DNA from: Hesseltinella vesiculosa
Taxonomy: Eukaryota > Mucoromycota > Mucoromycetes > Mucorales > Cunninghamellaceae
Direction: 5' to 3'
DNA length: 64,000 nucleotides
NCBI GenBank assembly: GCA_002104935.1
Contig: MCGT01000004.1
Location: forward strand, 62,001-126,000
The position numbers and the translations under genes were made by a program. The notes under the pieces are model-generated. The model was not told the DNA's origin. It ran no database searches and worked only from the letters and a program-made list of their open reading frames with translations. Below, in pieces: positions 1 to 64,000 of this stretch; position 1 is the first letter of the stretch, and every line of letters begins with the position of its first letter.

Positions 1-3000
1 AGGTCCATACCAACGACAACCATTTGATTTTGCTGCTCAACACCACTCAGGCTCAAAATTCAGCCATTCAAGAGCATTTGCTCTCCCAAGGCATCCAAAT
101 AGACCATGGACTTCAAGTTATTGAGTACGATACCCCCTCAGACACAAGGTAACGAGAAACAAAGGCTTTCAACGCAAAATAAAAAAAAAACGAAAACTCA
201 ACTGTCTTACTTTGTGACAGAGCCGCCATGTACCGCCAGAGTGGGATCTTTGCTGTCACATCGCAAATCCTCGCTGTCGATTTATTATTGAAACGAGTCC
301 CCAGCACTCTCATTAATGGCATCATTATTTACAATGCACACCAGTGAGTTCCTTTGTCTATTTTCCTTGTATTTTTTTTTTTTCTGAAACGCGCGTGGCA
401 CAGTCAAAACTCACATGCGTCCTTTTCCATTGTAGAATCCGCCCCAACTCCATGGAAGACCTTGTGCTGCAAATCTATCGCAATGAAAACGAACAGGGGT
501 TCATCAAGGCCTTTTCAGACCATCCTGACGCGTTTACCTCGGGCTTCGCCCCGCTGCAAAACACTTTGAAAATCCTCCAACTGCGACACGTGGAGCTGTG
601 GCCAAGGTAGAAGAATAGGAGGAAAAGAAATCAGCCGCTCATTCCATGCTAGATTCCAAGTCGTAGTGGCAGAAAACTTGTCCAAAGGCAATGAAGAAGT
701 GATCGAGCTGCGTCAGCCAATGACGCCGGCCATGGACAAGATTCAAAACGCCTTGGTCGAATGCATGGAAACCACCATGTCCGAAGTGCGGCGCGCCAAT
801 AGCCGGGTAAAGACAGGACAAGGCAGGTAGAGAACAACGGACGAAACTCACCCATAATGACGTTGGCATAGGTGGATGTCCCTGAATACACGTTCGAGAA
901 CGCCCTGTTCAAGTCCTTTGACATGGTCATACGTCAACAATTGGATCCAGTGTGGCATCAAATCAGCCCCGACACAAAGCACTTGGTGGGTGATTTAAGA
1001 ATTCTGCGGCAACTGATAGCGTAAGGGCGGGAGAAAATGGCACGTCTAGATAACTAACGCAGAGGTTTCTTTAGCTATCTAACGGATTATGACAGCATCA
1101 CCTTCAACAGTTTTATCGAGACAATCATCTACACCAACTCAGCTCCTACTGGGTCTAAAGCAAGGCAATCCCAGTGGCTCTATTTGGACGCTGCTGATCG
1201 ATTCATCACCGTAGGATAAAGAGTGAAAAGGATATTCCCATCAGATGGCGATGCCTCTCACTTTTCATAGGCGGCAAGGAAACGTGTTTTTGTCAAGACC
1301 AGTGATCCAGAATATCAAGAAACACCACCTAACAACTTGGTGGTTGGCCCGAATGTACCCAAGGACATACGCCTTACTCTGGAAGAACATCCGAAATGGG
1401 GACTACTCAAGGATATCTTGCAAGAAATTGATCAGGATGCCACAACTAATACAGATCATGGTAGCAAAAAAAAAAAAAAAAAATAGAACCGAGCCGAAAG
1501 CGAACGCTCACTTTTTTTTATATTTATCCTTTTGGTCATGTGTGTTGATATGGCAGGTGCACCAGTGTTGGTGATGGTCAATGATCGCCGGACATGCAAG
1601 CAGCTACAAGAGTACCTGGCTTCCAGCCAAGGCTTCTTGAAACGACTGGCGGAGCACTATTTCTCTTGGCGCACCACGATGCTGCGCATGCAAAAGAAGC
1701 AAGACCCTCCGGCTTCGGCTGCTTCTGACTCAGCTTCGCACTTTGGCAATCGACATCCTCCCAACAAACGACGTCGCGTACGTGGTGGTTCAGCCACCGC
1801 CTCAGCCATGCCTAGGACGCCACAAGCCTACCGTGAAGAAATGCTACAAACTCTTCAAACGTAAAAAAAAGTGTCTTGCCTTTGAATCATCGACTGACAT
1901 TGCCTTTTTGCCTGTGATAGACTGGATACCCCTGACCCTGAGAGTGACAAGGAAGAAACTGAGCTGGATGACATCATGGCCACCATGGAGTTCGGCGACG
2001 ACGACCTGCTACCTGCTTTTGACCAGGTACCTCCAAGCTCATTGGTCACCATCCAATGTTATGAAAACGACAAAGACGAGCTGCTCCTCGAAGACTTCCA
2101 ACCAAGGTACATCATTATGTATAACCCCGATCCTGCGTTTATTCGCCGTGTAGAGGTAATTAGCCACCGCCTCCTTTTTTTTTTTAGTGGAGATTGACCC
2201 ATTTCTGCAGGTTTACCGAGCCATGAATCCTCAGCTGCCGATCCGAGTATACTTTATGATTTATGACAATTCCGTCGAGGAACAAAAGTATCTCAGTCTT
2301 GTACGCCGGGAGAAGGAAGCCTTTGAACGCTTGATTAGGGAAAAATCGGCAAGTCGAGCACAAACCTTGGGGGTGCATTCGTCTCACCCCCTTCATTTTT
2401 TCTCTGCCCTTTTTAGATCATGGCGATTCCCATTCGACAAAAGCCTGCCACCTCCGATGATGATCTTGTTCGCAAGGTCAGCTCTCGTTATGGTGGTGGT
2501 CGATTCCAATTAAATACCAAGAAAACGGCAAGTACACATTCCCACCCAAGAAATTAGACTGACCCTATTTTTTTTTTGTAAAAGGTGATTGTGGATATGC
2601 GAGAATTCAGAAGCTCGTTGCCGCCCATGCTGTATTCACAAGGTATCCACATTGTGCCTTGCACTTTGCAAGTCGGTGATTATATCCTGTCGCCTGAAAT
2701 CTGTGTCGAGCGCAAATCTATCAGCGATTTGATTCAATCGCTCAGTTCTGGCCGACTGTAAGTCTTGCGTTTTAAACAGGTTACCTTGTCCAACCCATTT
2801 CCATTTCAATGCATATGCCAATGCTGCCAGATACACACAATGCGAAAACATGAAACAACACTACCGTATTCCCATTCTTTTGATTGAATTTGACCAAGCC
2901 AAGTCGTTTTCCCTGCAGGTACTCTCTGTTGAGCGCGACATTGAATGTAGATCATCTTGCATTAACCCCGACATTTTCATTTATGCAAAGAACGCGGGTG

Positions 3001-3469
3001 ATATCAAAGATAACATTGTACCAACAGATATCACTTCCAAACTGACCATGTTGACATTGTCTTTTCCTACCATCCGTATCATCTGGTCCTCAAGTCCTCA
3101 GGAAACAACGGCCATTTTCAAGGAACTCAAGGTACCAAAAAAAAAAAAAAAACTCCCTCTCTCGAGTAACCCGATGCTCAACTCCTTCTTTGTCTCTTTT
3201 CTGGGTAGGAATCACATGAAGAGCCGGATGCTGAAGCGGCAGCGCAAGTAGGAGTGGACAACCCTGGGCAAATGAACACCATGGTCAATGCGACACCGGA
3301 AGACATTCTTCGTAGCATGCCAGGGATCAACTCCAAGAACTATCGCTTGATCATGAAGGCTGTCAAAAATCTGGAAGAATTGGCTCTGACGGAAGAAGCC
3401 ACGCTTCAAAAACTTATCGGCAAGGTGCCCGGCCACAAATTGTACAGATTTATTCATCGAACAAAATAG
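1..3469 (+). CDS. RAD1: XPF/Rad1 (ERCC4) structure-specific DNA repair endonuclease, 5' partial
   Basis: This is the catalytic subunit of the XPF-ERCC1 (Rad1-Rad10) nuclease, which cuts 5' of lesions in nucleotide excision repair and processes crosslinks and flaps. The reading frame is open from base 1, so the start lies outside the window. In order one sees the inactive helicase-like part ([30 protein letters not shown]), then the ERCC4 nuclease core with [19 protein letters not shown] at about 2675-2735 (the ERKxxxD active site), then a C-terminal helix-hairpin-helix tail (3254-3469; [13 protein letters not shown]) that in the family dimerises with ERCC1. At least ten short introns are needed, for example about 149-222 and 346-434, several with long A or T runs. 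The only oddity is the truncated 5' end. Identification is firm. Confidence 0.95.
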
Positions 3470-3868
3470 ATATTAAAAGAGGCGTGCTGGGTGCTGAAAA
3501 GAAGTTCAACCAACCCTCCCTTTACCCCACCCCTTAACCTTATTTTTAGCCGAGGCTTGATTCATTTTTTTTGATTATCATCCTTTGCCCCTCATCGCTT
3601 ATTTGTTTGATCATCAGAAAAGAAAGGGGTGGTATGGTTGCCTAGTTGTAATCAATAAAAAAAAAGCGTGAGTCCTGCAAAAAACTGGGGCTGGACAGCT
3701 TCAGAGGCCAAACACTCCTTTCAGCCTAGTTCTCCATTTGCTCCTAATTTAGAGTTGTTTATCTTTTTCTCCTTAATTTTGTGCTGCCAAATTATGAAAA
3801 ATTCAAACCACCTCTTTTTCCTTTCCTCTTTCTCTTCTTCTACTTTCAACTCATCCTTCACGTCCATT
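3470..3868. other. Intergenic: XPF 3' flank and G-gamma promoter
   Basis: AT-rich spacer with T runs and a pyrimidine-rich leader just before the next start codon. No further coding signal was found. Confidence 0.6.
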
Positions 3869-4173
3869 ATGGTGCGACAGACCGTCTCCGAAGCCAAATT
3901 GAAAAAACTATTGGATTTGAATGAACGGTTGAAAGAGCAACTGGAAATCCAACGCATTCCTGTCTCTGAGGCCAGTCGATCGTAAGAAATAGGAAGAAAC
4001 TTGCTGGGAAGCGACCGTTTCATTTTTTTTTTCTATCTCCTCACCCTCTCCGCAGCCTGATTGATTATTGCCAAGAAAATAACGATATCATGATCCCATC
4101 ACTGTGGGGTTCCAAACACCCTGACCCATTCACTGACCAAGTCACTGGCTGTGGCACTTGTGCTCTCATGTAA
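3869..4173 (+). CDS. Heterotrimeric G-protein gamma subunit
   Basis: Two exons (3869-3981 and 4056-4173) join in frame to a 76-residue protein. The N-terminal half is an amphipathic heptad helix (LKKLLDLNERLKEQLEIQRI), as expected for the coiled coil that pairs with G-beta. The second exon carries the family-like SLIDYCQENNDIMIPSLWG segment and ends in CGTCALM, a CAAX box for prenylation with a second upstream Cys that could be palmitoylated. The intron is GT...AG with a CTCAC branch-like motif. The protein should sit on the inner plasma membrane and act in pheromone or nutrient signalling. The start is the first ATG in frame with the helix and follows a T-rich leader; an open upstream extension with Phe-rich content is judged non-coding. 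Confidence 0.88.
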
Positions 4174-4927
4174 AAAAGAAGAACGATAATAATAATAAAT
4201 AAATCAGCCTGTAAAAAAAAATCCTGCGTGGAGTTTGGAAATTACCATTTTTGCACAGTCTCCACGGTCGAAGTCGGGTGCGCCAATACTTATGACGAGA
4301 GCAGACTCTTGGCTTTTATTCATCTTGCTTTTGTTTCCTGTTGCACTGGAAGAGGGAAAAAGAACGCAAATGAATCAACGCCGACAAAATCACAAAAAAC
4401 GCCCTAGTTTTTACGCAGCGTGTCAAAGTGACCAGCAAAAAAAAAACATACTGCGGCGTGCTTTTTACATTTCAGCCACACACGGACAAATGACAGGACA
4501 CAAAGAAAGGACAACGTCGTTTGAAAAAGAATGATGTCATCCATTTGAGTCTTTTTCCTTCATTTTGCCATTTAGGGTTTGGGCCTGGTCGGATGAAGCA
4601 CCAGCTTTAAAATAACAATGAACCAATGGCTCACCCTCGAAAGGCAGAGGAAGCCATTGGAGAAAAAAGTTGGTGAAGTTGATAAAGTTTTTCTTTTTCG
4701 ATTGGTTCCACCGCCTGTGTTTACATGCTTTTAACACTTGCCATTTCTGCTTCTTGAAGGGTGACTACGGCAAAAAAAAAAAAAAAAGCCAAAAAATCTA
4801 TTTTTGGGCGGTGATTCCCACTTGGCTGGACACATCATCTTTTTTTTAATTTCATCTCTCTCCCTCTTCTTCGTTTTCTTTTTTTTCTCTTTCATCCACT
4901 TTTTCATCCTTCGTTCTTTTCATACAA
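4174..4927. other. Intergenic region
   Basis: Contains A/T homopolymers, a CCATTGG motif near 4650 and a T/C-rich leader at 4840-4925 that feeds the downstream gene. Short open frames here have no recognisable domain or bias. Confidence 0.6.
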
Positions 4928-6105
4928 ATGGCTTATAACCAGCAATACGGTGGCTACCAGCAATCTCCCAGCACGCCTCATCCACAACCTGGCTATGGTT
5001 CACCCATGGGCCAACATCCTCCCCCTCAAGGTGGCCCCAACCGATACAGCCATCCTCCTCCTGGCACTCCCAGCCAAGCTGGCTATCCTCCTCCTGGTAC
5101 TCCCAGCCAAGGTGGCTATCCTCCTCCCGGTCAAGGTGGTTATCCTCCCCAAAACTATGGTAAATGAACTTCCATCTTTCCCTTTTATTTTGCCACTGAA
5201 AAAAAACAAGCGCGTGCCAAGATGTGACCCTTTTTTTATCCATCTTCATTTTCTCACAGGTCGTCCAATGCAACAAGGTCCTCCTCCCCCTCCCCCTGGT
5301 GCCGACCCTCAACTGTGGAGCTGGTTCACTGCTGTCGATACTGACCGTTCTGGACAACTGACTGTCGATGAGCTGCAACGAGCTCTGGTGAATGGTGACT
5401 GGTAAGTGATACGGTGGCATCAAGGAAATGCTCATCCCCTGATTTTTTTTCTTGCACGATTTTTAGGAGCCCTTTCAATATCGAAACAGTGCGCATGATG
5501 GTCAATATGTTCGATGCTGGTAAGTGGAAATCAAGAGAAAAGAGACGACGTCGCCCAGTGATCTCACCTCTTTGTTTTTATCAATAGACAACACCGGCAC
5601 CATCGATTTCAACGAATTTGCAGGACTCTGGAGATATATTGAAGACTGGAAGCGTTGCTTCCAAGCCTTCGATGCCGATGGCTCGGGCAGTATCGATGCC
5701 AAGGAAATGCACAATGCTCTGCGCACGTTTGGTTACAATCTCTCTGACCGCTTTGTCTCCATTCTGATCCAAAAATTCGATAAATATGGTAATATCAAAA
5801 CAACCGTCTGACCACTGAACAAAAACTGAACAGGCAATGGAATGTAATAATGACTGACGTTTTCTAGGAACTGGAACAGGCAAGGGTGACGTGACTTTTG
5901 ATAATTTTGTCCAAGCTTGTGTCAATGTCAAGACCCTTACCGACTCTTTCCGTGCTTATGATACTGACGGTGACGGTTGGATCCAAATCAACTATGAAAA
6001 CGTAAGCGTCCTCTCTTCCCCAATTCTCTTCGCCTTGGCAGCCTCTTAATCGTCAATCTTTTCTTTTCTTAGTTCTTGGAATTGGTCATCCGTCAACAAG
6101 CCTAA
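4928..6105 (+). CDS. Penta-EF-hand calcium-binding protein (ALG-2/peflin type)
   Basis: Six exons encode roughly 265 residues. The N-terminal 80 residues are a Pro/Gly/Tyr-rich repeat (GTPSQAGYPPP, GTPSQGGYPPP), typical of peflin/ALG-2-like proteins. Then come EF-hands: DTDRSGQLTVDE (EF1), DNTGTIDFNEF (EF2), DADGSGSIDAKE (EF3), a degenerate fourth loop after FDKYG, and DTDGDGWIQ (EF5), ending in FLELVIRQQA. Conserved Asp/Glu at loop positions 1 and 12 are present in EF1 and EF3. Family members bind calcium, dimerise through EF5 and link calcium to ESCRT, ER export or wall polarity. Introns are 50-100 nt and interrupt the EF-hand coding. The start is the first ATG after a long pyrimidine tract. 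Confidence 0.92.
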
Positions 6106-6670
6106 GAGGAGAGAACATAGCCCCTTTTCCTATTTATATATACTCCCTGGTTATTTTTTTTTTTTTTTTTTTTTGCTGTAATTCTGTACTTACTCTTTCC
6201 ATGCTACTCAACACCCCCTCATTAGCCTGTCATGTGCTCTTTTTTTTTTTTTACCTCTCTCTCATCTCTTTGGATTTATTGATCTGTTTGCCACTCTTTG
6301 CCCTCCCATACTTCTCGGTGCATTAACAATTAAAAAAAAATCGTTGCATTTGCGGTAACTTGTCAACGATGGCGGATAGGATGGCTGGAGCGGTCTTCGG
6401 AGTGCCTTTTTGAGCCCCTGAAATCGGCAGTGGCATTTCAGTTCACTTCTTTTTTCTCGGTGACCTGCAGCTTGATGGTTGGTTGAATGACATTGAGGGA
6501 GGTTTTGGTATATGAATCTGTGCGTTCACATATGCAGATCTAGCATGCAAAATGTCACAGAGAACAATGAAAGCTCGCAAGCCATTGATTGGTTCAATGT
6601 CCTGCATCTCACCCGAGTCAAAAGAAAAAAATTTTTCAAGAGAGGCGTGACTGGTGACCCAGCTCCCAAG

Positions 6671-6680
6671 TATAAAAAGG
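6671..6680 (+). promoter_or_regulatory. TATA-box-like element (TATAAAAAGG)
   Basis: A strong TATA consensus is followed by a T-rich leader and an ATG at 6735, the same arrangement as before the isocitrate lyase and P5C dehydrogenase genes in this window. An ATTGG (inverted CCAAT) lies about 85 nt upstream. No recognised protein follows. Confidence 0.4.
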
Positions 6681-6734
6681 CGACAGAGCCAGCAGCGAAG
6701 CTTTTTTTTTTTTTTTCTTTGAATCAAAAACATT

Positions 6735-6833
6735 ATGAATCACGGATGCACGCCACGATGTAGGTTAAGTCGTTCATTCGGCCATAGTTTTACATTGCCA
6801 GAAATCCACGGATTTCATCGCATCACCAGATAA
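6735..6833 (+). CDS. Possible 32-residue small ORF
   Basis: First ATG downstream of the TATA element at 6671, 32 codons to TAA. The peptide starts MNHGCTPRCRLSRSFGH and has no recognised domain. It may be the first exon of a longer or non-coding transcript. Support is positional only. Confidence 0.2.
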   Translation: MNHGCTPRCRLSRSFGHSFTLPEIHGFHRITR

Positions 6834-7324
6834 TAACAGATTTCTTTAAAGAACCAATTCTTGAAGTGGATTAATTTCTGCAATCGAGTCTTGGGCCGAC
6901 AGAATCTGAAAGTTTTTTTTTATGATATGAACAAATGAAAAGGTTTCCTCAGCTTTATGCTGGTCTACCATGAGCATGTTTTGAGCGTGTGTGTATGTGT
7001 GAGTGAAGAGTTGTCAATTGCAGGTTACGTTGGCTAGCTTCGTATACTTGAACCACAAAAAAAACCCGGTGAAGATCTCTGGGTGGCTTTGTTAGGACTG
7101 AGGTTGAATTCACATCAAACGCTTGAAATCGTCCAATAAAAATGGCCTCTTCTTTTTTTGCCACCCTGCGGTTACAATCTCTTTCAAAAAAACCTGCCCT
7201 TTGACAAATACCTTATTTCAAAATGAGTGTGCTTCGTAAAACAACGTACCCTAGCTTGCGAACACACAAGCAAAAAAATGTCGTTCATCGAAGCGTCTTA
7301 CTTTTCATACAGGATGTCATTGTA

Positions 7325-7495
7325 GGGGTAAGATGGCAGAGCTTAACGCAATAGATCAATTCTGGGCGATAGCCAAGAGCAAGCTGAAGCTCTATCCAAA
7401 AGAATTACGGAAGCCTACAACAGAGAAGATAAAACTCACTTCGAGACTTCATTTCACAAGTTCTGGGACAATTTGCCCACTCTCTCGAACTAAAG
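7325..7495 (+). pseudogene. Relic of a Tc1/mariner-like DDE transposase C-terminus
   Basis: The frame at 7333 reads AELNAIDQFWAIAKSKLK, which matches the C-terminal DDE_3-type motif PPYSPELNPIEQFW...KSKVK, including the Glu/Asp region before FW. The similarity then moves into another frame (RRITEAYNRE...FHKFWDNLPTLSN), which resembles the following helix of the same family. The catalytic Asp blocks and N-terminal HTH are missing, so only a frameshifted tail remains. Its position just upstream of a zinc-finger gene and a Fanzor gene marks this stretch as a transposon graveyard. Confidence 0.65.
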
Positions 7496-7639
7496 CATGT
7501 GACCAAACAAACACAAACAAAAGAGAAGGCACACCTGACTGGACTCTGAACCTCTCCCTCTCCCCCCCTTTTTTTTTCCATTTCCCCACCTTCTCGCTTC
7601 CATTCTGTATTGCCTGTTATCATGTCAGCAGCTCTTATA

Positions 7640-8356
7640 TCTCTCAACTAAACTGCTTTATCTGTCGCCGTTCATTCTCTGTGGCGCAAAAACTGAGAAA
7701 CCATATTTTTAGCAATCATGGTATTGACCTTGAGCCACGTAAACATGGCTTAAGGCGATTCAACACTGAGCAATTCATGTTTATAAAAAAAACTTCTGAT
7801 GCCTCACATGCTTTGGTGGAAGTACACTACGAATGCCCATCATGCCTTGATCATTATGCCACGATGGATGAATTGAAAGCCCATTTGACCGCGCATATTA
7901 GAAAGAAACAAGATAACAAGAAAAGGAACGCTTCTGCTTCAACAAGTGGTGAGCTTGGTGTAAGTGAGCCATTTATTTCCCATGTGTTTTTTTTATTTGC
8001 TCATTCAACCTCACTTTTTTGTTGCATTTGCAGCAGCCAAGCAGCAGTGCAGATGGCAGCGCCGTCTCGATCAAGGTATCCTTGATTAACCTTGTTCTTT
8101 CGCTCAAATAATTCTTGACGTTTAGAAAGCGAAAATACTGGTACCTTTTCATGACCCTCTCTTGGAGATACAAGAGCCAACGGAACCCGGGAGTGAGGAT
8201 GATGGTGAAATTGATCTGCGTACTATGCTCTTTCTTTGGGCCTATCGTCTGGCAAGTTTTATGTTATTCATTAAAAAGAATAGGAGTCATCCGGAACTCA
8301 CGGAAATGGCTGTTACACGGAGTAAAAAATTGCCCAATAAATCTTCTTTTTGGTAA
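7640..8356 (+). CDS. Small two-finger C2H2 zinc-finger protein, 5' end uncertain
   Basis: Three exons can be joined in phase: up to 7959, 8034-8075 and 8126-8356. The first carries two C2H2 fingers: CFICRRSFSVAQKLRNH with a second His four residues on, and YECPSCLDHYATMDELKAH...H. The middle is Ser/Lys-rich; the last exon is acidic then hydrophobic (EIDLRTMLFLWAYRLASFM) and ends KKLPNKSSFW. No ATG lies close upstream in frame, so either an upstream exon was missed or the 5' end was lost. The frame is open back into the transposase relic, probably by chance. The last exon contains one arm of a 60-nt inverted repeat. Function unknown; possibly a mobile-element passenger. Confidence 0.5.
8273..8332 (+). 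repeat. Arm 1 of a 60-nt inverted repeat
   Basis: Matches the reverse complement of 8876-8935 with a single mismatch. It encodes KNRSHPELTEMAVTRSKKL in the zinc-finger gene's last exon. Confidence 0.9.
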
Positions 8357-8483
8357 TATCTTCTATCGTCACCTATCCGGGATTACCTCAATTCTTGTTT
8401 TAGCATCAGGCTGTGACTCCTGGAACCAAAAAACAACGAAAAAAAAACGGGATTTTTTTGTCTTCCCTTTTTTTTTTACTTCA

Positions 8484-8867
8484 CTACATTCGCATGGTGT
8501 ACCTGGAGCTCTCTCTCCAAGTGCGTGGTGTATTATTCGCTCTCCTTGAGCGGCGAACTTCTTCCAGGTAACGATCAATGTTACCAGACGCTAAGGCTTC
8601 ATCGAAATGAGGGACTTGGTCGGTGGGCAAGTGCTGCCGCAGTTGACTTGCCAGTCTTTCAAAGTAGGCATCCTCGTTAGCACTGAGCTGATTAATCTGC
8701 TCTCGCTGTCGGCCATTTCGCGATAGTCGCTGGTTACTTCGAGCTTCCTCATTATTGATTTGCTCCAGGCGACGGAGAAGCGATTGACGTTCCTGTGCCC
8801 AGCCTTGTTGCTGACCCCTAATAGCCTGGTCGTCGTCATCCAAGGTGCCTCCTTTCCATTGATTCAC
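8484..8867 (-). CDS. Hypothetical charged helical protein fragment
   Basis: A 127-codon frame starting MNQWKGGTLDDDDQ, rich in Gln/Glu/Arg with heptad-like spacing (LLRRLEQINNEEARSN; FDEALASGNIDRYLEEVRRS). It looks like real coding sequence, with an amphipathic helix and balanced codons, but no family was recognised. It may splice on at a GT near 8500. It lies between the arms of the inverted repeat, on the strand opposite to the zinc-finger gene, which suggests that an inversion or an inverted duplication rearranged a former gene. Confidence 0.4.
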   Translation of the reverse strand: MNQWKGGTLDDDDQAIRGQQQGWAQERQSLLRRLEQINNEEARSNQRLSRNGRQREQINQLSANEDAYFERLASQLRQHLPTDQVPHFDEALASGNIDRYLEEVRRSRRANNTPRTWRESSRYTMRM

Positions 8868-8875
8868 GCATTGTT

Positions 8876-8935
8876 CAATTTTTTACTCCGTGTAACAGCC
8901 ATTTCCGTGAGTTCTGGATGACTCCTATTCTTTTT
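8876..8935 (-). repeat. Arm 2 of a 60-nt inverted repeat
   Basis: On the minus strand this copy again encodes KNRSHPELTEMAVTRSKKL, followed by NNA and a stop. One mismatch to arm 1. Further out on the minus strand (9035-8950) there is another coding-like stretch (TKQPRQQALIHAMLAKELSD). Confidence 0.9.
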
Positions 8936-9209
8936 TTATTTCATTAGTGTTTTAATCACTTAACTCTTTGGCAAGCATAGCGTGAATCAAAGCCTGTTGA
9001 CGAGGCTGTTTAGTCTTGGTTACAGTGGTGTTTTTATTTTTGATGTCGCATGTCTGATATTGAGTTGCCGCCCGGAGTTATAAATTTCAGGGTAAGTTTA
9101 GTATGCTGGATTGGGTCAGTGGCGGGAACACCTGCATTTTCAATCGCCTTTTTTTCTCAGGCGGATTCGCGTTTTCCTTTTTTTTTCTTCTCACTCAATC
9201 TTGCTTGAC

Positions 9210-12200
9210 ATGACAATTGAAGTACACAGATTTAAACAAAAGCAACTGAGGGAAAGGAGAGAAAGAGAAATCCAACAAGAAGATGAAGAAAGAGGTAATG
9301 TCCTACACAGACATAAGAAGCAAAATGACTCATGTTTACTGAAAAAAGGTGCCAAGCGGCAGCGAACTGGCCGTTCAGCAAGCACATCCAAAAGAAAGCA
9401 AGGACTGGATGAAATAATGGATAAACAGGCTGCTCGAGCTGCATTCCAAGCAAGTTTACCAAAATACGGTGCTCCCCGTCCATGCACAACTTGTCTGAAC
9501 GAAGCTTTTAAACTCGAAAAGCAAGGCGACCTTGACGCAGCAGAAATACGACGTGCCGCTGCCAAGACCCATTCAAAGTCGTCGAGCTCAAAATGTCCAT
9601 CTTATAAGCCTCGGAAACGTGTGTTGACAAAACGAAAGCTTGGCGGCACCACCCGCCAATACACCCTGAAACATGGCTTAGATACGCTGATCCGACGTCC
9701 CACCGATGACGTTGACCCCACCTCGGCACCCCCTTCAGCCTTGGTCGACGCCGTGGCTACACTTGCAAGACACAATCGGGATATCACAATCATGTCACAC
9801 CTGTTCATTCGACACTATGTGACAACCATCCTGAATCGACCAAGCCCTGTGATTCCACCAGCCATGTTTACCCAAATTTTCTTCACGTCTGTCTTCCAGC
9901 TGCTTATGGGGAATCAAATCACGAACAAGAAGGTTATGTCAGAAGAATTCCGACAAGACATTGAAACGACTTTTGCAGCATTCTGTGCTACCAATGGTCC
10001 CTCTGGAAGTGGTCCGCTGTGCCCCCCTGTGTCGTCCGCTGTGTCCCGCCACCGACCCATTACATTTGGCTTGGCCCTTGCATCGACCGCCATCCAATGT
10101 TCAAAAGATTGGAGAAACCTTGTGGTCGAAGGAGTTCCCGACTGTTTTATCAAGTTCATATCGACAAAACTACGAAGGCTTGTACCTGTAAGTTTGGTGT
10201 CAAGTTGAGGGAACTAGAAATAAAAAGAAAGCGCTTGTCTTACTTTTTTTTTACGCAGGAACTGAAGCATGGTCACGCTAGATCATATGCGCTTTATGTC
10301 TATGATACCATCGCACAGGACCCCAAATTTGCACCTGAACTTCCCAACATAGCAAGCATGAGTGCCGATTTGAAAGCCAAGGTCCAAAGCAAGTTTGACT
10401 ACGTGATCAATGACTGTAACGCCCTATTGGACCCGACTATCCGTCAAATCCAGAACGAATTGCAAGATATCCGAGCTTTGGCTGAGGAGCGGCAACGACA
10501 CCAAGCTTTCCAACGAGCATGCCGCGCGACACCTTCCACCGCCAATCCAGCTGCCTCATCCTCATCCTCGTCCAATGTTCCACCGTCACTGGCGTTTGAT
10601 CCTTTGACGTCAGCCGACATTGACTCAGAAGACGCGATGTCGTTGGATATGGCGGAATCCATCTCAACGGCGATTGGCCTGGATCACCTGTACCTTCAGT
10701 CCATTGCTGGATCTGACTCCGACAATGCCAGTAGCATAGCACCTGACGCTTTGGATGATCAGCACGACGCTATCACGAACAACAGCAACAACAATGTGAT
10801 GCTGACAACCGCAACTCTGTCACGATGGCCCCATCTCTTTCTACCAATCATGGCGAATGTGCTCCAAACGTTGGAGTCGTGGAACAACCACGACAACGAG
10901 TTACCTCCTGCCCTCCAAACCGAAGCCTCATTATCCTGGGTCCGCCATGTGCTTTCTGAAGTTCCCGATTGGAAAAAAATCGGCCACCAAAAACGAACAA
11001 GGCTTGTGTCGGCAATAGCAAAGGTGATCAACGACAGTTCTACCCCTTTTGATGCAAGAAAGCTACCCCGGTCCTTTGATGCTGAATCGCGCGACATCAT
11101 CAAAGGCCTTGTGGAAAATGCCAAACGACAGCTGAATGAAGGTTCATTTGCCCCAGCCACCTACCTGTACAGTCCTCCGTCACGTCTCTTTCCCTTGCTC
11201 CCAGTCCCAAGCTTTCGTCTACGTTTTGTCCGCATCAATTCATCAACCATGGGGACGCTCTTGAATCATTTTGGTATCAAGCCACCCCTTGCCTGTCCAA
11301 GCGTTGGACCTCCTGTCGAAAATGCTTCCGAGCCACTGGACTCGCCTCACAAAAACTTTGACCTCCTTGATCTTTCAAAGTTTAAGAAGTAAACCACAGA
11401 AGATGAGGGGGGGGGGAAAAAACAAAGCACTCACTTTTTTTTTGAACAAAGTCGAGGTGTGTTTGAGGACTCCATCATGTCCGATGGCCATTCTGTTTCA
11501 GTGACCTTTAAGAAACTGAAGCCTATCGACCAAGAAGAACCTCTTTCTCTGGAAGACATCAATGCGGATGATTTGGCTGATTGTCGGGTATGGGGCGTTG
11601 ACCCTGGCGTTGGACAAATTTTTGTTGCTGTAGACGGCTCTGATCCATCGGTCTACGACGTTGAAGGAGCCATGGCCTCTGACCCTCCGCATGAAATTCG
11701 ACGCTACTCCTCCAAGGAGTATTTCCATAATGCAGGCTTCCACAGGACCAACCAACGGATCCGTGACCTCAAGTCTCAGCATGGCATCGACACCTTGGAA
11801 AGCACGATCCCCTCCCCCTGCACCATGGACCTATCAAAGTTGGATCTGTATACGAAGGCTGTCCTGGAACGAGCTCAACTACTGAAAGATTTTTACGCTG
11901 AACATCTGCCACCTCTTCGATTCCTGAACTACAGAGGCCGCCAGAAAACTGATGGGGAACTCGTCAATATCTTCTTGACAGGTGGTAACAAGTATGGACG
12001 ACAGAGCGACCGTGAACTGGTAGATCTTACTGTGCCAGAAGGAAATGTGTCAATGCAATCTCCTCAAGAAGAGCAAGTTGATATGGACGCATATGAGCAT
12101 GATGGCCCACATGTTGCTACGACAGAATCAGCACTCCCTTTGGCCTTGTCACCTGTCCTTTCCGCTCCACCGCATGCAACATCACAACCGAGCGTGGGCA

Positions 12201-13314
12201 CCAACCCAACAAGTCGCGCCACTGCCATTGCCACTGCACATGGCGCTATCGCTATCGCTATTGCGGAAGGCTACGCCCCCTCGATCAGAATTTCTATCGA
12301 TAATCCCCAGCCCCAAGAGCCAATGCAAACTGGGACCCGAGCGACAACAACCTTGCAGCAAGTTACTCCTGCGATGCCATTGATCTCTACCCAGCCTTCA
12401 GTCCAAATGCGCCATGGAAGTGCCACTAGCATTGCAACTTCACAAAACGCGGTTGCCATTGCCATTGCTGGCAACCGTGCTCCCTCGATCAACATATCCT
12501 CTGCTAGCACCACGTCACATGACTCTTTCCCGATTGAAAATGACAACCCTTCGGTGTCGATCATTGGCACGTGTTCTGAGCCCAGTATTGCTGTAGATGT
12601 GGGTGACACTGCATTCGCCTTAGCCTCGACCTCACCACTGTCGTTTCAGGAGCTACAGCCAATGATCGATTCGCCCTCCCGCCGGCGTAGCGAAACTGCT
12701 CCAAGCCCACATGCACCTCAGAGTTTCGCAAATGAACCTGATGTCTTGACCGACGTGAATACCCCACCACCCCTTCCTCGGTATGTTTTGATGTAGTTCA
12801 TCCTTGAACGACAACTGATATATTTTATAGACAAAAATGGAGGAAGCAGGAATTTGTTCCAACACCAAAGAGCAAGGTAACCCTGGTTTGCTTGGGTGAT
12901 GGTAAATTTGGTCGTCGTTCGTTTCAAGGCCATCCCAGCGGCCTGGCCGCCCGCTTGAAGAAGCTGCTCCAAAGAGCAGATCGAGAAGATCGATTGGTGT
13001 TGTTGTCCACGGACGAAAAGTGGACATCTCAAGTGTGTAGCAAGTGTGGCCGTCAAGGTTGCAAGCCCTTGGAGACAGCCGGATCAAAGTTGCATTCTGT
13101 CACTGTTTGCGGTAACTGTGGACAGCTTTGGCAACGCGATTCGAACGCTGCTCGAAATATATTATCCATCGCTCGCCTTGCCATGGAAGGTGCCTCCCGT
13201 CCCCAAGTCCTTTCGGAGAAGTCAACCAACCAAGGTGGCAGTGGCCCCGGCCCGATGGACAACCCTCCTCCTACCACTTCCCCCATTGTGCATAATGAAA
13301 ATGTACAAGCTTAG
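9210..13314 (+). CDS. Fanzor (eukaryotic TnpB-like) RNA-guided nuclease, apparently intact
   Basis: Four exons (9210-10187, 10259-11388, 11452-12780, 12831-13314) join in phase to 1306 residues. In order: basic NLS-like stretch (about 45-63); zinc motif with C92, C95, H121 and C129; a long helical region; the DGHSVSVTF strand; RuvC-I WGVDPGVGQIF (D753); YSSKEYFHNAGFHRTNQRI; a low-complexity Ala/Ile-rich insert (about 895-1120); the glycine motif LGDGKFG (D1169) with GHPSG; STDEKWTSQVCSKCG with E1208; zinc ribbon Cys 1215, 1218, 1239, 1242; and RuvC-III WQRDSNAARNI (D1249). Fanzors are homologues of TnpB that cut DNA guided by an RNA encoded near the gene's 3' end. No stop or frameshift is seen, so it may be active. 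It is longer than many Fanzors because of the insert. The start was chosen after a pyrimidine leader; an in-frame ATG at 9111 is less likely. Confidence 0.88.
12185..12508 (+). repeat. Duplicated Ala/Ile-rich segment inside the Fanzor gene
   Basis: Two imperfect copies (12185-12301 and 12392-12508) encode QPSV...AT-IAT--A-AIAIA----APSI-IS. The copies are about 207 nt apart and diverged at the DNA level. They fall between RuvC-I and the GDG motif of the Fanzor protein. Confidence 0.75.
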
Positions 13315-14025
13315 GGCTTTCCCGTAAGTGCTTTTTTTTTTGACGAAAGACTCACCATCCTCTCCCTCTTTTCTCCTTTATCATGGATCTAATCCATTAT
13401 TTGGTGAGTGCAATATCTCATTGCCCTCATATTCTAAACTGACGCGGATATTTTCTTCTTTTGTAGCCTCCTGTACGACTTTTTACTTTTCAAATCTTTT
13501 TTTTTTTGGAAATACAGTAGTCTTGGTTGGGTTTTTGGGGGGTTCCTGTCGGTGTTTAAAACCCAAATTCGGAGGTGATTTTCCTAAATTTGGCGTTTTT
13601 TTTAGCAGAGCCTGTTCCTAGAGCATGTCGCTGGGCGGAAGTTAAATATGGCAATCCAATTTTTTTTTCACCTGTGCGCCTGATGTTCAGACCCAAACCA
13701 GAACACGGCGAGTCTTTGAAAATTCCCGCGGGCCAAGGAATAGGATGTTTTTACATTTCTAGCATGATTTTTGGTCTTGAGAAATTCCCGAGTCATTCCC
13801 AGCAACTTGTCTTTTGGTATGTCAGCCAATAATACAAATAAATACTGTCAAACGGCACTGTGGGGAGAGGTCATGTGCTCATTGAGGACTGGCGAAGGAG
13901 GCATTTATTACTTTAAAAAAAATAGACGGTGCACTACTATTACATGATGGAGGGTGAATAAAATTAAAAAAAAGGAGGCAGTTACAAGCAGCAGGCATTA
14001 GAAGAAGAAGCAAGGGGGAAAAAAT
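13315..14025. other. Intergenic: Fanzor 3' flank
   Basis: Downstream of the Fanzor stop lies the region where a guide (omega) RNA and the element end would be expected. It holds a TACAGTAGTC sequence at 13513 resembling a Tc1-type terminus and an imperfect hairpin at 13563-13593 (CCAAATTCGGA pairing with TCCTAAATTTGG). No matching second terminus was found by eye. No coding gene recognised. Confidence 0.4.
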
Positions 14026-15235
14026 CTACTCGTCATCATCCTCCTCACCCTCACCACCTTCTGCATCTTCGCCCTTTTCACCCTTGGTCACGTAAGTTTC
14101 GCAGGGAATGGAGGTGACCTGTCTGGATTTCAACTCCACCACGCTCAGGCTGCGACCATAGACGCAGCCACTGTCAAGACCGATAGAATAGGACTGCATT
14201 AGCAAACCCTCCTTGGCAGAGTGACCATAGTAGACCGTCATCTTCTCGCCTGCGTTATCTTCTTGCTCTTCATTCCACAATGTAGACCAAGTAGTACCAG
14301 CCTTTTTTTTCTTGGTGGGTTCGCCGTCGTCGTCGATGACACGCATGGTCATGGAGTAAAAAGGCTCTTGCTGGGTAAGGTCGGTGATGCCTGGGTCCAG
14401 ACCGGCATGGACAATCACAGAGTTGTTCCATTGAGGTAGGTACATGATGGCAGGACATGACGATAAATAGTCATAGTCTTCCTTGGAAATGTTGCTAAAA
14501 ATAGTAAAAAAAAAAAAAAAAAAAGGACGATGGTAAACATCGCAATGCACAAAGAGTGGCGCGTTCCATTTTTTACCTAGCGATGCGTGCATGGTAGTTT
14601 GAGAGTTTCAAATGATCAATTACATCGTCACCTTCGGGGAGCATGCCATCGGTGGTATCATCTTCAGGATCGGCAGCAGAGCCAGTTTGGAGCTCGTAGG
14701 TTTTGAAACGGATGACCTTGTCGTCGTGGTTGCCACGGACACACCAGGCTCCCAGCTCCCGTGCACGGCGGACGACGCCAATGCTGTCTGGGCCTTTGGC
14801 CACGAGATCCCCGGCCAAGATCAGTAGGTCATTGCTGGGGTTGAATTGGATTTCCTCGATCAGCTGATTGAACTCGTCGAGACAGCCATGAATATCACCC
14901 ATGATAAAGACACGCTCTCGGTCCGGTAGAGCACCGTCTTTGCGGACTTCCAGGCGTTTGAGGTTGGCATACTTTGAAATGGCTTGGGCATTGACCAGAC
15001 CATCTCCATTGCGGTAGATAGTGACGTCTTGGTCGGCAGGATTGTCGTTGGCGGCACGGTAGTTTTTTCCCGTCGTTTTCTTCTTCTGAATGATCACCAC
15101 TGTCACTGCAATGACCACCACAATGGATGTCAGTGCTGTCAGACCAATGAGCCACCATAACCACCGAGGCCGTTGCTTTTTTTCTTCGCCTTGCGAAAGA
15201 GGTGAGAGGTTTTCTTTCGTATCTTCGACTGTCAT
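14026..15235 (-). CDS. Membrane-anchored PPP-family metallophosphatase (Ppn2-like)
   Basis: Two exons (14577-15235 and 14026-14494) give 375 residues. After a charged N-terminus there is one transmembrane helix (WLWWLIGLTALTSIVVVIAV), then the calcineurin-like metal motifs GDIHG, GDLVAKGPDS, GNHDDKV and, in exon 2, YGHSAKEG. The tail is acidic (EGEEDDDE). This single-pass architecture with a lumenal phosphatase domain resembles yeast Ppn2, a vacuolar endopolyphosphatase, which suggests polyphosphate turnover; substrate is inferred. The intron has an A/T tract beside the 3' splice site. Alternatives are other bacterial-like PPP phosphatases. Confidence 0.82.
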
Positions 15236-16103
15236 GAGGAAAAGAGAAGGTCGAACTCTTCAGTGGTATCGAAACAAAAGGTGAAGCAAAGGGGAGATAG
15301 CCAAATGAGATAAAGAGGAGAGGGAAAAAAATAGAAAAAATAAACGAAGGAAAAAAAAAATCTGAAGGAAAAAATTAAAATGGCCATGACCGCGTCCCTT
15401 GAGATGCAAAAGATATCGATTGTTCATGATTGAATTTCCGAGGCATTTCTTGATGATGATAATCCAGCAAGGTCCAAATTCAGCTCATCCATTGGTTTCC
15501 ACCGTGTTTTCTGTTTGAATCATTCAAAATCCATCGACGTTTTGCTTTGCCTTGTTTCAAACAGCGCCCGCCTCAAAACGGCAGGTGAGGCTTTCATTTT
15601 TGGGCAAGCATGAAGAGTGAAAAATTGCGCAAGGAGGATCAATAGCGTCAATTGCAATGGAAGCCGAGGGTAGCAGCATTCCTTTTTGGCAATGTCCTAT
15701 TTTTCGGAGCGAGGGCGATTATGCAAAAAAAAAAATAAGAAAAAAAACGGTTAAAGAAGCGGCAAATGCCATGTGTAAAGAAAAAAAAGAATGCGTATGC
15801 ACGTGTATGGCTATTGAAGGCTTAATCATCCAAGCCGAAAAGCGATCCAGGTAAAAAAGGAACGAGTAGAATGCATCATGATACAGTATTGCGTCGCTGA
15901 CATTTTTTTACAGCCATGCATTGGTTTATTATGATTGGTCAGTCGGAGCCATTGGCCAATGGCTGGCCAAAAAAAAAAAAAAGACGCAGGCGCTTCTTTG
16001 TCTTTTCACACTCGCCTTTTTTTTTTTAATCACTTCATCCTCATCCTTGTTTTTCCTCCACATTCTCTTTTTGTTTCGTCTATTTACTTGATAGTTTGTT
16101 CGA
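15236..16103. other. Intergenic: divergent promoter region
   Basis: Lies between the divergent phosphatase and FHA-RING genes. It contains several CCAAT-box motifs in both orientations, the clearest cluster at 15935-15965 (GATTGGTC...CCATTGGCCAATGG), then a T/C-rich leader before the ATG at 16104. Confidence 0.55.
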
Positions 16104-17667
16104 ATGCACAGTCTCCGCCGTGTCCGAAGTCAATCATCAAGCACCAACACTGGGCCTCATCTGTTTAGTGGATTCCAGCAATGGCGTCGTAGAAGACCAT
16201 CTGCGTCAGTTCCATCCTCACCATCCGATACTCAAGCACACTCTGGTTCAGCTATAGCTACGGCATCTACTTCTTTGGCAGCTCTGCAAGATCATCCGGA
16301 GCCCAATGAAGCGCCTTCTACCGATCAGGAGTGTTCTCATTCCACCAACGATACCCAGCCGCCATCTTTAGTCACCGATCCTTCCTCTAATCCAGCCGAT
16401 GGGGTACCTATTCGGCTTGTTCCTAACCTTGGCACCAACACTCGATGTTTTGTGTTTGATGTCATCGACCGGGTTCTGGAGCCCAACTACAAAATCAAGA
16501 TTGGCCGTTACAGCGAACGCCATGTCAATAGCGATCGACTCTCTTTCAAAAGCAAAGTGGTGAGCAGGACTCATGCTGAAATTTGGGTGGATGAAAACAA
16601 AAAGGTAAAAAAAAAAAAAAAAAGCATCGCTAAAAAACATTCATCTTTCAACTTTCTAGGTGTACTTGAGGGACGTGGGCTCGTCCAGTGGGACGTTTGT
16701 GAATCATGTGCGACAATCCCCTTCGAATGTGGCCAGTGCTCCGATGGAACTGAAGGATGGCGACCTGATCCAGCTGGGTGTTGATTATCAAGGCGGGTGG
16801 GAACAAATGTATCGTGCCGTCAAGATGCGTGTGGAAATCAACCGACATCAGCAACCATCACAGCAATTCCAACGACAAGCTTTTCAAAATCTACGACATC
16901 ATTTGCTCGGCACGACCCCACCTTTGAGCACCACGCCTACCCATCCTACCAGCCTTGTGGAATCCACGACATCGGGTGACCCTGCCTTGACAGCTGCCAC
17001 TGCTGTGGAACCATCCGTCGCTCATTCGCAGCCCAATCTCGATACCCTCCGCGCGTCCATGCAAAGCACCAACGATTTTAGCCTTTTGGCAGCCCAGCAC
17101 CGACCCACCTCGATTGCCGACATCCAGGAGTGCTGTATCTGTTTGTATGCAATTGCACCGGTACAGGCCTTGTTTGTGACGCCTTGCTCGCATGTGTACC
17201 ACTTCAAATGCTTGCGCCCCATCATCTTCCAACACTACCCAGCCTTCAGCTGCCCTCTGTGCCGAAGCTATTTTGATCTGGAAGCCAGTGTGTCTGTGGA
17301 AGTGAGCGAAGTAGCCGAAGCCCTGGGCTTGTTGTCAACCCAGCCAAAACCGTCTCCTAGCATTTCGACCGAGCAGCCTGGCACCTCATTGCAACCCCTG
17401 GATGACGACTCCATGCAAGATGCCGGCGATGACGACGACCATGAAGGAGAAGACGCCGAAGAAAGAACGTCGTCGGACCAAGAAGAATTAATCGCTTCGT
17501 CATCCTCCATTGCCCCGCAGCCCACTCCCGTCAAACGAACCGCCAATGGGCCTGATCTCCATATCCGTACCGGCTCCAATCTTGATACTTCGCTGTTGTC
17601 CACCACGCTTGTCGAAACCCCTACAATGGATCAGCCTGATCTGCACCATCCTTCCTCTCCCAACTAG
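16104..17667 (+). CDS. DMA1: FHA-RING E3 ubiquitin ligase, Dma1/Dma2 (CHFR/RNF8-like)
   Basis: Two exons (16104-16604, 16660-17667) give 502 residues. A Ser-rich N-terminus leads to an FHA domain (IKIGRYSER, SFKSKVVSRTHAEIW, then across the intron VYLRDVGSSSGTFVN and LKDGDLIQLGVDY). The RING follows: CCICLYAIAPVQALFVTPCSHVYH...C...CPLC, with all C3HC4 ligands present. The C-terminal third is acidic and low complexity. FHA binds phosphothreonine; the fungal Dma proteins ubiquitinate septins and septation-network targets to time cytokinesis. A septin gene is also in this window, but not adjacent. The intron begins with GTA and a long A run. Identification is strong. Confidence 0.92.
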
Positions 17668-17821
17668 ATGCTCAAAAACGACCCTCCTTCTTTCCCACAA
17701 TCCACTGTATTTTGCTTCATTCATCTTGTTGATTTTTTTTTTTTGTTCATCCCCTTTTTCGCCTTGCTTTTTTTTTGATGTTTGATGATAAAAAGAATGC
17801 ATTCATTGACTTTTTTGTATT

Positions 17822-17865
17822 TTTATTATTATATTATTATATGTGTACTATTATGATTATTATTG
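17822..17865. repeat. ATT/TAT simple repeat
   Basis: A short imperfect (ATT)n microsatellite between the convergent 3' ends of the FHA-RING and trehalose phosphorylase genes. Confidence 0.8.
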
Positions 17866-17909
17866 GCATAGGTAGCAGTCAGAAGACAGGAACGAGCGCA
17901 CGGGCGAGT

Positions 17910-19822
17910 TTACACCATTTCCAAGGAATGATCACGGAAGGTGGCAGGCGGTTGGAAATGATATTTGTCAAACCAAAAGGTGCGGACGTAGCGGTTATGG
18001 CCGAGACCGTTGATGAGCTTATTGGTGTGTTGGACGTCCAGCATACCCTTGCTTTCGCCAGGGCAGTCGGTCATTTCGTTGCACAGGTGGATCCAAGCCA
18101 TGGTGTTCCACACGGTGAAATATTCCTCGGTCAGGGTGGCCAGCCCAGCGTTGCTCATGGACTTGTGCAAGGCAGGATCGGTCAGCAGCTGGTAAAGGTG
18201 GTCGGCAACGCCTTGGATATCACCGATGGGCACCAGGAAGCCTGTGACGTTCCGGATGATCTGCAATGGAATGCCACCAGCCTCGTATGCGATCAAGGGC
18301 ACGCCTTTCTGAAATGCCTCGGTCACCTTGACCTCGAATCCTTCGCGGTGGGAGAGCTGCAGCGCGACATGGGCACCCCGGAGGATCATGTTGAGCAGCT
18401 GGTCGGATGGCTGGAGGCGGGCAGCAATGATGTCGTCTTGGATCGAGGCAAAGGGTGTCGAGTGGATGGTGGCATGGGTTTGTTCGTAGATGATTGAGCC
18501 GTCAGGGTCGTCGATCGAGCCATGGCCACAGAGCACCAGTTGCGGGATGGCACTGTCTGGGAAGCTTTCGGCGTCCATGCGGGAGCGCAGGAGCCGGTAA
18601 GCCTCGAGCACATCCGGGATGCCTTTGGACGGGTCGAATCGAGCCACCTGGACAATGTAGGGTCGTGACCAGTCGACCTCGTTGGCTCCTTGGTCCATGC
18701 ATATACGGTTGAACACCGAACGATAGTACGTCATGGTACCATGCGATAACTCCTTGTTCAGGCCATCCAAAGGGTCGGTGCATGCCGGAAGCAAGCAAAC
18801 GTTTTCTCGAGGCACGTCGTCTGGCACAAAGCTATTCATTGGATGCGCCACAAACAAGTCAGCATGTTGAACGAAGCTCCAGATGAAACTACGAGAAAAA
18901 CAGCATCGGATGGTCAGCGTATCTTTTATATTTTTTTTTCGGTTTGTCGGCCAGTAAGCTTACTTCCAGGTGATGGCTTGAGGGCCGTGGGGATCCTGCC
19001 GGATCAAATCAGCTCGGATTTCAATATGGCTGCGATAGATGATACGTGTCTTGGGCGAATGCTTTTTGATGTAAGGAATGACACCGCAAACTAAGAAGGA
19101 AAAAAAGAAAAGGCCATTGGTTGTTTTCCAAGAAAGTGTAGACTTGCCTTGGGGGTCATCAATGATAATGACATCGGAGGATGCAATGGGCCCGTCTTTA
19201 CCGAGCCAGAACCGTTCGACATTTTCGCGAGTCCATTCCTTGAACATTTCCTTATCATCCTCGTTCAAGCATACGTCTGGAGGAGCCACCCCTTGCAAAA
19301 CATTGTGGAATTTCCGTTTGGTAATATCAAAAACCTCGGGTTTCGGGCGGGCCACGTACCCTATGAAGAATGAGAATGTAAGATGAATAAAAAAGGGTCA
19401 AGGATGATCTGTTCCTCTCTCAACAATGGCCTTACAATGAACAGTGATACCATTCAATCGTAGAAATCGCACCAAGGCGTGTCGCATCAAGGCCACTGTC
19501 CATGAAGTAAAATTATAAAAAAAAAAGAAAGAACGTCAGGTGTCATTTTTTTTCTTTTTTTGACAGGATTACCACCACCGCCCTGCGGCGTAGAATTAAA
19601 ATAGCTGACGCGGAGATTCTTGCGCTTAAATTCTATAGCCATTTCATTCCACACCCGCCAACTATCCTTGCTTACTAGTTTTTCATAATCTGCCAAATCC
19701 ACCAAGCGAATCAGATGGTCAAAGTCCACTATTTAAAAAAAAGGGTGTCAGACAAAAGCGTAGGTTTATTTCCTGCTTACCTTCGACCTAGGTGATGACG
19801 GGGCATGGGAAAAAGTGGTCAG

Positions 19823-19868
<46 letters not shown>

Positions 19869-20374
19869 TCGTGACGGAAGCCAACAGATATACGAGGCAA
19901 GTTGCCAGGGTATTGGGGAGAGAGCCATATGACGGCTTTACGAACGCAAGCGCTGGCCCGTTCATCGCTCGTGGGGGCGTCGGTCTGAACTTGAAAAGGA
20001 ATGGCGTCGAGGTCTCGCCAGAAGGCGGTCAAGACAGAAGCTGCCGGATGGATACTGCAAGTCTGAGGACTGCAGGCGACAATCTGAACTTTGTACTGTT
20101 GCGAGGTAGCGTACAAGCTGACGACCCGAAGCAGCTGTTCCAACTGCTGACGGGAGCATTCTTCGGGCGTTGCGCCTGACGAATGTTTTTTCAGCGTGCC
20201 ACTGTAGTAATCGGTTGTGTATGACCCGTCATGTACCGAGATAGTATAGAGACTTTCATTGGATTCCTCGTTTGTTTCCACATCCAGACCTAGGTAAACA
20301 GCTTGAGGGATGCTGGCGGCGGAGAACCGGCGACTTGGTGGTTGACATGGAATGTCGTCTGGGCTGGGAGGCAT
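17910..20374 (-). CDS. Retaining trehalose phosphorylase / trehalose synthase, CCG-9 type (GT4)
   Basis: Seven exons join in phase to 682 residues: 19868-20374, 19781-19787, 19573-19728, 19436-19495, 19148-19360, 18964-19090, 17910-18888. Family motifs include VGFRHEVEVD (formed only if the 7-nt microexon is used), NSTPQGGGVALMRHALVRFL, IIIDDPQVCGVIP, HADLFVAHP, VARFDPSKGIPDVLEAY, and the donor-site EX7E block HREGFEVKVTEAF...YEAGGIPLQI. The enzyme interconverts trehalose plus phosphate with glucose and glucose-1-phosphate and belongs to stress-sugar metabolism. The intron after DDPQ begins with GC rather than GT. The intron before the microexon carries a 41-nt homopolymer. A divergent promoter of about 280 nt is shared with the methyltransferase gene. 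Confidence 0.9.
19825..19865. repeat. 41-nt T homopolymer in an intron
   Basis: Poly-T on the plus strand (poly-A on the coding strand) starting right after the donor GT of trehalose phosphorylase intron 1. Confidence 0.9.
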
Positions 20375-20658
20375 GGTTTTTCTCTGTGAAAGTGTGGATG
20401 GGAAAGGATACCTTTTTATTTTTAGTTGAAAGAAAAAGGATTTTTTTCGGACGCATTTGCATTGACAATCCCTTGTTGAGTTGAAAAAGAATTGAAACTT
20501 GACGAATATGATTTCCGCAGGTGCATGTCAAAAAAAAACCACAGACAAGAGCGTGCCTCGAACCCCAAAAAGGCAAGCGTGCAAGTCGAAAAGTAAAAAA
20601 GGGCAGATGTTCATTTTCCTTCTTTTTTCTTTCTCTTTAGTTTTTTTTTTAAAGCCGG

Positions 20659-21967
20659 ATGGGCAATGTGGCAGCGAAGCAGCAGCTCCGGCAGAAAGGG
20701 AAAGACCGTCCGCCTGGCCCAGTCCCTGAAAAAGTCATGAAAGCCAATGTAGACAAGGAGGATTTTGTTGATATTGACAGGTTTCGAGCCACTATGCACA
20801 ATTACTGTCCTCACTGGGTGAATGATGGAGCTTTTAACCGCATTGTTGAATCTGTAAAAAAATGGCTTCCATATAAAAATAGGTTGAACTCAGCTGATAT
20901 AATGTTTTTTTCCACATTTTCATTCTAGCATTTTGGCATGAGACATTATTGTCATGGCAGTTTCAGTGCACCGGTGCAAAACTTATTGACCAATGCCAGT
21001 GACCAGCCTGTACGTATATTGGATCCTGTTTGTGGAAATGGAATCTGGCTTTTAGAAATGGCCACCACATACCCAGACGTACAATGCTTTGGTGGGTGAT
21101 GACAAACCAAACCACATTCGACTCAATGATTTTTTAGGCTCTGACCCATTAGGCGTGTTCCCCACAGGTTTCAATGAGCCTACCAACCTGTCCTTTTCCC
21201 ATGAAGACGCGACGCTTGGTTTGAAACAATTTCCAGACGAATATTTTGACTTCATCCACGTGCAACTTATTTACCACCGATTCCCGCGGAAAATGCGAAA
21301 GGTAAAGAAAACCCCGCCGATCGCCCTTTCCTTCTCGTGGCAAAAGACTCATTTCTGCCCTTTCTTTTTTTCTGCAATGTTTTTTTTTGGGGGGGGGATC
21401 ATTGGATTGTTTCAGGTTTTGATGGAGGAGCTGGGTCGATTGTTAAAACCAGGCGGTTTTATTGAACTTCGCGACGTGGACCCGCTTATCAAAAGTGCTG
21501 GGCCTGTCACGACGACAGTCACCACAGGATGTAAGGATCCTCAAGGAAAAAAAAAAATAACCTGATCTCCTTTTTATTATCTTGTGCATTTAGTACCTAA
21601 GGTGATGGCCGATATCACTGGTCATGATCTCCGGTGGACTCATTATATGATAGATTATATCAAATTGACAGGGGCTGCTGACGTGTGTCAACAGCGCCCA
21701 GTGATGCCGATTGGTTGGGGGGACGATATGGCCCGGCTGACCAGAGATTATGTGGAAAACGCATTTTGCTCCTTCAAGGACATAATGATGCAAGGCTTTG
21801 GCTGGGACGAAGCCAAATTCATCGAAACCAAGGAGACGGTGCTGCAAGAATCGGTGGCGAATCACTCGTTTGTGGAGTTTTGTATCTGCTGGGGTGCCAA
21901 GCCGCTAGAAGATCTGGCAGATCATGCTAGTGACATTTGTTTTTTAACCGAGGATTTTGATGATTAA
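20659..21967 (+). CDS. SAM-dependent class I methyltransferase
   Basis: Probable exons carry MGNVAAKQ at the N-terminus (Gly2 could be myristoylated), a conserved lead-in (NRLNSA / HFGMRHYCHGSFSAP), the SAM-binding motif I RILDPVCGNGIWLLEMA, then GVFPTGFNEPTNLSF, LKQFPDEYFDFIHVQ and the post-motif LGRLLKPGGFIELRD. The C-terminal exon (about 21594-21967) is well formed and ends FLTEDFDD. This matches the fungal methyltransferase group with a Rossmann fold; substrate unknown. Most introns are normal GT-AG, but the junction before HFGMRH (near 20902-20930) has no good donor that preserves the motif, so the model is uncertain there. It is divergent from the trehalose phosphorylase gene. Confidence 0.78.
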
Positions 21968-22788
21968 GTCCTCTATTGCAAATAAAAAAGAAGGAGGCTG
22001 GATTCTCCCGAGAACCTGTCTAAAAAAAGCACCCGTCCGATGGCGTTTTTTTTTTTTCTTTCTTTCAGGCCAAGGTTGGAAAAAAAAAAAGACGTGGCAC
22101 AAAGACAATGAAGGGCAACAAAAAGGAGACAGAGGTCATTGGTGCTTTGATGTTGATTTACTTTGTGTTGCCTTGCCTTTTGTGGCTGCAACAGAGAGAG
22201 ATGAACTTGCGTGTAGAAAATTGTGGAGAAAGAGGAAGACAGGGAACACAAAGATTCTCACGACGTCGGCCAATCAGATGGCAGTAAAGGAGCAAAAGTT
22301 TTTTCTCTTGTGCAGGTTGAGGCATCCCAAAAATTTCAGATGCCTTTCAATGCCCGCAGCCGGGGGCATTGTAGAAAACTAAACCTTAAAAAAATAGCCC
22401 AAAACAAATAAACAACAAAAACGTCCAACACATCATTCTTCAAGTAGAATGAATAAAAAATAAACAACGGGAGACACACAGAAAGAAATTCTGCAGGTTT
22501 GTTGCTTTCGTTTTCTGTTTCTCCAAAGAAAAACCGTTCCAATAAGGCCAGGGTTCAAAGAGAAACTCGGTCACACAACTTTCGTTCATGCCGCCCTGTG
22601 CGAGGAAAGGCGTGGCCTTTTTGTTGGGAGAACCAATCACACTCCGCGATTCTGTGCTTCAAAAAAAAAGAAAGTCGCCCGAAATTTCCCTACTGAAGCT
22701 TTCACTATAAAAACCACGCATTTTCTTGTTGGTTTTGTTTTTATTGTTTTTCCTTTTTTTCTTTTTCAACCACTTTTATTTATATACT
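21968..22788. other. Intergenic: P5C dehydrogenase promoter region
   Basis: AT-rich spacer with an inverted CCAAT motif near 22632 and a TATA box at 22706. The open frames here are low complexity and not recognised. Confidence 0.6.
22706..22712 (+). promoter_or_regulatory. TATA box of the P5C dehydrogenase gene
   Basis: TATAAAA lies 77 nt before the ATG, followed by a T-rich leader; a CCAAT motif sits about 75 nt further upstream. Confidence 0.65.
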
Positions 22789-24568
22789 ATGGCTGGTAAC
22801 CCTTCTCTTGCTCATTTCAAGATCCCTCTTACTGAGAATGAACCCATGCGATCCTACCCATTGGGTTCGGACGATCGTGCCAAACTCAAGCAAGCCTTGG
22901 ATGAAATGATCGCTCAAGGTCCTCAAGAAGTCCCTGTGGTCATCAACGGTGAAAAGATCTACACTGGTAATGTTGCCAAGCAACTCAACCCCTCCAAGCA
23001 CGCCTCTGCTGTCTGTCAATACCATCAAGCCGACGCTGCTCTGACTCAAAAGGCCATCGACGGCGCCATGGCTGCTCAAGCCAAGTGGGAAGCTCTGCCT
23101 TTCAACGAACGTATTGCCGTCTTCTTGAAGGCTGCTGACTTGTTGGCTCACAAATACAGGTAAAACGGGAGCCGAGCGATTGGAAGATGAAGTCTTATTT
23201 GTGAATTCTAGATACAAGACCATGGCTGCTACCATGTTGGGTCAAGGCAAGAACATCTGGCAAGCTGAAATCGATGCTGCTGCTGAATTGTGTGACTTCT
23301 GGCGTTTCAACTGCAAGTATGCTGAAGAAATCTACCAACAACAACCTCCCAAGAACTCGGTGGGCACTTGGAACCGTGTGGAATACCGTGCTTTGGAAGG
23401 GTTCGTGTTGGCTGTCAGCCCCTTCAACTTCACTGCTATTGGCGGTAACTTGCCCAGTGCTCCTGCTGTCATGGGCAACGTTGTGCTCTGGAAGCCTTCT
23501 CCCTCGGCTGTGTGGTCCAACTACATCGTGTACGAAATCCTTGTGGAAGCTGGTATGCCTCCTGGTGTGATCCAATTCGTCCCCGGTGATGCCGAGCAAG
23601 TGTGCAGCACTGCCTTGGCCGATCCCCGCTTTGCCTCGCTCCACTTCACCGGCTCGACCAAGGTCTTCCGCAAGTTGTGGGCCGATGTGGGTCAAAACAT
23701 CAACAAGTACAACGCCTATCCTCGTCTTGTGGGTGAAACCGGTGGCAAGAACTTCCACTTGTTGCACCCCGACCTCGACAGCAACGCTGTGCGCCATGCC
23801 GCTTTGCAAACCATCCGTGGTGCCTTTGAATACCAAGGTCAAAAGTGTTCTGCCTGCTCCCGCTGTTACGTGCCCAAGTCGCTGTACCCCGAATTCAAGA
23901 AGCAAATCGTGGCCGAACATGCCAAGATCACCCAAGGTCCTGTCTGGGAATTCAACCATTTCACTGGCCCTGTGATCAACAAGTTTGCCTTTGACAAGAT
24001 CAAGTCTTATGTCGACCACGCCGCTGCCGACAGCAACTGCACCATCATTGCCGGTGGCAAGTATGACGACTCCGTCGGCTACTTTGTCCAACCCACCATT
24101 GTCGAAACTACCGATCCCTTGACCAAGACCATGACCGAAGAAATCTTTGGCCCCGTTGTCACCGTCTATGCTTATGATGATGACAAGTTTGACGAAACCT
24201 GTGCTTTGATCGGCGACACCACTGAATATGCCCTGACTGGCGCTTACTTTGCCACCAACCGTGAACACATTGTCCATGGCACCAACCTGTTGCGCAAGTT
24301 TGCCGGTAACTTTTACGTTAACGACAAGTGCACTGGCGCTGTGGTCGGTCAACAACCTTGTAAGACGGTCAAAAAAAAAGACTCTCAAATTCAGTGACAC
24401 TCACTCCTTTTTTTCTTTTTTTCCCTTGTAGTCGGTGGTGGTAAGGGCTCGGGTACAAACGATAAGGCTGGTTCTTGGACTTTGCTGTTGCGCTTCATCA
24501 ACATGCGCACCATCAAAGAAAACTTTGTCCCCATTGACGAATTCATTTATCCCTCCAACCTTGTTTAA
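22789..24568 (+). CDS. PUT2: Delta-1-pyrroline-5-carboxylate dehydrogenase (ALDH4 type)
   Basis: Three exons (22789-23159, 23212-24359, 24432-24568) give 551 residues. The enzyme oxidises P5C/glutamate semialdehyde to glutamate with NAD in the mitochondrial matrix, completing proline catabolism. Seen: the ALDH fold segments EGFVLAVSPFNFTAIGGNLP and VLWKPSPSAVWSNY, the HFTGSTKVF NAD-site loop, the catalytic Glu in LVGETGGKN, the nucleophile Cys in EYQGQKCSACSR, EEIFGPVVTVY and the final FGGGKGSGTNDKAGS. Length fits the family. Codon use is strongly biased (frequent GTC, AAG, CAA, TTG), indicating high expression. No clear cleavable presequence is visible by eye. Confidence 0.95.
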
Positions 24569-24740
24569 ACCACACACTCCTTTTATGCATTATCCCCTTT
24601 TTTGATCTAGAAAAAAAAATAGGTTGAAACAAAATAAACATCATGTACAAACGATAAACAAACACAAAGGAACCTTGTGGGAACTTTTCTCAATGGATGA
24701 AGTGCTTGTGTTTTTATTTGACGGGTGGTAAAAAAAAAAT

Positions 24741-27115
24741 CTACGCAGACTCAATGATCCATTTTTCTCTCTTGAGACGGAATTGTTGTTGTGAGGGTGG
24801 TCGGACAGGTTGCTTGTTGGAAGGGACATTGGAGCTGGAGCGGGTGACGGTGGCTTGGGAATGGCTGGGATGAGAATGCGAATGAGTGTGATCTTGATGC
24901 TGATGGAGCGCTTGGACCGACGAGAATTTTTTGCGGCAGCCAAAAATGGGACAAATAAAAGTGGTATCATCAGAAGGGTGGGTAGGTACGCGTGGCGTCC
25001 ATCGGTCGTCATGAGAGTTGTGTATACTGTGATTATGCATCGAGCCGGGATGAATGACAGGCGAGGAGGTTGGCGGCTGACTGGTGGGTGCGGGCGGTGG
25101 GGCTGCAGGGGAAGAGGAGGTCGAGGAGGAAGGGGAGGCTGCGTCGCTGGTTTTGGGTTTCTTTTGTTTGTGCTGGTCAGGGTCGTCGGTGCTGGCATAG
25201 GCATGGCCGGTGGTGCCTTTGGCTTCACGCACGTGGTATTGCAGGCCGTTGATGTTCTTGTACTTCTTGTTGCAGTTGGGCACGCCGCACCGATAGGGTT
25301 TAGCAACGTGGGACAGATCGGGGTGGTGCTTTTTCATATGGTAGAACAGGTTGCTCGAATGACTAAAAGCGGCAAGGCAATCAGGCACTGCACAACCATA
25401 GGGGTCCAGATGGGCCAGGGGTTCGGGGGCTTCGTAATCCTGCTGACGCTTGTCGTGAAAGGGAATCATAGAGGAAGGCGGCTGACCAAACGTGTTGCTG
25501 GTCGTAGGGTGGGGGGGATGGCGGCTGACAGAGTCGACAGCATGGGAGGGAGAGCGGTCGAAGGATGATGGATGAAACTGCCGGCAGGTTGGGAGGACAT
25601 GGAGGAAGAAGAGCTAGGGAGGGTGGCAAGCGGGTGGGACAGGTCAGGGGTCAAGGTAGGTTTGGTCCTGCCAAGATGAGGTGACGGACCGTGCCGGGAA
25701 TGCCTTGGCCGCTCTTTCTTGAGTTGATTCATGCGTTGAAGTTTACGCCAGCGATTGCGGCAGTGCAGACCTGGTCGACCATCGAAGAACTGAGCAATTT
25801 TCTGCCACTGGGAGCCGTATTCTGTGAATTTGTCAGCGAGGCGCAGGTCCTCTTCCACCGACCAGTCGGAGCGGTCGATGGTGGGGTCGAGGCTCTCACG
25901 CCAACGTTTGGCGCATTGGTCATCCGTACGGCCTTTGAGCAAGTCAGCAATCTTGCTCCATTGGTTGGGGAAGCGCTGCACGCCTTGTCGCAGGATGTGG
26001 TCTTCTTGGGTAGTCCAGGCGCCTTTGCGCAGCGACGGATCGAGCGAGTGGAACCAGCGCTTGCGGCAGTTCTTGTTGGTGCGGCCAGGCACACATTCAG
26101 CGATCTTGGACCACTTTTCTGTTTTGTCTCCATACACAGATACAGCAATTCGCAGCAGTTCGTCTTCCTCGGCGTTCCATGGGGCTCGTTCACCAAAGCG
26201 GCGGTAGTGCTTTAGCTTTTTCGACGGCGGTTCGAGGTCATCAGGCTGCAGGACCGAGGTGGTGGGGTTCAAAGAGGGGCCAGTGGAGGGGGAGGAGGAG
26301 GCCGTGGACGGAGCGGAGGTGGATTTGCTCGGTTCGGAGTGTGGTTTGGCGAGTGACGAAGTGTTTGAGGTGGGGAACAGTGGTTTGGGGTCATAGTGGA
26401 GGTCGTTTGATTCGCGATCATTCAAAGGCGGCAAGATGGCTGGCATGGATAAAATAGGAGACATGTTTCCAATATCCACTGGCGGGTAAAGGGCCGATAA
26501 AGCTGCCTCGGTAATGGCATGAGCGTTGTCCAGCTAGAAGTAAAAAAAAAAAAAAATGATAAGAAAAAATGAAAAAGGCTGGGCTATGCTGGGAAAGAGC
26601 AAGGAAGGAAAATGACTTACAGATGAGAAGGAGGCAAAGGACGAATGATCCAAGGATCGGGATGTCGAGACATGGAGAGTAGAGTGCAAATCTGATTGAG
26701 ACGTGGGTGGATCATGAAGTGAAGCAGCAGAAGTATCGTTGTGAATGGACGCAAATGGATCGGGCTCCTAAAAAGAAAAAGAAATCAAAACGGTTAGACA
26801 GGACAAGGTGCCCTACTCTCTCAATAACTTTTTACCTGGAGGTGTAACTGCGAAGGAAGATCAGATTGATTGGTTAGGAAGGCCAAGTTGGGTAATTGGG
26901 CAACGTCGACTTGAGCAATAGCAGCGTTGTAGTCAAAAGCTCCGGTGGGATCTGTATAAGGTTGGAGCTGCTTCAACGAGTTCAAGGATTGTGAAGTTGG
27001 TGGGGATGTTGGATGAGGTCCAAAACCAAAGAGATGCTCAAACTAGAAAGCAGAGCGTCATTAGTGAATCCCTGGCACCTCCCACTTTTCTTCAACGAAT
27101 GCTTCTTTTTACCAT
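24741..27115 (-). CDS. Three-repeat Myb and C2H2 zinc-finger DNA-binding protein, frame-disrupted
   Basis: Upstream exons (start ATG at 27113-27115 directly before an intron, then EHLFGFGPHPTS..., EPDPFASIHNDTS..., LDNAHAITEAALS...) lead into three Myb repeats, each with conserved Trp: APWNAEEDELLRIAV, GAWTTQEDHILRQGV and SDWSVEEDLRLADKF. A Pro/Ser linker follows. Three C2H2 fingers then occur in another frame (YGCAVPDCLAAFSH..., YRCGVPNCNKKYKN..., FICPIFGCRKKFSS...), ending IIESA. The Myb frame stops at 25466 and the finger frame starts at 25469, and the shift lies at or after a run of seven C (plus-strand G, 25511-25517). One extra base there would fuse both halves. So this is either a single transcription factor with an indel or sequencing error, or two adjacent proteins. 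Nuclear; targets unknown. Confidence 0.75.
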
Positions 27116-28754
27116 TGGACAGAATCCCAAATGCTGAATGTGATTTGCTGTTGACGGGTAGAGGAGGTAAGAGTGGGGAAGAATAAGTATTATACACGAA
27201 TCAAAATGTCCTATGAGTAAAAAAGCAATGACTCTTAATTTAATGTAAAAGAAAAAGAAAAAAAAAATGAAAAAACACAAAAAAAAAAAAATTACAAAAA
27301 GGGACAGCCTGGCTTCTGATTGGTTGCACAGAACGGAGCAACAGGGCTTCCTCTCCCTCATTTTCTTCCACGCCAGGCTCGTCGGGCTGTCTTTCAAGAT
27401 CTTTTATCAATGAGTACCTTCTATCTATAAGCGCCTTCTTAACAGGTTAGAGCGAATGCATGGAGATCAAGCACGTACTTCGAAACAAGTAGATGAAAGA
27501 AATGTATTGGTTGGCGAAGTGAGTTAAAAAAAGGAAATAAAAAGAAAGGCAGTGCAAAAGTGGGTTTCCGATTTGCTTTTAAGGTTCAAACTCTGCCCTT
27601 TTCGTGCCACCTCCGTCTAACATGCAAACTCTCATTAAAATGGAAACAAGGCCAAGTTAGTTTTGGCAAAAGAACAGGCGTTCACAAGTGACGATTTTTT
27701 TTTCAAGCTGGGTAATTGAGAGTGGGAAGAAGAGGTCAATGCGAGGAACCACATTGAGATCTAAAACTTAAGAGTTTCAGTGTACCAGGATGCTGTTTTG
27801 ATATATTGGGTGGCCTGCAGGCATGGTGACTAAATAGACAGTCCGTATGCTTTTATTCTTTTATTTTTTTCGATTTCTTAAAAGCATGTTTTTGGGCAAT
27901 GGACTTTTTTTTTATCTGATTTTTCTTTTTCGTGGACAGAACGAAGGCTCAGGTTGTCCAACCTCAAACGCCACCTCTATGCAGCAGTTTTGTCCATATG
28001 ACCTCAATACTGTATACCGAAACAAAAAGTCTTTTATTGTTATTTTTGATCCTTTTTGGGCACCAATGACTGCTCCTTCAATGATCACTTTATCGTGCTG
28101 GGGCTTACTGGCAGGTGTCCGAATTCATGGGCCAAAAACTTGGGCGATCGATCGAGCAAATTCCATTCGCCATGACAGTCTTGAAAATTCAAGGACAGCT
28201 TTGTCACAATTGTCCTACCTACGAAATGGCGGTTCGAAGGACTGTCGCTCAAACCAGAAGCAATCCAATAAAAATCGCTGCCAGAACAAACGCCAAAAGG
28301 AACTCTGGGTCTGGCCATAGTTGATGAATAAAAAAAAAAAAGGCGGGCAACCCGGGAAATGTCTACGTAGGATAGAGTTAGATTGGCTTTGGGCAGCCAA
28401 TGGAGTTTTTGGACACTCTTGCACAGCGGCTTCTGTTCAAGGCAATCACTATCCTGTCTAGCCTTTGCTTAGGTTGTCCAATTCTTTTTTATGTTTGAAG
28501 GTAGCGTGCTAAACTAACCACCTTGTATTCTTTGGCAGCCGATCATTCATTTTTTTTTCTGTCATTGAAACGTGGCCGATCTGCTCCGAATGTAAGGGTC
28601 GATCAAGACAATAAAAAAATGGGCTGGGTTATCATTTTTATTATTATTGTATGTACACAAAAGGGATAGAGAAGAAAATATATGTGAGGATGATGAGGAG
28701 GTAGTTGAAAATAAAACGATATGAGGATGATGAGAAAGTAAGAGCTAGCTAAAA
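27116..28754. other. Intergenic region, no gene recognised
   Basis: Begins with the Myb-gene promoter (an ATTGG motif at 27317). An open frame at 27847-28320 was examined: it opens with a Phe-rich stretch from T runs and has no recognisable domain. The last part is the RING-gene 3' flank. Confidence 0.5.
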
Positions 28755-30850
28755 TTAAAGGTAAATTTTTTGGATAGAGGCTTTTGGCGTTCGACAGACA
28801 GCGCATTCCTTTAATTTATACGCACAGTTATTGCAGTAAACTAGAAGAAAAAAAAAGAATAAGACTTAATTTTTTTTTTTTTTGGGTACGAACCTGCGTG
28901 GAAACAAGGAGTGATGGCACAAGTGACAGGTTCATCAAAACAAAGCTGACAACGCATATCAAGCGTGGACGTGATGCGCTCTTCTTTTTCGATGGCATCG
29001 TTAACATAGAGAGCGTTTTCAGTAGCAATGACCTCGAGGATGGACTCGATCATGGTGACTTGACGTTGGCAGGCAGTGCGGCGGGAAGTCTCCAGGGCAA
29101 TGGTTGCTGCATTTTCCTTGAGCAAAGCGTCATATTGTTTAATCAGGTTGTCCAGCTGTTTGATCTCATCGTCTTTGGCTCGGATGGTGCCGTCCTTTTC
29201 CATGGCCAGGGCCCCGACGTGATGGGCATGCATGGCTAGATCAGCCAGTTCGCGGTCTTTGCTGCGGAGCAGTTGGCGCTGCTCTTGGATCACTTCCGAT
29301 TGCGCCTGGAGCAGCAATAACATATCGTCGACTTGCACCTCTTTCTTTTCAGGAGCCTGCGCCTGAGAAGGTTCCAGCCCATTGAGCTCTTTGGGTTCAT
29401 GATCAGCATCTGAGCTGTCGCAGGGTGTCAATTTCGCTTCAGAAGCAGGTGAGGAAGGTGATTGCTGGGCATGCAGTCTAGCGAGCGCGGTAGGTTTGGC
29501 CAGTTGTAATGTGGCCAGGAAGGATTCGCCTCCTGGATAGAAATCATGGGGGCCCGAAGTACCAGACTGTGCGACAACATTTAAGATGGGAGGTGATCGC
29601 CAGGGCTTACGATCAGCGGATGGAGCAATGGCTTGGAACGAGGAATATGTTTGCTGATCGTATTTATATTGCTGTTCTTGTAAAACTGACTCTGTCGAGT
29701 AGTTTGTCTTGGTGGCCAGGGTAGGGAGTTCGTTGGGACTGCAAGCAGGTGGCGACATGGGTATGGGGAGGATGGATCGTGAAGAGGAGGCGGTGGTGCT
29801 GGAGGTGGAAGGGGCCAAAGGGGTGGAATCGGCATGGCTGGCAGGGATGCAAGTGACGGTCATGTTGTTATCATCGGTAATGGCAGGGTCAGGAGCCGAG
29901 ACGGAACTGGAGGCGGAGGTAGACGTGGTTGCGGAAGACGATGTACAGGGCAGAGGATGGTCGGGGGTGGCCATGACCTTGAGCAGTGCCAGGTTCTCGG
30001 CAATGGCGCTGAGATCCGAAAGAGGGCGGACTTGATCCCGAACAGTTTTCTGGTAAGATCGCAGACGGTGCAGGGTGTTTGTGTTAAAGTTTGCATCGTG
30101 GCGAGGGTTCTTTGGTTTGCGGAAGGCGAGTTCCTCGGGTGCAAGCAGCCAGCTGCACTTTGTACGGGCATTCTCGAGGTAAAAGTTCGGACAGACAAAC
30201 TGTAGCCGGGTCTTGGTGGGGAAAAGTGCTTCATGAAGGATCACTCGGCTGTTGCAAAAACACTTTGGCACAGGTGGGCAGGCTTTGTCGTAGTTGTTGG
30301 TTTTCTGAAAATAGACACAGTAGGTAAAGTTGAAGTAAGGACAGGCTTCGAGTTCCTGGTCATGTACAGGCTCATCGCGAAGGATCTTTTGCCAAGCCTG
30401 ATCGTGGACATGGAAGCCACAGATATGACTGGATGGTTGAGGAGGCGATGTCGGCAGAGTGCTGTTTTCATCCATATAGTGACAATCAAAAAAGACTCCG
30501 AACTCATCTGAATAGGATTTCGTCGCAGGTTGTTGACAAAAGCACAAGGGAACAGCTTGATGTTGAGGCTGAATGACATGTGTTCGTTGCGTTGTCTGGG
30601 TATCTTCATCCATCGAGTGATCGCCGTAGCTTCGGGTGGATTCCGAAGGACTAGGAGAGTCATCGGTAGTTAAGGCTTTAAAGGATAGATCTCGTTCGTC
30701 GTTAGAGTGGTGGGTTGCTGAATCCAACAGTGGACGACCATGGACTGTCAAAGCAGGCTTCTTTGCTAATTCGAATTTGGCCCAAGTCGACCAACCGTTT
30801 GTTGTCATATCTGCATGGTCTTTTCCAACTTGAGCATTGGTGGGCGGCAT
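28755..30850 (-). CDS. C-terminal RING-finger protein with GRF-like zinc motifs and coiled coil
   Basis: Two exons (28894-30850, 28755-28840) give 680 residues. The N-terminal third has two Cys-rich segments, CFCQQPATKSYSDEFG...C and CFCNSRVILHEALFPTKTRL...KCSWLLAPEE, whose C-x-C...C...C-x-W pattern resembles GRF-type zinc fingers. The middle is Ser/Thr/Pro-rich. A predicted coiled coil runs through VIQEQRQLLRSKDRELADL and IRAKDDEIKQLDNLIKQYD. The C3HC4 RING is split by the intron: CQLCFDEPVTCAITPCFHA joined to VYCNNCAYKLKECAVCRTP, ending IQKIYL. Probably an E3 ubiquitin ligase; substrates unknown. It shares a divergent promoter of about 180 nt with the Bro1-domain gene. Confidence 0.8.
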
Positions 30851-31027
30851 GATGACGGATGGAGAGCTATATATGATTGTAAATGCACCAAGTAAAAATC
30901 AAAAGCGTTGAAGAAAATGATAAAAAAAAAGTAACAAGAAAAAGTGCAAAAAAGAAAGCTCTCCTTTTTTAAAGAGAAAGTCAGCTCTTTTTTTTTTTTT
31001 TCCTCTTCTTCATTCTTTCAGCCTAGC

Positions 31028-33953
31028 ATGTCATCTCTCCAAGGATCTCCACCCCCTTCACCTAATAGCAAAGGCAATGGCGAAACAAACATGCTATACT
31101 GTCCCGTTAAAAGAACCGACAAGCTTAGTTGGACACCTTTTTTACGAGAGTATATCTCCAATGGCTACGCTGAACACCCTGACCTCTACACAGACGACTT
31201 TCGCCTCTTGGATGAACTACGAAACGACTGCATTTACGTGGAACAAACCGAAAAAGCATTGAACAGACTCATCAAGTAATGCTCCCCTGCCTCTTACTAC
31301 CATGGCATCCAGTTTTATATCTGTTGCTAACAACTTCATTTTCCTCCAGGTACTATGCTCAGTTGGTTTTCATTGGGTCCAAGTTTCCCATTGATGTAAT
31401 GGATAACCTTGTATTATCCCTACCATGACCCCACCACTGACATTCAGATTGTCCTCTTTAGATTGGTGTTGAATTTCCTTGGTACTTGGCATTTTCCTCA
31501 CCACAAAGCCAGCCTGGTACGACCCCCACTTTCTTTTTTTTTTTTTTTTTTCTCATCAGGATAGTCACCGTTTCTTCCATTTTGTCATAGTGCACCATCG
31601 AAACATGAACTATGAAAAAGCCTGCATCCTTTATTCCATTGGCGCCATGTACAGTCAATTAGGTAGCTCTGAAAATCGACTTTCCGACGAAAGTGTTAAG
31701 CGTGCTTGTAATTATTTCAAGGTAAGAAGAACACGGCCGTCGTCTTCCAATACCCTAACCATCTCTCCTCCATGTTATTAGAATGCCGCCGGCTGTTTTA
31801 AACATTTGCAAGACGTGGTGATTCCAGAAATGCGCATCTCGCCGCCCGTGGACATGTCAGCCTATGCATTGAAAACACTGATCAATTTGATGCTCGCCCA
31901 GGCCCAGGAATGTGTATGGCAAAAGGCAGCCATGGATCAACTGCGTGACGGCACCATTGCTCGTCTGGCCATCAAGATTGCCAACTTTTACGACGCCGCC
32001 TATGAACTTGCAAGCAACTCCTCCATTCAGACCGTCTTTCCCCGTCATTGGCTGACCCACATGCAAATCAAGGCCCTCCACTTCCACGCCGGAGCCCAGT
32101 TCCGCAAGTCCTCCGAATGCATTTCCAAAAACAAGTATGGCGAGGAAATCGCCCGCCTGCAGCTTGCCCAAGGCCATGTCCGCCGTGCCTTTGAGCTTTT
32201 GCAATCTTGGTTCTCCAATAATGCCGTCGGGGTCAGTTCCCTTGTCGTCAGCGATCTCAAGTCGCTGCAGCAGATCATCCAGACCAACCTTAACCGTGCC
32301 GTCAAGGACAACGATGTCATCTACCTCGAACAAATCCCTCTGGCCTCGTCCCTGCCTCCCATCCAACAATTTGAAATGGTCCAACCCGATCCTCCTGCTC
32401 AGATCATCGACCCAATCTCTCTGATGCTCAACAATGAGCAGCAAGATGATACCTTGCCCCACCCAGTCATCGGCCTTCCTCTGTTCCAAAAGCTCGTACC
32501 TTTTGCCGTCCATCAAGCCGCAAGTGTCTATGTCGACCGCAAAGAACGCATGGTGAAGGATGATATTTTTGGCCGTCTGGATGAATTAACCCAAGTCTAT
32601 GACAGGTAAACCCTGATGCCCTCCCTCTCCTGCCTTTAATCTCTGATATGGACTTGCACGAGAACGTCGCGATTGACACCTTCTTTTAGTACACTGCAAT
32701 CGTTGAATCTGGCTAGCATTTTATTCCAACCCAAGCAACAAGAGGAGGGCTTACCGGTGGATTTGCTTCAGCAAGCGGCCGAGATCCGCAGCGAAGGCGG
32801 GTCTACAGCTCTTTATACACTCTGGCAACAGGTGCAGCAATCCAGTGGCAAGAACGCCAAGCTGTTGGAAGATGCCTTTAATTCTTTGGATGACGAACAA
32901 GAACTGGACGACGAACTACGGCAACGCTACGGCCAAGGTGAACACGAGGAAACCCTGACATGAGCTGACCTCATTTTTTTTTTTTTTTTTGCAACGTGCG
33001 TAGAATGGGCACGTGCACCATCACTCAAGTTGACCGAACCCCTGGTGGCCCAAGGCCAAAAGCATCGCAACACATTGTTGGCTGCACAAAAAGCAGACGA
33101 CATTGTGCGCAAGAAACTGGACAAGTGGGCCAAAATCATCGATGTGCTGATGTTAAGCAATGACGAACTGGAACGATCAATCCCCAGCAACACCGGAGGC
33201 TACAGCCAAGACGAAGAAGGCGCCGAGGACCAGTCAGGCACCAGCCGAGCATCACAGCTTAAACGCCTCAAGGAGCTCTGGGACGAGATGGATGAGCACT
33301 GCAAAATGCGCAAAGCTATCAAAGACCAGGCCAAGCGCATGGCCAACTCCGACGACATCTCGCCCGCCTTGCTCAAAAAAGCTGCCGAGCTGACTGCCAA
33401 GTCGCCTGTGGTCAAGATTGATCCGGCCCAGTTTGAAGACCTATTTGTCGAGCACTTGCGCAAGTACGATTCGTTTTTGATGAAAGTCGACGAAGAAGAT
33501 GAATTCCAGGCCCAGGTGCTGCGTGACATGTCCCGTCTGTGCAAAGACCATGCCCATACCCAGTCTCCATCCATTGGCCCCTCCAAACGCGACAAGGCTC
33601 TGCAAAACCTCAGTCAAGCCTATGCCATGTTCAAAGAAATCAAAGTTAATCTCAGCGAAGGCATGAAGGTAGGCTTTTCTCAAAGCTGTGGCAAAAGGCA
33701 TGAACACTCACCGTCCTTTTTTTGTTTCATCCGCAGTTTTATGAAGACCATGCCAAAGGATTGATGAACTTTCGAGACAACTGCCGTGATTACTTTTACA
33801 TGCGTCAATCGGAAGCCGGTAGCATGACCAAGTAAGTAGATCTAGCTGGCACCCGGTGAACCCACCTTTTTTTTTGAAACATGCTCACCCTCTTTTTCAT
33901 GACCTAGTCAACTCACCCCTGGCATGGAAAGGTTGGACATCAACGACAACTAG
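31028..33953 (+). CDS. Bro1-domain/ALIX-V protein, Rim20/PalA-like
   Basis: A multi-exon gene encoding a BRO1 domain ([85 protein letters not shown]) and then the V-shaped coiled-coil domain ([40 protein letters not shown]). The C-terminus ([20 protein letters not shown], then YMRQSEAG) resembles PalA. Bro1-domain proteins bind ESCRT-III Snf7; Rim20/PalA scaffolds cleavage of the PacC/Rim101 pH regulator, whereas Bro1/Vps31 acts in vacuolar sorting. The short C-terminus without a long proline-rich tail favours Rim20/PalA, but Bro1 is not excluded. The intron at about 31517-31590 must use the acceptor before VHHRN to keep frame. Confidence 0.85.
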
Positions 33954-35358
33954 GTAGTATGCTTGTATTATTATGATCATCTTTTGATACCCACTCCCTC
34001 TTGGTTTATCTATTTCACTTCTCACCGACAAACGCATCTTTTATCCACTATCATATTTTTGCTCCTCTCTTTGTTCAATAAACAAGGCGATAGTTATCAT
34101 CCGCAGTACAATACCGGTGTTGATCCATCTGGGCCGTGCTGGATTTTAGAGAGAGGCAATGCTACCCAGTTGATGTCAGCGACCTGGGAGTGCCTCTTCC
34201 ATATGACTTTGGCATAGACATGGGGTCTTAACTTGAAAGGCTTGCACTGGCTACATCATCGAGCCTGTTTTTTTTTCTTTTTTCACCTATACATGGAGGA
34301 AATGGGTAAATGCGAATATGACTAGTCTCTGGCTCCTCGCCACGAGGGCCGAACAGCAACGTATGCCTTCATCATCTTGACTGAAGGATCGGAGATACAA
34401 TAATGAAAAACAATGACAAAAATTTGCTTGGCAACCATTGCCGCTCGACTTCCTGTTTTTCAGTACCAATATGTCGCATGGGATTCAGGATTGACACCTT
34501 TGCTCAAAAGCACTGACGGACGCTGTGCTCATTTTCCGGCTTCCTCGGAGGATCTCTGTTGCTATGGTCAAAATATGTCTGTAAAACGACCTCACTCGCT
34601 TGATCCCAAACTTAGCCTGGAGTTAGTTAGCAGTGAGAGGTGGCCATGGTCAAAGTCAAGGGCCACCTTGGTATTGGCCAGGGAAGAAATGAATGGATAG
34701 AACAAAGTGGGGATAGCAGCCAGATTCAAACTCCGCTCTTCCTATTTAAGAACATCGTTAGGTGATCGCAAGATGGGTGCGAAGACTTACCACTTGCTGT
34801 AATATGAAGAGAAATAGATACAAAAGATGTTACATCGGTGCCACCCAAGTCATGCAAAGGGCCTAGTGATGAATCTTTTTTTTTTTTCTGCCAGCTGCTA
34901 TTGCCATTTCCTTTTAGTCTACCACTGACGAGGGTGGAGCCAGGGCAATAAAACATCCGATCAATGCAAAAGGGTAGATTGTCGCTTTATCTTACGGTTA
35001 ATTATGAAAACATGTTGAGAAGATCATGCAAAAGATTAAGGAGTCGGTGAGTGACAAGCGTGCTGTGCCTGTGTTCGCTCAGAAAGGGGAAGAGCTTGGA
35101 ACGTCTGTCACTCTTTCTGCCAATTTTTTTTTTAAAAAAAAAAAACCTCCTTTCTTGAAAAAAGGGACAAAAAAGGACTGGCGTGCCTTTTTATGACGGG
35201 AGAACCAACATCCAAGGAGTTAAGCTTTGTGCTTTTCAAATGCTTTTTTAAAGCTCAGAGGGGTTTCCGCTTTTTTTTTTCCTCTCTTTTTTATCATTCC
35301 CCCCTTTTTTTCTTTCACTTTTTTTTTTTCCTTCGTAACTTTCACTTTTCTTTAAGAA
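33954..35358. other. Intergenic region
   Basis: About 1.4 kb without a recognised gene. The right end (35100-35358) is a promoter-like stretch with A/T tracts and a long pyrimidine leader for the septin gene. Confidence 0.55.
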
Positions 35359-36675
35359 ATGACTAGCGTTGTCTCACCAATGGAAGTAGCTCCTCCTCCA
35401 CCTCCTGTACCTATCACATCCTCTGGTACAGGCATCGCCAATTTGCCTAACCAGCGACACAAGATTGTGGCCAAGAACGGCGCCAATTTCACCGTCATGG
35501 TTTGCGGGGAGTCTGGTGTGGGCAAAACCACCTTTGTCAACACGCTCTTCACCTCCACCATAAAAGAACCCAAAAACCTGTCCAAGCGTCGAGTGAAGAC
35601 GCCTAACAAGACTGTCCAAATCCAGATCACCAAGGCTGAATTGGAGGAAAAGATGTTCAAGGTCAAACTTACCATCATTGACACGCCTGGCTTTGGCGAT
35701 TATGTCAATAACCGCCATTCGTGGATCCCCATTGTCGACTTTTTGGACGATCAACATGAAAAATACATGCGCCAAGAACAGCAGCCCTGCCGTAAAGGTG
35801 TCATGGATATGCGTGTTCATGCCTGTCTCTATTTCATCAAACCCTCTGGTCACACGTAAGATCCTTAGAGAAATGAGAGGAATTATGTTGTGGATGAAGA
35901 CACTCTGATCTGGGACCAAAACAAAAAAAAAAATCTACGGTTGTCATGGCAACCTGATACACCTGAACCGGTGAAAAATGAACCATACCTTTCTCTTTTC
36001 ACTCGCTAGATTGTCACCTTTGGATATTGAAGTCATGAAACGTTTGGGATCCAGAGTCAACTTGATTCCTGTGATTGCCAAAGCTGATACTTTGACCCCC
36101 TCTGATTTGTCCAAGTTCAAGCAAAACGTACGTAAAAAAAAAAAAATCTCCTAAAATCCCTGTCTCCCTTGGGTTCATTGTTGTTACCGTGATGTACCCC
36201 ATCCCTCTCTCTCTCATCCATTCACCTTGTCCCCCCCCTTTTTTTTTTGAAGCATGTTCCTTGCCCCTAAAAAAAAGCTCCGTTCTCACCCCCCTTATTT
36301 TTTATTTTTGCTGTTGGGGCGAATCTCCCTAGATCCGTGAAGTCATCAGTGCTCAAAACATCCAGGTTTACTCGTGTCCTATTGAAAGTGACGATGAAGC
36401 TACTACCAAACGTAACATGAACATCATGCAAGCCTTGCCATTTGCTGTCATTGGCTCTACGCAAGATGTCGTGACGCAGGACGGCCGCAAGGTCAAGGGC
36501 CGTGAATATTCCTGGGGTGTGGCCGAAGTCGAAAACGACGAACATTGTGACTTTAGGAAATTGCGAAGCTTGTTGATTCGTACACACATGTTGGATCTGA
36601 TCACCACTACCGAAGAAAACCATTACGAAAACTACCGTCAATCTCAAATGGAGACCCGCAAGTTTGGTGACCCTC

Positions 36676-36710
<35 letters not shown>

Positions 36711-36994
36711 AGCGCTGCGCAGGCTTGATGTTCATCATCGTTTTTCATTCATTCAGTGCCACTCCCAACGAAAACGCCAAATTTAAAGAAGAAGAAGACT
36801 TGTTACGTCGCCGATTCACTGAACAAGTCAAGTCAGAGGAATCGCGCTTCCGTGCTTGGGAACAGCAATTACTGAGCGAACGTGATCGTCTCCACAAGGA
36901 ATTGGAGCAGCAGAGCGAAAAGGTCAAAGAATTGCAGGCCGATATTGATTCCTATTATTACCAGCGAGATTCTCCCAAGACCATTCGCAAGTAA
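35359..36994 (+). CDS. Septin GTPase (probably Cdc11/AspA class)
   Basis: Four exons. After a Pro-rich start, [20 protein letters not shown] precedes the P-loop GESGVGKT (G1), with [10 protein letters not shown] (G3), PVIAKADTL (G4) and the septin-unique segment ([38 protein letters not shown]). The last exon is a coiled coil ([38 protein letters not shown]). Septins polymerise into heteromeric filaments at septa and hyphal tips. Class assignment is from remembered similarity and is less sure than the family. The intron before the coiled-coil exon begins with 29 consecutive A after GT. Confidence 0.93.
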
Positions 36995-37231
36995 CAAAGT
37001 AAAAAAAAAAAAAAAAAGACAGGGCTTCCTGCCGTTTCTTTGCCCATGTTATCTTCAACCCTTCAAACTTATTTGTTGCGCCTCCTTTTTTGTTCCTGCT
37101 CATCCACGTGCATGTATGTCTCCTTTTTACTCGCTCCTCACCTTTTTTTTAAAGCCTAGTACGATGAAAATAATTATAATAAAGAAGAAAAGGCCCATCC
37201 ATCATTTATTATCACAGAAAAAAAAGCAGGT

Positions 37232-38869
37232 CTATAGAAAGAAAAGAGCAACGGTCATTAGGAGTATCATTAGTGAGAGAGTGGTTAGCCAGCAACCAAC
37301 ACCCCAACGGGATTCAAAGCCAGGCACCGGCCGTGGTGAAGCCGTCATCATATCATGTAAAAACGTGTTCAAGTGGTCACCAAACGCTTCAATGGAGAAC
37401 TTTTTCTGGACATGAGCGCGACCGTTACGGCCCATGGCCACGCCGTCGAATTCGCCAGAGATGAAGCCACGTAGACCATCGGCCCATAGTTGCACGTCCG
37501 GTGGTAACAGCAGACCCGTGACTTTGTCGTTGATGGATTCCAAAGGGCCGCCCGTGTTGGTGGCAATGACGGGAATGGAGGAGTACATGCCTTCGACAGG
37601 TGTGATCCCAAAGTGTTCGTTCGTTGGGGTGTAAAGAAGCACTTTGGATTCTTGGAGCAAAAACGTGCGTTGGTTGTCGTTGAACGAGCAAACAAACACA
37701 ACCTGCGCGTCGGCATCCGGCTGTTGTGTTGTCCCTGGGAAGATCTTGGCCACCTTGAGTTGTAGTTGATTCGTCGCCAGAGCTTCCAGTTCTTCCAGGT
37801 ATTCGACATTTTCTCGCACACGGCGGTCATAGCCACCTGTCGATGGGAAACGTGTGAGAAGCCTTGGTGACTTTCAGAAAGGAGGGTTACCTGCAATGAC
37901 CAGGCGGTATTGGGCAAAGACATCGGCTGGGATCATGTTGACACGCTTGAGCTCGGCAAAGGCAAGGAGTGCCAAGGCTATGTTCTTTTTTCGTTCGAAG
38001 CGATTGATGGACACCAAGGTGTTTTTGGGTGATTCCAAAATTTGGACCAAAGGGTCCGAGTAATCAACGGCACGATCATAAGCAGCAAAATTAATAGGCG
38101 GATACAGGACTTTGGGTAGGTAGTCGATGCTGGGGAAGGATTGCTTGAACGTGTTTCTGGTAAATTTACTGTTCACCACAATCGCATCGGCCGAGTCTAA
38201 GAAAAAAAGGGAGGTGAGTCGATTGGGTGATGCAGGGGGCAGGAAAGCTACTTGTTGTCCATTCTTCCAATTTGTCAAAGACATAGCGGTAGGCTTCTTT
38301 GAGGCGAGAGGTTCGAATCGCTAAAAGCTTGTCCGGAAAGTGGCAATAGAATAAAATACGAGCGGAGGTGGCCCATTTAAGCAAAGGGACACAGGCACTG
38401 AGCTGGTCAATAAAAAGAGCATCGTAGGTGTCACGGTGGTAGAGAGCAATCCACATTGTTAGCTGGAATTGGCGCAGGATGGAGCATAAAATAAAGAATC
38501 GATGAAACACATGTCGAGGTAGCTTGTCGCCAATCACTTTCACTTTGAGTGTTCCTGTCATTGGAAAAATAAAAATAAATAAAAAAAAAGGTCATGATGG
38601 GGTCAAGCATTGCTTTTTTTTTTACCGTCGCGAGTTTCTTCAAAGCAATGAGAAGGATCATGATGGCTGGTATACATGATGACTTGATGACCTTTTTGTT
38701 GAGCAGCCAGAGCTGCATCGACCACCAAGCGTTCGGCGCCGCCTACGTAGGACAACAGAGATGAGATCGTAATTATGATAGCACAGTAGGAAGATCAGAG
38801 TAGCACCTTACCAATGCCAAGGTCAGGATGAATAAACGCAATTTTTAAGCTTGGTTCAGATGTAGGCAT
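37232..38869 (-). CDS. ALG2: ALG2 alpha-1,3/1,6-mannosyltransferase
   Basis: Exons start at [20 protein letters not shown] and proceed through [90 protein letters not shown] and the GT4 EX7E block [17 protein letters not shown]. The protein ends in a hydrophobic helix ([20 protein letters not shown]). ALG2 adds the second and third mannoses to the dolichol-linked oligosaccharide on the cytosolic face of the ER, and the C-terminal membrane segment fits. The promoter is divergent with LSM8, about 185 nt. Confidence 0.95.
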
Positions 38870-38984
38870 TGGTGTCAATTAAGAAAGAGGAAGAAAGACA
38901 AAAACGTGGCCGCCTGCAAAAAAAAGACAGCTTTTAAATTCAAACGCAGCACAGCTACTTTTTATTTTTTTTCAAGCGTCATGT

Positions 38985-39016
<32 letters not shown>

Positions 39017-39054
39017 TACTAAATCACCAAGTGTTTACTTCGTCGTTCACCAAT

Positions 39055-39518
39055 ATGAGTCTCATCCAACCATTCATCAACCGTAAGCGATCAATCATGA
39101 ATGGTGCATGGGTCCATTAATTTTTATGTTTGCACCTTGCAGAAAAAGTCTTGGTGGTCACCATGGACGGTCGGGTGTATGTGGTAAGCTGATGGAGGGA
39201 TGGTAAATGACCATCCATCTAACATTGCATTTTACTTATGATAGGGAACATTGCTAGGAACCGATCACAGCTCCAATATGATCTTGGATAAGTGTGAAGA
39301 ACGCGTGTTTTCCACCACTGGTACAGAGATCTCACCTTTGGGCGTGTATGTCATTCGAGGGGATAACTTGTAAGTGCCTCGATTCTTCCTTACGATGACC
39401 GATCAGGACGCTTATGTCTTCTTTCAGAGTCACCATTGGTATATTGGATCCGGAACTCGACGAACAAACCGACCTCGCCACAGTCCAAGCCGACCCTCTA
39501 CCTGAACTACGATATTAG
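39055..39518 (+). CDS. LSM8: U6 snRNA-associated Sm-like protein LSm8
   Basis: Four exons (39055-39082, 39143-39183, 39245-39369, 39428-39518) give 94 residues. Sm1 is VLVVTMDGRVYVGTLLGTD with NMILDKCEERVF; Sm2 is GVYVIRGDNLVTIG, with the RGDN signature. LSm8 marks the nuclear LSm2-8 ring that binds the U6 3' end in splicing. The first exon holds only nine codons plus one base. Confidence 0.93.
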
Positions 39519-39939
39519 CAGAGTCTCTTTCCCTCTCACTCTCTTGTCTCCCCTCTTCATCCTAGATTTTATTTTCCTCATTCGATATCACCTCCAACAC
39601 GCCATACATCTTTCTCTTCATCCTTATGTATCATATGATTGTTGAAACAAGTCATTTTTTATACCAAAAAAATAAAAAAAACTCTCGGTCTCCAGTAACT
39701 TTACGGCTGCCTGCAAAGACAGGGTTAAGATCGGCGGGGGAGGTGCTTAGGAAGAGGAGATATTTCGTATGAGAGGATGACGAATTTGACAAGGACGGCA
39801 AACGCTGGTATCGTTGTCACCAAAGGCAAAGAACTGTGAAAAAAAACAAGCAGGAGGCGGTGGTCTTTTTTTTTTTGGCTCTATTTTTTTTATTATTTTC
39901 GATGCAGCTCTTCTTTTTTCTTTATTCTTGTGCGCAGAG
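39519..39939. other. Intergenic region
   Basis: LSM8 3' flank with an AATAAA at about 39669, then a T-rich leader for TFIIE-alpha. No other gene seen. Confidence 0.5.
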
Positions 39940-41612
39940 ATGGATGTCCTTAAAATGCTGGTGTCCAAGGTGGCAAGAGCCTTTTACGATCCCAAATACA
40001 TTGTTATTTTAGATGCCTTGAATAACGCACCTCCAAACTCCAATGGGTAAATCTCATCTAAAAAGACCAGCGCCAGACTGATCATTTTCGCAAATGGCAG
40101 TGTACGAGAAGACGATCTTGCTCCTGTATTAAAAATGACAACGAGAGAATTACATTCATTGTGTGGCAAGCTTCGCGACCAGCGATTGTTAAAAATGTAA
40201 AAGAACCCACCCATTCATTTACCTTTTAAAAAAGGAATACACGCACACACACACAATCAAAATGACGACATGTTGCGCTGACGATCTTTGATCTATTCAC
40301 AGGGGCACTCGGATGGAAAATCGAAAGCAAGATCAACGACCCATCCCAAAGACATTTTACTACCTAGACTACAAGGAATTTGTGGATGTGGTAAAGTGGA
40401 AAATGTACCAAATGCAGCTCATGGTGCGCGAAAAACTGCGCAAGGAATCCGAGAATCAAGGCTATGTTTGCCAGCAATGCCACGCCCAGTACTCCACGCT
40501 GGACGCCATGCCCCTGGCCCGCATGGGCTCCTTTTTTTGCGATATCTGTAGCGAGGAACTCAAGGAAAATGACAATTCAGAAAACGTCAAAACCAGCCAA
40601 CGCGAACTCGCCCGGCTGCGGGAACAGCAGCAGCCCATCATCAACCTCCTCAAGCAAACAGACTCGGTCGTCATACCCCAGAGCTACACATACAAGCCCT
40701 TTTACACGAACAATAAGAAGAATGGCGTCAGAGGTTAGATGAGAAAGAAAAAAATCGTTGCTGAGACTCACGCAACCACCCTCTTTCCTAGATCCCGTGC
40801 CTATGTTGTCCCAAGAACAAACCACAAGCATGGGTGACATCATTGTTGACTTGCAAATGGACGTCGAAGCCGCCCGCCGTGCGAAACAGCTGGAAGCTGA
40901 AGAAAAACGACAGCAAAACGCACTCCCTGTTTGGCATCAACGGAGTACTGTGTCCGATACCTTGATTGGCACGGGTGATACTCCGGTGGATGATACGCAA
41001 TATACTGACACCGATGAACAAGAAGAACCTGATAAGGACTTGGAGGTGGATCCTGACACGGCCGACTGTAAGTGTCTGTGTGGGAGACTCAAACTGAGAG
41101 AGAGGGCTCAACCTCCTTTGAATAGATTATGAACAGTACTACGCATCCCTAAGCGAGGCACAAGCGCCAGAGGGTGAGATGGATGGCCTGGAAGAGAGCG
41201 AGATTGCTGACGACGACAACGACGACGATGGCTTTGAAGAAGTCGGTATGGACGACCCCATCCCTGGCAAGCGTGCCTACTCCTCTGAAGACACTGACCT
41301 GGAAGAGAAGTAATGCCTCATTCAGAGAGCGATGATTTTCAGTCCCTGACTTCCCCCTTCTTTGCAGCAAGCGTGCTCGATTAGATCTGGAGGACGACGT
41401 CGAAGGTGATTTGGAAGACGAGGATATTCCCTTTGTTTCAGGTAAATCTCGTGACCAACCGCTGCCGACTGGCTATCTAACCAGCCTTTCTTCCCTCAGT
41501 GAATGGCGTAGAGAAACGACTGGACGAGATCTCTGAAGACGATCAGCGGCACATGTCAACCGATGAATACAAGGCATATTATGAGGCCTGGCAAAATTGG
41601 CAAAACGAATGA
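39940..41612 (+). CDS. TFA1: Transcription initiation factor TFIIE subunit alpha
   Basis: Six or more exons. The N-terminal winged helix reads MLVSKVARAFYDPKYIVILD, REDDLAPVLKMTTRELHSLC, KLRDQRLLKM, then TFYYLDYKEFVDVVKWKM. A C4 zinc finger follows (CQQC...CDIC). The C-terminal half is acidic (DGFEEVGMDD, LEDDVEGDLEDEDIPFVSVN) and ends DEYKAYYEAWQNWQNE. TFIIE-alpha binds Pol II and recruits and stimulates TFIIH. The ATG at 39940 is preferred over 39814 because the intervening residues are a Phe/Gly-rich read of T runs. A short CA repeat lies in the intron near 40245. Confidence 0.93.
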
Positions 41613-41946
41613 TGCCGCCATCAATACAATAAATTTAAAATGCATAAACACGGAATGGCTCCCTCTTTATTAAACCGATCGGCAGCACGATGTATGTCAT
41701 CAGAGACCAGCTTTGCATGGACGAGGTGAATGAACGATGGTGGAAGACAATGGTGTCATTCCGTGCATTCGGAACCAAGGCGTGCCACAGATATAGAAAA
41801 AAAGAGGGGGGGGGGGAGGGTCAGAAGAAAGTCCTCGGTAGTTATTTTCAGGCGTCTCTGATATGAACAATGGCTTTGACCACTAGGAAATACGATCTTT
41901 TTTATAATTTTTTTATTTCAACGAATCCATGCAAAGAGAACTACGT
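41613..41946. other. Convergent intergenic region
   Basis: Between the 3' ends of TFIIE-alpha and eS26. Contains AATAAA (about 41629) and an 11-nt G run near 41807. Nothing else seen. Confidence 0.5.
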
Positions 41947-42671
41947 TTAAGCCTTGTTGGCAGCCTGAAAAAAAAAAGAAAAGGTCAGTCCATCGCCATC
42001 TGTGCACGGCAGCTCTATCTCAATACGCCTACCTTTTGGAAACGGAAACGGGGAGGAGGAGCACGGTTGCGACGAGCAACGGCGGAACGGACGCGGACAA
42101 TACGGGCGTGAATGGCACCTGGAAAGAGAGAGGGAAAACAAATGAGAACTAGCCTTTGACGAGTCGGTTTGAGGCTTACAAGACACGCAGTAGTGCAACT
42201 TGACGTAAAGCTTGGGAATGGCATATTCTTCGTAGATAGAGGCTTCTTGAAGATCACGCACGGCAGCAGCTTCAATCATGTTACGGATGGTGAAACGCTT
42301 GATGGCCTTGTCCTAAAGGATGGGATAAAAAAAAATCATCGCTCAGTCACCGAAAATGCGTGGCATGCGTTGTCATTGTTGTCCTACCTTGGGGCAACAA
42401 CGGTAACAGTTGATGCAGCGAACGAACTTGTTGTGGCCACGGCCGTGCTTGTTGCGTCCGTTGTTTCTTCTCTTGCAGGTCTAAAATCAAAATCGAGCAT
42501 TGAGTGTCATGGCCTCGATATAAAAAAAAATCCATCCATCCGTTCATCCATCCAAGCGTCGATAGAAGGAGTCTCATCCATCCATTGCTGTTCATATAAA
42601 CATCTTTTCGTCCACCATTATGTCCTAATCTACACTACGAGCATCTTTCTAGCGACACCATCACTTACCAT
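41947..42671 (-). CDS. RPS26: 40S ribosomal protein eS26 (RPS26)
   Basis: The joined exons read [101 protein letters not shown] and AANKA, matching eS26 along its length with the zinc-binding Cys conserved. eS26 lines the mRNA exit channel of the small subunit. The start codon (42669-42671) is directly followed by an intron, so the first coding exon is only ATG. Introns contain long T runs. Confidence 0.93.
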
Positions 42672-42896
42672 ATTCTTTGAAGATCGAGATCGAGGAAGAA
42701 AAAAAAAAAGAGGAGGGGACGAGTCTGTCCTTTATTTTTTTTTTTTCGTTTGTCATTGTCCGACGCCGGACTTTTGTCATTTTTGGGGTCTGGAGGGGGG
42801 CCTACAACATTGATGGCCCTGTAAGCCAACCGTAACTTACAAAAGAGAGAAAAGTGCAAGTCAATTTATTGGGATGCATAGACATATCAAGGGAGT

Positions 42897-44064
42897 CTAT
42901 AGACTAAGCCATTTGGGACTCAAAAAGGAGCGAGAGATCATGCCAAAGTCCACATAGGTCGTGGACAAAAAGACGAACTGGGCAAAGGTCCGGCAGGCTA
43001 TGCCAAAAAGAACCACACCAAGAGTGCTTGCATAGGATAGATTAAGGTATACTAAGAAGCATAGACACGAACAAAATAAAAATGAGACTCCACCTCTACT
43101 GCCGTCTTTTCCAGTTACCAGAGAGCGCCTCGACATTGGAGGCGAGGGTAATAAGATTCACCAGCCAAGAATACTCCAACTGCTCATAATTCCATATCAC
43201 CATCAGAATCAATAGCATTTTGCCAAAACTAGAGATCACCAGAGTCATGGCCACATAGTTAAACCTGCAGCAGAGAAAATGATCAGCCCACCAAACCGGT
43301 GCCGTTTCTTGGATCCACAGGCTTACTTGATGCATCGGTGTCGATAAAAGAGCTGCAGAAAGAGGCAGATGCTGGAATGGAACACCACAAACTCTACAGA
43401 TCACCCCCCCCGTGGTTGGAAAAGAGTGAGACGAGTTCTTTTTCTCTCATCAGCCTACCTAGGACGCAAAGTGTAAGGATGTACAAATACTGGTAATACA
43501 ACGGTTTTCGAATAAAAAGGGAGTCAGGGAGGGAGCAGCACTGCTCAAGTCGAAACCATTTGATGTCTGGCGCGTAGTATGGAGAACAACGGTGAGACAT
43601 ATGATTCAAAAAGCAGCGACGACGTGTTTGATAACTTACACACTTCAAAAAGAATCAGAAGGATCGCAAACCTTAGCACGTTGGACTGCACAGGGCAATA
43701 TCGAAGAGGAAGACGCTCGTGAGCGTCAGACAAGAAACCCAAGAACACCAGTTTTTACCTGGATGCCATGACCATTTTGATCAATGCGGTTGAATAGCAA
43801 ATGACGATATACTTGAGGTTTCAGAAGCAGCATGTCAATAAAGATGATGACAAAATCGTGTTCAATGTACTTGTCTGCAAACTGCTGGCATCGTTCCTGA
43901 ACACGGAGGAGTGAAAATAATAAAAGAGTTTTGATTAAAGAACGGTTTCTTTAGCCCTGTCTCTTGTCCCCATCGCTTACACAAGACGTCAATCGGATGT
44001 TGTCTTTTCCATACTCTGTATATAAGTCGTGTACGGCTAATCCACATTCTACGCAGGTCGGCAT
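42897..44064 (-). CDS. ARV1: ARV1 family lipid-homeostasis protein
   Basis: Starts MPTCVECGLAVHDLYTEYGK DNIRLTSC, continuing in the next exon with a second CxxC (C-E-R-C) and QQFADKYIEHDFVIIFIDML, the ARV1 homology domain with its zinc ribbon. The rest is a multi-pass membrane region in several exons (YLNLSYASTLGVVLFGIACR) ending SFLSPKWLSL. ARV1 is an ER protein needed for sterol distribution and GPI-anchor mannosylation. Exon boundaries in the membrane half were not all resolved. It is tandem with eS26 on the minus strand. Confidence 0.88.
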
Positions 44065-44157
44065 GGATGCATAACGAAAAAAGAGAGAGTAAAAACAGGT
44101 GAAAAAAAAAAAAAAAAAAAGCTTGCAGCGGACCTTGATTTTTAGTCTATGGTTTTT

Positions 44158-44290
44158 TTTCCACATTTCTCGTCATTTTTTAGCAGGAGAACGGCCGGTG
44201 TCGAAATGAAACTTGCGTCAAGTTGGCTGGGTGACCTTCACCAACCGACCTGATTTTTTCAGTACCATCACCACTCATGGATTTCTTCAC
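44158..44290 (+). mobile_element. One end of a MITE related to the element at 62.2 kb
   Basis: TTGGCTGGGTGACC followed by CGACCTGATTTTTTCA and a CCATCA...CTCATG tail matches the terminal repeats at 62251-62330 and (inverted) 62746-62817. The upstream part (TTTTTTAGCAGG...GTCGAAATGAAAC) matches more weakly. No second end was identified. Confidence 0.5.
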
Positions 44291-47031
44291 CGATATCAAA
44301 TGCCACGTAAATCTCTCAGCTCAAAAGGGCTGTACAGCACACCCTTTTTTTTCAGGGTGGCCATGGGACAGCCAGGCGATACGTCAAAACACGACTATTA
44401 TTCAACAAAGATATATTCGGCGTCACTCCCAACTTGGTAAACGGATGGTGGATGAGAGCAATACGAACCGCGACCGACACGGCCTCCACGCCTACGCGAA
44501 TGCCCTGAACGTGTGCGCCAACTCCATCGCCCCAAATTTTGCATGCAGGTAAGATTTGAAGCCAAATGAGCGTGGTTAAAATGAGGGACCTCTAACACAT
44601 CGTTCAGCCGAACTACTGTTGAGGGCATGCACACCTCCACAGCCGACGGTCGCCCCCAGCCTGCATGGTGATTCAACACCAGAGCTTGGTAATTTTTGCT
44701 TTTTTTTTTTTTCACGAGTTGGCTTCTGCTTTTGAGAGGGGGTTGAAATGACGCCAGTTTGTACAAAAGCGAGTCTTGACAACTGTAGTAAAGCATCAAT
44801 TTTCCTTCATGGCAATCGAGAAAGGGGCAGCAGCCAACATTTTTCATTTAACTTGTCAAACCGGAGTAAACGGGCCGAGAATGAATGAAAAAAACGCGGT
44901 CAGCAGGGTGGCCATTTGCTTCTTTGATGAACGCATAAGATCAGTAGCCAAGCTTGAATGACATTCATACCAATCGGCCATTTCTTTTTTTCTTCCATTT
45001 TCAGGAACGAGAAAGCAGGAAGGAGCCAAGAAGGGAGGGATCGAAAGCCCAGAAAAAAAGGAGGTTTTGATAAATCAAGATCAAGACCATTCCTATCATT
45101 ACCAAAAGTGTAATGCGGATGATTTTGGCCAAGTTGTCAAATCGAAATTTGATGCTCATATACCATAAGCAACCCATGAATCACATGGGTGAGGATGGCG
45201 TCTAGCATTTCATCTCAGATTGGGCAACAAGGAGACGTTCATTTGAAAAATTCTCCACCTTGCTGGCGATCATTTCAAAGATTCCAACGCCTCGGTCTTC
45301 TGTCAGTTGGATCGACAAGGGTGTTTGTCACACAAGGCATTTTTTTAAGCCTTCGCCATTTCCCTGGTAATCGCTGCTCCTCCTGGTTGAAAAAGCAACA
45401 CATGCATCCATTTATGGACCTGAATGTGTGATGGTTAATGTTTGTTTGCGGCCTTGCATGTTTGTTTTGTGGACCTTTTGCAACACAGACTTTTTTCAAT
45501 CTTGAGCTGGTGGCGTTTAGGTTCAAAAAAGAAAATAAATGCTCAGCCTGAGAAACATGAAAAAATCACACTCTTTTTTGACAGCATGATGCATATGACT
45601 GCATCCAGTATTTTAATACCATTGTTTGGTTCGAATGCTCCTGCCCTGGCAAAAAAATCTTGTGATGCAGCCATGATAATCACAATGAAGTATTCATGTA
45701 CAAGGAAAAATTTGGGTGCAAGATGATCTTTTCTTCGGAAAAAAAAAAAAGGATCAGTTACAATGGCTGCATTGCGTTTATGCACAACCCACAGGTGTGG
45801 AGTGCTACGATGGAGCGTCCGTTTTTTTTTTTTTGGGATCAAGGACACGCATTTGCATGCACAGCTCATGTATTTATAGTCTCCTTGTTGAACCTGCCGT
45901 GATTTTTGACGCATGCATTTTTGTATTTTTTTCTACCGAGAATCTGAGCACCAGCTCGAAGGAGATGAACCAAGACAAATCAAATAAATTGTCAACAACA
46001 ATGCAACACATTTGGTTATGTTGCTAATGAAGCACAGCCATGACCCTTGTCAATGAGATGGCAATGGTTAGGTCCCGTTCTTCCATTTTTCCAGCAAGGA
46101 ACCACTTTTATTTTAATTATGAATGCCCCCTGCTCTTGGCAAAATCTTGAAAACTTTAGTAAGCCGGCGATGTTCTGGATAGCTCGGGGTCAGAAACGAA
46201 AAATCGGCCTCCCTGCTCTCGTTTTGAAGACTCATGACAAGACAAGCAAAGCGTGCAGCATCAAAAAGTACGAGACAAGCTGTTTCATATCAAATGCCTG
46301 CCTCGGTATTTTTTTTGGTTATTTTTCAATTTTCACCTGCCTGTGGACGCGCAAATAGTTAATGACGGCATCATTAGGGGAAGGGGGAGAGTGTGTGCCA
46401 TCGATCATTAAGTGGCGACATGATTGTATCTCGTAAAAAAAAAAAAAGCCACAGCTTGTGCACCCCTTTAGCTGTGCCTGTACAAAATTAGGATCGCCAT
46501 TTAGATTCTGATCTGCATAGTAAATATATTTATAGACAAAAGTTCCAAATGACAGTCTCTCCAGGCAGATGGTAAGTCGATCCTCGGAAGGCATTCCAAA
46601 AAAAATAGAGAGGAGGGAGAAGGGCGAGAAAAAGCGGTCATCCCTAAGCAAATGATTTCTAATTCAAAGCAAAGCTGTCATCAAGAAAACGTGCTCATTT
46701 GGAAACCTTCCAGCAAAATAGAAGCTGAAATGGGGCATTGACCATAGGGAGGGAAAGGGTCGTATGGATCAACTGTAAGATCAAGTCTCCAGGGGGGAGA
46801 CAAGAAATTCTTTTTTAGAAAGTTGGAACGAAGGCCAAGAAAAAAATCAGGGGAAGTCGTTGATTTTTAACATGCAATGACAAGGAGTAAGAAGCTCCTA
46901 TTGGAAACGAAGACTTGGGGGGGTGCGTTGCTCAAAATGGCAGGTGATTTTTTACTTGACGCATGAAAAGCCAAATTGTGCTACCATGCGAGCTCCTAAA
47001 AAAAGTCATCCCTTCTTAGTGAGTGTCAAAA

Positions 47032-47040
47032 TATAAAAAG
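47032..47040 (+). promoter_or_regulatory. TATA box of isocitrate lyase
   Basis: TATAAAAAG sits 87 nt before the start codon, with a T-rich leader in between. Confidence 0.65.
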
Positions 47041-47126
47041 GGGAAGGCAACTCGGCTCATTTATCGAACCTGTTCCTTTTCTTTGCTTTTTATTTTTTAA
47101 TTACAAAAACGCAAACAAACCTCAAG

Positions 47127-47710
47127 ATGGCTGACCAAGAAGAATATGAATTCCTCCAAGAAGTTGAACAAGTCAAGCAATGGTGGAAGTCGTCTCGTTT
47201 CGACATTGTGCAACGCCCTTACACTGCCGAGCAAATCGTGAGCAAGCGTGGATCTTTCATGACACCTTACCGTGCTAACGACCAAGCTAAGAAGCTCTGG
47301 TCTACTCTTCAAAACAACAAGCGCACTGGAAAGACCAGCCACACCTTTGGTTGCCTTGACCCTGTCCAAGTATGCTGCAAATGAACACAGAGTGAGGGCA
47401 GAATGCTGACTTTTTTTTAGGTGACTCAAATGGCCAGCGCCGGTATTGACACGGTCTATGTTTCTGGCTGGCAATGCTCTTCCACTGCCTCAAGCAGTAA
47501 TGAACCTGGACCTGATCTTGCCGATTACCCCATGGATACTGTTCCCAACAAAGTCGACCATTTGTTCAAGGCTCAGTTGTTCCATGACCGCAAGCAACGA
47601 GAAGAACGCATGCGCATGACTGCCGCCCAGCGTGCCAGCACCCCCAAAGTCGACTACATGAACCCCATTGTTGCTGATGGCGACACTGGCGTGAGTATTA
47701 TTTTTGAGCC

Positions 47711-47741
<31 letters not shown>

Positions 47742-49054
47742 AGCGGCCATTTCCTTTTTAGCATGGTGGTGTTACTGCTGTGATGAAGTTGACCAAGATG
47801 ATGGTGGAACGTGGTGCTGCTGGTATTCATGGTAAAAAAAAAAAAAAAACGAAAATGCGAAGCATAAAAATGGAGGGGCATTGGCATTCAATATTTTTAT
47901 TTTCTCAGTCGAGGATCAATCGCCTAGCACCAAGAAGTGTGGTCACATGGCTGGCAAGGTGCTTGTACCTATTGCTGAACACATCAACCGTTTGGTGGCT
48001 ATCCGTGTGCAATACGATATCATGGGCGTCGAAAACTTGGTTGTGGCCCGTACTGATGCCGAGGCTGCCACTTTGTTGAGCAGCAACATCGACACCCGTG
48101 ATCACGAATTTGTGGTCGGTGCTACCAACCCCAGCTTGCGTCCTTTGGCTACTGTGATGCAAGAAGCCGAACTGGCCGGTAAGAATGGTGCTGCCTTGGC
48201 CAAGGTCGAAGCTGATTGGGTGGCTCAAGCTGGTCTCAAGCGATTTGGCACTGCTGTCGCCGAGCATCTGCAGCGCCAGGGTCGCAACGCCCAAGCCGAA
48301 ACTTTCCTCGCCCAAATCCGCTTCAAGTCCAACGATGAGGCTCGTGCCATTGCCAAGAACTCCTATGGGGTTGATCTTTTCTGGGACTGGGACATGTGCC
48401 GTGTACGTGAAGGTTTCTACCGCTATGAAGGTGGTACCGAAGCTGCCACTTCTCGCTCCATTGCTTTCGCTCCTTATGCCGATATGCTCTGGATGGAAAC
48501 CAAGAAGCCCATCCTGTCTCAGGCCGAGGAATTTGCTCGCGGCGTCCTTGCCGCCTCACCCAAGTCCTTGCTTTGCTATAACTTGTCTCCCTCTTTCAAC
48601 TGGTGAGCACCTTTTTTTTTTTTTTTTTTTGCCTCGTCCAACGACTGACCCTCCCTTTTTTTCTTGGACAGGGATGCTGCTGGCATGAACGACCATCAAA
48701 TCCGCTCCTTTGTGGATCAACTTGGTGAAATGGGCTTTGTCTGGCAATTCATTACCTTGGGTGGTCTCCATGCCAACGCCTTGGCTACTGGTAAGTCACT
48801 TGGACAGAGCCTGTTAAGAGCAAGAACACTCACTCTTCCTTTTAGCCACTTTTGCTCGCAGCTTCAAGGAAACTGGCATGTTGGGTTATGTGTCGAATGT
48901 GCAACGCCGTGAACGTGAAAACGGCGTGGATGTGCTTCAACATCAAAAATGGTCTGGCGCCAGCTATGTGGATGAATTGATGAAGGTGGTGACGGGTGGG
49001 GTGGCTGCCACTGCCGCCATGGGCGAAGGCGTCACCGAGGAACAATTTAAATAG
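47127..49054 (+). CDS. ICL1: Isocitrate lyase
   Basis: Six exons encode a full-length fungal enzyme: [50 protein letters not shown], the metal and substrate site (VADGDTGHGG; GAAGIHVEDQ), the signature KKCGHM with the catalytic Cys, [22 protein letters not shown] and [11 protein letters not shown]. It splits isocitrate into glyoxylate and succinate in the glyoxylate cycle, needed on C2 carbon or lipid. The end EEQFK is not a canonical PTS1, so peroxisomal import is not obvious. One intron has 28 consecutive A. Biased codon use and the TATA box suggest strong, probably carbon-regulated expression. Confidence 0.97.
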
Positions 49055-50297
49055 GAAGGCTTGACCATCCATTCCCCGTTTTTTTACCCCCTTTCCGACC
49101 CATTTATTCTCGTTTCTTTTATGTAAAGCTAGTCATCTTTCTCTTACCCACCGTCATCAAATTGCATGTCAATAGTAATGTCTACTCTTGGACGCCCCCT
49201 CTCTCGTCACTACGTATCTATCAATAGATCCAGAAAACTTAAAAGAAAAAAAAAAGAAATGCCTGCGCATTTTATTTTTTGTTGAACCATCCTTGCCTAC
49301 CTTCTTTGCCACGGACGCTGCCTTTATGAGAACTGCCTTTTCAATACTGGTCGGGTCGGGTAGAGATTAGGTACATTCGATGTAGAAAAAATATTGGTAA
49401 TGGAATGTCAAAAAAGCATTTAACATCGTAGCTTTCATCTAAAGAAAATCGGTGCGGTGCTTCAATGGCACAAATGAAAAAGTTGGGCGCCTTTCCTTTT
49501 TTGGGCTTCCTTGACTAATGTACTGTAAAGGTTCGGCGCTAGAATTCTACGGAGGGGCGTCGGAAACGAGGCATGGGCGGTCTCAACTCTGAAGGACGTG
49601 AAGTTGAGCTGTAGGAAAGTCTTTGTTGTGTTCTGATATGAAACTAGACTCTGATGAGGGTATAGCATAACATTGTACCAAAGTCACTGCAAGATGCTAG
49701 CCTACAGAACGAGCGAAATAAAAAAAATACGCCTAAACGGGTCTCATAATGATGATGAGCTGCCGACCCCAATTTCACAAGTGGTGCTACTTTGCTTGAC
49801 TTTCCTTGGTGACAGAGCATGGCCCTGATGAGAATGAGCTAGATGGCCGAGTTTGTCCAGCGCGCTTGTATAAACATGTTTTTTTTTCCCGCCTGCTGAT
49901 GGGCAGTCATCCAGCCCGCCCGACGTTCCCTGGCCGCCAAGCGATTCCCTTGGCTACAAAGAGCGTGGGAATGAGTTTGATGGAGACCGATGATGAGATG
50001 GATGTGGGATGAGGGGGGCCTGACATGCCATCACGTCATTCCAATGATGAATGGCGACATGACAAAGCTGAGCAGGAAGCCCATGTCATTTGCCATAAGT
50101 AACGTGACCCGTTCCACTTGATCATCAATGCATACCATACTAGGCAACAACATGAATTTATGCAAAACGAGTAAGCGCCAGCGCATATAAAAAAAATGAG
50201 CCTTCTTTTTTTTTATTTTAAAAAAAAATTGATGGATGCAAGTTGAAATCTAGAAAAATAAATGTGGATATATGAGATGGAGGGAAGATCGAGAGCC
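49055..50297. other. Convergent intergenic region
   Basis: Between the 3' ends of isocitrate lyase and the GCL modifier gene. No coding family recognised; open frames are short. Confidence 0.55.
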
Positions 50298-51286
50298 TTA
50301 TTGAACGTCACCGACGACGATATAGCCCTTGTCGGCGATGACACTGCGTCCTTTCACAAACACGTCATATTTCAAAACCCATCGCGGGACGATCTTGGTT
50401 CCTTTTGAGATAGTTGAGGCTGATTGCATCAAGGTGGTTAATTCATGTCGTGATAGGATATCTGTGAAAGAAAAATCGGTCAGGCTTTCCCTTGCCAATT
50501 TTTTTTTCTCGTGGGACTTACTCTTGCAGTCGCTGGTGTAAAGTAGTTGGATATGTTGTTGCTTGGCCAAGGTCATGAGGGAGCTGGGGATGTCACAGCA
50601 GCTGTAGCTGACTTGATTCAAAGAGGGCTTCAGTGTAAAATCGGGATCGTTGAGCAGGTCGGTAAGCTGGTCTTCCGAATAATCCGAGACGCCGAGATTG
50701 TTGATGACGCCTTGACTGTAGAATTCTTCCACCATCTTCCAAGCGGGCTTGATGGGACCCAAATCGGAGGTTGGCGACGATAAGACAAAGGTGTCGATGG
50801 TGGAGACGTTGAGTAATTTCTTCAGCATGGTCACTGACTGTTCAACATACTCAGGGTATATTTCGTCTTGCAAGTAAAACAGTTTGCCTGTAGAAAACTT
50901 GGTCAATCACAGCCGTTTTTTCATTTCATTTTTTTTTCCTTGCCTGTCACTTCCACATCAGGCCGATCGTCCAAAGAAATCACGCTGTGATGGCGGAGAT
51001 CAGGAACTTCCAGCAAACCAGATTCATCATATAATCGATAGCAAGGGTCATTGCCTTTGGCGAGTGCTGTTTGCAGTGTGTCGTTTAAAGCTTGGATCAG
51101 CTAATAAAAAGACAGCGTTAGTCTTACTTCCTCGTCAGTCCTGGCAAACCTTACCTCCATGTTCGTTGTCTTTGACAGTGGTTGGTCTCGGCTAACGACT
51201 CTTGTACGAAGGACGTTGCCGGTGTAAACCACCAAATGCTTAAACTTGGGCAGACCGACCTGAGCAGCTACTTCTTGCGCTGGCAT
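50298..51286 (-). CDS. GCLM: Glutamate-cysteine ligase modifier (regulatory) subunit
   Basis: Exons read MPAQEVAAQVGLPKFKHLVV YTGN..., ELIQALNDTLQTALAKGND, IYPEYVEQSVTMLKKLL, VEEFYSQGVINNLGVSDYSE, LKPSLNQVSYSCCDIP and TLAKQQHIQLLYTSDCK, ending ADKGYIVVGDVQ. This is the aldo-keto-reductase-like fold of GCLM (Schizosaccharomyces Gcs2), which raises the affinity of the catalytic subunit for glutamate in glutathione synthesis. The AKR-like GVSDYSEDQL segment is the best marker. It is not itself an oxidoreductase in the family. Confidence 0.87.
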
Positions 51287-52511
51287 TGTTTTCTCAGTAA
51301 AAGGGGTGTAAAGACGAGGTTGAAAGAGGTAAAGTAAAAAAAAAAAAAAAAAGAAAGAAATGTGGCGGTGGACAAAAAAAAAAAAATCTTATTATACGAA
51401 GGGTGACTGCTTGACATGACAAATCCACCATTAAAGTTTTTTGCGCAATCTGACATACCTCGGTCTTTGATATGATTGGGTCACACGGGTCTTCTTTGGA
51501 TGCTGTGTTGGATCGGCTTCGGGTTTATCCAGTGAGCTCGGCCATTTTTTTTTGAACAGGGCTTTCATACTTTATTTCTTTATTTTTGATCTCCCAACAT
51601 AAAAATCAAGGTCAAGGAAAAATAAAGGAGCCTTGTGCACAACCCACCTGAAAAGATTATAAATCAAAAAAAGGGACCATGTGGCTCATCAGACATATTT
51701 CCAACCTTAGATGAGGACCCGAAGCATGGAGAAATGCGATTTGTACCACAACTCGAACGGTTTTTTGAAAATAGAGCACGGTATTTTTTCGGTCGATCAG
51801 TGATTCTAGTTTTTTTTTCTTTAAATTCACAGTGATCGGTGTCCTTTTTATACTTTTGGTTTTCCCATTTTGCAAGGGAACTGAAGCCTCTGGATATTTC
51901 ACTCAGAAAAAGAGAAAAACAATTACTGGGCAGTCAACCGGACTTTTGAGTTCTTCGAGGGTACGATGAGTTGACAATCAGGAATGTTTACATTTTATGA
52001 AGTTCTTGATGAAAAATGAAAAAAGAGGCGACAGTAGCCTGAGCGAGGTTTGCTCGTCCGAGCCTGGCAGCTACGAATGGACTGGCGGAGTGCCTCTGAA
52101 ATGACGGGACGATCTGCTGGAAGTCGAGCCTGCGGTCTCGGCCCAGCAAGCTTCTGAAGATGCCAGGCCATCGACTGGATGACACAAAGAGTCCAAGGGA
52201 AAAAGAGGTGACAAGGCACATCATCTGATGCGTGGCTGCTTGGAGCGCTTGTGCGTCGAGAGGTTAGGATTTCCTTTTATGGTTCGAAAGTGAGACGGGC
52301 TGGTGATTGGCTGAAAAGTTTTTGGATGGCCAGTTGCGCGGTGCGATGAAATGCTTCCACTATGGAAAAAAAGAAAACTCCGTTACCAATCAGAACTTGT
52401 GTTAAGTGTTGGCTAAAAACACCAATTACCGGATAAAAGCATTAAACGCGTTCTTGCCAGAGCAGACGGTAACCCTTTTTGCGGGGTTGCTTTGGTGAAT
52501 GAAAATGAAAA
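51287..52511. other. Intergenic: GCLM promoter side and second Fanzor 3' flank
   Basis: No gene recognised. The 200 nt next to the Fanzor stop (about 52300-52511), which would be the 3' flank of that gene, contains a small hairpin (AACCC...GGGTT near 52473-52488) and is where a guide RNA would be sought. Confidence 0.4.
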
Positions 52512-55500
52512 CTAAACAATAGGAGAGGTTTGGGGGCGTCGGCGCGGGCAAAAGGCCAGGGGGCGTTGCTTGTGTTGGAAAAAGTGCTGGCCAATAGACA
52601 CCATGTTGCAGGCCGCCATCACATCCCGGTCAAAGGTGACATTACAAGAACTGCAGCGCAAAAGCCCATACACCTTGCTACCATTCATGGCTGGGCTCTT
52701 CGTTGGGCCATGGCACGTGGAGCAGAGCTGTGTTGAAGAAAAGAATGAGTCGCCTCGTTGCTGTTGACACACCTCTTTTTTTTTTTTACTCACCTTGCTT
52801 GTTTTGAACTCATTTAGCGAGATAACAGAAAGCTTGCCCTGTCGTTGCCGGTCTTCCAATTGGTTGAACACCAGGGAGGACGAACCAGGAAGTTTCTTTT
52901 TCAGAGGGGTGGCGACCTTCCGGCCCTTGAGGCCATCACCAAAGAGGATCAATGGAATTCTTTGGCTGGGGTATTTTGTCACGCCATGGCGCATTCGTGT
53001 GGTTGGTTTCATTGGTGGCGCAGGTCTACCATTGGAAAAAAAAAATCAGCACCACCTGGTGGACCTCCTGAAAGCCGTGATGACTTGCCTCTTTTCTTCC
53101 ATTTGGCTGATCAGAGTAATGCGGAGGTCATGGTCCAGGTCGCGTTGGGTGCGCATGGTTTGCAATGTTGCAACCAAAGAATCCATCGCCCCAGGTAATG
53201 TCGAGCCAGCACAGCAGTTCACTAAATCTTCGATTTTCTTTATAGCAATATCCATTGTGGCAAGGTGTTCCACCATCGCCTTCTTGGCCATGCTGATCTT
53301 GAAGGCCTTTTTCTTCCGAGCTTTCTTCTGACGCTTGCGCCGATTGCGGTGGGTACGCCTACGGTGGCAGCGCACATTGCGCTGGGACTTGACATACTTC
53401 TTGGACAGGCCAGCAAGAACACTGGCAATGTATGCCACGCCCCGCTGACGCCCTCTGTAAGCATTGAAGCGGTCGATGGAGTGCTGGAGGCCATAAAAGT
53501 CGAAAAAGAGCGGGAGACGATCAAGCAGGGACTGGATTCGTGTGGCATATTCAGTGGGGCTGGTGGTTCGGTGAGAAGGGATAGCGGCTTCCATCTGATG
53601 GAACGGTATTTGCTGACCTCGGAAGGAGTATGTTGTGGAAACCTTGCGCCGTTCCAATTGTTGGATTCGTCGCTGCGTTCCACATTGCGAGCGGTATTCC
53701 TTTGCAGAAACTTTGATGACTCGGTAAGGCAGATGGTGAGACTGGGGGATCGGGGTGGTAGGATCGGTATCGTCAATCATAGGCATAGAGAGATTTCCTT
53801 GCTCCATATCAGTGCTGCCAGTGGCGTTGTCAAAGTCCTGATGTTGATGTGCAGGCTGAGCAGTACGAATAGGACATGGGGTATCGATAGCCATTTGTTC
53901 TTCGTCATTATCGTTATCGGGTCCACCTTCACCTGCAGAGTCTTCGTCATCCCGGGTTTCTGGGAGCATAGAAAGTGGATAAGGTGTGCCATAGCTTCCG
54001 GTGACGATGGCACGGCGGCCTGGATCGACGGCGACCATGTCGAAGCGTTCTACCAGTTCGGTATTCCAGTGGTCCAGGCTGGGCAGCTTCATCGTTGGGC
54101 GATGCGTGGTTGGCAAACGAATAAATTCAAAGCAGCACGAAACGCCATCACACCAAATGTGGCAAGCAAACAGTGGACGGTTGTATAGTATACCCTCAAG
54201 CATGTCCTGGACACTAGGTGAGAAGAAGAAGAAAAAAGTTGGAAGTTGTTCTTTTTTTTTTTTTTTTTTTTTGGTGTCTGCGAAACTTACCTCCCGTACC
54301 CAGGCCTGCCAAAGTCGAACTTCTCCATGTGGAACACCTTGAAAAACATGGGCAAGGCACGGATGAAAGCGGCGTCGCGTTCACCAGTGTTGTCGTTGTT
54401 TGTTTCAATGGCATCGCATTCGGCTAGATATTTGATCGTGTCGGGTAAGATGTGGATGAATCAGCGTCCAAAGTGAGGCTCAGGAAGGATGGTAAGCTTC
54501 GGGCATTTTTTGGGGTTGGCATTGGGCTGGCACTTGTATTGCTCGTAGTGCTTGTTGATGTTGATGTAGACAAGCAAGGCACTGCTGGGGTTTCGGGACA
54601 GGGCTGTCGACGTCAATTTGCCAACGTAGTGGGGTTTCAAGGCCAGTGTTTTCGCCTTCACACTGGCAATGGCCGCTTCTTCGGTAGACACACCAGGGAC
54701 ATTGCTTGTGGCCGATCCAGGTGTGACCCCTGATTGAGGATGGGAAGGTCTCTCTGCAAAGCTCGTGTAGATATCATCCACCTCCCGGTCAATGTGAGGG
54801 ATCTGAAAGAGACAAAAAAAAGTCAGAACATATCCCTTTTTGGTTTTTTTTTTTATAAAACCTACGCTGAGATCCGTGATGGCAAAGGAGAATCGAATAA
54901 ACTTCTTGACCTTTTTCTCAAAGTCGATCACCAAACAATTGGAGTAAGCTGTGGCAAGCGTTGACAAGCATGGCCCAAAAGTATTTGCATAGAATTTATG
55001 CGGGTGGTGGAAGTGAAGGCTGCGGTGATCAGCAGGAATGAGAAGGGCTGCATTGTCGAGCGGACCTATGCCTTGGTGGTCGTTGGGGCTGTAGGTGATG
55101 TTCGGGTGGTCACGGACAAACTGGTTCCAGTGAGGCAGGAAGGTGGGAGGAAGGCTTCGTAGGACATGAGCGTTGGTCATCCCTGGTCGACGCGGGTTGC
55201 GGGGATAGACCAGTTGCGAGATGGACAGGAGACCGTTCTGGCTGATCATGATGCTTTTAAAGTCAGACGGGTGGGTGAGAGCGAAATGGTTGAGAAATAA
55301 TTGGAGGCGGAAAAGGATGTTCTTGTTGCAGGCGCTGGTCGACTCTATGTTGCGCTTCAAAGCGAGCTTGAACGGTTGCCGGACGGCATCTTCAAAGCTT
55401 TTTTTTATCGTGTAGCGCTCACCACCTGGCATCATTTCGTTGATGTAATCCTTCTTGTTCATGCGATGGAAAGGACAGAGGCTGCTGGCAGACGAACAGT

Positions 55501-55843
55501 GTCCCATTTGGCCGCATGTGGCACACGGTCCCACAGCATCAGGATTTCGCTCATCTTCTTGGCGCTGCCGTCTCCCCTCGGCGCGATCGTTTTGTTCCTG
55601 TTGTTGGGCACGTCGTTGTGGCGTGGGCCCAGTTTCCCGTCCTACGAAGATGGGTAAAGAAAAATACATGATTGAAGTGATGGATGAATTACGTTTGCGA
55701 TAGACTTTTGCTTGTGACCAAACAGTGTAGAATTGTTCGGTGGTCATCCAAGCTTGGCCCAGCTGATCAGGCAACGCCCGGCGGAAATCTTCTTCAGGGA
55801 TGTGGCACAGAGTTACGTAGACGGATTGAAGAAGCGATTGCAT
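52512..55843 (-). pseudogene. Second, divergent Fanzor (TnpB-like) gene with one in-frame stop
   Basis: Six exons (55693-55843, 54866-55641, 54291-54802, 53065-54213, 52794-53025, 52512-52727) sum to 3036 nt, exactly in phase. Seen: a zinc motif CATCGQMGHCSSASSLCP (C90, C93, H98, C106); a long helical region; PEPHFGR-stop-FIHILPDTIKY; RuvC-I VAVDPGRRAIV (D543); YRVIKVSAKEYRSQCG; a basic helix (RRRTHRNRRKRQKKARKKK); FGDGLKG (D893); NEFKTSKLCSTC with E935; zinc ribbon Cys 942, 945, 965, 968; and RuvC-III DRDVMAACNM (D973/D975). The TGA at 54461-54463 (codon 423) interrupts otherwise continuous homology, since the other Fanzor has FRLRFVRIN at this place. The intron 53026-53064 is only 39 nt. 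It is likely inactive, although all catalytic residues persist and no other lesion is seen. Confidence 0.82.
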
Positions 55844-56731
55844 CAGGGAAAGATAGAAAATGAGCAGAAATAAAAAAAGATAGAAGAGCCTAGATAAACA
55901 AACAAAAAAAAGAATCGCGTGTTGCGGATGATCAAACCTTTGCCAATGCCAGCGAGAATGACCGCCAATCACATCCTTAGCCCTTTTTTTACAACGTACC
56001 TTTCTTTTTGAAATATAAAATGAAGTAGCGTACCATCAATGATAAAGGTAACACTCTTTGCCTATCTCTATTGCTCATTTTACTGTGCTTCTTAAATATA
56101 AACTTAACACTGCCTGGCAAACCAAACCACGAAAAAAAAAATTCAAGCCCCAGAGTCATCCTCAGTTAAACAAAAATGCTCCAGATTGAAGAAATTGCGA
56201 CTATCCATACCATTCTGTCTATTTCACGCACGCCTCTCCCTATGCCTTATCATGTTTGGTCTATAAATCCAAGGTGGTAAAAATAACATGCTTTGCAGAA
56301 AGATGCGACAAATTCTTTTCTGCAAGCGGATCATGTTAGTGCGCTTAGTAGCGCAAATGCAGCTGGCTATTTGATTGGTTGCGCTGTTTTTTCTTCTCAA
56401 ATTTTCCAAACAGTTATGTTTCGTGCAGGGAGACTTGCAACGGGAAATGACAAGTTCCCTTTTTGCATCACAGAAAAAAAAAAAGCAAGCCCGCACAAAC
56501 TGAAAAAAAGAAAAGCGTTCACAAGCGGGAATCCTTTGTTTATTTCTTCTTTTCTTTCCTTTTCCTTCTACTTTCACCCAAGCGCCCATCCCTTTGCTTT
56601 TTCTTTCGCCTAGTCGTTTTGCATTTCTTTACCGTGATCCTTCTCCATTGAAGATTCCATTTTTTTCTTCTTCTTCTTTTTTTTTTTTTTTTGCTTGCTT
56701 TCCTTATTAGCGTTATCTTGTAATTGTAGTC
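55844..56731. other. Intergenic: divergent region between Fanzor and INO80
   Basis: AT-rich; contains an ATTGG motif at 56375 and a long T/C-rich leader (56520-56700) before the INO80 start. No gene recognised. Confidence 0.5.
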
Positions 56732-59700
56732 ATGTCGTATGAACCCACGAGTCCTAGACAACTGTTGGATCCGTCTGCCCAGCCATCTCCCGGACCATCT
56801 TTGTACAATAATAGATCGTTGCCTCATCAACCCCCACCTCCTGCTTATTCACCAACTTACCCTCACCAGGTAAGACGTCTTTATTTTTAAAAATAGAGAG
56901 AAAAACACCCGACCACTGCAACTCATCGTTTTTCTTCCTCTCTCCCCTTTCCAATCTCACTAGCCCGCCTACGCCATGCCTTCACCCAGTGCATCGCCCT
57001 ATCCTCTTATAACCTCCCCACCTCCCGTTACCATGCCTTTTGATCCCGTGCGAAATGTCGACCAACAACAACAACAAAAACCTTCAGCCATGTCGATATC
57101 CCAGCTCTTGTCACCCGATCCTCCTCCCCGTGTCCAGCCATTTCCTCTTCACCAGGACCACCACCCGCCTCATCAATCGCCTGTCTCATTTCGTAATGGC
57201 ATCCAAAATCTGCTCAACAACGATATGCCAGCCTTCCCGCCCCACCAAGACTCTGATACGGAGACTGAAGAATTCTCATTACTGAACCAAAAGGAGTCAG
57301 GTATATAAAAAAAAGCGGGAAAACTGGCATCTTATTCATTGTCTTTCTTCCAGCTTATGACCATCATATCCACGCTACAGACGACGAGAGCAGGCGTATG
57401 GCGTCCGACATTGACGATGATCGTGCCGATGACCAATTGGATGCTTGGGTTGACGAGGTCAAGCCTGCCATGGTGGAATATATGCTGACCATGCACCGAA
57501 GGAAAAAGCGTGTGATTGCAGCTTACGAAAAGAAGCACAAGGTAAAGAGAAGCTTTGGTCATATGAAAAAAAGAGTAACCAAATGGGGAGATCACCATAC
57601 TGACACCACTTCCCTCCCCCCCCACAGCAAACTCAAGCTAAGATTCGCCAGAAATTAAACGCGCTCTATGAACGACAGTATGGCCACGATCGATGGAAAT
57701 TACGTGGTGGCCTAGAAATCCCCTCTAGTCTCCTGCACAAGGTCAAGCAAGAAAGCGATCGCTTCAAAAAACATCATCGTCGGTTTGGCAACCACAAGCA
57801 TGGCTTTGGTTCCTCCAGCGATCTCTCTGACATGGACGACCACGCTGACCATTCCAAATTCTTGGATCCTACCGCCAATTACAGTGAGCGCCAAATTCAA
57901 GCTGAACGTCGCCGTGTCTGGCTCGAAATTGCACGAACGGATATACCAAGAGTAAGCAACACTTCAAAAAAAAAAATAGGAGGTTCCGTTACTGATTTAC
58001 TCCTTGCAGATGTCCCGAATCCTTACTCGAGTTCAGGCAACGAGAAGTGGTAACTGCAAAAAGCTAGCCCAGTACTGCCACAAGGAAGTCAATCGAGTCA
58101 ACACCAAGAGCGGACGGGCCACAAAGGAAATCCAACTCCGGGCAAAACAAGCACAGAAACAGGTAAACCCAAGCACTGCTATTTTCCACTGTCTGATGCT
58201 CACCACGCTGCTTTATCTCATGTAGATGTTGCTGTTCTGGAAGAAGAATGAAAAGGAAGAACGTGAACTGCGCAAAAAAGCCGAGAGAGAAGCACTGGAA
58301 CGATTGCGACAAGAAGAAGAAAAACGCGAAGCGCAGCGCCAAGCGCGTAAGCTCAACTTCTTGATCACCCAAACCGAACTCTACAGCCATTTCATTGGAC
58401 GCAAAATCCACAAAGATACAGCGGATGACGATAGCTCGGTTGCCCAGTCTCCTGCCACCGAAGCCCCTACCCCCAGCGGTGAAGACGACGATGCCGTAGA
58501 CCTCGATATTACTTCAGGTGCTCCGGACGAAGCCTTTGGTGAGGTGGACTTTGATGAAGGTAATTGTTTAACGCCTATAAGAATATGTAGACATCATGTC
58601 CCGTGTCATTGACTTCACCACCTCTATTATAGACGACGAGGAAACCCTCAAGGAGCATGCCCGCCGCAGCGCACAAAATGCTTTGGCCAAACAGCGCGAA
58701 CAAACCCGAGCCTTTGATCAAAGTGCCATGCAACGCCGCCAAGATGCCAACAAAGAGGACGACGCCAATATGCAAGACCAACGCAAGTTTTCCCCCCTAC
58801 CCCTTTATCCACCAGATCGACTAACATGCTCATTTCCTTGTTTATAGTGGACTCGATGAACTTCCAAGACCCTTCCAGCATGGGCACCGGGCCAGAAATC
58901 CAACAACCCAACATGCTCATGTGCCAGCTCAAGACCTATCAATTGAAGGGTCTGAACTGGTTGGCCAATTTGTATGATCAAGGTATCAATGGCATCTTGG
59001 CTGACGAAATGGGTCTCGGCAAGGTAAGGTCAAGAAGCAGCCATGGCAATCTCATCCTGACAATTCTTCTCTGTAGACGGTGCAATCGATTTCACTGATG
59101 GCATACTTGGCTGAGGTGCACAATATCTGGGGCCCGTTCCTTGTGGTTGCACCTGCCTCAACCCTGCACAACTGGCAACAAGAAATCTCAAAATTTGTGC
59201 CGTCTTTCCGAGCACTGCCGTATTGGGGTAGTCCCAAGGAGCGCAAGATTCTCCGGCAATCCTGGACACGCAAGCAAATCTATGGCCGCGATGCTCCCTT
59301 CCATATTGTCATCACCAGCTACCAGCTCGTACTCACTGATGTCAACTACTTCCAACGCGTCAAGTGGCAATACATGGTTTTGGATGAAGCCCAGGCCATC
59401 AAAAGCTCGTCTAGTGCCCGGTGGAAAACCTTGCTCGGCTTCCATTGCCGTAACCGACTCCTACTCACCGGTACTCCCATCCAGAACAGCATGCAAGGTA
59501 ACAAAGAAAAAAAGAAGACGGGTTTAGACGTGATTGCCCAGAAAGCTCATTTTTGCATTTCTATTTAGAATTATGGGCCTTGCTTCATTTCATTATGCCG
59601 ACATTGTTTGATTCACATGAGGAATTCAGCGAATGGTTCTCCAAGGATATTGAAAGCCATGCCGAAAATCGAGGCTCCTTGAACGAACATCAGCTCAAAC

Positions 59701-62042
59701 GTCTACACATGATCCTCAAGCCTTTTATGCTGCGCCGCATCAAGCGTAACGTCCAGCATGAACTAGGTGAAAAGATCGAAGTCGAAGTGTTCTGTGACCT
59801 GACAGCTAGACAACGCACGCTTTACCGAGGTCTCAAGGAAAAAATTTCCATTGCCGAGCTCTTGGAAAAGGCCACCAGTTTGAACGTAGCTGAGAACATG
59901 GACAGCCTGATGAACTTGGTCATGCAATTTAGAAAGGTAAAAAAAAAAAAAAAAGAATAGGCGAGGAGTTCTGTCAAGCGGCTGCTGATCCAACATTCCT
60001 ACGATTCTTTATAGGTGTGCAACCATCCCGAATTGTTTGAGCGAGCAGATGTCGAGACCCCCATGTCCTTTGTTAAATTCGGTGAGAGCGGCCCATTGAA
60101 CAAGGAACAGCACCTGTTTTGCCCTTACTCGGCCACCAACCCGATCAAGTTCCATTTGCCCAAACTTGTGTATCAACACGGCGGCTACCTGGACATGCCC
60201 GGACCCGACACCAAAGCTGGCTTCAAAACTCGCTATTTGGATCACCTGATGAACATCTGGGATCCTGACTATATCCATGACTCCATGACCTCGTCTGAAT
60301 CCGGTAGGCATTGCGAGCATTAAAAATGCACAGGTAACAGCCAAAAGCTGGTTTACTGACGGCAGTTGTATTATTCCTAGGTGCTTCGTTTTCCTTTTTA
60401 CGGTTTGCAGACACCAGTCCCAATGAGGCCAGCTTTATTTTCAAGCAATCGGTCCTGTCACGATGGCTGCTCCATCTATCCCAGCAAGATCGGCGAGCAC
60501 GCCAGCGATTCTATGCCTTGGATGCCAATGCTGACAAGGATGACAGGTAAGTCCCATCCCCCACTCGAACAGCTTATAAAGAGAGCTCGGTAAAAATATT
60601 GCACACAGTCAGGTTGCTTAGGATTTTTTTTTTATTTTAGCTACTGGGGCGCTCCCACACACACCTATGCCAAGTTTATGATCACTGAATCCAGTTCACC
60701 GTTGAACAATTCGATCATTAGCCCAGGGTCCGCCTTGTACGAACTGACTCATATATCCGACGCCATGGTACCGGTGGCCAAGAGCTACGACAACAGCTAT
60801 ATCCCAGCCGCCACCTCCGTCCCCATTGATGTCATTTGCTCCGACATCACGTTCTCAAGAAAGGCCCGTCAGCAACTGTTCGACCCCAGCACTGTGGCTT
60901 GCTTGTTTGGCCAGCCCCAATGGATGGATCGCCATGACCGCAAGGACATCGCCCTGGTACAGCAAGTGTCGCGACAGTCGGGCCAACGCAGCCTTATCCC
61001 CTCACCTGCCACCGGCTTTGGTTACTCGCAAATGCGTGTTCCTGGTAAGAAAAGGAAAATATACCAGGGTGAGGCGTGAAAACTCAACATCCCACCCCCC
61101 CTTTTTTTTATCACTTGTAGCAATGCGCGACCTAATTCTCGACTCTGGTAAGCTGGCGACCCTGGATAAGCTGCTGGAGCAACTCAAGACCGAGGGTCAC
61201 CGATGCTTGATTTACTTCCAAATGACGCGTATGATCGATCTGATGGAAGAATACATCAACTACAAACAATACAAGTACTTGCGGCTGGATGGGTCGTCCA
61301 AGATCAGCGACCGCCGTGACATGGTGCAAGACTGGCAGACCCGACCGGAAATCTTCATTTTCTTGCTCAGCACCCGTGCTGGGGGTCTTGGCATCAACTT
61401 GACGGCGGCCGATACTGTCATCTTTTACGACAGCGATTGGAACCCCACGGTAGATCAGCAAGCCATGGACCGCGCTCATCGTCTGGGCCAGACCAAGCAA
61501 GTCACCGTCTACCGCCTCCTGACCAAAGGAACCATTGAAGAACGCATTCTCATGCGTGCCAAGGAAAAGGATGAAATCCAAAAGGTTGTCATCTCTGGTG
61601 GTGAATTCAAGCAAAATGTCGATTTCAGCAAACCCAAGGAAATCGTTTCTTTGCTCTTAGATGACGATGGTAAGTCGCTGAAGGAAGCTTATCACCTCTC
61701 CCTCGTGGTTCGAAACGGCATTGGAAACGGGGCGCTCAGCTCACATTTTTTTTTCTTATTTCGTCGATAGAATTGAACAACAATTTACTGCAGCAGCAAT
61801 TGAAACGAAAAGAAGTGGAAGATACCAACATGAAGCGACCAACAAAACGCGGTCGAAAAGTGAACTCCATAGAATCAACACCTGCCGCAAGCCCAATGAC
61901 AATGGATCGTCTCTTCAGTGCTGGCGGTGATACCTTGCCCGAGGATATCATGGACGGTCAACAGCCCGCTTCCGCTGCTGCTGCTGCTGCCAAGAAGAAA
62001 GCACGCATCGGTCGCCCAAGAACCAACATCACCTTTACATGA
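56732..62042 (+). CDS. INO80: INO80 chromatin-remodelling ATPase
   Basis: About a dozen exons. The N-terminus is Pro-rich; then the DBINO domain ([19 protein letters not shown]...[20 protein letters not shown]). The SNF2 core has LADEMGLGK followed across the intron by [42 protein letters not shown] (DEAQ box), [11 protein letters not shown], the INO80 insertion, then [35 protein letters not shown] and [18 protein letters not shown] basic tail follows ([21 protein letters not shown]-hook-like). INO80 slides nucleosomes and edits H2A.Z at promoters, replication forks and breaks. Introns fall inside Walker A and elsewhere; the ATG follows a long T-run leader. Confidence 0.96.
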
Positions 62043-62187
62043 TCAAACCCCCATTTTTGCATCCTCACTCCTCCGTCACATATCACTCTTCTCCCTCCTA
62101 TCTATTTTAACTTTAGCATCATTAAAGAATTTGTTGCAAGCAGACTCTTGGTAGTGATGTAATGTATTGTGAAGATGCTACAGCTCT

Positions 62188-62898
62188 AACACCTGGGTCC
62201 CTGCCGAAAGGGACCAATTTCTTCATGCTTTTAGCTGGTGGATCGGAGAAGTCAAAACGAACGTGATCAAAAATTGGCTGGGTGACCTTTAACAAGGGAC
62301 CTGATTTTTTTCACACCATCATTCATGAGCCTAATTTTAAAAAGCCACCGAAAAGTGTATCGGGTAAATCCCAAAGTACAGTCTTCTCGGAACAATCCAA
62401 AGGCCCAATATCTAGCTGCCTCCAGAACAATCTGAATCTCCAGTCGTCAGCAGCTTGATCAACGTCGCATTCGGCAAAGCCCCAAAGTGATGAAGAGGCA
62501 CCGTCAACAGCTTGATCCATCTTGATCCATGCTACACTTGACGAAGGTGATCCAGCTTGTCCAAGAGAACGTCTACTTTTTTGCTGATCACCAATGACTC
62601 TGGGTGCGCCAGTCAGGAATGGAAGAGGCGGTGCGGAGGCTGAATATAACAGTCCACTTCTTCATTTTGAAAAAAAAAAAGAAGACAAACACGGTACAAC
62701 ATTCTTGACTAATTGGATCGATGTGAAAGTTTGCACAGGTGTGCAAGCTCATGAATGATGGTGGTGGTGAAAAATCAGGTCCATTGGTAAAGGTCACCAG
62801 CCAGCTTTTGACTACTTACGTTTTGACTTTTCTGATTCACCAGCTTAAAAACATGAAAAAAACGAACATTTTCTCGACAGGCAAAAAAACTCCCAGGC
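62188..62898. mobile_element. Long-TIR MITE-like element, about 0.7 kb
   Basis: The left arm (62188-62330) and right arm (62746-62898) are imperfect inverted repeats. Best blocks: TTGGCTGGGTGACCTTT, GGACCTGATTTTT and CCATCATTCATGAGC; further out AAGTCAAAACG, TAGCTGGTG and an outer CCTGGG. The interior of about 415 nt is non-coding and has short repeats (CTTGATC). No transposase inside, so non-autonomous. Outer limits and target duplication are uncertain. Confidence 0.65.
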
Positions 62899-63169
62899 GA
62901 TCTGATCAAAAAGCCACGGTGCAAAATTGCTCCCAAATTTGCCATGCGAGTGCAAAAGCATGAGTAATGACCCTGGTTAACATGGCAGCCCTCTCAACAG
63001 CGGCATACCCTTGAGTTTACTTTGCTAGGCACGTGGAGATGGTTAGAATTTAGTCAGACCGATTCGCCCGCCCCCTCAAATAAAGAATCTGGCAGCCGTC
63101 AAATGATGCGGAAATCCCGTACAGACGACAAGCATTTTTTGAGAAAAAGTTTATTGAATGTACAAGTGT

Positions 63170-63265
63170 GTGAGTGAGAGAGAGAAAGCGAGAGAAGCAA
63201 ATTAGATATGTATAAAATCAACAAGGAACCCGAGAAAGCCAAGAGAGAGAAGGAGAGAGAAGGAG
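63170..63265. repeat. GA-rich simple-sequence stretch
   Basis: Interrupted GAGA/GAAG repeats in the RPB7 3' flank. Confidence 0.6.
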
Positions 63266-63421
63266 GTGTGGATCGTAAACTACAACTTTTTTTTTTGGTG
63301 GAGAAAAAAATGCCCATGCTTTTTTTTGAATGTGATTTGCTGCTTTGTCGTCAAGAATCTAGGTGTGCGTGAGAGTCGAGGACTTGGTAAGTGAGAGGAA
63401 GGGGCGTAAAAAAATTGGAAA

Positions 63422-64000
63422 TCATGATGAAATCACTCCCAGATAATCTTCTTTGATGGTGCCAATGGCAAACTAAGTAAGGCAAGGTAAGTAACGTACT
63501 TGTCCTTTGGGCCATCACTTACGATTTCCTTGGCATCAATACGAGTCCCCACCAATTTAACACGGACTTGCGTATCCTTTTGAATCACCTACAAGAAGAA
63601 AAAGACGGTCAACGCCATTTCAAAATAACCAGACAAGTGTCAAAACTCACTTGATCGTCCGAGGCAAAGCATGGAAATGAGCTGTTGGGGTCATAACGCA
63701 TATCGGTGGGTAACATCTACAAGAGAAAACAAGCATCAGAGTCAAAGCATCTAGCTGAAATATATATTTCTTTACGTGTGCAGACACAAAGACTTGCAGG
63801 GGACCGACATCAGCAAAGAAGCCCAACTGCAGAGTAGAAAAAAAGAGGTGAACTCGGGTGGTACTGCGAAAAGAATGGCGTCTTTTACCTTGTTCACAGT
63901 ACTGATCACAGCATCCAAGACTTCGCCCTTGTATGGTTTGAAAACGATGGCTTGGTACTTGACGCGAAATTCAGCCAGCCCTGACCCCGGCAGTACTTTG
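63422..64000 (-). CDS. RPB7: RNA polymerase II subunit RPB7, 5' partial
   Basis: Read from the right edge: KVLPGSGLAEFRVKYQAIVF, KPYKGEVLDAVISTVNKLGF, FADVGPLQVFVSAHMLPTDM, VIQKDTQVRVKLVGTRIDAK, then after an intron FAIGTIKEDYLGVISS and TGA. This matches the tip and OB-fold parts of Rpb7, which with Rpb4 forms the Pol II stalk that binds nascent RNA. The N-terminus lies beyond the window. Five introns of 50-75 nt are visible. Confidence 0.94.

Follow-up and report, generated by a model that had tools for sequence, protein, structure and literature searches.

A full-length, probable Fanzor1 gene on a probable non-autonomous, TA-inserting Tc1/mariner-like element of Hesseltinella vesiculosa

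Fanzor1 genes carried by mariner elements, and Fanzors of Mucorales, have already been described, so the gene analysed here, found in a window of 64,000 nucleotides from Hesseltinella vesiculosa, is itself a new member. One mariner-borne example, PUl-4 (PMC3627910), resembles the present element in combining a Fanzor1, no transposase, mariner-type ends and TA; it differs in its host, and the inverted repeats at the ends of the present element are imperfect. A related fungus, Parasitella parasitica (Mucorales), has PpFz1 (PDB 9cf0 and 9cf1), a Fanzor1 as the protein here probably is, with an insertion in its RuvC domain too, of about 100 residues (PMC11423790) compared with about 250 here. Its omegaRNA is 75 nt long (PMC11423790), whereas the hairpin described below starts 232 nt before the right end of the element. 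In SpuFz1 of Spizellomyces punctatus (8gkh), the catalytic Asp, the alternative Glu and the second Asp align with the window's family through a profile of relatives, the Glu and second Asp falling in a stretch that is not significant by itself. The 75-nt scaffold of SpuFz1 reaches the right end and the guide (PMC10432273), whereas the hairpin here lies 209 nt away, and its locus is a single ORF of about 2.1 kb, whereas the element here is intron-bearing and 4495 bp long. GtFz1 of Guillardia theta (9cer), a far relative, aligns at DPG and at the Glu ahead of the zinc ribbon but has Asn, unlike the Asp here, at the aligned place of the third catalytic residue. Finally, the end of a transposon may coincide with a splice site, as here, in IStrons, where splicing is of the group I self-splicing type (PMC4227781); here it would, if real, be spliceosomal, and Rfam gave no match, to a group I intron or otherwise, up to E = 1 in 9000-13800.

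The gene and its protein

An earlier note, made from the letters alone, had described an apparently intact, intron-bearing Fanzor of 1306 residues, and its splice model was reproduced exactly: exons 9210-10187, 10259-11388, 11452-12780 and 12831-13314 yield a single open frame with D753 within DPG (GVDPGVGQ), GDG at 1168, E1208 within DEKWTSQVCSKC and D1249 within QRD (at 1247). Many alternative GT-AG combinations likewise keep the frame open, so the junctions cannot be deduced from the open frame by itself. The GT and AG of the three introns are, however, kept at the same aligned places in sister copies of the element. The number of exons is probably five. A further in-frame intron of 54 nt at 9295-9348 is likely and would give a protein of 1288 residues, in which the catalytic residues are renumbered D735, E1190 and D1231. 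Of the seven sister copies, only L011 and L016 have projected frames that are open apart from this segment: with it they show stops at codons 44 and 47, and without it no internal stop. Length changes inside the segment, of 1 nt in the close relatives on C19 and C14 and 2 nt in that on C29, are supporting rather than decisive because other parts of these copies have decayed. For P0004, a Gongronella protein, the alignment continues over the 9294/9349 join. Over the 1288 codons of this preferred model the frame is without lesion, as the note had said of its own version, and the landmarks are intact. The features of the gene are as follows:

9210..9294, + strand: exon 1 of the preferred five-exon model
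9295..9348, + strand: likely fourth intron, 54 nt, in frame, previously taken as coding
9349..10187, + strand: exon 2, open frame, with a CxxC...H...C motif (9483-9596)
10259..11388, + strand: exon 3, from the open frame and the splice sites of sister copies
11452..12780, + strand: exon 4, with the RuvC-I Asp in DPG (11600-11602), aligned to the SpuFz1 Asp by the relatives' profile
11700..13030 (edges approximate), + strand: exchanged RuvC core, nearly identical to sister copies, from pS and the identity profile
12020..12780, + strand: low-complexity insertion in the RuvC domain, about 250 residues, from comparison of relatives
12831..13314, + strand: exon 5 and stop, with PF07282 above its cut-off
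12895-12903, 13015-13017 and 13138-13140, + strand: landmarks of exon 5, namely GDG, the alternative Glu and, with the zinc ribbon, the RuvC-III Asp

The CxxC...H...C motif is also present in a metagenome relative (P0003), in Gongronella P0004 and P0005, and in family B of this genome. The low-complexity insertion is common to P0001 and P0002, with about 25 residues at that place in P0003.

We identify the encoded protein as a Fanzor with high confidence, from its sequence and from the fold of a relative. Fanzors, which are eukaryotic relatives of CRISPR nucleases, are characterized by a RuvC-I Asp in DPG and by a RuvC-II Glu moved to six residues ahead of the zinc-finger CxxC (PMC10711439); here, both are found, as D753 and as E1208, which occupies the rearranged position ahead of the zinc ribbon that the note had assigned to it, and a C4 zinc ribbon (PF07282) is followed by RD. 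The PF07282 profile scored 42.5 bits on the last exon (12831-13314) and 37.6 bits on the whole protein against a cut-off of 26.3. A PDB search with a profile of 11 relatives, the window protein itself left out, retrieved SpuFz1 (1.5e-9) and GtFz1 (1.2e-5), while single-sequence searches with exon 4 and with P0003 gave no Fanzor entry among the matches listed. In a Foldseek comparison of the predicted model of P0003, all seven matches at E <= 0.001 were Fanzors and the best was PpFz1; this model is of modest confidence (pLDDT 60.5), its TM-scores to Fanzors are only 0.23-0.33, and the match holds for this relative rather than for the window's own spliced protein. The predicted model of a close relative, P0002, was set aside (pLDDT 43.2). 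Motifs, domain match, relatives' profile and relative's structure all support the original reading of the gene as a Fanzor with a rearranged Glu. It is probably a Fanzor1 rather than a Fanzor2: the solved structures that were matched belong to Fz1s, and the element has mariner-like ends.

A TA-flanked element and its sister copies

The Fanzor gene is, judging from the shared ends, cargo of a TA-flanked element with seven sister copies in the genome:

9023..13517, + strand: whole element, 4495 bp, Tc1/mariner-like, its ends common to sister copies
9023..9106, + strand: left end, conserved in sister copies, with GATGTCGCA and, at 9092, a donor-like GTAAGT

The element begins with CAGTG, finishes with GGAAATACAG and is flanked by TA at 9021-9022 and at 13518-13519. 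In family A, the right end is ATACAG|TA in seven of eight copies and the left end TA|CAGT in five of eight, the altered ends being those of L014 (right) and of L012, L014 and L018 (left), and positions 13506-13519 are identical in the seven copies compared (L014 left out). TA is likewise found at nine of ten right ends in family B. Upstream of sequence that has otherwise diverged, the left end is matched over 80 bp in seven sister copies, at 83-87%. The inverted repeats at the termini are imperfect, with CAGTGTTTYC on the left and GGAAACACAG on the right in family B, and are weaker in the window. No transposase gene was seen within the element, where the long frames of the coding strand are those of the Fanzor only, and a Pfam scan of its coding-strand exon frames returned PF07282 alone and no DDE transposase. 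Because no DDE transposase of its own was found, we call the element non-autonomous and mariner-like rather than an autonomous mariner. Elsewhere in the genome there are DDE_3 transposase matches, one of which adjoins a TACAGTGTTTCC end.

Three other candidate features were rejected. One was a coding exon further upstream, at 9050-9091 (ATG...GTAAGT): the window and the sister copies disagree in its frame, owing to a single base after GTCGCAT, and this frame does not lead into the main one. Another was the 66-bp inverted repeat at 8273/8935 as terminal repeat of the Fanzor element; it marks the ends of a different element, about 663 bp long, with relatives at other places in the genome. Site-specific insertion was suggested by similar left flanks of L011, L020, L023 and L025, but their right flanks differ; on the left there is a repeat with DDE_3 fragments.

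Relative to sister copies, the 5' two thirds of the gene is saturated at synonymous sites. Before 11388, comparison with L011 gives pS 0.747 but pN 0.259, which shows that selection has maintained the frame, although these values would fit purifying selection on this copy and on other copies of its lineage equally well. Against L011 and L016, pS is 0.67-0.75 before 11700-13030, 0.08 inside it and 0.42 after it, a profile that marks the RuvC core as recently exchanged with a sister lineage.

Two readings of the gene's present state bear on these comparisons. It could be a recently dead copy whose frame is still open by chance, in keeping with the frame changes in five of the seven sister copies and with the truncation of nearer relatives (on C19, C29 and C14); we regard this as quite unlikely, given 1288 codons without lesion, intact landmarks and an N-terminal part with saturated pS and a pN of 0.26, with the ambiguity of lineage just noted. 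That the host has domesticated it for a cellular role is highly improbable: no other copy of its subfamily is complete in the set of loci found, but it sits exactly between the ends of an element whose sister copies occupy many places.

A hairpin near the stop codon and an acceptor-like right end

A covarying hairpin near the stop codon is common to several Fanzor families of this genome, and in the window it is accompanied by splice-like sequences:

13286..13308, + strand: hairpin 1, TTGTGCAT-loop-ATGTACAA, covarying, candidate omegaRNA stem-loop 1
13309..13330, + strand: possible hairpin 2 (GCTTA / TAAGT), with a donor-like GTAAGT inside (13324-13329)
13404..13466, + strand: GTGAGT...CTAAAC...TTTTGTAG, an intron-like unit within 3' noncoding sequence
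13508..13517, + strand: right end GGAAATACAG after a T-run, resembling a 3' splice site and used as acceptor by P0001 in L017

Over the seven rows of alignment A6, the stem letters of hairpin 1 change while pairing is kept, in a test that is not unbiased because the rows were chosen after the hairpins had been seen; by one measure, further pair types, covariation is of ordinary size, being equalled in 52 of 500 shuffles. A covariance model in which the window is one row matches the window hairpin at E 3e-10. Model R1, built on 39 of 56 loci and the window, has 25 matches with E <= 0.0011, all of them at 3' ends of Fanzor families. Of these, 23 come from the modelled families and two from decayed relatives (L034, which has an internal deletion, and L035); the next three lie at E >= 1.7. 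R1 did not find family C, so the hairpin there rests on inspection and a scripted test. Helix 2 is paired in 81% of cells, with no pair changed on both sides relative to the commonest pair. GTAAGT or GTAAGC follows the hairpin in families A and B and in L015, L027 and L009. The intron-like layout recurs in family B as GGTGAGTG...CTAAAC...TTTTCGTAG.

Hairpin 1 may be the guide-RNA scaffold of the Fanzor, and its connection to a guide can be pictured in more than one way. An omegaRNA that stays unspliced and is about 230 nt long or more, in which hairpin 1 is followed by further stems up to the right end and then by the guide, is a real if tentative possibility. The 238 nt that begin at 13280 have a fold somewhat better than that of shuffled sequences (z -1.86; at least as good in 8 of 200), and GtFz1 offers a precedent of 150 nt with extra stem-loops between SL1 and the guide (PMC11423790); yet the interior varies in length among families, and conservation is lowest (0.59) in the U-rich 40 nt adjoining the right end, compared with 0.94-0.95 for the hairpin and linker and 1.0 for the right end. 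This conservation pattern speaks for a specific form of our preferred explanation, which we hold as possible but doubtful, in which the spliceosome joins hairpin 1 and about 15 nt, at GTAAGT 13324, to the terminal CAG. The hairpin start lies 38 nt from this donor, as against 232 nt from the right end, the whole PpFz1 omegaRNA being 75 nt (PMC11423790); a GTAAG-like sequence stands 12-15 nt past the hairpin in six groups (A, B, L015, L027, L009 and C); right ends with a T-run and YAG occur in three families (A, B and C); and the public gene model P0001 of sister copy L017 splices exactly from the hairpin-side donor to the right end. On the other side, P0001 could be no more than a prediction and comes from a copy with a frameshift, pairing with CTTAC may be what preserves GTAAG, families A and B hold the other intron-like unit with its own acceptor, family C has mostly GCAAGA, a weak donor, and no hairpin with donor was found by the scripted test in L037, L052, L053, L054 and L055. 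Alternatively, hairpin and splice-like sites could belong to the mRNA and not to an omegaRNA, the hairpin as a regulatory stem at the 3' end and the sites as a means of lessening the harm of insertions in genes, in an IStron-like manner via the spliceosome. The hairpin does overlap or adjoin the stop codon, and a second donor-like GTAAGT lies near the left end (9092), but this reading is unlikely, as the hairpin is like SL1 of the solved Fz1 omegaRNAs in place and size (PMC11423790) and keeps its pairing while its sequence changes.

The account that we think probable is a full-length Fanzor1 on a non-autonomous element, for which we infer the following mechanism. The element would be mobilised by a transposase supplied in trans; hairpin 1 would form omegaRNA stem-loop 1, and the guide would be read from host DNA past the right end, from 13518 onward. 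The RNA-loaded nuclease would cut matching DNA beside a TA-containing motif, such as the site left by excision, where cutting would favour retention or recopying of the element. It is conceivable, though we doubt it, that spliceosomal splicing supplies the Fanzors of this fungus with their guide, the scaffold being followed directly by a flank-encoded guide. The last base of the scaffold would then be the 5' splice site and that of the transposon the 3' splice site, and the ligated exon would be whatever host DNA adjoins the insertion, so that through host splicing the nuclease would be directed to the site of its own insertion. The donor is hidden in the CUUAC:GUAAG stem, which could serve as a switch between the spliced form of the RNA and the unspliced one. 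Such splicing would be a new way of programming an RNA-guided nuclease, and omegaRNA searches confined to the surroundings of the right end would miss loci of this kind. The variant features of the locus are the scaffold-like hairpin well away from the right end, the acceptor-like right ends in three families, and a RuvC core that has moved between lineages with strongly diverged N-terminal halves. For the putative guide (20 bases from 13518), the own locus was the sole perfect match in the genome, and at three mismatches there were six matches, compared with four for a reversed control.

Gene model and assignment to the Fanzors

The earlier note had proposed a four-exon gene encoding 1306 residues, and this splice model was reproduced to the residue. 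Because many GT-AG combinations keep the frame open, an open frame is insufficient to fix the junctions. The three introns of that model are retained in sister copies and were kept; a fourth, at 9295-9348, is indicated besides. In two sister copies (L011 and L016), internal stops fall solely within 9295-9348 and none remains once it is removed, and relatives on contigs C19, C14 and C29 carry 1- or 2-nt length changes within it. Our preferred protein, in which 9295-9348 is taken as an intron, would have 1288 residues, with D735, E1190 and D1231. A CxxC...H...C arrangement near the N-terminus (window 9483-9596), also seen in metagenome relatives, Gongronella and Fanzor family B, could serve to bind zinc in this lineage.

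The proposal that the gene encodes a Fanzor was upheld by profile comparisons and by the structure model of a relative. PF07282 matched the protein above cut-off and was its sole Pfam match. Two protein searches yielded lists of five and seven, with eleven different proteins between them, drawn from H. vesiculosa, Gongronella butleri and metagenome sequences; scoring in each was confined to the 8000 candidates with the most words in common. The annotated H. vesiculosa proteins P0001 and P0002 match at 90% and 89%. A profile of all eleven relatives matched SpuFz1 and GtFz1 in the PDB, aligning the Asp, the alternative Glu and the Asp with those of SpuFz1, the Glu and second Asp within a segment whose match is weak when taken alone, and placing an Asn of GtFz1 at the third catalytic position. 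When exon 4 and the relative P0003 were searched as single sequences, TnpB, Cas12 and TranC entries were among the matches listed, and no Fanzor was. The structure model of P0003 (812 residues, pLDDT 60.5, RuvC half largely below 50) matches SpuFz1 as well as PpFz1 and GtFz1; these three account for all seven matches at E <= 0.001 (next match 0.15), with TM-scores of 0.23-0.33. The DPG and repositioned Glu described for Fanzors in PMC10711439 are both present in the window protein. The annotated Gongronella butleri proteins P0004 and P0005 contain the N-terminal part and RuvC-I and end before GDG and the zinc ribbon, perhaps as gene models that stop at a hypervariable insertion.

Genomic copies and mosaic structure

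Across the 27-Mb assembly (85 contigs; window at C34:62001-126000), at least 46 matches to PF07282 were obtained at E <= 0.001. Seven sister copies (L011-L014, L016-L018) share 96-98.5% mutual identity; six match the window at 76-77% across ~4 kb, and L014 does so in two pieces (65% and 84%). A DNA search returned closer, incomplete relatives on C19 (98%), C29 (90%) and C14 (97%), the window copy being the sole complete member of its subfamily among the loci found. For the window and sister copies, right ends read ATACAG/TA in seven of the eight printed and left ends TA/CAGT in five of eight. In family B the right end is ACACAG/TA in 9/10 copies (L026 is the exception), and the left boundary is TACAGTG in three of nine printed, with near forms in L020, L021 and L030 and none in L022, L024 and L028. 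As the mirror of the family B left end would be CACTG/TA, the right end is asymmetric by the base that creates AG. Three further features are as follows.

Window 14026-15259, minus strand: neighbour gene, coding for a calcineurin-like phosphoesterase domain; ~0.5 kb separates its end from the right end of the Fanzor element
Window 52512-56035, minus strand: second Fanzor, of multi-copy family C; several open stretches together carry DPG, GDG, NEFKTSKV and a zinc ribbon
Locus L057, 373-1839: TACAGTGTTTCC end, then a 242-codon and a 210-codon open stretch separated by a stop; DDE_3 match

The second Fanzor has its own hairpin and the right end CCATAGTGGA, and its family differs from that of the first. 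The L057 feature may be related to the mobilising transposase; a matching right end was not found within the 3.5 kb examined. Directly upstream of the Fanzor element lies a separate ~663-bp element (window 8273-8935) with 66-bp inverted repeats (95%) and relatives at other genome sites. At L011, L020, L023 and L025, a repeat with a terminal mariner-like TIR adjoins the left end of Fanzor elements of two families; it occurs in either orientation (L023 versus L025), and DDE_3 fragments occur at similar distances near it in several places.

Identity between the window and the seven sister copies, profiled in 100-base blocks, is 0.50-0.79 through 11624 (0.43 in one block of L014), 0.83-0.85 at 11625-11724, 0.91-0.99 across 11725-13024 except for 0.83-0.88 at 12625-12724, and 0.57-0.91 beyond. 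Synonymous differences from L011/L016 are 0.75 before 11388, 0.67-0.69 to 11700, 0.08 to 13030 and 0.42 after; the nonsynonymous values for these segments are 0.26, 0.11, 0.03 and 0.11. The simplest reading of these profiles is that the RuvC core was exchanged between lineages. The C19 copy matches the window at 98% across 11700 and therefore seemingly has the same left breakpoint. In L029 and L028, DNA in common with families A and B is limited to the 3' 1.7 kb and 1.4 kb respectively, comprising the nuclease end and the 3' noncoding part, and the 5' parts are without a DNA-level match; this may reflect the same exchange process, or truncation.

The 3' hairpin and a possible splice to the guide

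In five families (A, B, L015, L027 and L009), the sequence around the stop codon contains a hairpin with an A-rich loop and a stem that differs each time, and GTAAGT or GTAAGC follows 12-15 nt past the hairpin. Inspection of 22 additional 3' ends (those of twenty more loci, of L035 and of the second Fanzor in the window) placed 14 in family C, with AACCC...GGGTT and then GCAAG; one of its members, L049, has GTAAG instead, with the facing base altered too. In a seven-row alignment picked by eye, stem 1 pairs in every cell, with both partners changed in five of its six pairs; for stem 2 the paired fraction of cells is 81%, and no pair shows such a double change. The covariation score for both stems together was 0.504; shuffles averaged 0.230, and none of 500 reached the observed score (slid controls <=0.063); further pair types were not unusual (reached in 52/500). 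RNAalifold, unaided, recovered stem 1 with double changes in 6/7 pairs and did not find stem 2 in this alignment. A scripted test for a hairpin with G[TC]AAG after it, from 60 nt before to 80 nt after the stop, was positive in 7/13 mutually related, hence not independent, representatives (window, L010, L015, L027, L047, L049 and the second Fanzor of the window); with 1000 shuffles of each representative the rate was 0.2-2.8%. It missed L037, L052, L053, L054, L055 and L009, the last because its GTAAG falls outside the stretch searched.

In the window, this hairpin (13286-13308), a candidate omegaRNA stem-loop 1 (SL1), starts 38 nt before GTAAGT and 232 nt before the right end. Compared with seven copies (L014, whose right end is altered, omitted; donor block edges one base late), identity is 0.94-0.95 over hairpin and linker, 0.59 in the 40 nt before the end and 1.0 in the last 14 nt. 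The coding sequence immediately upstream stands at 0.735; as the hairpin overlaps the last codons, its conservation is partly coding. The three solved Fz1 omegaRNAs have a common SL1 of seven base pairs (PMC11423790), and the SpuFz1 scaffold occupies 75 nt from the stop codon to the right end, with a guide of 14-15 nt after it (PMC10432273). The PpFz1 RNA as a whole measures 75 nt (PMC11423790), against 232 nt from the hairpin start to the right end in the window.

One possible, though rather doubtful, explanation is that splicing from GTAAGT to the element's last base would join the scaffold to a flank-encoded guide. This reading draws on the gene model P0001 (from the L017 copy on C17), which ends in another frame and reads through the stop used by the family; its final annotated junction, which may come from transcripts or from a predictor, is exactly TTTCCC/GTAAGT to GGAAATACAG/TATTTC and runs into flanking DNA. 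P0002 (from L014) terminates at the usual stop codon and is uninformative on the junction. It draws also on the right ends, a T-run and then ACAG in families A and B, and TTTTTTTCCATAG or nearly so in 13/14 copies of family C (L043 has AAG). Against it, GTAAG is perhaps retained through pairing with CTTAC, families A and B contain another intron-like unit (window 13404-13466), and most family C copies have GC instead of GT at the donor place. No description of a spliced omegaRNA was found among the listed titles and abstract starts of openly licensed papers, which is weak evidence of absence; 'splic' occurs twice in PMC11423790, in a cyclophilin remark and in one reference, and PMC10432273 does not contain 'intron' and has 'spliceosom' a single time, within a reference.

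A TA-containing TAM for the window Fanzor would fit the TAMs CATA and TTAA, which contain TA and are given with the PpFz1 TAM, ATN, in PMC11423790. Within the 3' noncoding part, the fully complementary ACTCACCA and TGGTGAGT (window 13351-13409) bracket a small ATGGATCTAATCCAT hairpin, and the second arm contains the donor of the intron-like unit.
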